Assembly: GCF_000971395.1 (NCBI RefSeq)
Contig: NZ_BBME01000016.1
Location: 62,001-126,000 of the forward strand
Reading direction: 5' to 3'
DNA from: Demequina iriomotensis
Lineage (GTDB): Bacteria; Actinomycetota; Actinomycetes; Actinomycetales; Demequinaceae
Length of the DNA stretch: 64,000 nucleotides
The stretch's first letter is position 1; each line of letters opens with the position of its first letter. The notes under the pieces are model-generated. The model did not search any database and had not been told where the DNA came from. It worked only from the letters and a program-made list of their open reading frames with translations. A program made the translations under genes and the position numbers. This document shows, piece after piece, positions 1-64,000 of this stretch.

Positions 1-942
1 AACGGCGACGTCCGCCATCGTGTTGCCGGGCGCGATGAGGCCCACGGAGAGGTGGCCGTCGGCCGCCGCAGCGGCGCATTCGCCGATCGCGCTGATGGCC
101 GGATCCGACGTGAGCGACGTGTCGTCGACGAGCACTCCCCCGCGCTCGCCGATGCCGAGCCCGGCACCGCGGCCCAGGTCGTCGCGCGGACGGATCCCGG
201 TGGCGAACACCACGACGTCGACCAGCTGCTCCCCGCCGTCGGAGAACACGAGGGTCCCGGCGTTGCCGTCGCGGTCGGCGCGGACCTCGGAGGTCGCGGC
301 GCCCGTGCGGACGGTGACGCCCAGCTTCTCGATGAGGCGCTTGAGCGCCTCGCCGCCCGAGTCGTCCACCTGCAGCGCCATGAGGCGGTCGGCGAACTCG
401 ACGACGGTGCTGGTGGCGCCCATGGACTGCAGCGCACCCGCCGCCTCGAGGCCCAGCAGGCCGCCGCCGATGACGGCGCCGCGGACCGGTCGGTTGAAGA
501 ACCGCTGGCGGGTCTCGACCCACTCGCGCAGCCGGGCGACGTCGTCGACCGTGCGGTACATGAACACACCCGGCAGGTCGACGCCCGGCACGGGCGGTGC
601 CCACGCGTAGGAGCCGGTCGCGAGCACCAGGTGGTCGTACGCAGCGTCGCGGCCGTCGGCGAGGCGCACCGCCCGGGCCTCGCGGTCGATCGCGACCACC
701 GGCGCGTCGCGGTGGAGCGTCACGCTGTCGTGGTCCCAGAGCGAGGGCTCGCCGAGCAGCAGGTCCTCGGGGCTCTTGCCCTGGAAGTAGCTGGTGAGCG
801 CCACGCGGTCGTAAGGGGCGTACGGCTCCTCGCCGTAGACCTCGACCTCGAAGCGGCCGTCCGTGTCGCGCTCCAGCAGGGTGGAGACGAAGCGATGGGC
901 GACCATGCCCGCTCCGACGACGACGATGCGCTCGTTGCTCAT
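1..942 (-). CDS. NirB-like FAD/NAD(P) oxidoreductase, 3' part outside window (second copy)
   Basis: About 313 N-terminal residues are visible; the frame stays open to the left edge. The protein starts MSNERIVVVGAGMVAHRF, with an FAD-binding glycine motif, and closely parallels the full nirB at 1439-4009 (APYDRVALTSYF, GLIAPGNTMA and others). It is therefore a paralogous nitrite reductase large subunit or a stand-alone NADH:acceptor flavoprotein built from the NirB N-terminal module. The siroheme domains would lie outside the window, so catalytic completeness cannot be judged. It follows nirD after a 119-bp gap in the same direction and may be the last gene of the nitrate operon. ATG start at 942. 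Confidence 0.8.
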   Translation of the reverse strand, partial: MSNERIVVVGAGMVAHRFVSTLLERDTDGRFEVEVYGEEPYAPYDRVALTSYFQGKSPEDLLLGEPSLWDHDSVTLHRDAPVVAIDREARAVRLADGRDAAYDHLVLATGSYAWAPPVPGVDLPGVFMYRTVDDVARLREWVETRQRFFNRPVRGAVIGGGLLGLEAAGALQSMGATSTVVEFADRLMALQVDDSGGEALKRLIEKLGVTVRTGAATSEVRADRDGNAGTLVFSDGGEQLVDVVVFATGIRPRDDLGRGAGLGIGERGGVLVDDTSLTSDPAISAIGECAAAAADGHLSVGLIAPGNTMADVAV

Positions 943-1061
943 CCGGGTGCCTTCCCGTCCCGCACCGGAGAGCATCACGCCGACCCGCCGGGTGCGAGGG
1001 GCGATGGTGGGGACCACTGCTCCTCGAGGGTAGAAGGCGCTTCGCATGGCGCCCCGTGACG

Positions 1062-1442
1062 TCAGTCCCGGGCCAGCGTCACCACGACCGCGTCGCCCTC
1101 GGCGGCGACGGCGTGGACGCGCAAACCGGGCGCGAGCCCCTCCTTCGGCTCCTTGTCCATCGTCACCAGGCACGCCCCGTCGAGCAGCGAGAACACCTGC
1201 TTGTAGATCGGCGACGCGATCGTGGGCACGTCCCCCCGCGAGCCCGTGATCCCGCGCGACATCACCGACGCGCCCGAGAACGGGTCGAGGTTCTGCACGC
1301 AGTGGAGCGAGCCGTCCGCGAGCAGGAAGATCGCGACCTGAACCCCCTCGACGAGCGCGGCCACGCCCAGCTCGGGGGTGAGGTCGCCCAGCGCGCACAC
1401 GCGGGTCGCGGTGGACGATGCGGTGTCGGGAACGGCGGTCAT
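1062..1442 (-). CDS. nirD: nitrite reductase [NAD(P)H] small subunit NirD
   Basis: A 126-residue Rieske-like small subunit of assimilatory NAD(P)H nitrite reductase. Typical NirD segments are visible (SLHCVQNLDPFSGASVMSRG, then PTIASPIYKQVFSL). As in most NirD proteins, the Rieske fold lacks the full Cys/His cluster ligands. The ATG at 1442 overlaps the nirB stop by 4 bp (ATGA), so the subunits are probably translationally coupled. Together with NirB it reduces nitrite to ammonium in the cytoplasm. Confidence 0.92.
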   Translation of the reverse strand: MTAVPDTASSTATRVCALGDLTPELGVAALVEGVQVAIFLLADGSLHCVQNLDPFSGASVMSRGITGSRGDVPTIASPIYKQVFSLLDGACLVTMDKEPKEGLAPGLRVHAVAAEGDAVVVTLARD

Positions 1443-4009
1443 GACCGGACCTCCAGGGTGGTGGGGGCGATGAGGACCGCGCCCGAGGCACGCTCCTCGG
1501 AGGTGGCGGGGCGACGCTGGCCGCGCTGTGGGACGTAGGCGAGCGTCGGGTCGGGCTCCTCGGGGGCGTTGACGAACGACGTGAACTGGCGCAGCCGCAC
1601 CGGGTCGTTGAGCACGGCCTTCCACTCGTCCTCGTAGGAGTCGATGTGGCGCGCCATGTGGGCGTCGAGCTCCTCGCCCAGGCCCAGCGAGTCGTCGACC
1701 ACGATGCGGCGGATCTCGTCGAGACCGCCCTCGTGCTCCTGCTGCCACGGGGCCGTGCGCTGCAGGCGGTCCGCGGTGCGGATGTAGTACATGAGGTAGC
1801 GGTCGATGACCCGGAACACGTCCTCGTCGGGGACGTCCTCGACCAGCAGCTGCGCGTGCACCGGCGTGAAGCCGCCGTTGCCGCCCACGTAGACGTTCCA
1901 GCCCTTGTCGGTCGCGATGACGCCCACGTCCTTGCCGCGCGCCTCCGCGCACTCGCGCGCGCAGCCGGAGACGCCCAGCTTGAGCTTGTGCGGGCTGCGC
2001 AGGCCGCGGTAGCGCAGCTCGAGCGCGATCGCCATGCCGACCGAGTCCTGAACCCCATAGCGGCACCACGTCGACCCGACGCAGGACTTCACCGTGCGCA
2101 GCGACTTGCCGTACGCGTGGCCCGACTCCATGCCCGCGTCGACCAGCCGCTTCCAGATCTGCGGCAGCTGCTCGAGACGGGCCCCGAACAGGTCGATGCG
2201 CTGACCGCCGGTGATCTTCGTGTAGAGCCCGAAGTCCTGCGCGATCTGCCCGATGAGGATGAGGTGCTCGGGCAGGATCTCGCCGCCCGGCACGCGGGGC
2301 ACCACGGAGTAGGTGCCGTCCTTCTGCATGTTCGCCATGACGCGGTCGTTGGTGTCCTGCAGCGCCGCGCGGTCGCCTCCCAGCACGTGCTCGTTGTAGA
2401 GGCTCGCGAGGATCGATCCGACGGTCGGCTTGCAGATGTCGCAGCCGCGTCCGGTGCCGAAGCGCTCGATGACCTCGGAGAACGTGGTGACCTCGGCGAC
2501 CTTGATGGCGTTGAACAGCTGCGCACGCGACAGCGCGAAGTGCTCGCACAGGGCGTTCGAGACCTCGATGCCGGCTTTCTCCAGCTCGGTCGACATGATC
2601 TTCTTCACCAGCGGCAGGCACGAGCCGCACGAGGTCCCGGCCTTGGTGCACGCCTTCACCGCACCGAGGTCGTGGCAGTCGTGATCGTTGACGGCACCGC
2701 GGATGGCGCCGGCGGACACGTTGTTGCACGAGCACACCCCCGCATCGTCCGGCAGCTCGATCTCGCCCTTCTCGACGGAGCCCTCGGGCAGGATCCAGGC
2801 GGCGGGGTCGCCCGGCAGCGCCGCGCCGACCATGGGCCGCAGCGAGGCGTACGCGCTCGCGTCCCCGACCAGGATGCCGCCCAGCAGCGTGGTCGCGTCG
2901 TCGGTGAGCACCAGCTTCTTGTAGACCCCGTTGACCGGGTCCGCGTAGACCATCTCGAGCGCGCCGGGCGTGGTGGCGAAGGCGTCGCCGAAGGACGCGA
3001 CGTCGACCCCCAGCAGCTTGAGCTTGGCCGCCATGTCGGCGCCCGGGAAGGTCGGCGTGCCACCCAGGAGGCGGTCCACGGCGATCTCGGCCATCGTGTT
3101 GCCCGGCGCGATGAGGCCCAGGCAGGCCCCCTGGATGCAGGCCACCTCGCCGATCGCGCTGACCGCGGGGTCCGCCGTGAGGCACGTGTCGTCGACCACC
3201 ACTCCCCCCCGGGCTCCCAGCTCGAGGCCGGCCGCCGCGCCGAGCTCGTCGCGGGGCCGCACGCCGGTCGCGAACACCACCACGTCGACCAGCTGCTCGC
3301 CGCCGTCCGCGAACAGCAGGCTGCCGACGTGCCCGTCCTTGCCTGCTCGGATCTCCTTGGTGGCGGTGGAGCAGCGGACGGTCACGCCCATGCCCTCGAT
3401 CAGGCGCTTGAGCGCCTCGCCACCACCCTCGTCGACCTGGAGGTTCATGAGCCGGTCCGCGAACTGGATGACGGTGCTGACGGCCCCGAGGTTCTGGAGC
3501 GCCCCCGCGGCCTCGAGCCCGAGCAGACCGCCGCCGATGACGGCGCCGCGGACCGGACGGCCGAGCGCCGCACGGCGCTCCTCGACCCACCCGCGCAGCG
3601 CGGCGACATCGTCCACCGTGCGGTACATGAACACGCCCGCGAGGTCGGCGCCCGGCGTGGGCGGGGCCCACGCGTAGGAGCCGGTGGCGAGCACCAGGTG
3701 GTCGTAGGAGACCTCGCGGCCGCCCTCGACGGTGACGATACGACGGTCGCGGTCGACCGCTGTCGCCCGCGAGTCGCGGTGCAGGGTCACCAGCGGGTCG
3801 CGCCACAGCGCGGGATCGCCCAGCTGCAGGTCCTCGGGCGACTTGCCCGAGAAGTAGCTGGTGAGCGCGACACGGTCGTACGGCGCGCGCGGCTCCTCCG
3901 CGATGACCTCGACGCTGTAGCGGCCGTCGGTGTCGCGCGCACGCAGCGCCTCGGTGAAGCGGTGGGCGACCATGCCGCCGCCCACCACGACGATGTGCTC
4001 GGTGGTCAT
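1439..4009 (-). CDS. nirB: nitrite reductase [NAD(P)H] large subunit NirB
   Basis: An 856-residue enzyme, the normal NirB length, that reduces nitrite to ammonium with six electrons from NAD(P)H. Visible modules: N-terminal FAD domain (VVVGGGMVAHRF); NAD domain near residue 150 (VIGGGLLGLEAAG); BFD-like [2Fe-2S] region near residue 424 (CSCNN...CGSC); then the nitrite/sulfite reductase ferredoxin-like domain. The siroheme-[4Fe-4S] ligands appear as SCVGSTWC (about residues 642 and 648) and SGCARECAE (about 682 and 686). The ATG at 4009 overlaps the upstream reductase stop by 4 bp, and the stop overlaps nirD. Confidence 0.96.
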   Translation of the reverse strand: MTTEHIVVVGGGMVAHRFTEALRARDTDGRYSVEVIAEEPRAPYDRVALTSYFSGKSPEDLQLGDPALWRDPLVTLHRDSRATAVDRDRRIVTVEGGREVSYDHLVLATGSYAWAPPTPGADLAGVFMYRTVDDVAALRGWVEERRAALGRPVRGAVIGGGLLGLEAAGALQNLGAVSTVIQFADRLMNLQVDEGGGEALKRLIEGMGVTVRCSTATKEIRAGKDGHVGSLLFADGGEQLVDVVVFATGVRPRDELGAAAGLELGARGGVVVDDTCLTADPAVSAIGEVACIQGACLGLIAPGNTMAEIAVDRLLGGTPTFPGADMAAKLKLLGVDVASFGDAFATTPGALEMVYADPVNGVYKKLVLTDDATTLLGGILVGDASAYASLRPMVGAALPGDPAAWILPEGSVEKGEIELPDDAGVCSCNNVSAGAIRGAVNDHDCHDLGAVKACTKAGTSCGSCLPLVKKIMSTELEKAGIEVSNALCEHFALSRAQLFNAIKVAEVTTFSEVIERFGTGRGCDICKPTVGSILASLYNEHVLGGDRAALQDTNDRVMANMQKDGTYSVVPRVPGGEILPEHLILIGQIAQDFGLYTKITGGQRIDLFGARLEQLPQIWKRLVDAGMESGHAYGKSLRTVKSCVGSTWCRYGVQDSVGMAIALELRYRGLRSPHKLKLGVSGCARECAEARGKDVGVIATDKGWNVYVGGNGGFTPVHAQLLVEDVPDEDVFRVIDRYLMYYIRTADRLQRTAPWQQEHEGGLDEIRRIVVDDSLGLGEELDAHMARHIDSYEDEWKAVLNDPVRLRQFTSFVNAPEEPDPTLAYVPQRGQRRPATSEERASGAVLIAPTTLEVRS

Positions 4010-5483
4010 CGTGCCTCCCCTGCCCCCGCGAGCGCGGGGGTCCTGTCCTCGCTCGTGGCGTGCGCCTCGAGCAGCTCCTTCACCTGCGGCTTGCAGTCGC
4101 CGCATCCTGTCGACGCGCGGGTCGCGCGCGACACGTCCTGAGGGGTCGCGCATCCGGCGGCGATCGCGTCGCAGATGCGGCCCTTGGTGACGCCGTTGCA
4201 CTGGCAGACGGTGTCGTCGTCGTCCATCTCCGCGACGCTGCGGCGCGCCGGCCCGGCGCCCGGGATGGGCCGGACGATGAGGTGCGCGGGATCCGTCGGC
4301 ACCGGCAGCATGCGCGTGTACAGCGCCTGCAGGTCCGTGGCCGTGGCCTTGTCGCCCACCACCGTCGCGCCCACGAGCAGCCCGTGGGAGACCACCACCT
4401 CGACGAAGCGGCCGATCGCCGGGTCGGAGATGCGGACGGCGCGCAGCTCGCGCTCGCCGTGGTCGAACTTGCCCGACAGCCCCATCGTCACCACCTCGAG
4501 CCCCGTCGCCTTGACGCGCACCACGGTGGTCGTGGGGGCCGGAGCCTCGCCCGCGGCCGTGCCCGCGCCGTCCCCCGCCCACGCCTCGACCAGCCGCGCG
4601 GCCTGGTCCCAGCCCTGCGCCACGAGACCCGTCCCGCCCTCGGGCGGCTGGGCGCAGTCGCCGATCGCGAACACCGCGCCGTCCGCGGGCGAGGCCAGGT
4701 CCTCCCCCACCAGGACGCCGCGCTCGCAGGGGAGCCCCGCACGCCGCGCGAGGGCCGTCTCGGGGATGGTCCCGGCGCACATGACGAGCAGGTCGGTGAG
4801 CACCTCGGCGCCCGTGCCGAGCTCGACCGCGCTGACGCGGCCGCGACGTTCGATCACGCGCGTCACGGAGGTGGTGGTCACCACGCTGATGCCGAGCCGC
4901 GCAAGGGATCCCTCCGCGATCTGCGAGGCGGCCGAGCCGAGCTGGCGCTCCATGAGCCGGTCGGCGTGGTGCACGAGCGTCACCGCGAGGCCTCGCGCCG
5001 CGAGCCCCGTCGCGACCTCGAGGCCCAGCACGCCCGCCCCGAGCACCACGGCGCGCCGCGCCTTGGGCAGCGCCGCGAGGATCCCCTGCGCGTCCGCGAG
5101 GTCCTTGAGCACCGCCACCCCGCGCACCAGCCCGTCCGGATCGGCGACGTGCTGGATCTGCGGGATCCTCGCCGCCGAACCGGTGGCCAGCACCAGGCGG
5201 TCGTACCGGTGAAGGGTGCCGTCGGAGGCGGTGACGATGCGCCGCTCGCGGTCGATCTCGACGGCCGCGACCCCCTGGCGCACGTCGATGCGATCGTGCG
5301 CCGGCGCGTCGAGCGCGATCCCGTCGGCCGCCGCCTTGCCGGCGACCACGCTCGACAGGAGCACGCGGTTGTAGGGCGCATGCGGCTCGCGGCCCAGGAC
5401 CGTGAGGTGCGCGTCCGGGATCCGGGTGACCGCGTCCTGCGCGAACCTCGAGCCGACCATGCCGTGGCCGATGACGACGATCC

Positions 5484-5487
<4 letters not shown>
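4006..5487 (-). CDS. FAD-dependent electron-transfer subunit of assimilatory nitrate reductase, with C-terminal [2Fe-2S] BFD domain
   Basis: A 493-residue NirB/NasB-like flavoprotein. The N-terminus is an FAD/NAD(P) pyridine nucleotide-disulphide oxidoreductase (VVIGHGMVGSRFAQDA; second dinucleotide motif VVLGAGVLGLEVATGL). The C-terminus carries a BFD-like [2Fe-2S] motif, CQCNGVTKG followed by TGCGDCKPQV. It has no siroheme domain, so it most likely passes electrons from NAD(P)H to NasA, whose gene directly precedes it with a 4-bp overlap. The arrangement nasA-reductase-nirBD supports this. The nasB/nasC naming differs between species, so I give no symbol. Confidence 0.85.
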
Positions 5488-7676
<2,189 letters not shown>

Positions 7677-7677
7677 G

Positions 7678-9075
7678 TCAGACGTTCCTCATCGCCGCGC
7701 CCTTGCGCAGGTAGAACACCCACGTGATGACGGCCATGGCGAGGAACACCACCACGTAGATCTGCAGCGCGGGGACGATGGTGCCCGTCTGCTCCTTGGC
7801 GATCTTGTAGATGAACGGGATCGCGAAGCCGCCGAAGGCGCCCACCGCGGAGATGATGCCGACCGCGCCGGCGGCCTGGCGCTTGAAGTCGAGGCGGCTC
7901 TCGTCGGTGTCCTCGCCCTTCGCCTTCTGGATGCGGCCGAAGATCGACGGGATCATGCGGTAGGTCGACCCGTTGCCGATGCCCGTCGCCGCGAACAGCA
8001 CCATGAAGCTGACGAAGAACAGCGCGAGCGACTCGTGCTGGACCCCGATCACCGCCGTGACGCCCGCGATCGCCATGACCACGAAGGCCGCGACCGTGAT
8101 GATCGCGCCGCCGACGCGGTCAGCGAGCTTGCCCCCGTACGGACGCGACAGCGATCCGATGAGCGCGCCGAGGAATCCCCAGCTGAGCGCGATGTCGGCG
8201 CGCTCGAAGACCACCGTGAGGAGCGTGGGGAACGCCGCGGAGTAGCCGATGAAGGAGCCGAAGGTGCCGATGTAGAGGAAGGCCATGAGCCACGTGTGAC
8301 CGTGCTGCAGCGAGGCCGCCGTGGGCTTCGGGTCCGCCTTCGCCTCGCGCAGGTTGTCCATGAAGAGGAACGCGAGGATCGCGGCCGCGACGGCGAGCGG
8401 GACGTAGACGAGACCCGCGGCGGACAGGCCCAGCGCGCCGATGCCGATGACGAGCGGCACGAGCTTCTGCGCCACCGCGACGCCGATGTTGCCGCCCGCG
8501 GCGTTGAGGCCCAGCGCCCAGCCCTTCTCCTTGTCGGGGTAGAAGAACGAGATGTTCGACATCGAGGAGGCGAAGTTGCCGCCGCCGAAGCCCGCGGTCG
8601 CTGCGATCGCGACCAGCACCCCGAAGGACGTGTCCGGGTGCTGGACCACCCAGGCGAGGCCGAGCGTCGGGATCAGCAGCAGCAGCGCGGAGATCACGGT
8701 CCAGTTGCGACCGCCGAAGATCGGCACCGCGAAGGTGTAGGGGATGCGCAGGAACGCGCCGACGCCGGAGGCGACCGCGAGGAGCGTGAAGCCCTGGCCC
8801 GCGGTCAGCGCCCAGCCGCCGGCGCCCGCCGTCACCAGCGCGCCCGACTCGTCGAACGTGCCGTACATGCGCACCACGACGATCGACCAGAGCAGCCACA
8901 CGGAGAACCCGATGTGCTCGGCGACGATGGAGAACACGAGGTTGCGGAACGCGATGGACTTGCCGCGGGCCTCCCAGAACAGATCGTTCTCGGGCTCCCA
9001 GCGCTCGATCCACCGGCCCTTGCCGATGATGCCGGGCTCGACGGCCTCGACGGCGGTCTTGTCGGAGATGGTCAT
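7678..9075 (-). CDS. narK: NarK-family nitrate/nitrite MFS transporter
   Basis: A 465-residue membrane protein with about 12 hydrophobic segments and the NarK-type N-terminus (RWIERWEPENDLFWEA). The nitrate-signature region is recognisable (AAGGNIGVAVAQ near the middle; GIGNGSTYRMIP late in the protein). It is the first gene of the nas/nir operon and imports nitrate for NasA. A GGGAGG ribosome-binding site precedes the ATG at 9075. The transport mode (proton symport or nitrate/nitrite exchange) cannot be read from sequence. Confidence 0.92.
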   Translation of the reverse strand: MTISDKTAVEAVEPGIIGKGRWIERWEPENDLFWEARGKSIAFRNLVFSIVAEHIGFSVWLLWSIVVVRMYGTFDESGALVTAGAGGWALTAGQGFTLLAVASGVGAFLRIPYTFAVPIFGGRNWTVISALLLLIPTLGLAWVVQHPDTSFGVLVAIAATAGFGGGNFASSMSNISFFYPDKEKGWALGLNAAGGNIGVAVAQKLVPLVIGIGALGLSAAGLVYVPLAVAAAILAFLFMDNLREAKADPKPTAASLQHGHTWLMAFLYIGTFGSFIGYSAAFPTLLTVVFERADIALSWGFLGALIGSLSRPYGGKLADRVGGAIITVAAFVVMAIAGVTAVIGVQHESLALFFVSFMVLFAATGIGNGSTYRMIPSIFGRIQKAKGEDTDESRLDFKRQAAGAVGIISAVGAFGGFAIPFIYKIAKEQTGTIVPALQIYVVVFLAMAVITWVFYLRKGAAMRNV

Positions 9076-9286
9076 GGTCCCTCCCGGGGGACTGAGGTCC
9101 GACCGGGGCGGTCGCCCCGCGGGGAATCGGACGCCTCAGACGCTACGGAGGGGAGGTTTCGACCGTCGTCACGTTCTGTGAAACGTGGGAAAACTCTTTC
9201 TCACCCGCGACGGAAGGTGACTGTGAGGACGCTCACCGGCCACCCGCGAGCTGGTGAGCGGTGCGATCTACCAGGGACGATGCGCG
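9076..9286. other. intergenic region: narK promoter side and hem operon 3' end
   Basis: A 211-bp gap between two minus-strand units. It holds the narK leader with its ribosome-binding site, an AT-richer stretch around 9170-9210 that probably contains the nas promoter, a hairpin at 9231-9259 and one exact copy of the iterated 10-mer (9275-9284) just after hemL. A GTCAC/GAAAC pair at 9168-9184 resembles half of a GlnR box but the spacing is 7 instead of 6, so no regulator is assigned. Confidence 0.5.
9231..9259 (-). terminator. hairpin downstream of hemL, candidate terminator
   Basis: Inverted repeat GCTCACC (9231-9237) and GGTGAGC (9253-9259) with a 15-nt loop, 28 bp beyond the hemL stop. It has no U-tract, as is common in high-GC actinobacteria. 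Confidence 0.4.
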
Positions 9287-10591
9287 TCAGGCGCGCTCAC
9301 CGTCGGCCCAGGCGGCGACGGTGGCGACGATGTGATCGACGTCCGCCGCGGTGTGCGCGGCCGAGACGAACCATGCCTCGTAGGCGCTCGGGGGCAGCGC
9401 GACGCCCTCGCGCCGCACCGCGTGGAACAGCCGCGCGAAGGCCGCGGTGTCCTGGCGGGAGACGTCCTCGAACGTCACCGGCGGCTCCGACAGCCCCAGG
9501 AAGAACGAGAACAGCGTGCCCGCGCGGCCCACGGCATGGGTGATCCTGCGCGCGGTCAGCGCGTCCGAGACGCCGAGGGCCAGCGCGTCGGCCGTCGCCG
9601 TGACGCGCGCGTGGACCTCGTCGGTCAGCAGGCGCATCGTCGCGAGCCCCGCGGCGACCGCCACCGGGTTCCCCGACAGCGTGCCCGCCTGGTACACGGG
9701 CCCGAGCGGCGCCAGCTGCTCCATGAGGTCGCGTCGCCCGCCGAGCGCGGCGACCGGGAGGCCCCCGCCGATCACCTTGCCGAACGTCACCAGGTCCGGC
9801 GTCCAGGGGTCGAGGCCCGCCGCGACGTCGTGATCGCGCTCGACGCCCCAGTAACCCGCCGGCCCGGCGCGGAAGCCCGTGAGGACCTCGTCGAGGATCA
9901 TGACGGCGCCCTCGTTCTTGCACAGCGACGCGATCAGCCGGTTGAAGCCCGCGGGCGGACGGATCACGCCCATGTTCGCGGGCGCGGCCTCGACGATGAC
10001 GGCGGCGATCGACTCCCCGTGCTCGGCGAAGGCCGCGGTGAGGGCCGCCTCGTCGCCGTACGGCAGCACGAGCGTGTCCTGCGCGGCGCCCGGCGTGACG
10101 CCCGCGGAGTCGGGCACGCCCGCGGTGGCGAGGCCCGAGCCCGCCGCGACCAGGAGCGCGTCAGAGTGGCCGTGGTAGCAGCCGGCGAACTTGATGAACG
10201 TGTGGCGACCGGTCGCGGCGCGCGCGAGACGGATCGCGGTCATCGTCGCCTCGGTGCCCGTGGACACCAGGCGGACCCGCTCGGCCGGCGCGTACCGATC
10301 GCGGATGAGCTCCGCGAGCTCGACCTCCGCCTCCGTGGTCGCGCCGAAGCTCAACCCCTTCGCGGCGGCGGCCTGCACGGCCGCGACCACCTCGGGATGC
10401 GCGTGGCCGAGGATCGCGGGGCCCCACGACGCGACGAGGTCGATCATCTCGCGACCGTCGGCGTCGACGATGCGGCTGCCGCGCGCCTCCGCGATGGGCA
10501 CGGGCTCTCCCCCGACGCCGTTCCAGGCGCGCACGGGCGAGTTGACGCCCCCGGGAAGGATCGCGCGGGCGCGCTCGGCGTAGTCGGACAC
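9287..10591 (-). CDS. hemL: glutamate-1-semialdehyde 2,1-aminomutase
   Basis: A 434-residue PLP enzyme of the aminotransferase class III fold that converts glutamate-1-semialdehyde to 5-aminolevulinate in the C5 tetrapyrrole pathway. Signatures: ILPGGVNSPVRA at the N-terminus, FAGCYHGHSDALL, LDEVLTGFR, and the Schiff-base lysine K272 in FGKVIGGGLP. Its GTG start at 10591 directly abuts the hemB stop, so the genes are co-translated. It is the last gene of the hemC-D-B-L series. Confidence 0.96.
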   Translation of the reverse strand: MSDYAERARAILPGGVNSPVRAWNGVGGEPVPIAEARGSRIVDADGREMIDLVASWGPAILGHAHPEVVAAVQAAAAKGLSFGATTEAEVELAELIRDRYAPAERVRLVSTGTEATMTAIRLARAATGRHTFIKFAGCYHGHSDALLVAAGSGLATAGVPDSAGVTPGAAQDTLVLPYGDEAALTAAFAEHGESIAAVIVEAAPANMGVIRPPAGFNRLIASLCKNEGAVMILDEVLTGFRAGPAGYWGVERDHDVAAGLDPWTPDLVTFGKVIGGGLPVAALGGRRDLMEQLAPLGPVYQAGTLSGNPVAVAAGLATMRLLTDEVHARVTATADALALGVSDALTARRITHAVGRAGTLFSFFLGLSEPPVTFEDVSRQDTAAFARLFHAVRREGVALPPSAYEAWFVSAAHTAADVDHIVATVAAWADGERA

Positions 10592-11566
10592 TCAGTTCTC
10601 CTTGAGCCAGGCGGCGAGCTCGAGCGCCGCGTAGGTGACGATGATGTCGGCGCCGGCCCGGCGCATCGACGTGAGGGCCTCGAGGTGCGCGGCGCGGCGG
10701 TCCAGCCAGCCGTTCGCGGCGGCGGCCTCGATCTGGGCGTACTCGCCCGATACGTGATAGGCGGCGACGGGCACGCGGGACTGCGCCGCCACCTCGGCCA
10801 CGACGTCGAGGTACGGCAGCGCCGGCTTCACCATGACGATGTCGGCGCCCTCGAACTCGTCGAGCTCCGCCTCGTGCAGTCCCTGCAGGCCGTTGGCCGG
10901 GTCGATCTGGTAGCTCCGGCGATCGCCCTCGAGCTGGCTGTCGACGGCCTCGCGGAACGGGCCGTAGAAGGCCGAGGCGTACTTCGCGGCATACGCGAGC
11001 AGCGAGACGTCCGTGAAGCCCTCGGCCTCGAGCGCCTCACGCACCACGGCGACCTGGTGGTCCATCATCCCGCTCAGCCCGAGCACGTGGGCGCCGGCAC
11101 GTGCCTGCGCGAGGCCCATCTCGGCGTAGACCGCGAGCGTCGCGTCGTTGTCCACGCGCCCGTCGGCGGAGAGCACGCCGCAGTGGCCATGGTCGGTGAA
11201 CTCGTCCAGGCAGAGGTCCGCCATGATGACGAGCCGCTCGCCCGCGGCATCCGCGGCGGCGCGGATCGCGCGGTTGAGGATGCCGTCGGGGTCGACGGCG
11301 CCGGAGCCGCGCGCGTCGCGCACCGCCGGGATCGCGAAGATCATGAGGCCGCCCACCCCCGCCTCGACGGCGGCGTCGACGAGCGCCGGCACCGCGGCGA
11401 GGGGGTGCTGGGACACCCCGGGCAGCGATGCGATGGGTCGCGGCTCCGCGAGCTCCTCGTGGATGAAGACCGCCCACACGAGCTCGCCGGGATGCGGGCG
11501 GACCTCGCGCACGAGGCGCCGCATGGCGGGCGTGGTGCGCAGGCGGCGCGGGCGGTAGGAGGTCAT
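10592..11566 (-). CDS. hemB: porphobilinogen synthase (5-aminolevulinate dehydratase)
   Basis: A 324-residue enzyme, the usual HemB length, that condenses two 5-aminolevulinates to porphobilinogen. The two active-site lysines sit in [15 protein letters not shown] and [22 protein letters not shown] and [16 protein letters not shown] are also typical. The ATG at 11566 (start [10 protein letters not shown]) gives the family length and lies 7 bp after the hemD stop; the open frame extends further upstream but would overlap hemD. Confidence 0.96.
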
Positions 11567-11573
11567 GTGGTCC

Positions 11574-12344
11574 TCAGTCCTCGGGGGTCGACGCCAGGGC
11601 CGCGTCGAGCGCGGCCCTGATGCCAGCGTAGGTGGGAGTCTCGGCGACGGCGTCCACCCGGAGGCCGGCGGCACGTGCGCCCGCCTGGGTGGTGCGGCCG
11701 ATCGCGATGATCCGCGTGGCGGGGGCCACGGTCGCGCATGCGGCGGCGAAGCGCTCGGCGACCGAGCCCGACGTCAGCAGCACCGCGTCGACCGCGCCGT
11801 CCGCGACCGCGGCGACCGTCGCATCGTCCGGCCCGGGGCCGTCCACGGTGCGGTAGGCCTCGACCGGCACGACGGTCCAGCCCTTGCGCTCGAGCCCGCG
11901 CTGGAGCACGGGCGAGGCGAGGTTGCCGAGCGGGACGAGGACCCGGCCAGGGCCGTCGGGGAACTCGGCGACGATGCCGCGCGCGTCGTGGCGCTCGGAC
12001 GGGACCAGGTCGATGGTCAGGCCCACCGACGCGCATACGCCGCGCGTGGCCTCGCCGACCGTGGCGACCCGCGCCGCGGGCCCCGCGTCGCCGAGCGAGC
12101 GACCGTGCGCACGCGCCACGCGGTCCATCGCGAGCACCGCGTTGCGGCTGGTCACCGCCATCCAGTCGTACTCCCCCGCCGTCCAGGCAAGCGTCGCGGA
12201 CTCGAGCGCCGCGGCGTCGGACGGGCCGTCGATCGCGATGAACGCGACGGGCGTGACGTGCGCGCCCTCGGCCGCGAGATCGTCCGCGAAGGCGGTGCGC
12301 TCGGCCGTGACGGGCACCAGGAGGCGCCGGCCGGCGAGGCTCAT
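11574..12344 (-). CDS. hemD: uroporphyrinogen-III synthase
   Basis: A 256-residue HemD-type protein: [21 protein letters not shown] at the start, [10 protein letters not shown] in the middle and [12 protein letters not shown] followed by [16 protein letters not shown] near the end. HemD sequences are poorly conserved, but these blocks and the position between hemC and hemB make the call firm. It cyclises hydroxymethylbilane with inversion of ring D. The ATG overlaps the hemC stop by 4 bp. Confidence 0.9.
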
Positions 12345-13258
12345 GCGCGGCCCATGAGGCGCTCGGCGCCTCGGCCCAGCAGCGAGAAGCCGCTCGACCG
12401 GCCGATCGCGGCGGCCTCGGCGATCACGCCCGAGTTGCGCTCGTTGAGCGCCAGCGCGCCGTCGTGCCCGATCACCCGCGTGTGGAGCGTGAGCCTGCCG
12501 GCCGCGACGGTGGCGTGCGCCGCGACCGGTGCGGCGCACCCGGCGTCGAGGACGCGCAACGCCTCGCGCTCCGCGGTCACGCACGCGCGCGTGTCCGCGT
12601 CGTCGAGCGTCGCAAGCAGCTCGCGCAGCTCCGCGGGGGCGTCCTCCCGGATCTCGACCGCGAGCGCGCCCTGACCCGGCGCCGGCACCATCGCCGTGAC
12701 GGAGAGCGGCTCCGTCGCGTCGGCGGAGCGCCCGAGGCGGTTGAGGCCGGCCGCGGCGAGCACCACGCCGTCCAGGTCCTCGCCGATGTGCCCGAGCCGC
12801 GTGTCGACGTTGCCGCGCAACGGCCTCACGTCGAGGTCGGGGCGCACCGCGAGCAGCTGCGCGGCGCGGCGCGGCGAGCCGGTGCCGATCCGCGCGCCCT
12901 GCGGCAGCTCCGCGAGTGCGCGGCCGTCCGTGCACAGCGCGTCCCGCGGGTCCTCGCGCACGGGGATCGCCACCACCTCGAGGCCCGGGTAGGGCTGCGT
13001 GGGCACGTCCTTGAGGGAGTGGACGATGAAGTCGCACTCCCCCGCGAGCAGCGCCTCGCGCAGGGCCGTGACGAACACCCCGGTCTGGGACAGGCCCACG
13101 AGCGAGCCGCGGTCGACATCGCCCTTGGTGGCCACCTTGACCAGCTCGACCGTCGCGTCGACGCCCGCGGCGGCGGCCGCCGCCACCACCGCATCGGCGA
13201 ACTGCCCCGACTGGGCCGTCGCGAGCGCGGATCCACGGGTGCCCAGGCGGAGATTCAT
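12341..13258 (-). CDS. hemC: hydroxymethylbilane synthase (porphobilinogen deaminase)
   Basis: A 305-residue enzyme that polymerises four porphobilinogens. Motifs: LRLGTRGSALATAQS, FIVHSLKDVPTQP, GTGSPRRAAQL, and the dipyrromethane-cofactor cysteine C241 in LDAGCAAPVAAHA. I chose the ATG at 13258; a GTG two codons upstream (13264) is also possible and neither has a clear ribosome-binding site. First of four consecutive heme genes; hemA and hemE are not in the window. Confidence 0.95.
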   Translation of the reverse strand: MNLRLGTRGSALATAQSGQFADAVVAAAAAAGVDATVELVKVATKGDVDRGSLVGLSQTGVFVTALREALLAGECDFIVHSLKDVPTQPYPGLEVVAIPVREDPRDALCTDGRALAELPQGARIGTGSPRRAAQLLAVRPDLDVRPLRGNVDTRLGHIGEDLDGVVLAAAGLNRLGRSADATEPLSVTAMVPAPGQGALAVEIREDAPAELRELLATLDDADTRACVTAEREALRVLDAGCAAPVAAHATVAAGRLTLHTRVIGHDGALALNERNSGVIAEAAAIGRSSGFSLLGRGAERLMGRA

Positions 13259-13309
13259 GCGCACCAGGGTAACGAAGCGGCGGCGGGAGGTGGGACTGTG
13301 GCGGGATGC

Positions 13310-14524
13310 TCAGCGCCGGTAGCCGGGGCCGCTGAAGACGAGCACGAGCGCGACGAGCGCCAGCCCGAGCGCGACCCACGCGGGCGCGACGTACCCGAGC
13401 CCCGCGCCGATCACCACCGCGCCGAGCCCCGTGCCGACCACGGTCGCCGCGTTGAGCGCCGAGTGGGCGATGGCCGCGCCGAGCGACGGCGACGTGTGCG
13501 TCGCGTCCATGAGGTGCGCCTGCGCGGACTGCGAGAACACCTGCACGCACGCGCCGAGCGCGACGAGCGCGATCACCACGGGCCAGCCCAGGGTCCCCAG
13601 CAGGCCGAGCGCGAGCAGCATCGCGGCGACCCCGATGATCCCCACGCGCTCCGTGAGCACCGGCGAGCGGTCCGTGAGGCGGCCGCCGATGAAGGCGCCC
13701 GCCGTCATGCCGAGCCCGAAGAGCATGAGGATCACGGTCACGGCCTCGGACGAGAACCCGTTGGTGTCCTCGAGCAGCGGGACGATGTACGACTGCACCG
13801 CGCCGAGCCCCGCGAACCCGACCGTCACGGTCCCGATCGCGGTCCACAGCACGCGTCCGCGCAGCGCCGCGGCCTCGGTCCGCAGGCTCACCCCGGGGGT
13901 GCCGCGCACCGAGGGCACGAACGCCCACATGAGCAGCAGGCCGGCGAGGCCCACCGCGGTGACCACCGCGTAGGAGACGCGCCAGCCGGCCTGCTCGGAC
14001 AGCCATTGCATGCCGGGCACGCCGACCACCGCGGCCGCGGTGAGCCCGTACATGAGCGTCGCGATGACCTTCCCGCGCCGCTCGGCGCCCATCACGAGGA
14101 CACCGACGTACGTGGCGGAGCCGAGCAGCGCGCCGTGCGGCAGCCCGGCGAGGAACCGGATCGCGAGCAGGGCGCCGACCGAGGGCGCGAGCACCGTCAA
14201 CGCCGAGGTCGCCACGAAGACGGTCGACATCGCGAGCAGCAGCCGGCGTCGGTTCCACGCGGCGAGCCCGACCATGATCACGGGCGCGCCGACCACGACG
14301 CCGAGCGCGTAGGCCACGATGGTCCAGCCGATCATGTCGACCGTGGTGTCGAGCGAGCGGACCTGATCCTGGATCACGCCCGCGGCGCCCTGCTGCGACA
14401 GGCCGATCGCGAAGGCCGCGACCACGAATCCCGTGAGCACGAGCGCGGGATGCGGGGCGTGCGCGGTGCGCGGCAGCAGCCACCGCGGCGTGTCGGCCTC
14501 GGAGGCCGGGGGCAGGGCGGTCAT
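13310..14524 (-). CDS. MFS transporter of unknown substrate
   Basis: A 404-residue major facilitator protein with about 12 membrane segments and the MFS signature near the first cytoplasmic loop (VPGMQW and RFLAGLPHGALLG resemble the AraJ/drug-resistance DHA1 group). Its ATG at 14524 shares one base with the stop of the upstream metalloregulator gene, and hemC follows 51 bp later, so it probably belongs to the copC-regulator-hem transcription unit. A role in metal or tetrapyrrole export is possible from context only. Confidence 0.8.
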   Translation of the reverse strand: MTALPPASEADTPRWLLPRTAHAPHPALVLTGFVVAAFAIGLSQQGAAGVIQDQVRSLDTTVDMIGWTIVAYALGVVVGAPVIMVGLAAWNRRRLLLAMSTVFVATSALTVLAPSVGALLAIRFLAGLPHGALLGSATYVGVLVMGAERRGKVIATLMYGLTAAAVVGVPGMQWLSEQAGWRVSYAVVTAVGLAGLLLMWAFVPSVRGTPGVSLRTEAAALRGRVLWTAIGTVTVGFAGLGAVQSYIVPLLEDTNGFSSEAVTVILMLFGLGMTAGAFIGGRLTDRSPVLTERVGIIGVAAMLLALGLLGTLGWPVVIALVALGACVQVFSQSAQAHLMDATHTSPSLGAAIAHSALNAATVVGTGLGAVVIGAGLGYVAPAWVALGLALVALVLVFSGPGYRR

Positions 14525-15192
14525 CAGGACCCCTGGGCGACGAGCCACACCGCGGAGGCGGTGGCGGTCGGGACCACGATCACCGCCTCCGGCCCCTCCA
14601 CGCGGATCCCCCCGCCCTCGGCGGCGCCGAGCACGCGGATCGTGGCGTCCACCGTCAAGCCGAGCGACGCGAGGTCACGCAGCACGGCCGGGTCCGCATC
14701 GGACAGCCGCGCGACGGTCCAGCCGCCGGGCGACGCCTCCGTGAGGTTGGTGCCGTCGAGGGTGACGATGCGCCCGGTCGCGCTCGGGATCGGGTCGCCG
14801 TGCGGGTCGCGCGTGGGGTGTCCGAGCGCGGCGTCGATCGCGTCGATCATGCGCGCCGAGCAGGCGTGCTCCAGCACCTCGGCCTCGTCGTGGACCTCGT
14901 CCCAGCCGTAGCCCAGCTGCGTCACCAGGAAGGTCTCGAGGAGCCGATGCCGCCGCACCATGTCGAGGGCGCGGCGCTCGCCCTCGACCGTCAACGTGAT
15001 CGCGCCGTAGGGCTCGTGATCGAGCAGCCCGGCCGCCACGAGCTTGCGAACGTTCTCGGACACGGTCGGCGCGGACACGCCGAGCCGCTCGGCAAGCGCC
15101 TTGGTCGTGACGCGCGCGTCGGACCACTCCGTCGCGCTCCACACGATCTTGACGTAGTCCTGCGCCGTGGGCGTCAGCTGCGGCTCGGTCAT
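14524..15192 (-). CDS. DtxR/MntR-family metal-dependent transcriptional regulator
   Basis: A 222-residue regulator with winged helix (ALAERLGVSAPTVSENVRKL), a dimerisation/metal domain and a C-terminal FeoA-like SH3 domain. In the metal site (RRHRLLETF and VHDEAEVLEH) the position that is cysteine in DtxR/IdeR is glutamate, as in MntR-type proteins. By family knowledge this favours Mn(II) sensing, but it is inference. The gene sits 4 bp after the copC-like gene and overlaps the MFS gene, in front of the hem genes, so heme synthesis may be tied to metal status. Confidence 0.88.
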   Translation of the reverse strand: MTEPQLTPTAQDYVKIVWSATEWSDARVTTKALAERLGVSAPTVSENVRKLVAAGLLDHEPYGAITLTVEGERRALDMVRRHRLLETFLVTQLGYGWDEVHDEAEVLEHACSARMIDAIDAALGHPTRDPHGDPIPSATGRIVTLDGTNLTEASPGGWTVARLSDADPAVLRDLASLGLTVDATIRVLGAAEGGGIRVEGPEAVIVVPTATASAVWLVAQGS

Positions 15193-15196
15193 CGCG

Positions 15197-15811
15197 TCAC
15201 CCTTCGCGCCTCGTGCGGCTCGCGATCGCGAACGCGAGGCCCGCCGCGGCGACCACGCCGATGATGACGTAGATGGCGGGGTTGGGCCCCACCTCCTCGT
15301 AGACGGTCACGTGCGGGCTGGGGCTCGCGGTCGCGACCGGCCCCGCTCCCGCGGAGGCCGTCGCGGTCGCGCTCGGGGACGCCGAGGCGCTCGCGCTCGG
15401 GGACGCCGAGGCGCTCGCGCTCGGGGACGCGACCGGCTCCTCGGGCGCGTAGGTGAAGGCGATCTCGCCCTCGATCGGGTGCCCGTCGCTCGCGACCACG
15501 CGGAACGCGAGCGTGTTGTCCCCCGCGACCAGCGCATCGTCCGGCACCGCCGCGGTCACGGTCTGCGTCACGGGATCCTCGATCTCGAGCGCCGTGCGCG
15601 TGCCGTCCGGGGCGACGATCGCCAGCTCGTTGCCGATGTCGAGCAGCTGCTCCGTGAACTCGAGCGACACCTCGGCGAGCTCCGTCACCGTCGCGCCGTC
15701 CTCGGGCGTCGACGCGACGAGCGCGGTGTGCGCCCCCGCGGGGGCCGCGAGCGCGAGCGCGCCCACGAGCGACGCGAGCGCGGCAAGGATCCTGGTGATG
15801 ATGCGGGGCAT
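15197..15811 (-). CDS. CopC-domain copper-binding-like secreted/membrane-anchored protein
   Basis: A 204-residue protein: signal peptide (about residues 1-27, ending APAGA), then a CopC/YobA-like domain beginning AHTALVASTPEDGATV with its second half GDNTLAFRVVASDGHPIEGEIAFTY. A low-complexity Ser/Ala/Pro linker follows, encoded partly by a 24-bp tandem repeat, and then a C-terminal transmembrane helix with a basic end (RTRREG). Family members bind copper in the periplasm or extracellularly. First gene of the unit running to hemL; ATG at 15811. Confidence 0.82.
   Translation of the reverse strand: MPRIITRILAALASLVGALALAAPAGAHTALVASTPEDGATVTELAEVSLEFTEQLLDIGNELAIVAPDGTRTALEIEDPVTQTVTAAVPDDALVAGDNTLAFRVVASDGHPIEGEIAFTYAPEEPVASPSASASASPSASASASPSATATASAGAGPVATASPSPHVTVYEEVGPNPAIYVIIGVVAAAGLAFAIASRTRREG
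15372..15427. repeat. 24-bp tandem repeat in the copC-like linker
   Basis: Two full copies and a partial third of a 24-bp unit containing CTCGGGGACGCCGAGGCG, encoding alternating Ser-Pro-Ser-Ala-type residues between the CopC domain and the membrane anchor. Copy number could vary without breaking the frame. Confidence 0.75.
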
Positions 15812-15919
15812 GGGTCGATCCTCCCACGTGGCAGGTTTCACCAGACCTTCACCCGTTGGCCATGCGACATCCAGCGCCACGCAACCGACGGTTCTTCCTG
15901 CCCTCCCACACTCGGGGGC

Positions 15920-17041
15920 GTGAAGGTCGCGCTGGTCGCAGAGTCGTTCCTGCCGCACACGAACGGCGTCACGCATTCGCTGCTGCGGGTGCTCGATCAC
16001 CTCGCCGCCCGCGGCGACGAGGCCGTCGTCATCGCCCCCGAGGCGCCGGGGGCGCCCACCGAGGTCGCCGGCGCTCGCATCGTCCACGTCCCCGCCGTCG
16101 GGTGGCCGGGGTACCGCGACGTCCGCGTCGCGCTGTCGAGCGTGAGGAGGCTCACGCGCCTGCTCGAGGAGCTCCGGCCCGACGTGGTGCACCTCGCCTC
16201 GCCGTTCATGCTCGGCTGGGCGGCGGTGCGTGCCGCCGCCGACCTGGGGCTGCCCACGGTCGCGATCTACCAGACCGACGTGCCGTCCTACGCGGCGGCG
16301 TACGGGGCGCCGTGGGGTGAGCCGCTGCTGTGGGCGCGCGTACGCCAGATCCACACGGCCGCGGACGTCACGCTCGCACCGTCGAGCGCCGCGATGGACC
16401 AGCTCGCCGCGCTCGGGGTCGACCGGCTCGGGCTGTGGCCGCGCGGCGTCGACACCGTGCGCTTCGCGCCCTGGCATCGGGACGATGCGCTGCGAGCCTC
16501 GTGGGCGCCGGCGGGCGACCTCGTCGTCGGCTACGTCGGGCGCCTCGCCCCGGAGAAGCGTGTGGGCGACCTCGCCCGCCTCACGCGCATCCCCGGCGTG
16601 ACGGTGGTCGTCATCGGCGAGGGGCCGGAGGGCGGGCGGCTTCGCCGGCTCATGCCGGATGCGGTCATGGCGGGCTTCCTCGGCGGCGGCGAGCTCGCGC
16701 GCGCGGTGGCGAGCCTCGACGTCATGGTCCACCCGGGCGAGCTCGAGACGTTCGGGCAGTCCGTCCAGGAGGCGCTCGCCTCCGGCGTGCCGGTGGTCGC
16801 GCCGCGCCGCGGCGGCCCGGTCGACCTCATCGACCACGGGTCGAACGGATTCCTGTACGAGCCGGGCCGCCTCGATCACCTCGAGGCCGCGGTGCGCGAG
16901 CTGGTCGCGCTCGAGGACCTGCGGCTGCTGCAGGGCGCGCATGCCCGCATCTCGGTCGAGGGACGCACGTGGCCGCGCGTGTGCGAGGCCCTCACGTGCC
17001 ACTACGAGGCGGCGATCGCGGCGCGGGCGGTGACGCGATGA
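15920..17041 (+). CDS. GT4-family glycosyltransferase (MgtA/PimB-like)
   Basis: A 373-residue GT-B fold enzyme: N-terminal domain from VKVALVAESFLPHTNGV with GV-type acceptor loop, C-terminal nucleotide-sugar domain with GYVGRLAPEKRV, GEGPEGGRL and the EX7E-like HPGELETFGQSVQEALASG. This pattern is typical of actinobacterial mannosyl/glucosyl transferases acting on phosphatidylinositol or glycolipids; the actual acceptor is not readable. The GTG at 15920 is the start consistent with the family N-terminus. It overlaps the next gene by 4 bp. Confidence 0.88.
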   Translation: MKVALVAESFLPHTNGVTHSLLRVLDHLAARGDEAVVIAPEAPGAPTEVAGARIVHVPAVGWPGYRDVRVALSSVRRLTRLLEELRPDVVHLASPFMLGWAAVRAAADLGLPTVAIYQTDVPSYAAAYGAPWGEPLLWARVRQIHTAADVTLAPSSAAMDQLAALGVDRLGLWPRGVDTVRFAPWHRDDALRASWAPAGDLVVGYVGRLAPEKRVGDLARLTRIPGVTVVVIGEGPEGGRLRRLMPDAVMAGFLGGGELARAVASLDVMVHPGELETFGQSVQEALASGVPVVAPRRGGPVDLIDHGSNGFLYEPGRLDHLEAAVRELVALEDLRLLQGAHARISVEGRTWPRVCEALTCHYEAAIAARAVTR

Positions 17042-18162
17042 GGGTCGCGCAGGTCGCGAACTTCTACGGGCCCCGCTCGGGCGGCCTGCGCACCGCGCTG
17101 CAGGCCCTGGGCCGCGGCTACGTGGACGCCGGCGACGAGGTCCTGCGCATCGTCCCCGGCGACGCCGACGGCTCGCTCTCCACCCCGCACGGGCGCGTGC
17201 TCACCGTCCACAGCCCGGTGGTGCCGGCGAGCGGCGGGTATCGCGTCATCACGCGGCTCGGCGCCGTCGCCGACGCGCTCGAGGCCTTCTCCCCCGACGT
17301 GCTCGAGGTCTCCGACCGGACCACGCTCGCCGCCCTGGGGCCGTGGGCCCGGGAACGCGGCGTCGCGACCGCCTTCCTCGCCCACGAGCGCGTCGGCGGC
17401 GTGCTCGACGCCGCGGTGCGCGGCCGCGTCCCTGGGGTCACGGGGCGGCTCGCGGTCGCCCACTCACGGTGGATCGCCTCGCGCTTCGACACGCTCGTGG
17501 CCACGACGGCGTACGCGGGTGCCGAGCTCGCTGCGGTCGGCGCGCGGGTCGAGACCGTGCCCCTGGGCGTGGATCTCGAGCGCTTCCACCCGCGGCACGC
17601 GAGCGCGCGGGTACGCCGGCAGCACGCGCCCGACGACGTGCCGCTCCTGGTGATGGCCTCGCGCCTGTCGCGTGAGAAGCGTCCCGACATCGCGATCGAG
17701 GCGGTGCGGGAGCTCGTGTCGCGCGGCCGTCCCGTCCGCCTGGTGGTGGCCGGGACGGGTCCGCTCGAGCCGCGCCTGCGGCGCGCGGCGCGCGGGCTGC
17801 CGGTCGAGATGCTCGGCTTCGTCGCCGACCGCGCGCGGTTCGCGGCGCTGCTCGCCTCGGCCGACGCGGTGCTCGCGCCGGGCCCCATCGAGACGTTCGG
17901 CCTCGCCGCGCTCGAGGCGCTCGCCTCGGGCACCCCCGCGATCGTCAACGCGGCGTCCGCGCTGCCCGAGGTGGTGGGCGATTCGGGCCTCGCCGCCTCG
18001 GGCACGGGTGCGGGCTTCGCGCGCGCGGTCGAGGAGGTGCTCGCCAGGGACGGGCGCGAGCGGCGGCTCCGGGCGCGGGCACGGGCGGTGCTGTTCCCGT
18101 GGTCCGCGTCGGTCGACGCGATGCGCGCGATCCACGCGCGCTCGCTCGCGGGGGCGCGATGA
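17038..18162 (+). CDS. GT4-family glycosyltransferase
   Basis: A 374-residue GT-B enzyme: MRVAQVANFYGPRSGGLRTAL at the N-terminus, nucleotide-sugar domain with MASRLSREKRPDIAIEA, VAGTGPLEPRL and the EX7E motif in GPIETFGLAALEALASG. It is related to the preceding transferase but clearly divergent. ATGA overlaps on both sides place it in a three-gene operon with a second transferase and an SGNH hydrolase, suggesting stepwise synthesis and modification of one glycoconjugate. Confidence 0.88.
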   Translation: MRVAQVANFYGPRSGGLRTALQALGRGYVDAGDEVLRIVPGDADGSLSTPHGRVLTVHSPVVPASGGYRVITRLGAVADALEAFSPDVLEVSDRTTLAALGPWARERGVATAFLAHERVGGVLDAAVRGRVPGVTGRLAVAHSRWIASRFDTLVATTAYAGAELAAVGARVETVPLGVDLERFHPRHASARVRRQHAPDDVPLLVMASRLSREKRPDIAIEAVRELVSRGRPVRLVVAGTGPLEPRLRRAARGLPVEMLGFVADRARFAALLASADAVLAPGPIETFGLAALEALASGTPAIVNAASALPEVVGDSGLAASGTGAGFARAVEEVLARDGRERRLRARARAVLFPWSASVDAMRAIHARSLAGAR

Positions 18163-18926
18163 GCGGGCCGCGCATCGTCGCCCTCGGGGACTCGATCACC
18201 CTCGGCGTGGGCGACGGCGTCCAGCGCGCGTGGGGCGAGGTGGGATGGGCGGCGCACACGGCGCACGCGCTGGGTGCCGCGTCGTTCCTCAACCTCGCCG
18301 CCAACGGCGTGCGGGCGCGCGAGATGCTCGAGTCCCAGGTCCCTCGCGCCCGCGCCGCGAGCCCCGACGTGGTGCTGCTCACCGTCGGCGGGAACGACGT
18401 CCTGCGCGGCGACTTCTCGCCGCGCGACGTCGAGGACGCGCTCGGCGCCGCGGTCGACGCGCTCGCCGCGCCGGGGCGGCGGATCCTCACGGTGTCGCTC
18501 GACCGCATCGGCCTGTTCGAGCTCGCGCCCCGGCGCGTCGCGGAGGCGATGGCGCGGCGCATCGGCGAGGCGAACGCCGCGATCGCCCGCGCGGTCGCGG
18601 GCACCGATGTCGAGGTGATCGACGGGGCCACGCTGCTGGCCTCGCTCGGCCGCCGCGCGTGGCACATCGATCGCATCCATCCCTCACCGCAGGGTCACCG
18701 CGCGCTGGCGGGCGCGGCGGCCGCGCGGCTCGCGGCGGACTGGGCGCGGGTGGCGCCCGTGCCCGAGCCGCCGCAGCCTCCCGGCCGTGCCGCGGTCGCG
18801 GCGTGGCTCGCCGTCAACGGCGTGCCGTGGGCGCTCAAGCGCAGCCGGGACCTGATCCCCCAGGTGACCATGGTGGTCGCGCGCGAGCTGCGCGAGGAGC
18901 GGCGCGCGCCCCGCAGCCTGCCGTAG
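18159..18926 (+). CDS. SGNH/GDSL-family hydrolase
   Basis: A 255-residue esterase/acyltransferase-type hydrolase. Catalytic blocks: IVALGDSITLG (nucleophile Ser), LTVGGNDVLRG (Asn), and HIDRIHPSPQGH (Asp/His pair). There is no signal peptide, so it is cytoplasmic. It overlaps the glycosyltransferase gene by 4 bp and could remove or transfer an acyl group on the product of that pathway (inference). Confidence 0.86.
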   Translation: MSGPRIVALGDSITLGVGDGVQRAWGEVGWAAHTAHALGAASFLNLAANGVRAREMLESQVPRARAASPDVVLLTVGGNDVLRGDFSPRDVEDALGAAVDALAAPGRRILTVSLDRIGLFELAPRRVAEAMARRIGEANAAIARAVAGTDVEVIDGATLLASLGRRAWHIDRIHPSPQGHRALAGAAAARLAADWARVAPVPEPPQPPGRAAVAAWLAVNGVPWALKRSRDLIPQVTMVVARELREERRAPRSLP

Positions 18927-18932
18927 GACGCG

Positions 18933-18965
18933 GCGAGGGGCGAGGCCCGCGGCCCCGCCCCTCGC
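18933..18965. terminator. terminator between convergent genes
   Basis: Inverted repeat GCGAGGGGCG (18933-18942) and CGCCCCTCGC (18956-18965), 13-nt loop, lying between the convergent SGNH and DoxX-like genes and probably bidirectional. An exact copy of the iterated 10-mer (18965-18974) abuts it. Confidence 0.7.
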
Positions 18966-18980
18966 GCATCGTCCCGCCGG

Positions 18981-19559
18981 CTAGACCAGCCAGCTCTTCT
19001 CGCCGACCATCCCGCGCCACCATCGCCCGAGGCCGATGGTCTGGTGCTCGAGCTCCACCCACACGATGCCGAGGATCGCGAGGATGTAGATGATGTGCTC
19101 GTCGAGGAACGGGTTGGTCGACGGCAGCATCTGCGTCAGGTACATGAACAGCAGCATGAGGCCGCCCGACCATGCCGCGACCTTGGTGCCGATGCCGAGC
19201 ATCAGCGCGAGGCCGACGCCCAGGAGGCCGATCATGAACGGCCAGTCGGTCCAGCGCTGTGCGCCGAGGTCCACGAAGAAGTCGTGGAACGGGCTGTTGA
19301 CGTTGCCGCCGTACACCAGATAGCCCTCGGTGATGGGCGCGCCATTGATCCACGCCTTGTCGCAAAACGCGTCGATCGTGTAGGTCCCGTCCTCCGCCGT
19401 GGTGCGGCAGGTCGAGAATCCGAGGCCGAGGAACTTGTCGAGGAACGCCCAGAGGAAGTAGAAGCCGAGCGCGATGCGCGTGACGCTGAGCATCGCCCAG
19501 CCGAAGGCGCTTCGGCCCGCCCCTCCCGACGCCGTAGAGGTGGGTTCGGTCGTGTCCAT
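18981..19559 (-). CDS. DoxX-like integral membrane protein, copy 1
   Basis: A 192-residue protein with four hydrophobic helices (RIALGFYFLWAFLDK; PFMIGLLGVGLALMLGIG; AWSGGLMLLFMYLTQML; IIYILAILGIVWVEL), as in the DoxX/DoxD family of small quinone-linked membrane proteins. Two cysteines lie in the loop after helix 1 (STCRT, FCDKAW). GGGAGG ribosome-binding site before ATG 19559. It is about three-quarters identical to the gene at 19716-20297, a recent tandem duplication. Function unknown. Confidence 0.8.
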   Translation of the reverse strand: MDTTEPTSTASGGAGRSAFGWAMLSVTRIALGFYFLWAFLDKFLGLGFSTCRTTAEDGTYTIDAFCDKAWINGAPITEGYLVYGGNVNSPFHDFFVDLGAQRWTDWPFMIGLLGVGLALMLGIGTKVAAWSGGLMLLFMYLTQMLPSTNPFLDEHIIYILAILGIVWVELEHQTIGLGRWWRGMVGEKSWLV

Positions 19560-19666
19560 CACTGCCTCCCGTATGAGATGCCGGTGCTGTTCTTGGCGGC
19601 GAACTCCTTTGTCCGCTTCGACCACGCTACCCCCGGGATGGGCGTCTTCGCTGGAATGCGACGAGA

Positions 19667-19698
19667 ACGGGGTCCCGCGCCATGGCGCGGGACCCCGT
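19667..19698. terminator. 32-bp perfect palindrome, terminator of DoxX-like copy 2
   Basis: A perfect 32-bp palindrome running from ACGGGGTCCCGCGC to its complement GCGCGGGACCCCGT around a central CATG, 17 bp after the stop of the upstream copy. As RNA it forms a long, almost loop-less hairpin. It probably terminates transcription between the two paralogues and uncouples their expression. Confidence 0.7.
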
Positions 19699-19715
19699 GA
19701 GAACAGCCGGGCGGA

Positions 19716-20297
19716 TCAGACCAGCCAGGCGTTCTGCTTGACGAAGGGCAGGCTCCTCCACCACTTCCCGAGCCCGATGGGCTGGTGCTCGAGCTCGACG
19801 TACACGATGCCGAAGATCGCGACGATGTAGATGAGGTGCTCGTCGAGGATCGGGTTGGTGGCCGGCCACATCTGCGTGAGGTACATGAACAGGAGCATGA
19901 GGCCCGCCGACCAGGCGCCGACCTTGGTGCCGATGCCGAGCATGAGCGCGAGTCCCACGCCCAGGAGGCCGAGCATGAAGATCACGTCGGTCCAGCGCTG
20001 CGCGCCCAGGTTGACGAAGAAGTCGTGGAACGGGCTGTTGACGTTGCCGCCGTAGACCAGGTAGCCCTCGGTCACGTGGCCGCCGCCGATCCAGGCCTTC
20101 TCGCAGAAGGCGTCGATGGTGAACGAGCCGTCCTCCGCGACGGTGCGGCAGGTCGAGAAGCCGAGGCCCAGCAGCTTGTCGATGAAGGCCCAGAGGAAGT
20201 AGAAGCCGAGCGCGATGCGGGTGACGCTCAGCATGCGCCAACCGAAGGCGCTACGGGTGGGGACCGAGGTCTCGGCGACCTCCGAGTTGACTGCCAT
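19716..20297 (-). CDS. DoxX-like integral membrane protein, copy 2
   Basis: A 193-residue paralogue of the preceding gene with the same four helices and the same two loop cysteines (STCRT, FCEKAW). I placed the start at ATG 20297 (MAVNSEVAE) because the AAGGAG at about 20306 is then 8 nt away; ATG 20303 would leave only 1 nt. It lies upstream of copy 1 and is separated from it by the 32-bp palindrome. Unknown role; some DoxX relatives act in thiosulfate or redox-stress pathways. Confidence 0.8.
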   Translation of the reverse strand: MAVNSEVAETSVPTRSAFGWRMLSVTRIALGFYFLWAFIDKLLGLGFSTCRTVAEDGSFTIDAFCEKAWIGGGHVTEGYLVYGGNVNSPFHDFFVNLGAQRWTDVIFMLGLLGVGLALMLGIGTKVGAWSAGLMLLFMYLTQMWPATNPILDEHLIYIVAIFGIVYVELEHQPIGLGKWWRSLPFVKQNAWLV

Positions 20298-20435
20298 TGT
20301 CATTCTCCTTTGTCGCGGGCCCTGTGGGCCCTGGGCGCTGGGGTAGCGCTTGGTAAGACCGTAAGGGCGCGCCAAGACGCCTGGTAGGGACCTGGGTCCC
20401 GACTCGGTGACATATCAACGATATGCGCCCGCGTG

Positions 20436-21035
20436 TCAGGCGAGCTGAGCGCGCAGGTGAGCCTCGATCGCGGCGGCCATGTCGACCTCGGGGTCGAGCA
20501 GCCACTGCACCTGGAGGCCGTCCATGAGGGCGACCAGTTGGCGAGGCGCAGCCTCTGGATCGACGCGCGGAGCGAGCGCGCCGGCGCGCGCGAGGTCGCG
20601 GTAGGCCCGCGTGAGGTGAACGACGAGCGAGGCGTAGCGGCGCTGGAAGTACGTGTGCGCAGGATGACCGGGGCTCGCCGCTTCGGCGGAGAGGGTCGCG
20701 TAGAGCTCCACCACGCCGCGCTGGGTCGCGTTGTGGCGCGCGGTCGCCACCAGGTGGGCGAGCATCTCGCGCGCCTCGAGCCCCTCGAACGCATCGCCCC
20801 CGTCCGCCTCGTCGCGCCGCGTCAGCACCGCCATGAGCAGGTCGGACTTCGCCGGGAAGTGGTAGAGCAGAGCCGGGTGCGTGAGTCCGCAGCGGGCGGC
20901 GATCTCGCGGACCGACGTGCCGCGGAAGCCCGACTCCGCGAACGCCGCGAGCGCGGTGTCGAGGATGAGCGCGCGCGTCTCGGCGCCACGGTCGCTGAGC
21001 TCGCGGCCCTGCCGCCCCCCGCCTCGAGTCGCCAT
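20436..21035 (-). CDS. TetR-family transcriptional regulator
   Basis: A 199-residue regulator: N-terminal HTH (ALILDTALAAFAESGFRGTSVREIAARCGLTHP region) and a variable C-terminal ligand domain. ATG 21035 follows a GGGAGGG ribosome-binding site. It is divergent from the GH3 glucosidase gene and the 18-bp palindrome at 21080-21097 lies between them, so it very probably represses the glucosidase-transporter operon and itself; the inducer would be a sugar or glycoside. Confidence 0.9.
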   Translation of the reverse strand: MATRGGGRQGRELSDRGAETRALILDTALAAFAESGFRGTSVREIAARCGLTHPALLYHFPAKSDLLMAVLTRRDEADGGDAFEGLEAREMLAHLVATARHNATQRGVVELYATLSAEAASPGHPAHTYFQRRYASLVVHLTRAYRDLARAGALAPRVDPEAAPRQLVALMDGLQVQWLLDPEVDMAAAIEAHLRAQLA

Positions 21036-21079
21036 CGTCACCCTCCCGGCATCCGCACTTGCAACGTTTCGACCCTTCA

Positions 21080-21097
21080 TTTTACCATGTGGTAAAA
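21080..21097. promoter_or_regulatory. TetR operator, palindrome
   Basis: TTTTACCATGTGGTAAAA, 8-bp perfect arms with a 2-bp centre, the only AT-rich palindrome between divergent tetR and GH3 genes. Spacing to both starts (45 bp each side) suits control of both promoters. Confidence 0.75.
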
Positions 21098-21141
21098 CTT
21101 GTCCGCCGAGACCCGCTCGACGTCGCGTGGAAGGACCCGCC

Positions 21142-23391
21142 ATGACCACCGCCTACCTCGACCCCGCCCAGCCGACCGCCGCGCGCGTCGCTGATCTCCT
21201 CGCGCGCATGACGCTGCCCGAGAAGGTGGGGCAGATGATCCAGATGCACACCTACGACGGCGTGCCGCACCTCATCGAGGAGATGCACGTCGGGTCGATC
21301 CTGCACGCCTCCCCCGAGCGCCTCGAGCTCGCGCACGCCCTCAACGAGGAGTCGCGGCTGCGGATCCCGCTGCTCGTGGGCGAGGACTGCATCCACGGCC
21401 ACTCGTTCTTCGAGGGCGCGGAGATCTTCCCGACGCAGCTGGGCATGGCCGCCACCTTCGATCCGGCGCTGCTCGAGCGCGTCGCCCGCGCCACGGCCGT
21501 CGAGGTCTCGTCGACCGGCATCCACTGGACCTTCTCCCCCGTGCTGTGCATCGCGCGCGACCTGCGCTGGGGTCGCGTCTCGGAGACGTTCGGCGAGGAC
21601 CCGTACCTGCTGGGCGAGCTCGGCGCGGCGATGGTGCGCGGCTACCAGGGCGACGGGCTGGCGGACCGCACCGCGATCCTCGCGACCGCGAAGCACTTCG
21701 CGGGATACTCCGAGACGCAGGGCGGACGCGACGCGTCGGAGGCGGACATCTCGCGTCGCAAGCTCCGCTCCTGGTACCTGCCCCCCTTCGAGCGCATGGC
21801 GCGGGCCGGCTGCGCAACCTTCATGCTCGGCTACCAGTCGACCGACGGGATCCCCATCACCATCAACGACTGGCTGCTGGGCGACGTCCTGCGCGGCGAG
21901 TGGGCCTACACGGGCACGCTCATCACCGACTGGGACAACGTGGGCAACCTGGTCCGCGAGCAGCGCCTCTACCCGGACTACGCCCAGGCCGCGGCCGCAG
22001 CGGTCAACGCCGGCAACGACATGATCATGACCACCCCCGCGTTCTTCGAGGGCGCGCAGGAGGCCGTGCGTCTCGGGCTCCTCGAGGAGTCGCGCATCGA
22101 CGAGGCCGTCTCCCGCATCCTCACCCTGAAGTTCGACCTCGGGCTGTTCGAGGACCGCCGCGCCGCCGACCCCGCGCGCCAGGCCGCCGTGATCGCCCAG
22201 CCCGCGCATCGTGCCCTCAACCTCGACGTGGCCCGCCGCTCCCTGGTGCTCCTCGAGAACGACGGCACGCTTCCGCTGCCGGACGACCGGCCGCTGCGCC
22301 TCGCGATCGTGGGCCCCAACGCGGACGACGAGCACACCACGCTCGGCGACTGGGCCGGCGCATCGGGCCAGGCCGACTGGCTCATGGACGGCCACCCGCG
22401 CGAGATGATCACGACGGTGCTCGACGGCCTGCGCGCGCTCGCGCCCGCGGGCTCCGAGGTGGCCTACGTCCGGGGCGCGGAGATCATCACCACCGGGCCC
22501 GACCCCAAGGGCGCGTACTTCCCCGACGGCCAGCCGCGCCCCCACATCGCGTTCCCCGTCGAGCCCGACGCCGCCATGATCGCCGAGGCCGTCGCGGCGG
22601 CGAGGGACGCCGATGCGGTGGTCGCGGTCCTGGGCGACCGCATCGAGCTCGTGGGCGAGGGGAAGTCCACCGCGACGCTCGAGCTGCTGGGCGGCCAGGT
22701 CGCGCTGCTCGACGCGCTCGTCGAGACCGGCACGCCCGTCGTCCTCGTGGTGCTCGCCTCGAAGCCCCACGTGCTGCCGGCGTCGGCCGCGCGCGCCGCC
22801 GCGGTCGTGTGGGCGGCGAACCCCGGCATGGCCGGCGGCCGCGCGGTGGCGGAGCTGCTGCTCGGCGCGATCGAGCCGAGCGGGCGCCTGCCGATCTCGT
22901 GGCCTCGCCACGTGGGCCAGCAGCCGACGTTCTACAACCAGATCGACGCCCAGCACGGATACCGCTACGCGGACCTCACGCAGGAGCCGCAGTGGGTGTT
23001 CGGCGACGGCCTGTCGTACTCGTCCGTCGCCTACGCGGACCTGCACCTCGCCGCCTCGGAGCTGGACCTCGACGCCACCATCGAGGCCACCGTCACGGTC
23101 TCCAACACGGGCGAACGCCCCGTCCTCGAGACGGTTCAGGCGTACGTGCGCGACGTCAACACCTCCGCCACCTGGGCGGACCGCGAGCTCAAGGGCCTCG
23201 CCCAGGTGGCGCTCGAGCCCGGCGCCTCCGCCACGGTGACGATCGCGATCCCGGTGTCCGAGTGCAGCATCGTGAACGCGCGCGGCGAGCGCGTGGTCGA
23301 GCCCGGAGCGTTCCAGGTGCTCGTGGGCCCCAGCTCCCGCCTGACCGACCTGCTGGTCGCGGACCTCAACGTCTCCGCCTCGGTAGCGTGA
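21142..23391 (+). CDS. glycoside hydrolase family 3 beta-glucosidase/beta-xylosidase
   Basis: A 749-residue cytoplasmic GH3 enzyme (no signal peptide). Order: (beta/alpha)8 domain with LPEKVGQMIQ, GWGRVSETFGEDPYL-type block and ATAKHFAGY; nucleophile D263 in LITDWDNV; alpha/beta sandwich domain with LLENDGTLPLP and WAANPGMAGG; C-terminal fibronectin III-like domain. AAGGA ribosome-binding site 6 nt before ATG 21142. It cleaves beta-linked gluco- or xylo-oligosaccharides; exact specificity is not readable. An MFS gene follows after 4 bp. Confidence 0.92.
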   Translation: MTTAYLDPAQPTAARVADLLARMTLPEKVGQMIQMHTYDGVPHLIEEMHVGSILHASPERLELAHALNEESRLRIPLLVGEDCIHGHSFFEGAEIFPTQLGMAATFDPALLERVARATAVEVSSTGIHWTFSPVLCIARDLRWGRVSETFGEDPYLLGELGAAMVRGYQGDGLADRTAILATAKHFAGYSETQGGRDASEADISRRKLRSWYLPPFERMARAGCATFMLGYQSTDGIPITINDWLLGDVLRGEWAYTGTLITDWDNVGNLVREQRLYPDYAQAAAAAVNAGNDMIMTTPAFFEGAQEAVRLGLLEESRIDEAVSRILTLKFDLGLFEDRRAADPARQAAVIAQPAHRALNLDVARRSLVLLENDGTLPLPDDRPLRLAIVGPNADDEHTTLGDWAGASGQADWLMDGHPREMITTVLDGLRALAPAGSEVAYVRGAEIITTGPDPKGAYFPDGQPRPHIAFPVEPDAAMIAEAVAAARDADAVVAVLGDRIELVGEGKSTATLELLGGQVALLDALVETGTPVVLVVLASKPHVLPASAARAAAVVWAANPGMAGGRAVAELLLGAIEPSGRLPISWPRHVGQQPTFYNQIDAQHGYRYADLTQEPQWVFGDGLSYSSVAYADLHLAASELDLDATIEATVTVSNTGERPVLETVQAYVRDVNTSATWADRELKGLAQVALEPGASATVTIAIPVSECSIVNARGERVVEPGAFQVLVGPSSRLTDLLVADLNVSASVA

Positions 23392-23395
23392 GGCC

Positions 23396-24652
23396 ATGAC
23401 CGTCCCCGTCCCCGCGCGCGCCGTCGTGGCGCCGCACCTGCGCCGCGCCCGCATCGGCGTCGCGATGATCTTCTTCACCAACGGCATCGTGCTGGGCGGC
23501 TTCGCGCCGCGCGTGCCCGAGATCCGCGCCGGCCTCGGCATCTCCTACGGGACGCTCGGCGTCGCGATGGCCATGTGGTCCATCGGCGCGCTCGCGCTCG
23601 GGCTGTTCGCGGCGACGCTCATCCGTCGCTTCGGGTCCGGCAAGGTCGCCACGCTCACGATGGTGGTGAGCGCTGGCGCGATGCTCGCGGCGGGGCTCGC
23701 GCAGAACGTGTGGGCGTTCGGCGCCGCGCTGTTCGTGGTCGGCGTCACCGACGCCTGGGTGGACGTCGCCCAGAACGCGCACGGGCTCGAGGTGCAGAAG
23801 CGGTACCAGCGGTCGATCCTCAACTCCTTCCACGCGCTGTGGTCGATCGGCGCGGTCACCGGCGGCCTCATCGGCGGCGCGTGCGCCGGGCTCGGGATCG
23901 CGGTGCCGTGGCAGTTCACCGCGACGCTCGTCATCGTGATCGCCGCGAACCTCGCGGCGTACCCGCTGCTGCTGAAGAAGGGCAGCGACACCGAGGCGGA
24001 CGTCGAGCAGGGCGCGAGCGAGGCTGCGGTCCCGCAGCACACCCCGCTTCGCCGCATCCCGCTACGTACATGGGCAGTGCTGCTCGCGCTCACCGTCATC
24101 GCGATCGGCGGCGGCTGGGCCGAGGACGCCGCCTCCACGTGGTCGGCGTCCTACATGTCCGACGAGCTGCTGGCGGGCGCGAGCCTCGCCGCGTTCGCGT
24201 TCGTGGCGATGCAGGGCGCGCAGTTCATCGGGCGCCTGCTCGGCGACGGGATGGTCGACCGGTGGGGCCAGCGCGCGGTGGCGCGCTTCGGCGGCGCGCT
24301 GGTCGCGGTCGGCATGGGCCTCGCCCTCGCGTTCCCGTCGCCGTGGGGCACCATCGCGGGCTTCGCCGCGGCGGGCTTCGGCGTCGCCACGCTCATCCCG
24401 GGGGCGATGCATGCGGCCGACGAGCTCCCCGGGCTCCGCCCCGGCACCGGGCTCACGATCCTGTCGTGGCTGCTCCGGCTCGCGTTCCTCGCCTCGCCGC
24501 CGCTGGTGGGGTGGATCGCCGACCAGACCTCGCTGCGGGTCGGCCTCGCGCTGGTGCCCGTGTTCGGGGTGCTGATCCTGCTGCTGGCCGGCGCGATGGC
24601 GCCGCGGAAGGCCGCCACCCCCGCCGTTCGGGACGCTCAGCCCTCGTCGTAG
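23396..24652 (+). CDS. MFS transporter (FucP/YbjJ-like), probable sugar uptake
   Basis: A 418-residue transporter with 12 predicted helices, resembling the YbjJ/FucP branch (FFTNGIVLGGFAPRVPEIRA, GVTDAWVDVAQNAHG, LNSFHALWSIGAVTGG). It starts 4 bp after the GH3 stop, so the two are co-transcribed; uptake of the disaccharide cleaved by the GH3 enzyme is the likely role. Its C-terminal codons contain one copy of a 17-bp direct repeat that recurs at 24671-24687. Confidence 0.85.
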   Translation: MTVPVPARAVVAPHLRRARIGVAMIFFTNGIVLGGFAPRVPEIRAGLGISYGTLGVAMAMWSIGALALGLFAATLIRRFGSGKVATLTMVVSAGAMLAAGLAQNVWAFGAALFVVGVTDAWVDVAQNAHGLEVQKRYQRSILNSFHALWSIGAVTGGLIGGACAGLGIAVPWQFTATLVIVIAANLAAYPLLLKKGSDTEADVEQGASEAAVPQHTPLRRIPLRTWAVLLALTVIAIGGGWAEDAASTWSASYMSDELLAGASLAAFAFVAMQGAQFIGRLLGDGMVDRWGQRAVARFGGALVAVGMGLALAFPSPWGTIAGFAAAGFGVATLIPGAMHAADELPGLRPGTGLTILSWLLRLAFLASPPLVGWIADQTSLRVGLALVPVFGVLILLLAGAMAPRKAATPAVRDAQPSS

Positions 24653-24687
24653 CGCCCCCATCGCGCCGCTCGGGACGCTCAGCCCTC
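24629..24687. repeat. 17-bp direct repeat at MFS/MarR convergent junction
   Basis: CGGGACGCTCAGCCCTC at 24629-24645 (end of the MFS gene) and again at 24671-24687 (end of the convergent marR). Suggests a short local duplication at the junction. Confidence 0.7.
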
Positions 24688-25143
24688 CAGCGGGGCTGAT
24701 CCCCGGCCCTCGAGAGAGGCGATGAGACCGTCGAGGCCGGCGATGACGGCGCGGGCGGCGTCGGGCTCGCGGTCCGCATAGGTCCCGACGTCCGACGCCA
24801 GCAGCGCCGCATCGGCCGCCCGCACCAACGCGCGACCCGCGTCGGTGAGGGTCACGATGCGCTCCCGCCGCGACGTGGGGGACGGCGCCGTGTCGGCGAG
24901 GCCCGCCGTCCGCGCGCCCTCGAGCAGGCGGCTCACGGTGCCCTTGGTCAGGCCGAGCCGGTCCGCGATCGCCTGCTGGCTCCCCATCTCCGGACGGGCA
25001 TCGAGCACGCTCAGCACCATGTACAGGCCCAGGGACACCCCGGTCTCGCGCGTCACCACGGCCTCGGCACGGCGCTCCATCATCGTGGCCGCCTTGCGCA
25101 AGGCGAACCACAGCTGCTCGGGCAGCGTCGCATTCGTCTCCAT
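24679..25143 (-). CDS. MarR-family transcriptional regulator
   Basis: A 154-residue winged-helix regulator (GSQQAIADRLGLTKGTVSRLLEGARTAG recognition region, SRRERIVTLTDAG wing). Divergent from the quinone reductase gene at 25226; two TTGA-N3-TCAA palindromes lie between the starts. It probably represses that reductase and itself and responds to an electrophile or phenolic compound, as is usual for MarR/quinone-reductase pairs (inference). Confidence 0.88.
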   Translation of the reverse strand: METNATLPEQLWFALRKAATMMERRAEAVVTRETGVSLGLYMVLSVLDARPEMGSQQAIADRLGLTKGTVSRLLEGARTAGLADTAPSPTSRRERIVTLTDAGRALVRAADAALLASDVGTYADREPDAARAVIAGLDGLIASLEGRGSAPLEG

Positions 25144-25165
25144 GGCGCCAGTTTACCGCTCAACC

Positions 25166-25208
25166 GTTTGACATTCAACCAAAGCCGCGAGATAGTTGAG
25201 TATCAAAC
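25166..25208. promoter_or_regulatory. paired MarR operators TTGA-N3-TCAA
   Basis: Site 1 is TTTGACATTCAAC (TTGA at 25168, TCAA at 25175). Site 2 is GTTGAGTATCAAAC (TTGA at 25196, TCAA at 25203). Centres are 28 bp apart, in the 82-bp gap between divergent marR and the reductase gene. Confidence 0.7.
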
Positions 25209-25225
25209 CTTTGAAGTAGGCCGCC

Positions 25226-25846
25226 ATGAACACCGTCATCGTGTTCGACCACCCCTACACCCGGGCCGCATCGGAGAACATCCCCCACCAGCGCAGCTTC
25301 ACCGCCGCGATGACCGCCGCCGCCGAGCGCGGCCTGGCGCGCGGGGGCCATACGGTCGACCTCATCGACCTGCACGCCGACCGCTTCGACCCCGTGATGA
25401 GCGCGGATGACCTCGCGGCGTGGCGCACCAAGAAGGTCGTCGACCCCCAGGTGGCCAACTACCAGCGCCGCCTCCTCGCCGCCGACCACGTCATCTTCGC
25501 CTTCCCCATCTGGTGGGAGTCGATGCCGGCACTCACCAAGGGCTTCCTCGACCGCGTGCTCACCAAGGGCATCGTTTACAGCGAACCCAGGAAGGGCCGC
25601 CCGTTCACGCACCACTTCGCCGGACTCAAGGGCGTCACCGCGCTCACGGTGATGAGCACCCCCACCTGGATCTATCGGACCGTGTTCGGCAGCCCGATGA
25701 CCAAGATGATGTTCCGCGGCACCTTCCGGAAGATGGGCGTGCACCGCCTGAGCTGGGTCAACGAGTCGGACCCCGCGGGCCGGACGCTCGAGCAGCGCCA
25801 GGCATCGCTCGCCAGGATCGAGGAGCGGTTCGCGCGCCTCGCCTAG
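25226..25846 (+). CDS. NAD(P)H quinone oxidoreductase, MdaB/flavodoxin-like fold
   Basis: A 206-residue flavodoxin-like protein of the NAD(P)H dehydrogenase (quinone)/MdaB group: MNTVIVFDHPYTRAASEN (phosphate-binding start), VIFAFPIWWESMPALTKGFLDRV (flavin-binding block), GVTALTVMSTPTWIY. It should reduce quinones by two electrons with FMN or FAD. Regulated by the divergent MarR. It ends 3 bp from the convergent MBL-fold gene. Confidence 0.85.
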   Translation: MNTVIVFDHPYTRAASENIPHQRSFTAAMTAAAERGLARGGHTVDLIDLHADRFDPVMSADDLAAWRTKKVVDPQVANYQRRLLAADHVIFAFPIWWESMPALTKGFLDRVLTKGIVYSEPRKGRPFTHHFAGLKGVTALTVMSTPTWIYRTVFGSPMTKMMFRGTFRKMGVHRLSWVNESDPAGRTLEQRQASLARIEERFARLA

Positions 25847-25849
25847 CGG

Positions 25850-26485
25850 CTACAGCTCTACCGACTCCCCCGGCGCGAGCACCTCGAGCGGCACCACCGC
25901 GAGCGACTCGACCACACGGGCCACCACCCCGAGACCCACCGCCGAGGCATGCGCATCGTGGATCGCGATCGCCCGCGCCGGCCGGACCGCGCGCACCAGG
26001 TCGACCGCTCCGGCCGCGCGGAACCACGGACCGCTCGCAGGCACCAGCAGCACGTCGACCTCCCCGGGAGCCTCGAGCGAGTCGCCAGGGTGGTACACCC
26101 GACCGCCGACCAGGTAGCCGACGTTGACCGGGCGCGGCATGTCGGGATGGATCTCCGCGTGCCGCCCACCGTGGACGGTCACGGCGAGCCCGCCCGCGAC
26201 CAGCGCCTCACCCGGGGCGACCGCCGACACCTGGCCCGGAAAGCGCCCGGCCCACTCCCCGACCACCGGGTCCGGACCGACGACGCGGAGATCGGGACGG
26301 GCGGCCAGGGCCGCAAGGATCGCCTTGGCGTCGACATGGTCGGGGTGCTCGTGCGTGAGGAGCACCGCGCCCGTCGCGGCGATGAGATCGGCGGCGTCCG
26401 GCGTGTAGGCACCGGGGTCGATGAGCAGCCGCCCCTCCGGCGACGCGATCGAGACGCAGGCGTGGCCGTGCTTGGTGAGGCGCAT
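25850..26485 (-). CDS. metallo-beta-lactamase-fold hydrolase (UlaG-like)
   Basis: A 211-residue MBL-fold protein starting MRLTKHGHACVSIAS with the metal motif THEHPDHVD and later HPGDS and HDAHAS blocks. The short length and the MRLTKHGHAC start resemble UlaG-like/YcbL-type hydrolases of unknown substrate. It is monocistronic, converging on the quinone reductase gene. The start at ATG 26485 gives the family N-terminus. Confidence 0.8.
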   Translation of the reverse strand: MRLTKHGHACVSIASPEGRLLIDPGAYTPDAADLIAATGAVLLTHEHPDHVDAKAILAALAARPDLRVVGPDPVVGEWAGRFPGQVSAVAPGEALVAGGLAVTVHGGRHAEIHPDMPRPVNVGYLVGGRVYHPGDSLEAPGEVDVLLVPASGPWFRAAGAVDLVRAVRPARAIAIHDAHASAVGLGVVARVVESLAVVPLEVLAPGESVEL

Positions 26486-26710
26486 GGGGCCAGTCCACCA
26501 CGACCAGGACCGCGCCTCCCGCCAGCGGGACGCTGCGCGCCGCGCCCCGCACGGAACGTCCCGAACCCGACGGGGCGGGGAGTGCGACGCGAGCGGGAAT
26601 GAATCCGCGACGGTCGCGTTAGTTACATGCGTACGCATATAATCGGCGGCATCGGCCGGGACGCTCGTCCCGGGCCCGGCGGCACTCGAGTCCCCCACAG
26701 GAGGCACACC
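26486..26710 (+). promoter_or_regulatory. promoter region and palindromic operator of the flavin monooxygenase operon
   Basis: A consensus-like -10 TATAAT lies at 26638-26643. A near-perfect 20-bp palindrome (26624-26643, one mismatched pair) with the perfect core ATGCGTACGCAT (26627-26638) overlaps it. It is a good operator for the MarR encoded downstream in the same operon. No strong -35 is seen. AGGAGG-like site before ATG 26711. Confidence 0.7.
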
Positions 26711-27898
26711 ATGCAGTTCGGCATCATGTCCGTCTCGGACATCACCCGCGACCCCGTCACCGGTCACACGCCCTCCGAGGCGGAGCGCATCGAGAACATC
26801 GTGCGCATCGCCACCCACGCCGAGGAGGTGGGCCTCGACGTCTTCGCGATCGGCGAGCACCACAACCCGCCGTTCTTCAGCTCCTCTCCGACCACGCTGC
26901 TCGCCCACATCGCGGCGCTCACCACGACCCTCACGGTCACCACGAGCACCACGCTCATCACCACCAACGACCCGGTCCGCCTGGCCGAGGAGTACGCGAT
27001 GCTCCAGCACCTCGCCAAGGGCCGCATGGACCTCATGCTCGGCCGCGGCAACACCGCGCCGGTGTACCCGTGGTTCGGCCAGGACATCCGCCAGGGCCTG
27101 CCGCTCGCGCTCGAGAACTACAACCTGCTCCACCGCCTGTGGCGCGAGGACGTGGTCGACTGGGAGGGCCAGTTCCGCACCCCGCTGCAGGGCTTCACCT
27201 CGACTCCGCGCCCTCTGGACGACGTCCCGCCGTTCGTGTGGCACGGCTCGATCCGGACCCCCGAGATCGCCGAGCAGGCCGCCTTCTACGGCAACGGCTA
27301 CTTCGCGAACAACATCTTCTGGCCCAAGGAGCACTACAAGCGCCTCATCACGTTCTACCGCCAGCGCTTCGAGCACTACGGCCACGGCAGCCGCAAGCAG
27401 GCGGTCATCGGCCTCGGCGGCCAGGCGTTCATCGCGAAGAACAGCCAGGACGCCCACGACCAGTTCCGCCCGTACTTCAACGAGGCCCCGGTCTACGGCA
27501 ACGGCCCGACCATGGAGGACTTCGAGGAGATGACGCCGCTGTCGGTCGGCAGCCCGCAGGAGGTCATCGACAAGACGCTCACCTTCCGCGAGGCCTTCGG
27601 CGACTACCAGCGCCAGCTGTTCCTCATCGACCACGCCGGCCTCCCCGTCGACATGGTCCTCAACCAGCTCGACCTGCTCGGCGAGCACGTGGTGCCGGTC
27701 CTGCGCGCGGAGCTGGAGTCGCGCCGCGACCCCGAGGCCCCCGCGAACCCGCCGTCGCACGCGGACCTGGTCAAGGCCAAGTACGGCGACCAGGCGCCGC
27801 GCCAGCCGCGCCCCAACGCCAACCGCGGCGACAACGTCACGGGTGGCTCGCCGTATCAGGACTCGGAGTCCGCGGCGGACTCCTACCCCACCCTCTAG
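26711..27898 (+). CDS. LLM-class flavin-dependent monooxygenase, CE1758 type
   Basis: A 395-residue luciferase-like (alpha/beta)8 monooxygenase: MQFGIMSVSDITRDPVTG, FAIGEHHNPPF, TTLTVTTSTTLITTNDPVRLAEEY, MLGRGNTAPVYPWFG. The length, the extended C-terminus and the partner FMN reductase at 28383 match the actinobacterial CE1758/CE1759 pair. It uses reduced FMN and O2; the organic substrate is unknown. Good ribosome-binding site; a marR gene follows after 8 bp. Confidence 0.88.
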   Translation: MQFGIMSVSDITRDPVTGHTPSEAERIENIVRIATHAEEVGLDVFAIGEHHNPPFFSSSPTTLLAHIAALTTTLTVTTSTTLITTNDPVRLAEEYAMLQHLAKGRMDLMLGRGNTAPVYPWFGQDIRQGLPLALENYNLLHRLWREDVVDWEGQFRTPLQGFTSTPRPLDDVPPFVWHGSIRTPEIAEQAAFYGNGYFANNIFWPKEHYKRLITFYRQRFEHYGHGSRKQAVIGLGGQAFIAKNSQDAHDQFRPYFNEAPVYGNGPTMEDFEEMTPLSVGSPQEVIDKTLTFREAFGDYQRQLFLIDHAGLPVDMVLNQLDLLGEHVVPVLRAELESRRDPEAPANPPSHADLVKAKYGDQAPRQPRPNANRGDNVTGGSPYQDSESAADSYPTL

Positions 27899-27906
27899 GA
27901 GGGACG

Positions 27907-28386
27907 ATGGCCCCCGCACCCGCGACCCGCGCATCGTCGCGAGGCCGAACCCGCCTCGCGAACGATGCGTGGGAGGCCGCGTTCCACGCGCACTCCACGC
28001 TCATGCGCCGCTTCACCGCGGAGGACGTGTGGGACGGCCTCACGATGCGCGAGTACGACGTCCTCTACACGCTGTCCAAGTGCGACACCCCGCAGCGCCT
28101 CGGTGACCTGGGCAGCCACGTGCTGCTCAGCCAGCCGGGCCTCTCGCGGCTGGTGGACCGGCTGGTGGACCGCGGGCTGGTCGCCCGCTGCGCCGACCCG
28201 CGCGACGCGCGCGCCGCGAATCTCACGCTCACCGAGGAAGGCCGCGCGACCCAGCGCCGCATCGGCCGCGCGCACGGCGCCTCGGTGGCGGCGGCGATGA
28301 CGGCCCGGCTCTCCGACGAGGAGCTCGCGCTCCTCGAATCACTCTCCCGCAAGCTCGCGACCGACCCCGACAAGGACCGACCATGA
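27907..28386 (+). CDS. MarR-family transcriptional regulator
   Basis: A 159-residue winged-helix regulator (LGDLGSHVLLSQPGLSRLVDRLVDRGL, wing ADPRDARAANLTLTEEG). It is inside the operon between monooxygenase and FMN reductase, overlapping the latter by 4 bp, and most likely controls the palindromic promoter at 26624-26643. Oxidation- or phenol-responsive control is typical of the family. Confidence 0.88.
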   Translation: MAPAPATRASSRGRTRLANDAWEAAFHAHSTLMRRFTAEDVWDGLTMREYDVLYTLSKCDTPQRLGDLGSHVLLSQPGLSRLVDRLVDRGLVARCADPRDARAANLTLTEEGRATQRRIGRAHGASVAAAMTARLSDEELALLESLSRKLATDPDKDRP

Positions 28387-29087
28387 CCGACTTCCGACTC
28401 GCGGTGGTCTCCGCCGGCGTCTCCGACCCGTCGTCAACCAAACTCCTCGCCGACCGCGCCACGCAGCGCGTGACCGCCCTCGCCCGTGAGCGCGGCCACG
28501 CCGTCACCGTCACCACGATCGACCTGCGCGAGCTCCTTCAGGAGCTTCCCGCCGCGCTGTCGAACCAGCTGCTCGGGCCACGCTTCACCCGGGCCGTGGA
28601 CGAGCTGCTCGCGGCCGACGCGATCGTCGCCGCCGCCCCCGTCTACAAGGCCGGCGCCTCGGGGCTGTTCACCAGCTTCTTCCAGGTGCTCGACAACGAT
28701 CTGCTCATCGGCAAGCCCGTGATCCTCGCGGCCACGGCAGGCACCGCGCGCCACGCGCTCGTGGTCGACGAGGAGATGCGTGCGTTGTTCGCCTACCTGC
28801 GCGCGCTGCCCGTCCCTACCAGCCTGTTCGCTTCGACAGAGGACTGGACAGACACGGCGCTCGGCACGCGCATCGACCGCGCCGCGCGCGAGCTCGTGCT
28901 GCTCATGGAGTCCGGGTTCGCGCGCGCCGTCCGGGACGATGCGTGGGGCGCCTACCAGCACACCTACGGGTCGGGCGGCGGCACCGAGGTCGACATCGAC
29001 CTGAACTCCGACCTCATGCGGCTCGCGACGGGCGGCTCGCTGCGCCCCGACCCCGACGAGGACCCGTTCGACCCCCGCAACGGCTGA
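28383..29087 (+). CDS. NADPH-dependent FMN reductase, CE1759 type
   Basis: A 234-residue flavodoxin-like NADPH:FMN reductase: LAVVSAGVSDPSSTKLLADR (FMN phosphate loop), AAPVYKAGASGLFTSFFQVLD, PVILAATAGTARHALVV. The acidic C-terminal tail (DPDEDPFDPRNG) is typical of the CE1759 family. It supplies FMNH2 to the monooxygenase at 26711. ATG 28383 overlaps the marR stop. Confidence 0.88.
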   Translation: MTDFRLAVVSAGVSDPSSTKLLADRATQRVTALARERGHAVTVTTIDLRELLQELPAALSNQLLGPRFTRAVDELLAADAIVAAAPVYKAGASGLFTSFFQVLDNDLLIGKPVILAATAGTARHALVVDEEMRALFAYLRALPVPTSLFASTEDWTDTALGTRIDRAARELVLLMESGFARAVRDDAWGAYQHTYGSGGGTEVDIDLNSDLMRLATGGSLRPDPDEDPFDPRNG

Positions 29088-29133
29088 CACCTCTCCCCTG
29101 GCAGACCGGCCGCTCGCGAAGCAGGATGGACAC

Positions 29134-29508
29134 ATGCCTCTCCACGAGCTGCCGGCCATGCCCGAGCACACCGTCGGGTTCCGCGCGACCGGGCTGGTGT
29201 CCGCCGAGGACTACCGCGCCGTATTCGATCCCGCGCTCGACCGCGCCATCGCCACCGGCACGCCGGTGAACGTGGTCTACATCCTGGGTCAGGACTTCGA
29301 GCGGTACTCGGTCGGCGCCCTGTGGGAGGACCTCCGCCTCGAGGCGCAGCCCCATGACGCGTGGGGCCACCTGGCCCTGGTGACCGACCACGCCGTGCTG
29401 GCCGAGGTGGTCCATCTCCTGTCGTTCCTGCTTCCTGGGCACGTCCGTATCTTTGCGACCGCGGACGAGCGCGACGCGATCGCCTGGGCGAGCGGAACGG
29501 AGGGATGA
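29134..29508 (+). CDS. SpoIIAA/STAS-like small protein
   Basis: A 124-residue protein resembling SpoIIAA-like (STAS fold) proteins of unknown function: GFRATGLVSAEDYRAVFDPALDRA, VVYILGQDFERYSVGALWEDLRL, LALVTDHAVLAEVVHLLSFLLPGHVRIF. No membrane segment. First of three genes with stop/start overlaps (29505, 29819), ending in a pirin. Role unknown. Confidence 0.72.
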   Translation: MPLHELPAMPEHTVGFRATGLVSAEDYRAVFDPALDRAIATGTPVNVVYILGQDFERYSVGALWEDLRLEAQPHDAWGHLALVTDHAVLAEVVHLLSFLLPGHVRIFATADERDAIAWASGTEG

Positions 29509-29822
29509 CCGCGCCGCAGCAGATCCCCGAGCCGGCGCTCGAGGTGGTCCGTTCCGAGGAGCGCGGCCGGTACGAGCTCCTCGTCGGCGGCGTGCTCGGC
29601 GGGGTCGCCGAGTTCCGTCTGCGATCGGGACGCATCGTCTTCACCCATACCGAGATCGCCGCGGAGGTCGAAGGCCGCGGCTTGGGCTCGCATCTGGCCC
29701 GCGAGGCCCTCGGCGACGCGGCCTCGCGCGGAGAGGTCATCGTCCCGGTATGCCCGTTCATGGCGGCGTACCTGCGACGCCACACGCTGCCCGATGCCGT
29801 CATCGACTGGCCGGAGCCGTGA
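29505..29822 (+). CDS. GNAT-fold N-acetyltransferase, short YjdJ-like
   Basis: A 105-residue single-domain acetyltransferase of the Gtn/YjdJ group: YELLVGGVLGGVAEFRL, FTHTEIAAEVEGRGLGSHLAREAL (acetyl-CoA loop), IVPVCPFMAAYLRRH. It acetylates an unknown small molecule or protein. ATGA overlap with the previous gene and GTGA overlap with pirin. Confidence 0.85.
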   Translation: MTAPQQIPEPALEVVRSEERGRYELLVGGVLGGVAEFRLRSGRIVFTHTEIAAEVEGRGLGSHLAREALGDAASRGEVIVPVCPFMAAYLRRHTLPDAVIDWPEP

Positions 29823-30796
29823 CCCGTCTCGACGCCGGTCCGGTCGCCGAGGTCCTCTGCCCGGGCACGGGGCGCCCGCCCGGGCCGGTCGCGGTGGTCC
29901 TCGAGGCGCGCGAGGTCCCGCTGGGCGGGCTGCGTGCCATGAGCGTGCGCCGTTCGCTCCCGCAGCGCGGGCTCACCACGATCGGCGCGTGGTGCTTCCT
30001 CGACCGCTTCGGCCCGCAGCTCGCCACCATGCGGGTCGAGCCCCATCCCCACATGGGGCTGCAGACCGTGACCTGGCCGCTGGCCGGCGAGATCCGGCAT
30101 CGCGACTCGCTCGGCTCGGACGTGGTGCTCCGCCCCGGGGCGCTCAACCTCATGACCGCGGGGCACGGCGTGTCCCATTCGGAGTACTCCGTGGGCGAGG
30201 GCCCCGTCCCGCTCGACGCGCTCCAGCTGTGGGTCGCGCTCCCCGGCGGGGCGCGCGGCGTCCCGGCAGCGTTCGAAACCCATGCGACGCTCCCGACGCT
30301 CGTCCTCGACGGCGGCGCCACCGCAACCGTGATCCTGGGCACGCTCGCGGGCACCCGCTCGCCGGCGACCGCCTTCACGCCGATCGTCGGCGCGCAGGTC
30401 GTGCTCGACAGGGACGCCGACGCCGAGCTGCCGCTCGACCCGACGTGGGAGCACGGCATCATCCCGCTGTCGGGGGACGTCGAGGTGCACGATGCGTCGG
30501 GGGCCCTGACCACCCCCGACCCGGGCGGGATCCTCTACCTCGGCGCGGACCGCTCCGCCGTGACGCTGCGGTCGCGCGCGGGTGGCACGCTCATGGTGCT
30601 GGGCGGCGAGCCGTTCCCCGAGGACCTGGTGATGTGGTGGAACTTCGTAGGCCGCGATCACGACGAGATCGTCGAGGCTTGGCACGCGTGGAACGGCGAC
30701 GACGGGCGGTTCGGCACGGTCGACGGTCACGGCGACGTTCGCATCCCCGCACCGCCGATGCCCGAGGTGAGGCTCAAGCCACGCACGCGGGGGTGA
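29819..30796 (+). CDS. pirin family protein
   Basis: A 325-residue bicupin. The N-terminal cupin carries the metal-binding histidines typical of pirins (HPHMGLQTVTW, EIRHRDSLG, MTAGHGVSHSE), and the C-terminal domain has the pirin_C pattern (LMVLGGEPFPEDLVMWWNFV). Pirins bind Fe(II); some act as quercetinases or redox-sensing cofactors, so the specific activity is open. GTG start at 29819 within a GTGA overlap. Confidence 0.9.
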   Translation: MTRLDAGPVAEVLCPGTGRPPGPVAVVLEAREVPLGGLRAMSVRRSLPQRGLTTIGAWCFLDRFGPQLATMRVEPHPHMGLQTVTWPLAGEIRHRDSLGSDVVLRPGALNLMTAGHGVSHSEYSVGEGPVPLDALQLWVALPGGARGVPAAFETHATLPTLVLDGGATATVILGTLAGTRSPATAFTPIVGAQVVLDRDADAELPLDPTWEHGIIPLSGDVEVHDASGALTTPDPGGILYLGADRSAVTLRSRAGGTLMVLGGEPFPEDLVMWWNFVGRDHDEIVEAWHAWNGDDGRFGTVDGHGDVRIPAPPMPEVRLKPRTRG

Positions 30797-30837
30797 CGTA
30801 CGGTCGCCTCCTGACGCGGGACAGAGCTCTCCCCCGG

Positions 30838-32109
30838 TCATGCGGCCACCCGTGGATCGAGCCGCGCGACACCGCCGCGGATCGGAGTGCGGTCGCGGTC
30901 CACCGAGGCGGGAGGGATCAACCACGGTCGGCCGTCCCGCAGCTCCAGCTCCCACTCGGTCGAGTGGAGCCGGACGTGGCATCCCGTGCAGAGGAGCACG
31001 CCGTTGTCGAGGTCGGTACGACCGCCGTGGTTCCAGAAGTCGACATGATGGACGATGCACCAGGTTGGCGGCGCGAGGCACCACGCGCATCCTCCGTCAC
31101 GTTCGACGATCGCCTTGCGCTGCGCCGCTGTGAAGAGTCGCCTGCCGCGACCCCAGTCCAACGGGAGGCTGCCGCCGCCGAGCACGACGGGGATCACCCC
31201 GGCGTCGACCGCCATCATCCGCATCGTCGCACCGCTGATCGGGCCCGCGATGGAGTCGCACGAACCCGCACCGAGTCCGGTGGCGAGGGCCTCGTAATCA
31301 AGGCGCACCACGACCTCGGTGCGCACGCCGGAGCCGGGCTCGTCGCAGCCGAGACAATGCTGGGCAAGCATCACCAGCGCATCGGCGCGGATCTGTCCAG
31401 CGGTGCGGGAGTCGCTTCCGGCAACCACCTCATCGTCCTTGCGACGCTGGAAGGCGTCACGCACCTGTGCGTCGAGCAGCGCGATCACGGGTGCCGCCGA
31501 TGCGGCATCGAGCCGAGCGCGCAGGGTGACCATGCCCTCATGGTCGCGGCCGACCACAAGCTCACGCTGCTGGCGATGGCGCCTCTCCTGCTCCTCGAGC
31601 GAGGCGCGATCATGCATGGCGATGGCCTGCTCGCATGCGCGGCGAAGCTCCCGCAACGTCAGCTGCTCCGCCTTCGCCACCAGCGTCGGCTCGAGCATCG
31701 CCGGAGCCTCGGCGATCGCATCGAGGGTGCGCTCGAGCACCTCGACCGCGGCGGCGCCGATACGGCCGTCACGGAACGCCCGGCGGACCTGCGGGTGGCG
31801 CGACGCTTCCGGTTCGCCGCCTGCGGCGATGAGTCGCTGCGCGCTGCCCTCATCGATCCCGAGCCGCTGGGCCGTCTCGCGGCGCTGCCCCGCGGCCTGA
31901 CTGGGCGTCGGCGAGGCGAGGGTGCCGCGCGCGCGACGAGACGACTCGGCGGCGCCAGCCGCCACCGCGACGCCGGCATGCCGGTACACCGCCGCCGACG
32001 CCTGCTCGAACAGGGAGAGCTCCTCTGCGGACAGCCCCGCGAGGTCACGACCATCGAACCCGCGCAGCGCGCCGAGCGCCGTCGTGAGCGGGGTCGTGGA
32101 GAACGCCAT
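30838..32109 (-). CDS. DUF222/13E12-type HNH endonuclease domain protein
   Basis: A 423-residue protein: long alpha-helical DUF222 region (about residues 30-330) and C-terminal HNH nuclease motif (CAWCLAPPTWCIVHHVDFW, then DLDNGVLLCTGCHVRLH with CxxC-type zinc ligands). This family is often multicopy in actinobacteria and relates to the mycobacterial REP13E12 genes. Function unsettled. ATG 32109. The upstream region has several TCCAC/GTGGA words (see 32151-32202). Confidence 0.88.
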   Translation of the reverse strand: MAFSTTPLTTALGALRGFDGRDLAGLSAEELSLFEQASAAVYRHAGVAVAAGAAESSRRARGTLASPTPSQAAGQRRETAQRLGIDEGSAQRLIAAGGEPEASRHPQVRRAFRDGRIGAAAVEVLERTLDAIAEAPAMLEPTLVAKAEQLTLRELRRACEQAIAMHDRASLEEQERRHRQQRELVVGRDHEGMVTLRARLDAASAAPVIALLDAQVRDAFQRRKDDEVVAGSDSRTAGQIRADALVMLAQHCLGCDEPGSGVRTEVVVRLDYEALATGLGAGSCDSIAGPISGATMRMMAVDAGVIPVVLGGGSLPLDWGRGRRLFTAAQRKAIVERDGGCAWCLAPPTWCIVHHVDFWNHGGRTDLDNGVLLCTGCHVRLHSTEWELELRDGRPWLIPPASVDRDRTPIRGGVARLDPRVAA

Positions 32110-32442
32110 GGAGACATTCCACCACCGGGGTCTGACATCGAGGCCCACTCCTTTCCACAGGTCTACCAGGGTGGATAACTCTTTCCTAACTCGGCCTGTG
32201 GACATCGCCTCACGCGAGCACGAGCGACATCGCCGCGGACCTCCATCGGCGCAAGCGCATAGCGACGCCGGACGGGAAATCCCTTGCCCACGCCTCTCGC
32301 CCTCCTCGGCGACCGCGCCCGGAACCCGCAGCGCGTGCGGCACGTTGGCTCGCCAAGCGACGCTCGCGCGTCGCGCACACCAGGCCGGATCCGCCCAGCG
32401 GAGGCCCGTGCCGCACCGACCCCACCCGAGGAGCAACCCACG
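32110..32442. other. 333-bp intergenic region between divergent genes
   Basis: It contains three DnaA-box-like or half-box words: TTTCCACAG (32152-32160), GTGGATAAC (32171-32179) and CTGTGGA (32196-32202), in the leader of the HNH gene. The remainder towards the zinc-ribbon gene is GC-rich with no recognised element apart from GAGGAG before ATG 32443. Not an origin: there are too few boxes and no AT-rich unwinding stretch. Confidence 0.5.
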
Positions 32443-32766
32443 ATGAAGTGCCCCGTCGACGACGCGACGCTCGTCATGTCCGACCGCAACGGCGTCGAGA
32501 TCGACTACTGCCCGGACTGCCGCGGCGTGTGGCTCGACCGCGGCGAGCTCGACAAGATCATCGATCGCACGGCCGCGGCCCAGGCCCCGGCTCTCCAGGC
32601 ACGCGACGCACGCGACCCGCGCGACGCGCGCGGGTACGACGACCGCCGCGACCAGCAGCAGCGCACCTACGACCAGCGCTCCTACGACCAGCGCGGCTAC
32701 GACACCCGCTACTCCAAGCCGAAGCGCAAGGAGTCCTTCCTGTCGGACCTGTTCGACTTCGGTTGA
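32443..32766 (+). CDS. TFIIB-type zinc-ribbon protein
   Basis: A 107-residue protein with an N-terminal zf-TFIIB-like ribbon: MKCPVDDATL, then DYCPDCRGVWLDRGELDKII (one Cys in the first strand, CPDC in the second). A polar, Arg/Gln/Tyr-rich tail follows with DQRSYDQRGYD-type repeats and a KESFLSDLFDFG end. Widespread in bacteria, function unknown. It ends 7 bp before the convergent GH43-like gene. Confidence 0.85.
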   Translation: MKCPVDDATLVMSDRNGVEIDYCPDCRGVWLDRGELDKIIDRTAAAQAPALQARDARDPRDARGYDDRRDQQQRTYDQRSYDQRGYDTRYSKPKRKESFLSDLFDFG

Positions 32767-32773
32767 GCCGCGC

Positions 32774-34084
32774 TCACCCGATCTCGACCAGCGCCCCGAC
32801 CCAGAGCGCGGTCCGGCTGAACGGCACCTTGTCCTCCGCATCCCAGGCGGCGGAGCCGTCCCGCCCCGTCCATGCGTTGAGGTTGGCGCCCAGGGTGCCC
32901 TCGAGCCGACCGCGCACGCCGTGGTCGCCTGGCTCCGACGTGTCGATGCCGTCGAGATCCCATGAGACGGGGAACGATGCGGCCCCGCCGCCGTGCAATC
33001 GCGCCTCGGCGTACGCCGGCAGCGCCACCCGTAGCGCCTCGGCGGACGTGCCGACGGGCGCCGCAACCACCCCGAGGTCGGTCCGCACGGGACCCGCCGC
33101 GTCGGCGCGCCGCAGCGCCTCGTGCTGCGCCGGCGTCAGGCCGAGGATCCCCCCGTGCTTGGTCGCGGCCCGCAGCGAGAACCGCGGGCTCTCCAGAGGC
33201 TCCCACGGCGTCGCACCATCGAGATCCGTCGAGACCATCGGGCGGTACCCCACGGACGGGATGACGTCGACGAAGAGGTACCAGCGGTCCTCGCCGTGCG
33301 CCTTGACCATCGTGGGTCCCTCGACCCCGTGCCCCGCGGCGTGGCCCTCGCCGATGCGCGTCTGGACCTCGCGCCACACGGCGCCGGGCTCCCACCACCG
33401 CGGCGCGTCCGTGACCTCCATGAACAGCCCGCGCGCGCTCGCGCCGTTGGACTTGGTCACGCGGTAGGTGCGGCCGGCGTGCTGGATCATCGTGGTGTCG
33501 ATGGTGTCCTCGCCCTGGTCGAGGAGCACGCCGCCGTACGTCCACGTCGACTGCGTGAAGTCCGTCGTCGACCCCCACAGGATCACCTGGTGGTCGCCCA
33601 CCGTCGAGGTCCAGTAGACGACGAACGCACCCTCGCCCTCGCCGTGGAAGTCGGGCACGAAGGTAGCCTCGGCGGCCCACATCATGCCCATCTCGGGGGC
33701 GTCCGCGTCCCGGGCGCCCGACGGATCGAGCGCCACGTCGATCTGCCGCAGCGGCGACCACGTGATCAGGTCGCGCGACTCCCACACGTTCATGCGCGTC
33801 GAATAGCCCCGTGACCACCCGGCCCACCCCGCATCGTCCCCGCCGAAGACCCTCAGGTCGGTTGCGAGGATGTAGTAGATCCCGGCATCGGGGCTGAACG
33901 TCAGGTGCGGGTCGCGCACCCCGGTGGTGCCGAGGTGCGAGGCGAGCACCGGCTCGCCCCCGTTGAGCGGCACCCAGCGTTCCGGGTCGTCGCCGTCGGA
34001 CAGGTCCAGGTAGATCTTCTCGGCGTAGCCCTCGGGGTCCTCGAGGAAGTGGACCATGAGGTAGCCGTAGGGCCGCTCGGTCAC
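32774..34084 (-). CDS. cytoplasmic GH43-like glycosidase with C-terminal Ig-like (Big_4) domain
   Basis: A 436-residue protein without signal peptide. GH43-like five-bladed propeller features: catalytic-type VRDPHLTFSPD, PEMGMMWAAEATFVPDF, GVEGPTMVKAHGEDRWYLF (probable acid Glu). A Big_4-like domain follows (FPVSWDLDGIDTSEPGDHGV). It fits an intracellular alpha-L-arabinofuranosidase or beta-xylosidase. The GTG at 34084 overlaps the stop of the upstream GH43-like gene by 4 bp. Confidence 0.8.
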   Translation of the reverse strand: MTERPYGYLMVHFLEDPEGYAEKIYLDLSDGDDPERWVPLNGGEPVLASHLGTTGVRDPHLTFSPDAGIYYILATDLRVFGGDDAGWAGWSRGYSTRMNVWESRDLITWSPLRQIDVALDPSGARDADAPEMGMMWAAEATFVPDFHGEGEGAFVVYWTSTVGDHQVILWGSTTDFTQSTWTYGGVLLDQGEDTIDTTMIQHAGRTYRVTKSNGASARGLFMEVTDAPRWWEPGAVWREVQTRIGEGHAAGHGVEGPTMVKAHGEDRWYLFVDVIPSVGYRPMVSTDLDGATPWEPLESPRFSLRAATKHGGILGLTPAQHEALRRADAAGPVRTDLGVVAAPVGTSAEALRVALPAYAEARLHGGGAASFPVSWDLDGIDTSEPGDHGVRGRLEGTLGANLNAWTGRDGSAAWDAEDKVPFSRTALWVGALVEIG

Positions 34085-35964
34085 CGCACGGCCACCGTGA
34101 CGCGTACGTCCCGCAGCTCGGGGAGCAGCTCCTCCTCGGTCTCCATGTCGAGCACCGGCATGCCGTCCGACGCGACGTGGACACGGCGCACGAACATGTC
34201 GCGCCCGGTGAGGCCCTTGTGGTCGGTGCGCGCGTGGAACACGTACAGCAGGTTGCCGTCCTGGTCCTCCGACCACATGCCGTGGCCCGTGCCCAGCTGC
34301 ATCTCGCCGTTGAACGGGCCCGACTTCTGGATGGGGTGGCCCAGCCGCGTCCAGGCTGCCGGGTCGGTGAGGTCGACCCCCGCGCCGGCCGTCGCCGTCA
34401 CGAGCCCCGTGGTGTAGCTGTCGCCCACCGTCGAGCCCGAGTAGAGCATCCACAGGCGGCCGTCGCGCACCAGCACGTTGGGCCCCTCGGCGATGACGTT
34501 GTCCCACGCATACTCGGGGGCGACGATGCGCACGGGCTCGCTGGTGAGGCGCGTCGGCTCCGCGGGGTCCATCGTCGCGATGAACACGGAACCGAGCATC
34601 TGCCAGGCGTAGTAGTGCGCACCCGAGTCCTCGAGATACGTCATGTCGAGCGAGATGCCCTGGATCGGGTTCAGCGGCGAGCCGTCGGCGCGGACCACGT
34701 GGCGCGCGGCCGTCCAGTGCTCGGGCACGGTCGGGTCGAGGTGGTTCCCGGCCTCGTCCTTGCGCAGCTGGACGATGCTCGCGCGGCCCGACCACATGTC
34801 GGTGGGCTCGCCGTACGAGGGCATGAACAGGATCGACAGCGTTCCGTCGATGAGGTGGATCTCGGGCGCCCAGAAGCAGCCGGTCATGGGGTTGCCGTCG
34901 GCGTCGAGCGAGCCGTGGACCAGCAGGTCCACCTCGGCGACGCGGCCGGCTTCGAGCGCCTCGTCGGACAGGTCCTCGATGCGGTCGGCCATGCGGATCG
35001 GCATGCCCACCGGCTCTCCGGCGTTGGTGACCGGGTCCATGTGGAGGTCCTTGGTCGCGATCATGAGGAACGTCTGCACGCCGTTGAAGTCGAAGCGGTA
35101 CACGCTCGGGTCGGCGCGCTCGTCCGCGAAGGGCGTCGGGTAGACGGCCTGCCGCACGCGGCCCTCCACCTCGTACGCACCCGGCACGGAGGTGTCGATC
35201 GCGGCGACGGCGGCGGCGTCCCACGCGATCGCGAGCGAGCCGGTCGAGCCGTCGCTGTAGTCGAGCTCGAGGCGCGCGGGCAGGTCCTCGACCACGAGCG
35301 CCGCGCCACGGGCGAGCTCGACCACCGGCAGCGGGCGGGCGCCGATGTTGCGGATCGGGCCGAAGCGGATCTCCAGCGCGCGGGCGACGTCGGCGGGCAC
35401 CGTGAGCGGCGCACCGTGCTCGAGCCCCGCGACGTGCCCCTCCTCCGCCGCCCCCACGGTGGCGGCGTCGGCGAGGTCGGCGACGGTCGTACGGCGGGCG
35501 ACGCCCGCATCGTCCGTCCAGGACATCCGGTAGGTCCCGGCGTCGGCGTCGTAGATGGCGGCGGGACGATGCACGCCGTGGGTCACGCCGAGGTCGAGCA
35601 GGCCGACCTCGGTGAAGGTCAGCAGGTCGGGCGACGTCGCGACGAGGACGCTGGAGCGCTCGCTGCCGTCGGGGGCGCCGCCGCGCGCGACTCGCGTCGC
35701 GATCACGCCGAAGCCGCCGTCGCGCAGGCGGAGCAGATGAGGGTCGACGAGCGATCGGAGGATCTCCTCCGTGGTGCCGGCGGGACCGGGCGTCTCGGAC
35801 ACGCGCGCGAAGAAGATGCCGTAGTCGTCGAACAGCGGCTCCCACCCATCCGGCCCCTCGAGCGCGAGATGCATGCTCAGCGCGGCGTCCTCGTTGTTGG
35901 CCTCCGCCGCCGTCGTAGGCGCACGGTGGTAGGCGCGGACGCGGCGCTCGGTCAGGTCGGTCAC
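34081..35964 (-). CDS. GH43-like multidomain glycosidase (cytoplasmic)
   Basis: A 627-residue protein without signal peptide. Residues about 30-190 look like a GH43-type partial propeller (LVDPHLLRLRDGGFGVIATR). Next comes a Big_4-like Ig segment (AIAWDAAAVAAIDTSVPGAY), then a complete GH43 propeller (DPSVYRFDFNGVQTFLM, CFWAPEIHLIDGTLSILFMPSYG, VIAEGPNVLVRDGRLWMLYSGS). GTG 35964 is preceded by AAGGAGA. The promoter carries the same operator as the secreted GH43 genes at 45.7-49.7 kb, so it should act on imported arabino- or xylo-oligosaccharides. Confidence 0.8.
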   Translation of the reverse strand: MTDLTERRVRAYHRAPTTAAEANNEDAALSMHLALEGPDGWEPLFDDYGIFFARVSETPGPAGTTEEILRSLVDPHLLRLRDGGFGVIATRVARGGAPDGSERSSVLVATSPDLLTFTEVGLLDLGVTHGVHRPAAIYDADAGTYRMSWTDDAGVARRTTVADLADAATVGAAEEGHVAGLEHGAPLTVPADVARALEIRFGPIRNIGARPLPVVELARGAALVVEDLPARLELDYSDGSTGSLAIAWDAAAVAAIDTSVPGAYEVEGRVRQAVYPTPFADERADPSVYRFDFNGVQTFLMIATKDLHMDPVTNAGEPVGMPIRMADRIEDLSDEALEAGRVAEVDLLVHGSLDADGNPMTGCFWAPEIHLIDGTLSILFMPSYGEPTDMWSGRASIVQLRKDEAGNHLDPTVPEHWTAARHVVRADGSPLNPIQGISLDMTYLEDSGAHYYAWQMLGSVFIATMDPAEPTRLTSEPVRIVAPEYAWDNVIAEGPNVLVRDGRLWMLYSGSTVGDSYTTGLVTATAGAGVDLTDPAAWTRLGHPIQKSGPFNGEMQLGTGHGMWSEDQDGNLLYVFHARTDHKGLTGRDMFVRRVHVASDGMPVLDMETEEELLPELRDVRVTVAVR

Positions 35965-36001
35965 TGGCGCTCTCCTTCGAGTCGGCTGCGGGCAGACTCG
36001 C

Positions 36002-36030
36002 AATTTACATCGTTTACCCGGCGGGCTCAA
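36002..36030 (-). promoter_or_regulatory. promoter A with LacI-type operator, cytoplasmic GH43 operon
   Basis: Minus strand: -35 TTGAGC (36025-36030), 17-bp spacer, -10 TAAATT (36002-36007). The operator-like word TTACATCGTTTAC (plus strand, from 36005) lies across the spacer. It overlaps the last codons of the glycerate kinase gene (stop at 36014). Same architecture as the promoters at 45602 and 48173. Confidence 0.75.
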
Positions 36031-37030
36031 AAGGACGAGGACCTGATCGCTCGCGCGCCGCCGCCGCGGCCCGCCCCGCGGCCTCGAGCCACCGCTCCGG
36101 CTCGGCCATCGCGGCCTCGCGCGTGCCCGCGAGCGTCGCGAGCGACGCCGACCACACCCCGGGATCCGCCGCGACCTCGCCCGCGATCACACCGACCCGC
36201 GGGAAGGCCGCGAGCGCGTGCCCGGTGACCTTGCCCAGGAGGGACTGCGCGTCGAACCTCCCCTCTCCGGTGAGAACCAGGTCCGCGGCGGCCCCCGCCG
36301 CGTCGAGGCCCGTGAGGCGAGCGATCTCGGGCGCACCCTCCACGAGCGTCGCGCCCCACGCGGAGAGGGCGTAACCCACCCCGCCCGCGGCCCCCGCACC
36401 CGGCACGGTCGGATCCGCTCCCAGGCGCGCCGCCACCGCCTCGAGCCGCGCCTCGAGCAGGGCCACCTCGGCCGCGGACGCACCCTTCTGGGGCGCGAAC
36501 ACCGCGGCGGCGCCCGCGGGGCCGAGCAGCGGTGCGCGGACGTCGGTGAGCACCACCGCGCCCCGCGCGGGAGGCCGTCGATCGCCGAGCGCCTCGAGCA
36601 TCGGCAGGCCGCCGTCGGTCGAGGCCGAGCCCCCGATCGCCACGACGAGCCGCTCGCACCCCGCGTCGAGCGCGCGCGCCATGACCTCGCCCAGCCCGCG
36701 CGACGTCGCCCCGAGCGGGTCGAGGCGGGGCATCAGCGTGAACCCCGACACCATCGCGAGCTCGACCACGGCCGTCCCGTCGCGCATCTCCAGGTAGATG
36801 CCGCCGACGTCCTGGCCTGCCGGTCCGGTGACGCGCCCCACGGAGCGCGGCACCGCGTGGGGGATGGCGCTCACGAGCGCCCGCAGCGTGCCGTCCCCGC
36901 CGTCCGCCTGAGGGATCTGCACCACGTCGTCGCCGCGGCGCGCGGCCCGCCATCCGTCCGCGATGGCGGCCGCGGCGCGATCGGCGGCACAGGTCCCCTT
37001 GAACGAGTCCGGCGCGACCACCACGCGCAT
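36014..37030 (-). CDS. glycerate kinase (GlxK family)
   Basis: A 338-residue kinase: MRVVVAPDSFKGTCAA at the start, QADGGDGTLRAL, AIGGSASTDGGLPMLEALG and LTGEGRFDAQSLLGKV, all diagnostic of GlxK/GarK-type enzymes that phosphorylate D-glycerate with ATP. Its position 2 bp after the Rossmann-protein gene suggests co-transcription. Glycerate would come from glyoxylate or sugar-acid breakdown. Confidence 0.92.
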   Translation of the reverse strand: MRVVVAPDSFKGTCAADRAAAAIADGWRAARRGDDVVQIPQADGGDGTLRALVSAIPHAVPRSVGRVTGPAGQDVGGIYLEMRDGTAVVELAMVSGFTLMPRLDPLGATSRGLGEVMARALDAGCERLVVAIGGSASTDGGLPMLEALGDRRPPARGAVVLTDVRAPLLGPAGAAAVFAPQKGASAAEVALLEARLEAVAARLGADPTVPGAGAAGGVGYALSAWGATLVEGAPEIARLTGLDAAGAAADLVLTGEGRFDAQSLLGKVTGHALAAFPRVGVIAGEVAADPGVWSASLATLAGTREAAMAEPERWLEAAGRAAAAARERSGPRPFEPAG

Positions 37031-37032
37031 CG

Positions 37033-37719
37033 TCAACCCGCCCGCCCGCGCGCTCGCGCGACCACCCGGCCGCGCTGCGATCGCGGGAACCGGTCGAGCA
37101 TCGCGCGCAGCTCGTCGGCCGTGGCGCCGGAGCCGAAGGCCTCGGTGGCCGGTTCGACCATCACCCCCGCCGCGAGCGGGCCCGCGTCGACGGGGTCGAA
37201 GCCCAGCGCGTCGACCAGGGCCGCGACGGCGGCCCGGTCGCGCGCATCGTCGCCCGCGACCGCGATGCCGCGGCGGTCGGGATGTCCGGGAGGATGCGCG
37301 AGGTTGGCGAGCTCCCACACGCTCGCATGGTTGAAGGCCTTGACCAGCCGCGCGCCGCGAAGGAAGGTGGCGACGGTCTCGGAGGTCGACGTGGACGGAT
37401 CGTCGAGATCGGGGCGCGCACCGTCGAGCTCCCACCAGTAGTTCATGGCGTCGACCACCAGCCGCCCCTCGAGCAGCGTGCGCGGCAGCGTGCGGTAGCG
37501 CCCGAGCGGGATCGCCAGGATGACCACGTCCGCGGCGCACGCCGCCGCCGGATCGTCCGCGGACGATGCGGTGGTCACCGGGATGCCGGCGTCGCGGCAC
37601 AGGCGCGCGAGCACCGCGCCGACCCGACCGGCGCCGAGGATGCCCACGGTTCGCGGCGCGAGCGCCGCACCGTCGAGGCCCTCGCCCTCGACCGCCTCGC
37701 CCGCCCGCGCATCGTCCAC
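37033..37719 (-). CDS. NAD(P)-binding Rossmann protein (F420-dependent NADP reductase-like)
   Basis: A 228-residue protein with RTVGILGAGRVGAVLARLC (dinucleotide-binding glycine loop), VVILAIPLGRYRTLP, VVDAMNYWWELDG and LVKAFNHASVWEL, as in the NADPH-dependent F420 reductase / predicted dinucleotide-binding enzyme family. I chose GTG 37719 because the next starts cut into the nucleotide loop; no clear ribosome-binding site. Substrate unknown. Confidence 0.75.
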   Translation of the reverse strand: MDDARAGEAVEGEGLDGAALAPRTVGILGAGRVGAVLARLCRDAGIPVTTASSADDPAAACAADVVILAIPLGRYRTLPRTLLEGRLVVDAMNYWWELDGARPDLDDPSTSTSETVATFLRGARLVKAFNHASVWELANLAHPPGHPDRRGIAVAGDDARDRAAVAALVDALGFDPVDAGPLAAGVMVEPATEAFGSGATADELRAMLDRFPRSQRGRVVARARGRAG

Positions 37720-37739
37720 GCGTTCGAGGCTACCCGCGG

Positions 37740-38744
37740 CTAGAGGCGCTCGATCTCGATCACGGCGTACACGCCGTCCGCGGTGAGATAGGCCAGCGCA
37801 TCGGCGACCTCGACGCCCGCCGCGTCGATCAGCGCGGCCGCCTCGGCCAGGGTCCAGAGGCGCCCCGAGGGCCACGCGGCGCGGGCGTCGGGATCGGGAC
37901 GGTCCGCGAGCATCGCCGAGAAGACGAGCGCCCCGCCCGGCCGTACCAGGGCGAACGCCGCGCCGAGCGCGCGTGCCGCCTCCTCGGGGCAGCGACCCAC
38001 CAGCAGGTCGAGCGCCTCCACCACGTCCTGCGAGCCCTCGGGCACGGGCGGCTCCTCCGCGACGATCGCCTCGTCGCGCGTGAGGAACGCGTGCTCGGCT
38101 GGGTCCAGGCCGTGGCCGCGCACCAGGCGCCGCGTCACGTCGAGCGAGTCGGAGCACGTGTCGATGAAGGTCGCGTGCGCATCGATCCCGGCCTCGTGCG
38201 CCTCGGCGAGCGCGGCGACGACGGGAAGCGCGGGGCCGCACGCGAGGCTGGTCCACCGCACCTCGCGCGTGAGGTCGATCGCGGAGCGCACCGCGAGCCA
38301 CTGGAGCACGCGCGCCCGGGCGCGCAGGGCGCGGGCGTCGATCGCGGCGGTGAGGTAGCGCCGGGTGAGCGGGTCGACGGGCGCCCCCGTGAACACGGCG
38401 GCGCCGTGAGGGCTCGAAAGCCGCGGTGCGCCGGGCAGGTACACGTTGGGCATCGCGGCCGCCGTGCCGAGCCGCGCGGCCCACTCCAGGAACGCCGGCG
38501 ACGAGACCGGCGAGGGATGCGCATCCGGATCCGCGCGACCGGAGTCGGACTCGTCGCCCACCACCAATCGCAGAACCCTCAGACCTGACGGATCGAGCGC
38601 GGCCCCATTCACCCGCACGTCGCGCTTGGTGAAGCGCTGCGCGGCCCCCTCAGCCGTGTGCACCATCAGAACCTCCGCATCCCCCGCCGGCCGGCGGTCC
38701 CCCAGGACGAGACTGCCGACGGGGTGCACCGTCGGCGTTGGCAT
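37740..38744 (-). CDS. SAM-dependent methyltransferase-like protein
   Basis: A 334-residue protein. The central part resembles a class I methyltransferase: TSLACGPALPVVAALAEAHEAGIDAHATFIDT (motif I and acidic loop region), then SQDVVEALDLLVGRCPEEAARALG and ALVRPGGALVFSAM. The N-terminal 110 residues are not recognised. ATG 38744. Monocistronic or first gene before the Rossmann protein (20-bp gap). No substrate can be inferred. Confidence 0.65.
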   Translation of the reverse strand: MPTPTVHPVGSLVLGDRRPAGDAEVLMVHTAEGAAQRFTKRDVRVNGAALDPSGLRVLRLVVGDESDSGRADPDAHPSPVSSPAFLEWAARLGTAAAMPNVYLPGAPRLSSPHGAAVFTGAPVDPLTRRYLTAAIDARALRARARVLQWLAVRSAIDLTREVRWTSLACGPALPVVAALAEAHEAGIDAHATFIDTCSDSLDVTRRLVRGHGLDPAEHAFLTRDEAIVAEEPPVPEGSQDVVEALDLLVGRCPEEAARALGAAFALVRPGGALVFSAMLADRPDPDARAAWPSGRLWTLAEAAALIDAAGVEVADALAYLTADGVYAVIEIERL

Positions 38745-38858
38745 CACGATGTTATGGCCGCGTCGGCGAATCGGCAACCGGAGCGCGGCGGCGCGAGATG
38801 GAAGACCCCCAGAACGTGGGGCTGACGCGTTGTCGGACCCCTGGCGCACAATGGCGTG

Positions 38859-40340
38859 ATGACCGACGACCTCGCCACCAGGCATCCGGACGCGCCTCGC
38901 GCGGTAGACCCCGCGCTCGCGCGCCGGAACACGGCGGTGATCTGGGTGCTCATCGTCGCGGCGTTCGTGGTGATCCTCAACGAGACGGTCATGGGCGTCG
39001 CGATCCCCCACCTCATGGAGGACCTCGCGATCACCGCGGTCGCGGCGCAGTGGCTCACCACCGCGTTCCTGCTCACCATGTCCGTGGTCATCCCGATCAC
39101 GGGGTTCCTGCTTCGCCGGTTCCACACGCGACCGATCTTCCTCACCGCGATGTCGCTGTTCGTCGCCGGCACGCTCATCGCGGCCCTCGCGCCGGGCTTC
39201 GAGGTGCTGCTGCTCGCGCGCGTGGTGCAGGCCTGCGGGACCGCGATCATGCTGCCGCTGCTCATCACCACGGTGATGCAGCTCGAGCCGCCCGAGACGC
39301 GGGGCCGCCGGATGGGATCGATCTCGGTGGTCATCGCGGTCGCCCCGGCGATCGGGCCCACCATGTCCGGGTTGATCCTGAGCGTGCTGCCGTGGCGCTT
39401 CATGTTCGTGTTCGTGCTGCCGATCGCGGCGGCGGTGCTCGCGCTCGGCTGGAGGCTGATGCGCAACGTGACCGAGCCCACCGACGCGCCCATCGATGTG
39501 CTGTCGGTGATCCTCTCGGCGCTCGGCTTCGGCGGTCTGGTCTTCGGCCTGAGCCGCATCGGCGAGGCCGGCGGCGACGGCGTCCCCGCCACCACCGTCG
39601 CGGCGCTCGCCGTCGGTGCGGTCGCGCTCGGGCTCTTCGTCTGGAGGCAGATCGTGCTGCAGCGCATCGACGATGCGCTGCTCGACCTGCGTACCTTCCG
39701 CGTGCCCACCTTCGCGGTGTCGATCGTGATGTTCGCGATCCTCATGATGTCGCTGTTCGGGATGATCATCCTGCTGCCGCTGTTCATGCAGGGCGTGCTC
39801 GGGCTCTCGGTGCTGCAGAGCGGCCTTCTGCTGCTGCCCGGCGGCCTGCTCATGGGGTTGTGCGCGCCGGGTATCGGACGGGCGGTGGACCGGATCGGGC
39901 CGCGCCCCCTGCTCATCCCCGGAGCCGCGCTCGTCGCGGGCGTGCTGTGGACGCTCGCGTTCACCATGTCCCCGGCGACGCCGTGGTGGGCTCTGCTCGC
40001 CTGCCACGTGGTCCTGAGCGCCGGGCTCGCGCTGATGTTCACGCCGCTGTTCGCCGCGAGCCTGGGTTCGCTCCCGCCGCACCTGTACGCCTACGGATCC
40101 GCCACGGTCTCGACGGTGCAGCAGGTGTCGGGCGCCGCGGGCACCGCGCTGTTCGTCTCGACCATGGCGGCCGTCGCCGCGTCGCGGACCGCCACCGGCG
40201 TCGACGAGCTGGCCGCGCAGTCGGCCGGGATCAGGGCCGCGTACCTCATCGCCGCGATCCTCGCGTCGGGCGCGGTGGTGGCCGCGTTCTTCATCCAGCG
40301 CCCCGTCGACGCGCCGGGGCCGGGACACGCGGCACACTGA
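38859..40340 (+). CDS. MFS drug exporter, EmrB/QacA (DHA2) type
   Basis: A 493-residue transporter with about 14 helices. DHA2 features: ILNETVMGVAIPHLMEDL in helix 1, AAQWLTTAFLLTMSVVIPITGFL, RVVQACGTAIMLPLLIT and VVIAVAPAIGPTMSGLIL (motif C). It probably exports drugs or lipophilic cations. ATG 38859 chosen; GTG 38856 is equally possible. No ribosome-binding site is visible, so the mRNA may be leaderless. Confidence 0.88.
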   Translation: MTDDLATRHPDAPRAVDPALARRNTAVIWVLIVAAFVVILNETVMGVAIPHLMEDLAITAVAAQWLTTAFLLTMSVVIPITGFLLRRFHTRPIFLTAMSLFVAGTLIAALAPGFEVLLLARVVQACGTAIMLPLLITTVMQLEPPETRGRRMGSISVVIAVAPAIGPTMSGLILSVLPWRFMFVFVLPIAAAVLALGWRLMRNVTEPTDAPIDVLSVILSALGFGGLVFGLSRIGEAGGDGVPATTVAALAVGAVALGLFVWRQIVLQRIDDALLDLRTFRVPTFAVSIVMFAILMMSLFGMIILLPLFMQGVLGLSVLQSGLLLLPGGLLMGLCAPGIGRAVDRIGPRPLLIPGAALVAGVLWTLAFTMSPATPWWALLACHVVLSAGLALMFTPLFAASLGSLPPHLYAYGSATVSTVQQVSGAAGTALFVSTMAAVAASRTATGVDELAAQSAGIRAAYLIAAILASGAVVAAFFIQRPVDAPGPGHAAH

Positions 40341-40601
40341 CGCGCGCTTGCCGGCAGCCCGCCCGCGAAATGGGGCACCCACGGTCGCTCAGCCGCACCC
40401 GCCGCCTCCCAGGGGGCGCTCCCGGTCGCCCGCCCGAGCCAGGCGCGCGCGCCCGCCGGCCGCAGTGCCAACGACCGCCAGCGTCCCATGCGAGGCAGCA
40501 GGCTCGCGGAAACGACGCTCAGCGCCCCATGGCGCGCGGCGTGCGGCGGGCCGAGCGACCAACGCCAGACGGCGGACAGCGGACGCCGGACCCGACCGCG
40601 C
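40341..40601. other. 261-bp intergenic region, no recognised element
   Basis: Lies between the convergent MFS gene and the Nudix gene. Uniformly GC-rich, with short local repeats such as GCGCGCGCGCC but no stable long inverted repeat, tRNA or open frame with family features. Confidence 0.5.
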
Positions 40602-41090
40602 TCAGCTCTCGAAGCGCGTGACCTCGTCGCCGGCGAGCACCGCCGCGACCCGGCGCTGCATCTCGAGCGAGAGCGGCGGGAGCGCGTCCTCGTCGAACCA
40701 CGCGACCTCGGAGTTCTCGCCGTCCGCCGCATGCGCCTCGCCACTGACGTAGCGGAAGCGGAACGTGAGGTCGAGGAACTGGACCCGATCGCCGTTGGGG
40801 TACGTGGCGGGCGCCTGGACGTGGACCCACGCGAGCGCCTCGGGCTCCCCGACCACGCCGGCCTCCTCGAGGCACTCGCGCGCCGCCGCGATCGCGGGCT
40901 CCTCGCCGGGGTCGATGATGCCGCCCACGGTGGCCCAGACGTCGAAGTCGGGACGATGCGCGAGGAGCACCTGCCTGATGCCGGCGCGGTCGGGCGAGGG
41001 CCGCAGCACCACGGCAGTCGCGCTCATCAGCCACAGCGGATGGGTCCCCACCCGCTCGCGCAGCGCGAGGATGAAACCGGGCGTCGCCAT
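40602..41090 (-). CDS. Nudix hydrolase, copy A
   Basis: A 162-residue hydrolase with the complete Nudix box: GGIIDPGEEPAIAAARECLEEAGVVG fits GX5EX7REUXEEXGU. The ending (TRFRF-like VTRFES) and the FLDLTFRFRYVSGEAHAADGENSEVAWF block match actinobacterial NUDIX proteins acting on nucleoside diphosphate derivatives. Tandem paralogue at 41168-41656 of identical length. Confidence 0.9.
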   Translation of the reverse strand: MATPGFILALRERVGTHPLWLMSATAVVLRPSPDRAGIRQVLLAHRPDFDVWATVGGIIDPGEEPAIAAARECLEEAGVVGEPEALAWVHVQAPATYPNGDRVQFLDLTFRFRYVSGEAHAADGENSEVAWFDEDALPPLSLEMQRRVAAVLAGDEVTRFES

Positions 41091-41167
41091 GCGGTCACGC
41101 TACCGTGCGCCCGCGCCGGCGCCCAGGGCCTGTCGGGCTCATGCCCGAGCTCACGCTCGACACCGCG

Positions 41168-41656
41168 CTAGAACGCCCAGCGGCACACGTCCCCCGGCCC
41201 GACGCCGGCCACCACGCGCGCCGACATCTCGGCGTTCATCGGCGGCAGCGCGTCGAGCTCGAACCACGCGGCCTCGAGGTTCTCCCCGTCCGCCGGGTGC
41301 GGCTCCCCGCTCACGTAGCGGAAGCGGAACGTGAGGTCGAGGTACTGCGACCGGTCGCCGTTCGCGTAACGCATCGCCGGCAGCGCGTGGACCCAGACGA
41401 GCGCCTCCGCCTCGGCGACCACGTCCGCCTCCTCGAGGCACTCGCGCGCGCCCGCGGCCGCGGGCTCCTCCCCGGGGTCGATGATGCCCGTCACCGGGGT
41501 CCACTGACCGTTGTCCGCGCGCCGCACGAGCAGCACCTGGCGCGCGCCCTCACGATCGGGCGAGGGCCGCAGCACCACGGCGGTCACGCCGGGCAGCCAC
41601 AGCAGGTCGGTGCCGATCTTGGCACGCAGATCGAGGACGAAGTCGGGCGTCGCCAT
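41168..41656 (-). CDS. Nudix hydrolase, copy B
   Basis: A 162-residue paralogue of copy A with Nudix box GIIDPGEEPAAAGARECLEEADVVA. The last G of the consensus (EEAG) is D here, a small departure that usually spares activity because the catalytic glutamates remain. The two copies share start (MATP[DG]F), spacing and many blocks, showing tandem duplication followed by divergence in substrate-loop positions. Confidence 0.88.
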   Translation of the reverse strand: MATPDFVLDLRAKIGTDLLWLPGVTAVVLRPSPDREGARQVLLVRRADNGQWTPVTGIIDPGEEPAAAGARECLEEADVVAEAEALVWVHALPAMRYANGDRSQYLDLTFRFRYVSGEPHPADGENLEAAWFELDALPPMNAEMSARVVAGVGPGDVCRWAF

Positions 41657-41679
41657 GCGGCCACGCTACCGTGCGCGCG

Positions 41680-42438
41680 TCAGGGCGCCGGCGCCTCGAT
41701 CCTGGTCCACGTCGGATGCTTGGGCACGCGGCCGTCGCCCGACGAGCGCCCCGTGAGGCGCCTCCCGATCCACGGGAGCACGTAGCGGCCCACGTAACGC
41801 GCCTCCTCGACGATGCCCGGACGGCTCGCATCGCCCTGCGGCGCGGCGGGCAGGTCGGTCGCGACCCCCATGGCCGCGAGGACGCGCGACGCGACGCGCG
41901 AGTGCCCCAACGGATTGAGGTGCAGACGGTCCTCGTCCCAGTAGGCGGCGCGGCGCATCTCCGGGTCGCGGTAGTTGTCGACGAACGTGACGTGCGGGGT
42001 CTCCGCGGCGATCGCGTCGATCAGCCCCATGAGGGCGTCCGCCCGGTCGGAGAACGTGCGCCCGCGCGGGAGGCGCTCGGTCGGGTCGGGCCCCGAGAGG
42101 ATCACGAGCGAGACGCCGGCCTCGCCCGTGAGGTCGACCACGCGACGCGTGAGCGCCTCGATGCGCGCCGCATCCCACCCGGGCCGCATCATGTCGTTGC
42201 CGCTGCCGTTGAACGTCATGACGTCGGGCCGCGGGTCGAGCGCGAGCGCCGCGTCGCACTGCTCGGTCGCGATCGGCTCGAGCAGCCGTCCGCGGATCGC
42301 GAGGTTCGCATAGTCGACCCCGCCATGCGCCTGTGCGAGCCCGATCGCGACGAGGTCCGCCCAGCCGCGCACCCCTCCGCCGGGCTGCGGGTCGCCGACC
42401 CCCTCGGTGAAGCTGTCCCCGATCGCCACATATCTCAC
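41680..42438 (-). CDS. SGNH/GDSL hydrolase (secondary to 18159 type)
   Basis: A 252-residue SGNH hydrolase: VAIGDSFTEGVGDP (Ser), LAIRGR (Gly block), FNGSGNDMMRPG (Asn) and EDRLHLNPLGHSRVA (Asp-x-x-His). The GTG at 42438 starts directly at VRYVAIGDS, typical for the family. Not closely related to the hydrolase at 18159. It probably acts on an acetylated sugar or lipid; unknown. Confidence 0.85.
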   Translation of the reverse strand: MRYVAIGDSFTEGVGDPQPGGGVRGWADLVAIGLAQAHGGVDYANLAIRGRLLEPIATEQCDAALALDPRPDVMTFNGSGNDMMRPGWDAARIEALTRRVVDLTGEAGVSLVILSGPDPTERLPRGRTFSDRADALMGLIDAIAAETPHVTFVDNYRDPEMRRAAYWDEDRLHLNPLGHSRVASRVLAAMGVATDLPAAPQGDASRPGIVEEARYVGRYVLPWIGRRLTGRSSGDGRVPKHPTWTRIEAPAP

Positions 42439-42549
42439 GACAGTCGACCCTAGCCCGTCGCGAGCGGACGCCCTGACGAGCCGCGGCACGCGACCACGCC
42501 CGCAACCGCGCCCGGAACCGCGGCGCGCGCCCACGCCAGCAGCCGCCGC

Positions 42550-42590
42550 CCGGGGCCGGCGGTCGCGTCGCGCGCGGCCGCCGGCCCCGG
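42550..42590 (-). terminator. terminator of the flavoprotein gene
   Basis: 13-bp perfect stem: CCGGGGCCGGCGG (42550-42562) and CCGCCGGCCCCGG (42578-42590), 15-nt loop, 4 bp beyond the stop of the KstD-like gene on the minus strand. Confidence 0.75.
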
Positions 42591-42594
42591 CACG

Positions 42595-44319
42595 TCATCC
42601 CGCCTGCACCTCCTGGACGGGCTCGCCCACGGCGCGGTCCGCGGCGTCGGCGATGGCGAGCTCGGTCGCCCGGGCTGCGGCGTGGCGGCCCGCGAGGTAC
42701 CCGAACACGAGCGCGGGTCCCAGGGTCGACCCCGCCCCGGGGTAGGTGCGCCCGGCGACCGCGGCGGAGCAGTTGCCCGCCGCGTACAGCCCCTCGATCA
42801 CGGCACCCGAGGTCGACACCACCCGCGCGTGCTCGTCCGTGAGGAGCCCGCCCTTGGTGCCGAGGTCGCCGAGCACGATCTTGATCGCCGTGAACGGACC
42901 CTTCGCGATCTCTCCGAGGTTGGGGTTCGGGCCGTGGGTCGGGTCCCCGTAGTAGTTGTCGTAGGCGTCGTGGCCGCGCCCGAAGTCCTCGTCGACCCCT
43001 GCGCGTGCGAACGCGTTGAAGCGCTGGATGGAGGCCTTGAAGGTGGCCTTGTCCACGCCCATCTTCTCGGCGAGTTCCTCGAGGGTGTCCGCCTTGACCG
43101 CGACGCCCTCCTCGAACAGCGCCTTCTTCCCCGCCAGGAACGCGTTGTTGAGGTACTTGCGGCCGAACCGCACGTCGAGGACCATCCACGAATGGTTGGT
43201 GCGCTCGAGCCCACGCTCGAGCATCGCGTGGCCGAAGTCGACGTACGAGGTCGACTCGTCGACGTACCGGCTGCCCTCCTGGTCGACGACGATCGAGTGC
43301 GGCATCGACCGCTCGGACACGATGAAGACGGCCGGCGTCGTGGAGGTGGGCGCGACCGACGGCCCCCACCACGCATCGTCCATGAGCGCCACGTCCGCGC
43401 CGTGACGCCGGCCGATCTCGATGGCGGTCCCCGTGTTGTAGGGGTTGCCCGACGAGTGCTCGACGTCGATCCCCTGGTGCTCCTTGCGCCATTCGAGGTT
43501 GTGATCGAACCCGCCCGCGCCGAGGTGGACGCCCACGCGGGCGCGGATGCGGCGCTCTCCCTCGGGTCCCGTGACGACGGCGCCCACGCACGCTCCGTCC
43601 TCGATCACGAGGTCGGTGAGCGGGGTCTCGAGGCGCACCTCCGTGCCCTGCTCGAACTTCGCGATCCACATGAGGCGCGACGACAGCGACGCCCCGAGAC
43701 CCGTGAGCCTGCGACCGGCGACCAGGCCGCCGAGCGTGCGGAACACCATGCGCGCCCCGCCGACGAACCCCGAGGGCGTCGACCACGCGCGCGCCAGCAG
43801 GTAGGTGTCGCCCGCGAACAGCGGCAGGCCGGCGGGCATGGAGAAGCGCGCGCGCCCCCACCAGTCGCCGAACTTCTTGACGTCGAACGGTGCGGGCTCG
43901 ACGGTCCGTCCACCCGCGATGCCACCGGGCAGGTCCGGGTAGTAGTCGGGGTACTTCTCGGCGGTCTGCCACACCATGCCGTGGCCCTCGAGCCACGAGT
44001 GGACCACCGGCGCCGTCCTCACGAACGCCTGGCGGCGCGCGAGGGACGATGCGGGACCCACCTCCTCCGGGGTTCCCACGCACGCATCGAGGTACGTGAG
44101 CACCGCCTCCTCGGAGTCCTCGACGCCGATCTCCTTCATGCCCGGATGGGTCGGCAGCCAGCACCCGCCGCCGCTCATCCCGGTCGACCCGCCCCACTTG
44201 TCGGATCCCTCGACCACCAGGACATCGAGCCCATCGTCGGCCGCCGCGATCGCTGCGGACATCGCCGCCGCGCCTGTGCCGACCACCAGGAGGTCGACCT
44301 CCTCGTCCCACTGCGCCAT
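42595..44319 (-). CDS. 3-ketosteroid delta1-dehydrogenase-like FAD flavoprotein
   Basis: A 574-residue FAD-dependent dehydrogenase: VDLLVVGTGAAAMSAAIAAA with VVEGSDKWGGSTGMSGGG (FAD loop), VHLGAGGFDHN, and the C-terminal GRTYPGAGSTLGPALVFGYL that is characteristic of the KstD family. Tyr-rich region DAYDNYYGDP is also KstD-like. It would oxidise a cyclic ketone or steroid. The gene stands alone behind two palindromic operators; no other steroid genes are in the window, so a non-steroid substrate is possible. Confidence 0.82.
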   Translation of the reverse strand: MAQWDEEVDLLVVGTGAAAMSAAIAAADDGLDVLVVEGSDKWGGSTGMSGGGCWLPTHPGMKEIGVEDSEEAVLTYLDACVGTPEEVGPASSLARRQAFVRTAPVVHSWLEGHGMVWQTAEKYPDYYPDLPGGIAGGRTVEPAPFDVKKFGDWWGRARFSMPAGLPLFAGDTYLLARAWSTPSGFVGGARMVFRTLGGLVAGRRLTGLGASLSSRLMWIAKFEQGTEVRLETPLTDLVIEDGACVGAVVTGPEGERRIRARVGVHLGAGGFDHNLEWRKEHQGIDVEHSSGNPYNTGTAIEIGRRHGADVALMDDAWWGPSVAPTSTTPAVFIVSERSMPHSIVVDQEGSRYVDESTSYVDFGHAMLERGLERTNHSWMVLDVRFGRKYLNNAFLAGKKALFEEGVAVKADTLEELAEKMGVDKATFKASIQRFNAFARAGVDEDFGRGHDAYDNYYGDPTHGPNPNLGEIAKGPFTAIKIVLGDLGTKGGLLTDEHARVVSTSGAVIEGLYAAGNCSAAVAGRTYPGAGSTLGPALVFGYLAGRHAAARATELAIADAADRAVGEPVQEVQAG

Positions 44320-44342
44320 GACACTCCCCTTCGAGCCTCAGC

Positions 44343-44402
44343 ACCGGACAACGTTGTCCGGTCGCTTCGGCCGACTCTACCGGACACCTCTGTCCGGTTG
44401 AA
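44343..44402 (-). promoter_or_regulatory. promoter with two palindromic operators, KstD-like gene
   Basis: Operator 1: ACCGGACAACGTTGTCCGGT (44343-44362), perfect. Operator 2: arms ACCGGACA/TGTCCGGT with 4-bp centre (44379-44398). Minus-strand promoter: -35 TTCAAC (44397-44402), 17-bp spacer, -10 TAGAGT (44374-44379); operator 2 fills the spacer. A TetR-type repressor is likely, but no candidate gene is adjacent. Confidence 0.75.
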
Positions 44403-44529
44403 GGGCGCACGGACTCCCACTGACAGAGGTGAAGCACGGGTCGCGAGGGACCGGCCGTGCGCGTGCCGCAGCCGCATGCGTCGCTCGCGCCCCATCCGTC
44501 AGTGGGAATCGAAGGGCGGACCGGCGGGC

Positions 44530-45513
44530 TCAGCCCATGCGGATCACGAGCGAGCCGCGGGCGCGCCCCGCGCGCAGGTCCAGCAGCGCATCGTCCACCC
44601 CGTCGAAGCCATACGTGGTGACCGCGGGCGCGAGGCGCAGGTTCCGCGCCAGTGCGAGGAACTCCGCACCGTCCGCCCTGGTGTTGGCGGTGACCGAGCG
44701 CAGATCCCGCTCGTAGAACAGCGAGCGGTCGTAGTCGATCTCGGGGATGGGCGACATGTGGATGCCCGCGCTCACCACCGTGCCGCCGCGCGCCGTCGCG
44801 TCGAGCGCCTGCGTGAGGATCGCGCCGACGGGCGCGAACACGATCGCCGCGTCGAGCACCTCCGGGGGCACCGCGTCCTCGCCGCCGACGAAGTCCACCT
44901 CGAGCTCGCGCGCGAGCGCCTGGTTGCGCGCGCCGCGTGTGATCGCCATCACGGTCGCGCCTGCCGCCTTCGCGAGCTGCGCGGTGATGGACGCGCTCGA
45001 CCCGAAGCCGTAGATCCCCAGCACGCCGCCGGACGGAAGGTTGGCGCGGCGCAGGGCGCGGTAGCCGATGATGCCGGCGCACAGCAGCGGCGCGAGCGCG
45101 AGCGCCTCGTCGTCGCGCGGCAGCGGATAGGCGTAGGCCTCCGGGACCGTGAGCAGCTCGGCGTAGCCGCCGTCGTGATCCCAGCCGGTGAAGGTCGCCT
45201 CGGGGCACAGGTTCTCGCGGCCCGAGCGGCACCAGCGGCACGCCCCGCACGTCCGGTGCAGCCAGGCGACCCCCACGCGGTCCCCGAAGCCGACCGACCG
45301 CACCGCGTCGCCCGCGGCGACCACCGTCCCGACCACCTGGTGGCCGGGGACCACCCCGGGACGATGCACGGGCAGGTCCCCGTCGATGACGTGCAGGTCC
45401 GTACGGCACACGCCGCACGCCTCCACGCGCACGAGCAGCTCGTCGCGGGCCGGCACCGGCTCGGGCGCGGACTCGCGGCGTAGCGCCCCCTCACGCACCC
45501 TCCAGGCGTCCAT
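44530..45513 (-). CDS. zinc-dependent alcohol dehydrogenase (MDR family)
   Basis: A 327-residue medium-chain dehydrogenase: catalytic zinc site CGVCRTDLH with PGHQVVG (Glu usual after GH is Gln here), structural zinc CGACRWCRSGRENLC, Rossmann motif GIYGFGSSASITAQLAKAAG. This GYAELLTVPEAYAYPLP/GIIGYRAL pattern matches the AdhP/'zinc-binding alcohol dehydrogenase' subgroup. ATG 45513. It reduces or oxidises an alcohol/aldehyde; substrate unknown. Confidence 0.88.
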   Translation of the reverse strand: MDAWRVREGALRRESAPEPVPARDELLVRVEACGVCRTDLHVIDGDLPVHRPGVVPGHQVVGTVVAAGDAVRSVGFGDRVGVAWLHRTCGACRWCRSGRENLCPEATFTGWDHDGGYAELLTVPEAYAYPLPRDDEALALAPLLCAGIIGYRALRRANLPSGGVLGIYGFGSSASITAQLAKAAGATVMAITRGARNQALARELEVDFVGGEDAVPPEVLDAAIVFAPVGAILTQALDATARGGTVVSAGIHMSPIPEIDYDRSLFYERDLRSVTANTRADGAEFLALARNLRLAPAVTTYGFDGVDDALLDLRAGRARGSLVIRMG

Positions 45514-45601
45514 GGCACACCTCCGCCACCAGTGAAGCACCGCGCGGGCCGGCCTGCCGAGGCCCCCGGCGCACATGCCGCAGACCTCGTCAAAGTTCCC
45601 A

Positions 45602-45630
45602 TTGCACGCCCCGTTACATCGTTGTAGAGT
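45602..45630 (+). promoter_or_regulatory. promoter B with LacI-type operator, secreted GH43
   Basis: -35 TTGCAC (45602-45607), 17-bp spacer, -10 TAGAGT (45625-45630); operator TTACATCGTTGTAG (45614-45627) lies in the spacer and over the -10. Matches promoters A (36002) and C (48173). Confidence 0.8.
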
Positions 45631-45693
45631 CGCCGCGTCGGAGGCGAGGAAGCCTTCGCACCCATCTCTGTCCAACGATGAACAGGAGACGAT

Positions 45694-48072
45694 GTGGCCC
45701 TCAGCCGCAGCACACGCCTCAGCCTCGGGGCGCTCGCCGCCACCGCCGCGCTCACCGCCTCGGCCGCCGCGGCCCCCGCATGGGCCGGCAAGCCCGCGCC
45801 GGCCCCGACCACCCCCACCTTCACCGACGTCACCGTCCACGACCCCTCGATCGTCACGTCCGGCGACGCGATCTGGGCGTTCGGCTCTCACGGCGCCTCG
45901 GCGTACACGACCGACCTCATGAACTGGACCCAGAACTCGGTCGACCTGAGCCAGGACGCGAACAACCCGCTCTTCGACGACGTCTACTCGGAGCTCGCCG
46001 AGACCTTCGCGTGGGCCCAGACCAGCACCCTGTGGGCGGCGGACGTGATCCAGCTCGCCGACGGGAAGTACTACATGTACTACAACGCGTGCAAGGGCGA
46101 CTCGCCCCGGTCGGCGCTGGGCGTCGCCGTGTCCGACGACGTCGACGGCCCCTACGAGGACCTCGGGATCATCCTCAAGTCGGGGATGTGGGACGAGGAG
46201 TCCGAGAACCCGGGTGAGATCTACGACGCGACCGTCCACCCCAACACGGTCGACCCGGACGCGTTCTACGACGCCGAGGGCAACCTCTGGATGGTCTACG
46301 GCTCGTACTCGGGCGGCATCTTCATCCTCCAGCTGGATCCCGCCACGGGCCTCCCCCTGCCCGACCAGGGCTACGGCACCCACCTCGTGGGCGGCAACCA
46401 CGCCCGCATCGAGGCGCCCACCGTCCGCTTCGACGAGGAGACCGGCTACTACTACCTGTTCCTCTCCTACGGGGGTCTCGACGCGAACGGCGGCTACGAG
46501 GTACGGGTCGCGCGCTCGGAGCACCCCGACGGCCCCTATGTCGACGCGAACGGCCACGACATGTCCACCGTGAAGGGCGCCGAGGGCACCCTGTTCGACG
46601 ACGACTCGATCGAGCCGTATGGCGTGAAGATCATGGACGGCTACACGTTCACCCGTGAGGTGGGCGATCCCGGCACGGGCGAGGGCACCGGCTACGTCTC
46701 CCCCGGCCACACGTCCTGGTACGACGACCCCGCCACGGGCGATTCGTACATCGTGCTCCACTCCCGCTTCCCCGGCACCGGCGAGAAGCACAACGTCCGG
46801 GTGAACCGGATGTACATGAACGAGGGCGGCTGGCCCGTGGTCGCGCCGTTCCGCTACGCGGGCGAGCGCGACCGCCGGATCAAGGGCAACGAGGTCACCG
46901 GCACCTGGCAGATCATCGACCTCGGCACCGAGATCAGCGCCGAGCCCGACCTGCCGGTCGACGTCACGTTCGCGGCCAACGGTCGCATCTCGGGCGACCT
47001 CACGGGCACGTGGAGGCTGTCGGGCGACAGCACCGCGACGCTTCGCACCTCGGATGGGACCTACACGGGCGTGTTCGCGCCCGTCTGGGACGACCAGCGT
47101 GAGACGTGGACGGTGGGCCTCACGGTGCAGGACGCGACCGGCGACTCCCTGTGGGGCCGCCAGGTCGACGTCCTCAAGCCCAAGGACGCGGTCGCCGCGG
47201 TGGTGGCGGACCTCGACCTGGGCGACACCTCCGCGGTCACGGCGGACCTGACCCTGCCGACCACGGGCACCAGCGGCACCACCCTCTCGTGGGCGTCCTC
47301 CGACGAGGCGCACCTGTCCGGCACCGGCGACGTCACGCGCCCCGCCGCCGGAGAGGACGACGCGACGGTGACGCTCATGGCGACCATCGTCAACGGCAAG
47401 GTGAGGACGACGGTCGCGTTCACCGTCGTGGTCCTGGCGCGGCCGGCAGCCGTCCAGATCGGCGGCTGGTCCTTCGACGGCGACCTGGCCGACTCCACGG
47501 CACACGGCGGCACGGCGTGGACCACAGGCAACCGCATCGACACCACCGGCGGCGACGCCGCCTTCGTCGAGGACGGCGTCTCGGGCCAGGCTGTCCACCT
47601 GGACGGCGCCAGCGGCATCCAGCTGCCGTACGGGCTCGTGCAGGGCGACACCTACACGGTCAGCATGTGGCTGCGCCCGTCCGCGCTCACGCAGTACACC
47701 ACCGCGTTCTTCGCGGCGGCGGACGGCGACCACTGGGTGAGCCTGGTCCCGCGCGGCCACGACGGCGTCAGCCAGAGCACGATGCTGTGGTCCGGCTCCG
47801 CGTGGTACGACGCGGGTACCGGCGCGCAGATCCCCGTGGGCGAGTGGACGCACGTCGCGTTCACGGTCGACGGCGGCGACGTCAGCGTCTATCTCGACGG
47901 CGAGGCCGCCTTCACCGGCACCGGCTTCCCGAACGTCCTCACCAGCCCTGATGGCCGCTTCGCCATCGGCGTCAACTGGTGGGACACACCGTTCGCCGGC
48001 GACGTCGACGAGGTCGCGGTGTGGACCTCGGCCCTGACCCCGGAGGAGATCGCAGCCCTCGCCACGGCCTGA
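45694..48072 (+). CDS. secreted GH43 endo-arabinanase-like enzyme with Ig-like and LamG modules
   Basis: A 792-residue exported protein. Signal peptide about residues 1-31 (ends AAAPAWAG). GH43 (subfamily-5-like) propeller with catalytic-type D50 (VHDPS), D189 (VDPDAF) and E240 (RIEAPT), and NLWMVYGSYSGGIF. Next a GH43 C-terminal beta domain (TGTWQIIDLG to SLWGRQVD), an atrophied bacterial Ig domain (about 500-590) and a LamG/concanavalin-like domain at the end. It should cut alpha-1,5-arabinan outside the cell. GTG 45694 follows AGGAG by 5 nt. Confidence 0.87.
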   Translation: MALSRSTRLSLGALAATAALTASAAAAPAWAGKPAPAPTTPTFTDVTVHDPSIVTSGDAIWAFGSHGASAYTTDLMNWTQNSVDLSQDANNPLFDDVYSELAETFAWAQTSTLWAADVIQLADGKYYMYYNACKGDSPRSALGVAVSDDVDGPYEDLGIILKSGMWDEESENPGEIYDATVHPNTVDPDAFYDAEGNLWMVYGSYSGGIFILQLDPATGLPLPDQGYGTHLVGGNHARIEAPTVRFDEETGYYYLFLSYGGLDANGGYEVRVARSEHPDGPYVDANGHDMSTVKGAEGTLFDDDSIEPYGVKIMDGYTFTREVGDPGTGEGTGYVSPGHTSWYDDPATGDSYIVLHSRFPGTGEKHNVRVNRMYMNEGGWPVVAPFRYAGERDRRIKGNEVTGTWQIIDLGTEISAEPDLPVDVTFAANGRISGDLTGTWRLSGDSTATLRTSDGTYTGVFAPVWDDQRETWTVGLTVQDATGDSLWGRQVDVLKPKDAVAAVVADLDLGDTSAVTADLTLPTTGTSGTTLSWASSDEAHLSGTGDVTRPAAGEDDATVTLMATIVNGKVRTTVAFTVVVLARPAAVQIGGWSFDGDLADSTAHGGTAWTTGNRIDTTGGDAAFVEDGVSGQAVHLDGASGIQLPYGLVQGDTYTVSMWLRPSALTQYTTAFFAAADGDHWVSLVPRGHDGVSQSTMLWSGSAWYDAGTGAQIPVGEWTHVAFTVDGGDVSVYLDGEAAFTGTGFPNVLTSPDGRFAIGVNWWDTPFAGDVDEVAVWTSALTPEEIAALATA

Positions 48073-48090
48073 TCTCCCCCGTCCCCAGGA

Positions 48091-48120
48091 GCGGGGGGCG
48101 CCTCCCCCGGCGCCCCCCGC
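48091..48120 (+). terminator. terminator after the secreted GH43 gene
   Basis: 12-bp perfect stem GCGGGGGGCGCC (48091-48102) and GGCGCCCCCCGC (48109-48120), 6-nt loop, 18 bp beyond the stop. It separates the gene from promoter C, so the two GH43 genes are transcribed independently. Confidence 0.8.
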
Positions 48121-48172
48121 TTCGCCATGCTCGGACCCGGGCGCGCAGCCTCCCGGCGCACCGGCCTGCGGT

Positions 48173-48202
48173 TTGACCCGCCCATTTACAACGTTGTAGG
48201 GT
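48173..48202 (+). promoter_or_regulatory. promoter C with LacI-type operator, GH43 lipoprotein
   Basis: -35 TTGACC (48173-48178), 18-bp spacer, -10 TAGGGT (48197-48202); operator TTACAACGTTGTAG (48186-48199). The inner CAACGTTG is perfectly palindromic, the best copy of the three. Confidence 0.8.
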
Positions 48203-48264
48203 CGCGGCAGCCCTCGGCGCGGTCCCCGCCGAGCACACTGTCCGACGACGCACAGGAGCCCTCC

Positions 48265-49728
48265 GTGACCCGCACCCGAGCCGCCGCCGCGGCCGCCACC
48301 CTCGCCGCCGCAACCCTCGCGCTGTCCGCGTGCAGCGCATCGTCCGGCGGCCTGCCCGAGCTCGAGGCGCCCACCTTCGCCGAGGTCACCGTCCACGACC
48401 CGTCGGTGGTGACGTCCGGTGAGGAAATCTGGGTCTTCGGCTCCCACGCCGCCTCCGCGTACACGACCGACCTCATGTCGTGGACGCAGCACAGCACGAG
48501 CGTCGACGATGCCGACGCGGCGGGCCTGTTCGACGACATCCGCGCGGAGCTCGAGGAGACCTTCGACTGGGCGCAGTCCGGCACGCTGTGGGCGGCCGAC
48601 GTGGTCCAGCTGCCCGACGGCCGCTACGCGATGTACTACAACTCGTGCCGGGGCGACTCGCCGCTGTCCGCGCTCGGCCTTGCGATCGCCGACGAGGTCG
48701 GGGGCCCCTACGAGGACGAGGGCATCCTGCTGCGGTCGGGCATGTCCGACGAGGAGTCGGAGAACGCGGGCGAGATGTACGACGCGACCGTCATGCCCAA
48801 CGCCGTCGACCCCGACGCGTTCTACGAAGCCGACGGGAACCTCTGGATGGTCTACGGCTCGTACTCCGGCGGCATCTTCATCCTCGAGATGGACCCGACG
48901 ACGGGGATGCCGCTCGCGGGCCAGGGATACGGCACGCACCTGCTCGGCGGCAACCACGTCCGCATCGAGGGACCGACCATCCGCTACGACGAGGAGACGG
49001 GCTACTACTACCTGTTCCTGTCGTTCGGCGGTCTCGACGCCTCCGGCGGCTACGAGCTGCGCGTGATGCGCTCCGAGAACCCCGACGGGCCGTACCTGGA
49101 CGCCGAGGGCAACGACGCGTCGGCCATCGCGGGCCCGGACGGCTCGTTCTTCGACGACGCGGCGATCGAGCCCTACGGCGTCAAGCTCATCGGCGGCCAC
49201 GAGTGGGCGGACGGCCCGGGCATCGGCGGAGACGCCGGCTACGTGTCCCCCGGCCACAGCTCGTGGTACGACGACCCGGACACGGGCGAGTCGTTCCTGG
49301 TGTTCCACTCGCGCTTCCCCGGCACGGGCGAGATGCACGAGGTCCGCGTCCACCAGATGCACATGAACGCCGACGGCTGGCCCGTGGTCTCGCCCGAGCG
49401 CTACGCCGGCGAGAGCCTCGTCGAGGTGAGCGCGGACGATGCGGTGGGCACGTGGCAGGTGGTGACCTTCGACAAGGTGATCTCGCCGCTCGCGCCCACG
49501 TCCGCTCCCGCGACGCTCGAGGCGGACGGCACGGTCTCGGGCGGCGTCGAGGGTACGTGGGAGCTCTCCGGCGACCAGGACCTCACCATCACGACGGCGG
49601 ATGCCACGTTCACCGGGGTCATCACGCCCGCGTGGAACCCGACCGCCGAGGCCTGGACCTGGGGGCTCACCGTCACCTCCGAGCAGGGCGTGCCGCTCTG
49701 GGGACGGCAGGACGTGGCGTCCTCATAG
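48265..49728 (+). CDS. GH43 arabinanase-like lipoprotein
   Basis: A 487-residue paralogue of the preceding enzyme without its Ig and LamG modules. The N-terminus is a lipoprotein signal with lipobox LSAC (lipid-anchored C23). GH43 residues: D45 (VHDPS), D184 (VDPDAF), E235 (RIEGPT). It ends with the GH43 C-terminal beta domain (VGTWQVVTFDKV to PLWGRQD). GTG 48265 is 6 nt after AGGAG. Likely cell-surface partner that trims products of the secreted enzyme. A HAD gene follows after 9 bp. Confidence 0.87.
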   Translation: MTRTRAAAAAATLAAATLALSACSASSGGLPELEAPTFAEVTVHDPSVVTSGEEIWVFGSHAASAYTTDLMSWTQHSTSVDDADAAGLFDDIRAELEETFDWAQSGTLWAADVVQLPDGRYAMYYNSCRGDSPLSALGLAIADEVGGPYEDEGILLRSGMSDEESENAGEMYDATVMPNAVDPDAFYEADGNLWMVYGSYSGGIFILEMDPTTGMPLAGQGYGTHLLGGNHVRIEGPTIRYDEETGYYYLFLSFGGLDASGGYELRVMRSENPDGPYLDAEGNDASAIAGPDGSFFDDAAIEPYGVKLIGGHEWADGPGIGGDAGYVSPGHSSWYDDPDTGESFLVFHSRFPGTGEMHEVRVHQMHMNADGWPVVSPERYAGESLVEVSADDAVGTWQVVTFDKVISPLAPTSAPATLEADGTVSGGVEGTWELSGDQDLTITTADATFTGVITPAWNPTAEAWTWGLTVTSEQGVPLWGRQDVASS

Positions 49729-49737
49729 GGTGAGGGG

Positions 49738-50574
49738 GTGACCTCCCCCACCGCCGCATCGTCCCCTCGCGCCATCTTCCTCGACGTCGACGGGACATAC
49801 GCCCACCACGGCGTAGTGCCCGAGGAGCACGAGCGCGCCGTCCGCGCCGCACGCGCGGCGGGCCACCTGGTGCTCCTCTGCACCGGACGCCCCGTGTCGC
49901 TCCTGCCGGAGCGCATCACGGCTGCGGGCTTCGACGGCTACGTCGCCGGCGCCGGCGCGTACGTGGTCCTGGGCGACGAGGTCCTGCTCGACACGCGGTT
50001 CCCGGCCACGCTCGCGACGCGTGCGATCGCGGCGCTCGACCACGCCGGGGCCCTCTTCCTGCTCGAGGGACCGCACTCCACGCACGCCCGCCCCGCGACC
50101 CTCGCCGCGATGAGCACGCACCTGCCCCAGCGCGGCGAGGCGGCCACCGGGCGCAGCGACATCACCGCGGCGATCACCGCGGCCGAGGACCTCGCCGACG
50201 TCGCGTTCGGGAAGATCACGACCTTCCACGCCGAGGTCGCGGTCCACGAGATCGCCGCGGCGATCGGCCCCGAGGTCGCGGTCATCCCGTCGTCGATCCC
50301 CGACCTCGGCCCGGGCGCCGGGGAGATCTTCCTCGCCCACGTGCACAAGGCCGTGGGCATCGCCGCCGTGGTCGCGCGGCTCGGCCTCGCACGCGAGGAC
50401 GTGATCGCGTTCGGCGACGGGCTCAACGACGTCGAGATGCTCGCGTACGCGGGCCTGGGCGTGGCCATCGAGGGCGCGGACGATGCGGTGCTCGCCGCGG
50501 CCGACCGCGTCACCCCGGGCCCCGAGCGCGGCGGGATCGCGTCCGCGTTCGCGGAGCTCGGCCTGCTGGGCTGA
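49738..50574 (+). CDS. HAD-superfamily phosphatase, Cof/IIB type
   Basis: A 278-residue Cof-like HAD hydrolase: motif I FLDVDGTYA (nucleophile and acid/base Asp), motif II LLCTGRP, motif III lysine HVHKAVGIAAV, motif IV IAFGDGLNDVEML. Sugar phosphates are the usual substrates of this class. It follows the GH43 lipoprotein gene after 9 bp and may be read through from promoter C. GTG start at 49738. Confidence 0.9.
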   Translation: MTSPTAASSPRAIFLDVDGTYAHHGVVPEEHERAVRAARAAGHLVLLCTGRPVSLLPERITAAGFDGYVAGAGAYVVLGDEVLLDTRFPATLATRAIAALDHAGALFLLEGPHSTHARPATLAAMSTHLPQRGEAATGRSDITAAITAAEDLADVAFGKITTFHAEVAVHEIAAAIGPEVAVIPSSIPDLGPGAGEIFLAHVHKAVGIAAVVARLGLAREDVIAFGDGLNDVEMLAYAGLGVAIEGADDAVLAAADRVTPGPERGGIASAFAELGLLG

Positions 50575-50595
50575 CGGACCCGGGCGGGCCGCGCG

Positions 50596-50952
50596 TCAGC
50601 CCTCGTCCACCGCCGCCCGCACGAGCGCGGCGAGCGCATCCGCACCCACCCCGAGCTCCCTGCCGCGGGCCGCGAGCGCCCTCGCCTCGCCCCTCAGGGC
50701 CGCGAGCGCACGCGCGTGATCGGAGACGACCGCGCCGCGCCCGCGGCGCATCTCGACCAGGCCCTCGTCGCGCAGGACCTGATACGCCTTGAGGACCGTG
50801 TGGAGGTTGACGTCCAGGGCGGCCGCGACCTCGCGCGCCGAGGGGAGCCGGTCGCCGGCCGCGAGCGTGCCGTCGCTCGCCTGGCGGCGCACATCCGCCG
50901 CGATCTGGTCGTAGAGCGGCGACGCCGCCCCCGGGTCAACCCTGAGCAGCAT
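50596..50952 (-). CDS. GntR-family regulator, YtrA subfamily
   Basis: A 118-residue regulator: GntR winged helix ([49 protein letters not shown]) plus a short helical tail, the YtrA layout. Its start overlaps the 3' end of the DUF1648 gene by 17 bp. It probably autoregulates the pair through the operator at 51949-51969. Confidence 0.9.
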
Positions 50953-51925
50953 GGGCGTTCTCCGCGGATGCGGCGAGCACGGCGGCCGCGGTGGCGGCGT
51001 CGTCGACCGTCACCACGAAGCGCCTGCCGGAGCGTCGCGTGACCTCGAGCGCGGGACCCGACCGCAGCACCACGGCGGTCGCGCCCGGGATCTGACGGAT
51101 GCCGTAACCGCCGTACTCGGCCAGCCCGGTCACCTCGACCGCCGCGGCCTGGGCGACATCCTCGGCGGGCACCCGCATCCGCACGAGCCGCGCACCGGAC
51201 GTCACCGTGAGCCCGGCGGCGTCGACCCGGACGGTGAACGCCGTGAACGTCATGAGCAGCAGGCTCACGAGGGCGGCGACGCCCGTGAACACGCCCGCGG
51301 CCGCGCCGTCCCCGATCACCCACATCGCGACGGCGGTGACCCCGAGCGCCACGGCGACGAGCACGAGGAAGGCGACCAGGCCGCGTCCCATCTCGGCGCG
51401 GCCGAGCCACGCGGCTCGCTGCCCCGCCTCGAGCACGATCGCCTCGGCGGGCGCCGCGGGGCGCCGCGTCCACGGCTCGCGCGCCTGGACGAGCCAGCCC
51501 AGCACGCCGACGACGGCGCCGGCGCCCAGCCCGAGCGCGATGACGCCGCCCACGCCCGGCGCCGCGGTGGCGTCCTCGAGGCCGCGTTGCATCACCAGGG
51601 ACCCGGCCAGCAGCGTGCCGAGGAACACCGAGAGGCCTGCGGCGACCGCCGGCAGCAGGTCGAGCGTGAAGCCGCGCAGCCCGCGCCGGAGCGCCGGGAG
51701 CGCGGACGCGCCGAGCACGAGCGGCAGGACGCCCGCGACGAGCGCGGTCATGAGCGGCACCGCCCAGGCCGGCGAGAAGCCGTCCGGACCGGAGCCGCTC
51801 CAGTGGGTCGCGACAGGGTCCGGCAGCTCGGCCATGACGGCGAGCTCGACCCCGACCGCCGCGAGGCACGCCACCGCCGGAACCACGACACCGACCACGA
51901 GGGCACGCGATACGGCCTTGCTCAT
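50936..51925 (-). CDS. DUF1648-domain multi-pass membrane protein
   Basis: A 329-residue protein with about six helices. The N-terminal DUF1648 region has the typical [22 protein letters not shown] (SdpI/YhfC-like 'P..ATHW...G'). Helices follow, with a cytoplasmic C-terminal domain ([23 protein letters not shown]-like). GGGAGG ribosome-binding site before ATG 51925. Such proteins often accompany YtrA-type regulators; some SdpI relatives confer toxin immunity, but the role here is unknown. Confidence 0.82.
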
Positions 51926-51948
51926 CTCAGCCTCCCAGAAAGCACAGT

Positions 51949-51969
51949 TGTTATAGATGAACTATAACA
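51949..51969. promoter_or_regulatory. YtrA/GntR operator
   Basis: TGTTATAG (51949-51956), 5-bp centre, CTATAACA (51962-51969); perfect 8-bp arms, 24 bp upstream of the DUF1648 start. It is the only strong AT-rich palindrome here and fits autoregulation by the downstream GntR protein. Confidence 0.75.
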
Positions 51970-52023
51970 CTTGGGGGGACGGCTCGGCGCGGACCGGACC
52001 GTCGCATCATGCCCGGGAAACAC

Positions 52024-52051
52024 GAAAGGCCGCCCCGAAGGGCGGCCTTTC
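52024..52051 (-). terminator. terminator downstream of tRNA-Ala
   Basis: 12-bp perfect stem GAAAGGCCGCCC / GGGCGGCCTTTC with a 4-nt loop, 25 bp beyond the tRNA 3' end on the minus strand. Confidence 0.85.
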
Positions 52052-52076
52052 GATCAAGTGCTGTCTCAACACTTCG

Positions 52077-52149
52077 TGGAGCTGAGGGGACTCGAACCCC
52101 TGACCCCCTGCATGCCATGCAGGTGCGCTACCAGCTGCGCCACAGCCCC
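52077..52149 (-). tRNA. tRNA-Ala(GGC)
   Basis: A 73-nt cloverleaf on the minus strand. Acceptor GGGGCTG/CAGCTCC with the alanine identity pair G3:U70 and discriminator A73; D arm GCGC/GCGC; anticodon stem CCTGC/GCAGG with loop ATGGCAT (anticodon GGC, reading GCC/GCU); T arm AGGGG TTCGAGT CCCCT. CCA is not encoded. Confidence 0.97.
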
Positions 52150-52215
52150 GTCATCCTTGCGGATTCCGTGCTCTTGAGAGCGAGATAGATACTAGCCCAG
52201 ATCCTTGACCAAGTG

Positions 52216-52845
52216 TTAATCGGCCTCGGGCAGCGACTCTGCCAGGGACGATGCGGCGGAGTGGCCGTAGCGGACCATCGACCAGCGGCCGTGCATGCCC
52301 TCGAGCACGTTCCAGTGCGCGTGCGGGAGCTTGCCGAGCACCTGCGAGCGGACGTCGAGCCCGAGCAGTGCGAGCGAGCCGAGCATGATCGCGGAACCAT
52401 GGCTGACTGCGACCACCAGCCGCGCGCCCTCGCATGCCTCGACCAGGCCCGCCGCGACGCGCGCGGCGACGTCCGGCGCCTCGCCCCAGCCGGCGATCTC
52501 GGGGTCCAGGCCCCGCATGCGCCGCTCGTAGCCCTCGGGCCAACGCTCGCGCACCTCGTCCCACGTGAGCCCCTCCCACGCCCCGTACGAGCGCTGGGTG
52601 AGCCGCGAATCGGGCCGTGCGGGCACGCCCGTCACCGCGGACAGCTCCGCGGCGGTGTCCGCGGCGCGCAGGAGCGGCGAGGTGACGATGCGGTCCGGGA
52701 TGCCGTAGGCGCCGACGAGCGCCCGTGCGGCGTCCCGGGCGTCGGCCCGCCCCTGGTCGCCGAGCGGCACGTCGAGCGAGCCCTGCAGCCGGCCCTCGGC
52801 GTTGAAGGCGGTCCGGCCGTGGCGCATGAGCACGAGGACGGTCAC
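52216..52845 (-). CDS. histidine phosphatase superfamily protein, copy 2
   Basis: A 209-residue phosphoglycerate mutase-like phosphatase: VLMRHGRTAFNAEGRLQGS (catalytic His), SPLLRAADTA, second His in VAVSHGSAIML. GTG 52845 overlaps the stop of the first phosphatase gene. Followed by the tRNA. The two phosphatases and rsfS form an actinobacterial rsfS-pgm neighbourhood; substrate unknown. An exact 10-mer near the end encodes Ala-Ser-Ser with the rare GCA codon. Confidence 0.88.
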   Translation of the reverse strand: MTVLVLMRHGRTAFNAEGRLQGSLDVPLGDQGRADARDAARALVGAYGIPDRIVTSPLLRAADTAAELSAVTGVPARPDSRLTQRSYGAWEGLTWDEVRERWPEGYERRMRGLDPEIAGWGEAPDVAARVAAGLVEACEGARLVVAVSHGSAIMLGSLALLGLDVRSQVLGKLPHAHWNVLEGMHGRWSMVRYGHSAASSLAESLPEAD

Positions 52846-53462
52846 AGCGACCTCCCCGGGGGCGGCGCGCCGACGTTGTGGGCCTCGAGCGACCAGCCGC
52901 CGCTCGCCGCGGGGACCAGGCGCGACCACGCGGCGTTGTGGAGGCTGCCGAGCGTGCGGCCCTCGAAGGGGAGCCCGAGCAGCGCGAGCAGGAGCATGCG
53001 TCCCGACGAGCCGTGCGCGACCAGCACGAGGTCGCCGCTCACGCGCGCGGACCACTCCTCCGCGGCGACGGTCATGCGCGCGGCCACCTCGGCGTGCGTC
53101 TCGTAGCCGTCGAAGTCGGGCTCGTACCCTGCCCGCCAGGCGGCGTCCTCGTCAGGGAAGCGCTCCGCGCGCTCGTGCCCCAGGAGCCCCTCCCACGGGC
53201 CGTAGCGCCGCTCCGCGAGACGCGCGTCCCGGTGGAGCGCGACCGGTCGGTCGCCCACGATGATCCGGGCCGTCTCGGCCGCGCGGTCGAGGTGCGAGGA
53301 CACGACCACCGCATCGTCGCCGAGCGCACGCCACAGGGACGATGCGGCCGCATGGGCCTGCGCGCGCCCCGTCGCGTTGAGCGGGATGTCGGTCGACCCC
53401 TGAAGCCGGCCCTCGCGGTTCCAGTCGGTCTGGCCGTGACGGACCAGGAAGATCCGGGTCAC
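52842..53462 (-). CDS. histidine phosphatase superfamily protein, copy 1
   Basis: A 206-residue phosphatase with FLVRHGQTDWNREGRLQGSTDIPLN, SSHLDRAAETA and VLVAHGSSGRML. Paralogue of the next gene (same blocks throughout). GTG 53462 overlaps the rsfS stop by 4 bp. It contains an inverted pair of the iterated word (53310-53318 and 53338-53346), encoding Asp-Asp-Ala on one side and Ala-Ser-Ser on the other. Confidence 0.9.
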   Translation of the reverse strand: MTRIFLVRHGQTDWNREGRLQGSTDIPLNATGRAQAHAAASSLWRALGDDAVVVSSHLDRAAETARIIVGDRPVALHRDARLAERRYGPWEGLLGHERAERFPDEDAAWRAGYEPDFDGYETHAEVAARMTVAAEEWSARVSGDLVLVAHGSSGRMLLLALLGLPFEGRTLGSLHNAAWSRLVPAASGGWSLEAHNVGAPPPGRSL

Positions 53463-53817
53463 TCCCCCAGCCCGAGGTCGATGACCGGGCAGTCCTTCCA
53501 CAGGCGCTCGAGCTCGTAGTAGCCGCGCTCCTCGTCGTGCATGACGTGGACGATGACGTCGTTGAAGTCGAGCAGCGCCCAGCGTCCCTCGCGCACGCCT
53601 TCGCGACGGACGGCATCGGCGCCGAGCTCGCGGAGCTCCTCCTCGATCGCCTCGGCGACCGCGGCGACCTGGCGTTCGTTCGACGCCGAGGCGATGACGA
53701 ACGCGTCCGCGAGCGGCAGGTGCGCCGAGACGTCCAGCGCGACGATCTGCTCGGCCTTCTTGGCATCCGCGGCACGCGCGGCGGCGTGCACCAGGGCGAG
53801 CGCCCGCTCGGTGGCCG

Positions 53818-53821
<4 letters not shown>
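53459..53821 (-). CDS. rsfS: ribosomal silencing factor RsfS
   Basis: A 120-residue RsfS/Iojap protein that binds L14 and blocks subunit joining when nutrients are low. Signature: ALDVSAHLPLADAFVIASASNERQV, EGVREGRWALLDFNDVIVHVMHDEERGYYELERLW. ATG 53821 overlaps the stop of the acidic repeat protein gene. Order nadD-x-rsfS is conserved in actinobacteria. Confidence 0.95.
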
Positions 53822-55408
<1,587 letters not shown>

Positions 55409-55416
<8 letters not shown>

Positions 55417-56005
55417 CAAGTCCTCCGTAGTAGAGCCCGTTCACTGCGATGTAGTCGGCCACGGACCGCGGTACAAGGTAGCGGATAGGCAACCCGGCCC
55501 TCACCCGGCGGCGCACATCGGTAGACGATATCGCCAGAGCGGGGACCTCCACCAGGATATGCGGCGACGCACTCTCAGCCAACGCATGTCCGGGCCGTGT
55601 CACCCCCACGAACGTGGCGAGCTCGACCAGCCTGTCCGGTTCGCGCCACTCGTCCAGGCGCGCGATCGCGTCCGCGCCCGTGATGAAGAACAGCTCCGCA
55701 TCGGGACGCTGCTCGCGCAGGTCCGCGAGGGTGTCGACCGTGTACGTGACGCCGCCCCGCTCGATGTCGACGGGAGACACGGCGAACCGCTCGTCCTCGG
55801 CCGCGGCGAGCTCGCACATCGCGAGCCGATGCGCCGGCGTCTCCGTGTCGTAGCCCTGCTTGAACGGCTGCGCATGCGCCGGGGTCAGCAGGATCTGGTC
55901 GAGTCCCAGCCGCGCGCATACCTCCGAGGCTGCGGCGAGGTGGCCGTGATGGATCGGGTCGAACGTGCCGCCCAGCACACCCACGCGAGCGAGGGGCGCG
56001 GTCAC
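55409..56005 (-). CDS. nadD: nicotinate-nucleotide adenylyltransferase
   Basis: A 198-residue enzyme that makes deamido-NAD from nicotinate mononucleotide and ATP. Nucleotidyltransferase motif GGTFDPIHHGHL at the N-terminus and ISSTDVRRRV at the C-terminus. GTG 56005 lies 1 bp after the small membrane protein stop. Confidence 0.95.
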
Positions 56006-56006
56006 G

Positions 56007-56153
56007 TCAGTGGCGCGTGCCGACGCTCCGGAACGCGTACGTCACGAAGAGCAGGCCCATGAGGCCCACGAAGGCGAGCAGGCCGATCGCCTCGGCCGGG
56101 ATGGGCAGCTCGGTGACGACGTGCGACGTGGTCTCGACGGCCTCGGTGATCAT
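56007..56153 (-). CDS. 48-residue single-helix membrane protein
   Basis: MITEAVETTSHVVTELPIPA, then a hydrophobic helix (AIGLLAFVGLMGLLFVTYAF) and a basic end (RSVGTRH). A strong AGGAGG-like site 7 nt before ATG 56153 and tight linkage to nadD (1-bp gap) support a real gene although it is short. Helix topology suggests N-out/C-in. Similar small proteins sit beside nadD in related actinobacteria as far as I recall; no function known. Confidence 0.75.
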   Translation of the reverse strand: MITEAVETTSHVVTELPIPAEAIGLLAFVGLMGLLFVTYAFRSVGTRH

Positions 56154-56221
56154 AGGGACTCCTCCTGTTGTCTCCCGCGATTATGGCACCTGCGAAGGCC
56201 CCGCCGATGCGCCGCCGGAGG

Positions 56222-57505
56222 TCAGGGACGGATGTGACCCTCGCCGTACGCGACCCAGGTGGTCGTGGTGAGCTCGCCGAGCCCCATGGGCCCGCGCGCG
56301 TGGAGCTTCTGCGTGGAGATGCCGATCTCCGCTCCCAGCCCGAACTCGCCGCCGTCGGTGAACCTCGTCGACGCGTTGACCATGACGGCGGCGGAGTCGA
56401 TGTGCGCGACGAACCGCTGCGACGCGTCGATGTCGTTCGTGACGATCGCCTCGGTGTGGCCGGTCGAGTAGCGCGCGATGTGCTGGATCGCCTCGTCGAT
56501 CGAGTCGACCACCTTGACCGCGAGGTCGAGCGACAGGTACTCCGTCGCCCAGTCCTCCTCCGTGGCGGGAACCGTCGGGACGTTCGCCGGCGCGAGGTCG
56601 GCCGCCGCATCGTCCGCATGGATGGTCACGCCCGCCTCGTGGAGCGCCTCGAGGATCACCGGAAGGTTGTCCGCGGCGTCCTTGTGGACCAGGAGCGTCT
56701 CGGCCGCGTTGCACACCCCTACGCGGTGCGTCTTCGCGTTGAGCACGATCGCGAGCGAGCGCTCGAGCGGCGCCGACGCGTCGAGGTAGACGTGGCAGTT
56801 GCCCTCCCCCGTCTCGATCGCGGGCACCGTCGACTCGCGCACGACGGTCTGGATGAGGTCACGTCCGCCGCGCGGCACGAGCACGTCGACGAGCCCTCGC
56901 GCGTTCATCAGCACCTTCGCCCCGGCGCGCCCGTACGCGTCGATGGACTGGACGGCGTCGCGCGGCAGGCCGACCTCCTCGAGCGCGTCCTGCAGCACCT
57001 CGACGATGACCTCGTTCGATGCGGCGGCCGCCGAGCCGCCGCGCAGCACGGCCGCGTTGCCCGACTTGAGCGACAATCCGGCGGCGTCGACGGTCACGTT
57101 CGGGCGCGCCTCGTAGATCATGCCGACCACGCCCATCGGCACGGCCTTCTGGATGATCCGGATGCCGTTGGGGAGCGTCGAGCCCCGCTTTACCTCACCG
57201 ACCGGGTCGGGGAGCGTCGCGACGTACCTCAGCGCCTCGGCGATCTTCGCGATGCGGTCCTCATCGAGCGCGAGGCGGTCGAGCAGGCCCGGGCTCATGT
57301 CGTTGCCAAGCCCCCGCGCGAGGTCCTCGGCGTTGGCGGCGACGATGCGCGGCGCCTGCGCGACGAGCGCGTCGGCCATGGCGTGGAGCGCATCGTTCTT
57401 CGCCGTCGTCGTGGCGGTCGCGAGCGCGCGCGACGCGAGCTTGGCGCGCCGGCACGCCTCGAGGACGGCGGATTCGACGTCGGTGGGGATCGCGGTCTCG
57501 GTCAT
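56222..57505 (-). CDS. proA: gamma-glutamyl phosphate reductase
   Basis: A 427-residue aldehyde-dehydrogenase-fold enzyme that reduces glutamyl-5-phosphate to the semialdehyde in proline synthesis. Blocks: [43 protein letters not shown], catalytic C265 in [47 protein letters not shown] 57505. Separated from proB by 188 bp that hold a 96-bp interrupted palindrome. Confidence 0.96.
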
Positions 57506-57575
57506 GTCTGTCGAGTGTAGAAGCCCCGAAGGTGCCTGCCCAGGCCCGTGTGGCACCATCCCCGCCCCACTCCCT

Positions 57576-57671
57576 GACACCAGCAACGGAGTTGGTCCCG
57601 GGTGCGCGGCGTGTCGCCCGAACACGGCCGCGACACGCCCGCGAACCGGGACTCGATCCGTTGGAAGTGTC
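57576..57671. repeat. 96-bp block-structured interrupted palindrome between proB and proA
   Basis: Left arm 57576-57617 and right arm 57630-57671 are inverted copies without indels. Shared blocks are GACAC, CAACGGA, TCCCGG and GCGTGTCGC, separated by spacers of exactly 3, 5 and 7 bp that differ between arms; the central loop is 12 bp. As RNA it would be a long hairpin with three symmetric internal loops. No coding sense. It could be an operon-internal regulatory or processing hairpin, a decayed mobile element, or a two-site protein target. Confidence 0.85.
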
Positions 57672-57693
57672 GGACAGGGCGGGGCGGGGCGGG

Positions 57694-58809
57694 TCAGAGC
57701 ACCACGAGGTGGTCGATGTGGATGAGCTCGCGCGCGTAGGCCTCGCCCAGCACCTCGCCGAGCGCCTCCGTCGACAGCCCCTTCATGCGGTCCGCCTCGT
57801 CCGACGAGAAGCCCGCGAAGCCGCGGGCCACCAGCGCGCCGTCCGGCGCGAGCAGGTCGACGGGCTCCCCCGCCTCGAAGTCGCCGCGGATCTCCACCAC
57901 GCCGGCCGCCAGCAGGGACGCCTGGCGTCCACGCAGCGCCCGCACCGCGCCGTCGTCCAGCACGATGCCGCCGCGGGTCTTGGCGGCGTCCGCGAGCCAC
58001 TGCAGACGCGTGGTCTCGGCCTTGCCCGTGGGCAGGAACAGCGTCCCCACGTCCTCGCCGGCGACGGCGCGCGCCGCATCGTGCGCCGCCGCGAGGACCG
58101 CGTGGACGCCCGAGGCCGTCGCGAGCGACGCCGCCTCGATCTTGGTGATCATGCCGCCGGTGCCCACGGCGGAGCCGCGGCGCGAGATGTCGATGCCGTG
58201 CAGGTCCTCCGGACCCGCGACGGAGACGATGCGGCGGGCGCCCGGGGTGCCGGGAGCCGCCGTGTAGAGGGCGTCGACGTCGGTGAGGAGGACGAGCGCG
58301 TCGGCTCGCACCGCGGTGGCGACGAGCGCGGCGAGGCGATCGTTGTCGCCGAAGCGGATCTCGTCCGTCGCCACCGTGTCGTTCTCGTTGATGATCGGCA
58401 CCACGCCGAGCGCGAGCAGCGACTCGAGCGCGCGGCGTGCGTTGCCGTAGTGCGCGCGACGCACCATGTCGTCCGCGGTGAGCAGGACCTGACCGACCGT
58501 GAGGCCGAACCGCGCGAACGCCACCGTGTACGCGTGGACCAGCTTGCCCTGACCCACCGAGGCGGCGGCCTGCTGGAGCTCGAGGTTGGTGGGGCGGGCC
58601 GCGAGCCCGAGCGGGCCGATGCCCGCCGCGATCGAGCCGGACGTCACCAGCAGCACCTCGCGGCCTTCGCGCCGCGCCGCGCCCAGGACGTCGACGAGCG
58701 CGCCGAGGCGCGCCTCGTCGAGCTGCCCGCCCGGTCCCGTGAGCGACGACGACCCGACCTTGACGACGATGCGCCGTGCCTGCGCCACCGCCGTGCGCGC
58801 CTCGCTCAC
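57694..58809 (-). CDS. proB: glutamate 5-kinase with PUA domain
   Basis: A 371-residue kinase for the first step of proline synthesis. Amino-acid kinase domain: [59 protein letters not shown]. The C-terminal PUA domain begins about residue 280 ([21 protein letters not shown]). ATG 58809, 34 bp after obgE, so part of the rplU-obgE-proBA unit. Confidence 0.96.
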
Positions 58810-58843
58810 ATGACCTCCCGGGGGACGGATACCTGCGAGAAGG

Positions 58844-60370
58844 CTACTCGTCGTCCTGGGAGGGATCGGTCCAGTGGCCGGCGTCGCGCTCGGTCCACAG
58901 CTCCTTGCGGGCCTCTGCGCGGGCGTCCATCTTCTCCTTGAACTCCTGGCGCTTCTCCGCGCGCGTGGCGCGGTGGTGACGCTCGTGCTGCTCGATGCGC
59001 AGGTCGGAGCCGCGCTGACCGAGGAGCTCGGCGCCCGCCATCATGGTGGGCTCCCAGTCGAACATGATGCCGCCCTGGCGCGGGCCGATGACGACCTCGC
59101 AGCCGGGGGTCGCGCCGGCCTTGAACAGCGCGGTCTCGACGCCCGCCTTCGCGAGACGGTCGGCCAGGTAGCCCACGGCCTCGTCGTTGGCGAAGTTGGT
59201 CTGCTTGACCCAGCGCTCGACCTTGGCGCCGCGCACCTGGTAGTAGTCCTCCGCGCCGTCACGCACGTGGGTGACGGTGAACCCGGACTCGTCGACGGCC
59301 TTGGGCCGCAGGACGATCGGCGCCTTCTCCAGCACCGGCACCTTCGCGCGCTCCTCCGTGACCATCGCGGCGAGGGCGAAGCCCAGCTCGCGCAGACCCT
59401 CGTGGCTCACGGCGCTCACCTCGAAGATGGGCATGCCGCGCTCTTCGAGATCCGGGCGCACGATGGCGGCGAGGTCCTTGCCGTCCGGGATGTCGACCTT
59501 GTTGAGGATGACGATCTGGGGGCGCTCGGCTAGCGGGACGCCGCTGATCGCCTCGTCTCCCGAGTAGGCGCGCAGCTCCTTGGAGATGATGTCCAGGTCG
59601 CGCAGCGGGTCGCGCTCTGTCTCGAGGGTCGCGGTGTCGAGCACGTGCGCGATCACGGAGCAGCGTTCGATGTGACGCAGGAAGTCGTGGCCGAGGCCCT
59701 TGCCCTCGGAGGCGCCCTCGATGAGGCCGGGCACGTCGGCGATCGTGTACTTGGTGCCGCCGGACTCGACCACGCCCAGGTTGGGGACCAGCGTGGTGAA
59801 CGGATAGTCGGCGATCTTGGGGCGCACGCGAGACATCGCGGCGATGATCGAGGACTTGCCGGCGCTCGGGAAGCCCACGAGCGCGACGTCGGCGATCGAC
59901 TTGAGCTCGAGGACGGCCGACGCCTCCTCGCCCGGCTCGCCGAGCAGCGCGAAGCCGGGGGCCTTGCGCTTCTGGGTCGCGAGGGCCGCATTGCCCAGCC
60001 CACCGCGGCCGCCCTGAGCCAGCACGTACTCCGCGCCCTCGCCCACGAGGTCGGCGAGGAACTCGCCCTCGCGCGACTTCACGATCGTGCCGCTGGGCAC
60101 GCCCAGGCGCAGATCGGCGGCGTTGGCGCCGTGACGCATGTCGCCGGCGCCCTGCTTGCCGTTCTCGGCGGTGCGGTGCGGCGCGTGGTGGTAGTCCAGC
60201 AGCGTGGTGACCTGCGGGTCGACCACGAGGATGACCGAGCCGCCCCGGCCGCCGTTGCCGCCGTCGGGGCCGCCCAGCGGCTTGAACTTCTCGCGGTGCA
60301 CGGAGGCGACGCCGTGGCCACCGTTGCCCGCCGTGACGTGCAGCGTCACGCGGTCGACGAACGATGCCAT
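58844..60370 (-). CDS. obgE: GTPase Obg/CgtA
   Basis: A 508-residue essential ribosome-assembly and stress GTPase. Obg fold with glycine-rich segments ([27 protein letters not shown]), G domain with [10 protein letters not shown] (P-loop), [10 protein letters not shown] (G3) and NKVD (G4), then the OCT domain ([16 protein letters not shown] to GIMFDW) and a charged tail. ATG 60370. Classical third gene after rplU-rpmA. Confidence 0.97.
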
Positions 60371-60396
60371 GAGTGCCTCCTGAAGGCGGCCGGACC

Positions 60397-60428
60397 GGAC
60401 GATGCCGCGGGTCTCCCCCGCATCGTCC
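60397..60428. repeat. inverted pair of the iterated word after rpmA
   Basis: GGACGATGC (60397-60405) and GCATCGTCC (60420-60428) form a 9-bp perfect stem with a 14-nt loop in the rpmA-obgE gap, just past the rpmA terminator hairpin. The right copy belongs to a full 10-mer (60419-60428). Confidence 0.9.
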
Positions 60429-60442
60429 CCAGCCTAGAGATG

Positions 60443-60478
60443 AGTCAGGGGCGGTGCCTTGCGGCGCCGCCCCTGACT
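60443..60478 (-). terminator. strong hairpin downstream of rpmA
   Basis: A 16-bp stem with a single G-U pair: AGTCAGGGGCGGTGCC (60443-60458) and GGCGCCGCCCCTGACT (60463-60478), 4-nt loop TTGC, 24 bp after the rpmA stop. It probably attenuates transcription from rplU-rpmA into obgE. No U-tract on the minus strand. Confidence 0.75.
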
Positions 60479-60501
60479 GGAAAAGCTTGTGTGCGAGGTG
60501 C

Positions 60502-60753
60502 TTACGCCTCGACGATGTCGATGACCTTGCGGCCCCGACGCTGACCGAACTGGACCGCACCGGCGGTCAGCGCGAACAGGGTGTCGTCCTTGCCACGACC
60601 GACGTTGAGGCCGGGGTGGAAGTGGGTGCCACGCTGGCGGACGATGATCTCGCCGGCGTTGACGACCTGACCACCGAAGCGCTTCACGCCCAGGTACTGG
60701 GCGTTCGAGTCACGACCGTTGCGCGAGGAGCTCGCGCCCTTCTTGTGTGCCAT
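60502..60753 (-). CDS. rpmA: 50S ribosomal protein L27
   Basis: An 83-residue L27: [44 protein letters not shown]. The N-terminus reaches the peptidyl-transferase centre and no Firmicutes-type cleaved extension is present. 14 bp after rplU. Confidence 0.98.
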
Positions 60754-60767
60754 GAGTGTCTCCTCGC

Positions 60768-61076
60768 TTACTTGATGCCGGTGACCTTGAGGCGCGTGAG
60801 GTCCTGGCGGTGACCAATGCGCTTGCGGTAACCAGTCTTGTTCTTGTACTTGAGGATGGTGATCTTCGGGCCCCGCTCGTCGCGGACGACCTCGGCGGTC
60901 ACCTTCACCTTGGCCAGCGCCTTCGCGTCGGCGGTGACCTTGTCACCGTCGACGAGCAGCACCGGAGCGAGCTCGACGGTCGAACCGGCGTCTGCCTTCA
61001 GACGGTCGACCACGACGATGTCGCCCACGGAGACCTTCTCCTGGCGGCCACCGGCCTTCACAATCGCGTACACCAT
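60768..61076 (-). CDS. rplU: 50S ribosomal protein L21
   Basis: A 102-residue L21: [26 protein letters not shown], with the C-terminal [23 protein letters not shown] that is typical of the family. First gene of the operon, behind the promoter at 61189-61218. Confidence 0.98.
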
Positions 61077-61411
61077 GATTTTTCCTCGTGAAACTCGTTG
61101 ATGAACCCCGAACGGGGTCAGATTTCCTGCCGCAGCCGCTCCCCAGAGGGCGCAGGCAGGGCCTCAGCGCTCGGCGCGCCGACGTACAAATGTACCCGCT
61201 GCACCCGGCCCCGGTCAAACCGGGCGGCCCCTTCGGCGGGTCGCTCCCCGCACCGCACCGACGGTGCGGATCGCGTGGAGCCCGACACGCCGCCGATGGC
61301 GTGCACGTCGACGATTCTACCGGCTGGCACTCGACCGCGGACGCACCGTTCGACGCGGGTGCGCCCACGCCATGCGACAACGGTGGGATCCGCACGAGGC
61401 AGGCCCGCAGG
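61077..61411 (-). other. 335-bp region upstream of rplU: leader and promoter
   Basis: It holds the rplU leader (61077-61180) and promoter (61189-61218), then GC-rich sequence up to the end of the secreted-protein gene with a small hairpin (CGCACC/GGTGCG around 61251-61265) that may end that transcript. The leader is long enough (about 110 nt) for autoregulatory structure, but none is recognised. Confidence 0.5.
61189..61218 (-). promoter_or_regulatory. rplU-rpmA promoter
   Basis: -35 TTGACC (61213-61218), 18-bp spacer, -10 TACATT (61189-61194) on the minus strand, about 113 bp upstream of ATG 61076. The palindrome GTACAAATGTAC (61184-61195) overlaps the -10. Confidence 0.7.
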
Positions 61412-62140
61412 TCACCACGGCATCGGCTTGGTCGTGCAGAGCGTGGCGTCCTTGAGCTTGGGGTCGTCCAAGGCGCTTCCACGGACGATGACCAGGTTCA
61501 CACCCACCTTGATGCACGACTTCGCTGTCGTGGAGTCGGGCCACACGGCCACGGTGTTGGCCGAGGGCAGCGGCAGCTTGCCGAAGTTGAGCGTGATCGA
61601 CTTGCCTGTGTTGTAGAAGGCGTACGAGGACAACGCGTTCCGGTTCACCTGGTTCCTCGACGCCGACTTCGTGGAGGTGCATGAGTAGGTCGCGGACGCA
61701 CCGATGCTCCACGGCGCCGAGGCGCTGAGCGAGAGCCCGCTGGGCTTGCACTCCTGGTGCCGCACGACCATCTTCGACTCCAGGCTCGAGAGCTTCACCG
61801 GGGTCGTGCTCGAGCAGGTGGTCGTCGCCCACACCGCGATGCGCGGATCAGCAACGACGGTCTTGGGCGACTCGACGATGTACGCCTCGTAGGGGCTGTA
61901 CGGCCGGGCGTAGGCGCGGAACGTGGACGTCATGTTGGCGCCGACGCGGTAGTGGATGCATGCCTTGACGCTCGAGAGGTAGATCGACTGGGTGTGCGAC
62001 CGGTACTGCGTCACCGTCGTGGTCGTCGAGCTGAACGACGACGACGCCGCTCGCCCCTCGGGCGCCACGGACACGGCGACCACGAGCGTCATCACCATGG
62101 CGACGAGCACTGCGATGAAACGCGTTCTGGTGTGCGACAT
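61412..62140 (-). CDS. secreted Ser/Thr-rich protein of unknown function
   Basis: A 242-residue protein not recognised. Signal peptide about residues 1-32 (RFIAVLVAMVMTLVVAVSVA, cleavage near GRAAS). The mature part has six cysteines (KACIHY, TTCSST, HQECKP, TYSCTS, KSCIKV, ATLCTT) that could form three disulphides, and is rich in Ser/Thr with Lys/Asn/Tyr above the level of neighbours. It stands alone between the ribosomal-protein operon and rne, with its own promoter at 62213-62242. Codon use less GC-biased than its surroundings suggests acquisition. Confidence 0.7.
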   Translation of the reverse strand: MSHTRTRFIAVLVAMVMTLVVAVSVAPEGRAASSSFSSTTTTVTQYRSHTQSIYLSSVKACIHYRVGANMTSTFRAYARPYSPYEAYIVESPKTVVADPRIAVWATTTCSSTTPVKLSSLESKMVVRHQECKPSGLSLSASAPWSIGASATYSCTSTKSASRNQVNRNALSSYAFYNTGKSITLNFGKLPLPSANTVAVWPDSTTAKSCIKVGVNLVIVRGSALDDPKLKDATLCTTKPMPW

Positions 62141-62212
62141 GACTTGGCATCCCCCCTGGTCCGCGCGCATCCGCCCGACCGGCGATCACAGTTGACCGAC
62201 GTGGCAGATCGA

Positions 62213-62242
62213 ACGGTATCGGCGACGCTCGCGCGATGTCAA
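62213..62242 (-). promoter_or_regulatory. promoter of the secreted-protein gene
   Basis: -35 TTGACA (62237-62242, consensus), 18-bp spacer, -10 TACCGT (62213-62218), about 70 bp before ATG 62140 on the minus strand. Confidence 0.65.
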
Positions 62243-62336
62243 CGGAGCTTGCCGGCGATCGTGCGAGGTGAGGAGCGCCCGACCGCGGGGCGATCCGAGC
62301 GCCGAGGACCTCGCAGGGCGCAACCCCCAAGAAACG

Positions 62337-62368
62337 ACGAGGCGCGCCCCTCGCGGGACGCGCCTCGT
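62337..62368 (-). terminator. rne terminator
   Basis: 10-bp perfect stem ACGAGGCGCG (62337-62346) and CGCGCCTCGT (62359-62368), 12-nt loop, 18 bp after the rne stop and followed on the minus strand by a T-rich tail (CGTTTCTTG): a conventional intrinsic terminator. Confidence 0.85.
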
Positions 62369-62386
62369 GCACAGAAGGCGGCGGAC

Positions 62387-64000
<1,614 letters not shown>

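Follow-up and report, generated by a model that had tools for sequence, protein, structure and literature searches.

The palindrome between proB and proA of Demequina iriomotensis is one copy of a dispersed family of two-fold symmetric elements that may act at gene ends

The locus between proB and proA

In Demequina iriomotensis the genes proB and proA are separated by a 96-bp palindrome of conserved and variable blocks. The locus raises the question of whether this palindrome serves proline synthesis or something more general, and whether its blocks are kept for pairing in an RNA or for recognition by a protein. The window, by which we mean the whole stretch of 64,000 nucleotides that was analysed, contains the following features at this locus.

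57576-57671, no strand: two-fold symmetric element of type I, both arms of form A, 96 bp
57576-57617, plus strand: left arm, GACAC (57576-57580), three bases, CAACGGA (57584-57590), five bases, TCCCGG (57596-57601), seven bases, GCGTGTCGC (57609-57617)
57630-57671, minus strand: right arm, the left-arm blocks in the same order at 57671-57667, 57663-57657, 57651-57646 and 57638-57630
57618-57629, no strand: centre separating the arms, 12 bp
57560-57575, plus strand: C-rich sequence flanking the element
57672-57693, plus strand: G-rich flank of the element, directly preceding the proB stop codon (57696-57694, minus strand)
57694-58809, minus strand: proB, AA_kinase and PUA, stop 22 nt from the element
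56222-57505, minus strand: proA, aldehyde dehydrogenase family, start 70 nt past the element
57514-57519, minus strand: TACACT hexamer, TANNNT-like, candidate -10 of a separate proA promoter, conserved (TAGACT in D. phytophila)
57531-57557, minus strand: palindrome GGTGCC-N15-GGCACC, outside the element, conserved upstream of proA in 4 aligned Demequina sequences

The sequence-only reading had described a palindrome at this position with spacers of 3, 5 and 7 bp, and its coordinates, block order and spacers are all borne out. The pattern GACAC-N3-CAACGGA-N5-TCCCGG-N7-GCGTGTCGC fits both 57576-57617 (plus strand) and 57630-57671 (minus strand) with 0 mismatches, and a comparison of the two arms confines their divergence to the three spacers, as had been claimed. 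No further match within 3 mismatches occurs in the 64-kb window, and 100 dinucleotide shuffles gave 0 matches. The RNA fold of 57560-57690 amounts to -96 kcal/mol at a shuffle mean of -61 (z -8.8), and 0 of 200 shuffles were as good. A terminator scan of 57400-57800, done for the proB-proA copy, gave 0 sites of a T-tract terminator, and an Rfam search of 57300-57900 returned one match, which is under its gathering score.

The TANACT hexamer lies 9-14 nt ahead of the proA start and is kept in 4 of 4 aligned Demequina sequences. Our interpretation is that it may be the -10 of a promoter belonging to proA itself; the sigma-70 scan, which found no promoter in 57400-57800, gives no call there. GGTGCC-N15-GGCACC and TANACT just upstream of proA represent a possible operator plus promoter.

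Type I elements with differing spacers are also found upstream of proA in D. gelatinilytica (G019, in which the flanks of the proB-proA element are identical to locus L044 across 3006 bases and the core is identical too) and in G061, whose contig stops 30 bp past its proA-side element, so that proB is out of view. In D. phytophila the gap upstream of proA is occupied by another member of the wider family, a palindrome that has the core together with a GCACGGT block. In D. sp. SYSU T00192 and D. aurantiaca there is no element after proB, and a different sequence is found there.

A dispersed family in Demequina

The proB-proA palindrome belongs to a family of dispersed elements with two-fold symmetry that extends across much of Demequina. 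A BLAST search of the element against its own genome gave 57 matches. The pattern CAACGGA-N56-80-TCCGTTG has 50 occurrences in the own genome, 38 in G019 and 28 in G010, while the reversed pattern used as control is found 0 times in all three. It matches in 9 of 44 Demequina genomes; matches in G017, G062 and G065 were counted as chance because the core is absent there. BLAST against 59 genomes detected matches in 6, all of them Demequina, and the window's element had a match in 0 of the 22 genomes from other genera of the order. Across the order, Demequina included, 58 of 396 genomes match the core pattern. Outside Demequina, the ten core loci returned span 39-42 bp instead of 48-49, and the remaining matches number at most 4 per genome.

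In total 135 elements were extracted (54 from the own genome, 41 from G019, 31 from G010 and 9 from others), copies at contig ends being counted only if both arms were whole in the retrieved piece. The length is 94-97 bp in 134 of the 135, and the remaining one has 86 bp. Several draft contigs break inside or within about 30 bp of elements (G000: C7 start, C9 end, C14 end, C16 end; G025: C13 end; G061: C32 end), and since contigs end in or near elements the copy counts in drafts are probably low. The sequence-only reading had hinged on a second instance of the block pattern or on conservation in related proBA gaps. Both are now at hand, the first in the 54 own copies and the second in the elements or palindromes upstream of proA in D. 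gelatinilytica, G061 and D. phytophila.

De novo clustering of hairpins was tried as well and dropped, as 194 of 243 hairpins merged in this high-GC DNA. A search of the literature on Demequina repeats, MITEs, actinobacterial intergenic palindromes and terminators, mostly by title, found no published description of the element family.

Anatomy of the type I elements

The plan of the type I elements is GACAS, a spacer of 3 bases, CAACGGA, a spacer of 8 bases, a third block rich in C and G, a variable centre and then the mirror image of these. Among the 270 arms, G1, A2, C3 and A4 are kept in 98-100% each, A10-A15 in 96-100%, and in the third block C24 in 94%, G25 in 98% and G33 in 97%. At position 5 about 97% of the arms have C or G, and variation is found at positions 6-8 and 16-23. 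Two forms of the third block occur. Form B has CGACACGCCG at 24-33, and form A has TCCCGG followed further in by GCGTGTCGC. The 135 elements comprise 74 B-B, 49 A-B and 11 A-A combinations and 1 truncated copy, and the block list first given for the proB-proA copy covers the A-A sub-form alone. Recurring words such as GGACGATGCGC are frequent in the otherwise variable centre.

Across 126 copies the sequence flanking the element is rich in C on the left and in G on the right, which means C-rich entering and G-rich leaving in either reading direction. The flanks pair in register no better than permuted flanks do (126 copies). Tandem partial copies of an element end lie beside four own elements (L030 2440-2540, L013 1635-1700, L024 1441-1460 and L162 1470-1510); at L030 there are about four copies of a 23-base unit at the element end, as if the boundary had been copied repeatedly.

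Pairing in RNA or recognition by a protein

Two readings of the block pattern had been offered from the sequence, paired blocks in an RNA hairpin or a two-fold symmetric protein target. Pairing across the arms was examined by permutation on 53 own, 41 G019 and 31 G010 elements, the 86-bp own element being dropped (z values are given in this order). The spacer at positions 5-8 pairs at chance level (z -1.4, 1.4, 1.1). The spacer at 16-23 pairs below chance (z -4.0, -2.4, -3.2), because the two arms tend to differ in kind. Weak signals in favour of pairing come from the centre at 34-46, which pairs slightly above chance (z 3.1, 2.8, 3.1), from positions 1-4 of the own elements (z 4.9; 0.986 vs 0.977) and from the third block of B-B elements (z 0.9, 3.9, 4.9; 0.952 vs 0.938 in G019 and 0.956 vs 0.934 in G010). 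At least 80% of positions 34-45 are paired in 7 of 53 own, 4 of 41 G019 and 6 of 31 G010 elements. RNA covariation of the arms is thus mostly unsupported, and what is left of the RNA reading are these weak signals in the centre, in the own positions 1-4 and in the B-B third block of G019 and G010. A two-fold symmetric protein target fits the fixed spacing, the near-invariant blocks and the independent spacers. Judged from the sequences, two-fold recognition by a hypothetical protein would fit the element better than paired RNA does.

In the shared copies compared, the blocks change more slowly than the spacers. Flank-sharing locus pairs that were alike and of near-equal length could be counted in 11 of 27 cases for own/G019, 10 of 24 for own/G010 and 17 of 23 for G010/G019. 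In the same order, changes affect 3 of 242, 3 of 220 and 1 of 374 positions in the outer blocks, 52 of 88, 45 of 80 and 28 of 136 in the first spacer, and 44 of 176, 39 of 160 and 31 of 272 in the second spacer; the conservation of the blocks in these counts is partly selected, as the loci were fetched through block matches. Arm positions 5-6 are changed in 26% of the G010/G019 comparisons vs 12% in the centre. Since position 5 holds hardly anything but C or G, the changes would be mainly C-G transversions, which are normally rare.

Other outer vocabularies

Three further outer vocabularies are found in the genus. Elements with TTCGCT-N2-GCACGGT and the shared core are present in G025 (12), G024 (10), G016 (7), the own genome (4), G030 (2) and G005 (1). 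The GACA-N3-CGCACGG elements are most numerous in G021 and G028 (35 each), followed by G059 (13), G022 (6), G005 (4), G011 (2) and the own genome (1). GACA-N4-GAACC elements occur in 17 genomes with the highest number, 18, in G033; a lone match in G009 resembles coding DNA. Among the matches listed, elements of these three vocabularies are 94-97 bp long, though the patterns permitted roughly 78-103 bp. A credible element of any of the four vocabularies is found in at least 29 of 44 Demequina genomes, a tally in which G002, G012, G027 and G029 are represented by match counts alone. Block words that change in mirrored fashion from one vocabulary to another are what pairing and two-fold protein recognition would both predict.

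Position relative to genes

Genes were predicted with a simple codon-bias gene caller, which allowed us to place 133 of the 135 type I elements. None overlaps a predicted gene; 69 lie in tandem, 55 in convergent and 9 in divergent settings. The nearest facing stop codon is at a median distance of 12 nt (124 copies with such a stop) and within 30 nt in 111 of the 124, and in 23 of them the element itself contributes the final two bases of the stop codon. The own elements were set against the intergenic gaps of 100 bp or more that occur within 184 kb of their genome, some of which bear elements. Convergent settings are enriched (21 of 54 elements vs 7 of 59 gaps, p = 0.001) and divergent ones depleted (4 of 54 vs 16 of 59, p = 0.007). 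Fifty elements of the other vocabularies were obtained with flanks and 47 of these were placed, 22 tandem, 19 convergent and 6 divergent. A facing stop exists in 41 cases, at a median distance of 15 nt, and a single element overlaps a predicted reading frame. The seven convergent type II copies are 8-17 nt from both stops.

The C-richness of the first 12 bases past a stop codon amounts to a skew of -0.51 at 14 gene ends next to elements and is weaker, -0.16, at 103 other gene ends. Compared to composition shuffles, 48 of the 54 own copies fold with a z below -2 and 6 do not. Among 28 tandem A-B copies, 22 have the A arm on the side of the upstream gene (10 of 10 in G019, 6 of 8 in the own genome, 5 of 8 in G010 and 1 of 2 in others). 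The T-type arm of tandem copies is on the side away from that gene in 15 of 21 own, 6 of 12 G019, 5 of 10 G010 and 2 of 3 other cases; these polarity counts take orthologous copies repeatedly. Tandem elements carry some direction, and the two-way symmetry is imperfect.

Copying and turnover

Closely similar copies are found at unrelated sites. The best within-genome pairs at different sites reach an inside identity of 86-100% in three genomes. The window's element is 94% identical inside to the L009 copy on another contig, the median of the own background being 59%, whereas the G019 elements at the same two sites differ strongly (66 of 97 and 56 of 98 aligned columns identical). Two G019 copies 1.7 kb apart are identical, and their G010 counterparts differ by about 12% inside. 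Identity between similar copies drops at or near the element ends.

At some of the shared sites the slot persists but holds a different occupant in another species. One site holds the TTCGCT type in the own genome and type I in G019, and two sites hold type I in the own genome and an unrelated palindrome in G019. Other recurring palindromes of G019 with the words GTGCTGAGTGCCC, CTGACACATG and CAAGCGTTTACCCC were seen in the C23 stretch (joined coordinates 32199, 64542, 73386, 81238, 113369 and 115082) and at about 2700-2850 of L199; two of them occupy a slot that holds a type I element in the own genome.

A 120-kb stretch was selected for holding three known shared loci, which serve as anchors. 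Seven own type I copies lie in it, and in G019 3 of them are intact (these are the anchors), 1 is decayed, 1 is replaced by another palindrome family and 2 are other sequence. In G010 5 of the 7 are present, among them 2 of the 4 that are not anchors. Turnover is fast in this stretch, which weakens the case for long-term constraint on each site.

Neither a clean empty site nor a target duplication was found among the few sites compared. Arms within one mismatch number 138 (control 5), and the two unpaired own loci inspected away from contig ends, L152 and L163, resemble truncated copies; no longer element with these ends was found among the arms listed. The REP transposase domain (Y1_Tnp, PF01797) has 0 matches in 44 Demequina genomes at E 0.001, while 5 of 14 control genomes were positive.

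Possible function and alternative explanations

On balance, and by no more than a little, we incline to regard the elements as a palindrome family of about 95 bp, REPIN- or MITE-like, whose copies serve as two-way 3'-end (terminator) elements with blocks read by a putative protein. Transcription would be ended from either side by the hairpin and the C-rich approach, and possibly by the bound protein as a block. GACA, CAACGGA and CGACACGCCG would be read by a putative dimeric DNA-binding protein, the outer specificity of which would vary by clade. By copying of the whole 95-bp unit the elements might spread or overwrite resident ones. Between proB and proA the element would end the proB transcript, and proA would be transcribed from its own promoter. 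Counting against a terminator are the divergent copies (9 of 133 of type I and 6 of 47 others), the 6 of 54 own copies that fold no better than z -2, the imperfect two-way symmetry of the tandem A-B copies and, for the proB-proA copy, the lack of a T-tract.

A more specific version of this reading is only tentatively put forward, and as a whole it is rather unlikely to be correct. According to it Demequina uses at its gene ends an element that would be read by a protein and act in both directions. Its blocks would keep the same coordinates, and its length would be fixed at about 95 bp, close to nine turns of the helix. Its outer words (CAACGGA, TTCGCT..GCACGGT, CGCACGG and GAACC) would have been switched between clades while the third block and the length were kept, and residents would be overwritten, either by copies that come from elsewhere or by palindromes of other families, so that the gene-end slot outlasts its occupants. 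The terminator system would thus be a copying population, and one that works without a REP-type transposase.

The strongest rival, which we consider a real possibility though not a probable one, is a selfish non-autonomous palindrome of the MITE or REPIN kind, tolerated after stop codons and without host function, of which only copies with intact protein sites propagate. This would account for the closely similar copies at different sites in each of three genomes, for the change of occupants at sites shared between species, for the clade-specific outer vocabularies, and for the decayed copy and the fast turnover at the non-anchor sites of the 120-kb stretch. As the three intact shared copies are the anchors of that stretch, this rival gains weight and the gene-end reading loses some. 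However, no REP-type transposase was matched in the 44 genomes and no longer element with the same ends was seen among the arms listed. The blocks are kept and the spacers diverged in shared copies, a count biased by fetching the loci through their blocks, and convergent copies fit between both stops more tightly than mere avoidance of genes requires.

It is improbable that the palindrome is the immobile binding site of a chromosome-organising or roadblock protein on double-stranded DNA. The two-fold symmetry, the fixed spacing of near-invariant blocks, the tolerance of C or G at position 5 and the spacers that do not covary would suit such a site, but fixed host sites can hardly explain that the outer words differ in concert from one clade to the next and that copying occurs between sites, and the protein is itself hypothetical. 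Most improbable is an RNA hairpin devoted to proline synthesis, acting as attenuator or for stability. The stable fold between proB and proA would speak for it, as would the occurrence of an element or palindrome ahead of proA in three related sequences. Against it are the 54 extracted own copies beside other genes, the spacers without covariation and the absence of an Rfam family at the gathering score.

A regulatory RNA specific to proBA was rejected likewise, its copies lying beside many other genes and its helices lacking covariation beyond the weak signals. As copies adjoin many other genes, a role specific to proline or proBA is unsupported, and the hairpin, though first framed as belonging to the proline genes, is not peculiar to their pathway.

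If the gene-end reading is true, it would bear on how transcription is ended without T-tracts in these genomes of high GC content. The four outer vocabularies on one plan would then offer a natural series for finding the reading protein and the copying mechanism.

Comparison with known systems

The integron attC site has the core RYYYAAC / GTTRRRY. With AAC at positions 10-12 a purine should stand at position 6, but about 96% of the arms have T or C there, and the attC site was rejected. Like intrinsic bidirectional terminators, the elements form a stable hairpin shortly past stop codons, often between convergent genes and in principle usable both ways. They differ in the absence of a T-tract, as determined for the proB-proA copy, and in blocks conserved beyond the needs of a hairpin. 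The BOX elements of Streptococcus are modular dispersed palindromes with interchangeable modules. The Demequina elements are modular dispersed palindromes too, but of fixed length, and no repeated inner module was seen in them. Bacterial MITEs such as Correia and RUP are short and non-coding, with inverted terminal repeats and dispersed copies. The Demequina element agrees with them in all of these properties, but differs in its strict length and block coordinates and in its adjacency to stop codons, and neither a parent transposon nor a target duplication was found.

The nearest known kind are, as far as the cited descriptions go, the REPINs and REP sequences with their REP-associated tyrosine transposases (RAYTs) (PMC3116915, PMC3733652). 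In these descriptions REPINs are inverted doublets of similar size that form a hairpin, have conserved ends, a variable middle of kept length and several sequence types, and are extragenic, mainly downstream of genes in convergent and tandem gaps (PMC3116915, PMC3733652), all of which resembles the Demequina element. The REP tag is described as GTAG or CGTC at one end (PMC3733652), whereas the Demequina elements end in GACA (270 arms). They also differ from the REPINs described, which have one continuous 16-mer, in being built of several blocks that stand apart at fixed coordinates. Compensatory changes are reported to be common in REPINs (PMC3116915); in contrast to what is described there, the Demequina spacers are without them, apart from the weak signal in the centre. 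Because neither the tag nor the transposase was found, the latter with no Y1_Tnp match in 44 Demequina genomes, we do not file the family as a member of REPIN/RAYT. If our reading is true, it would rather be an actinobacterial counterpart of the REPINs that runs without a known REP transposase.
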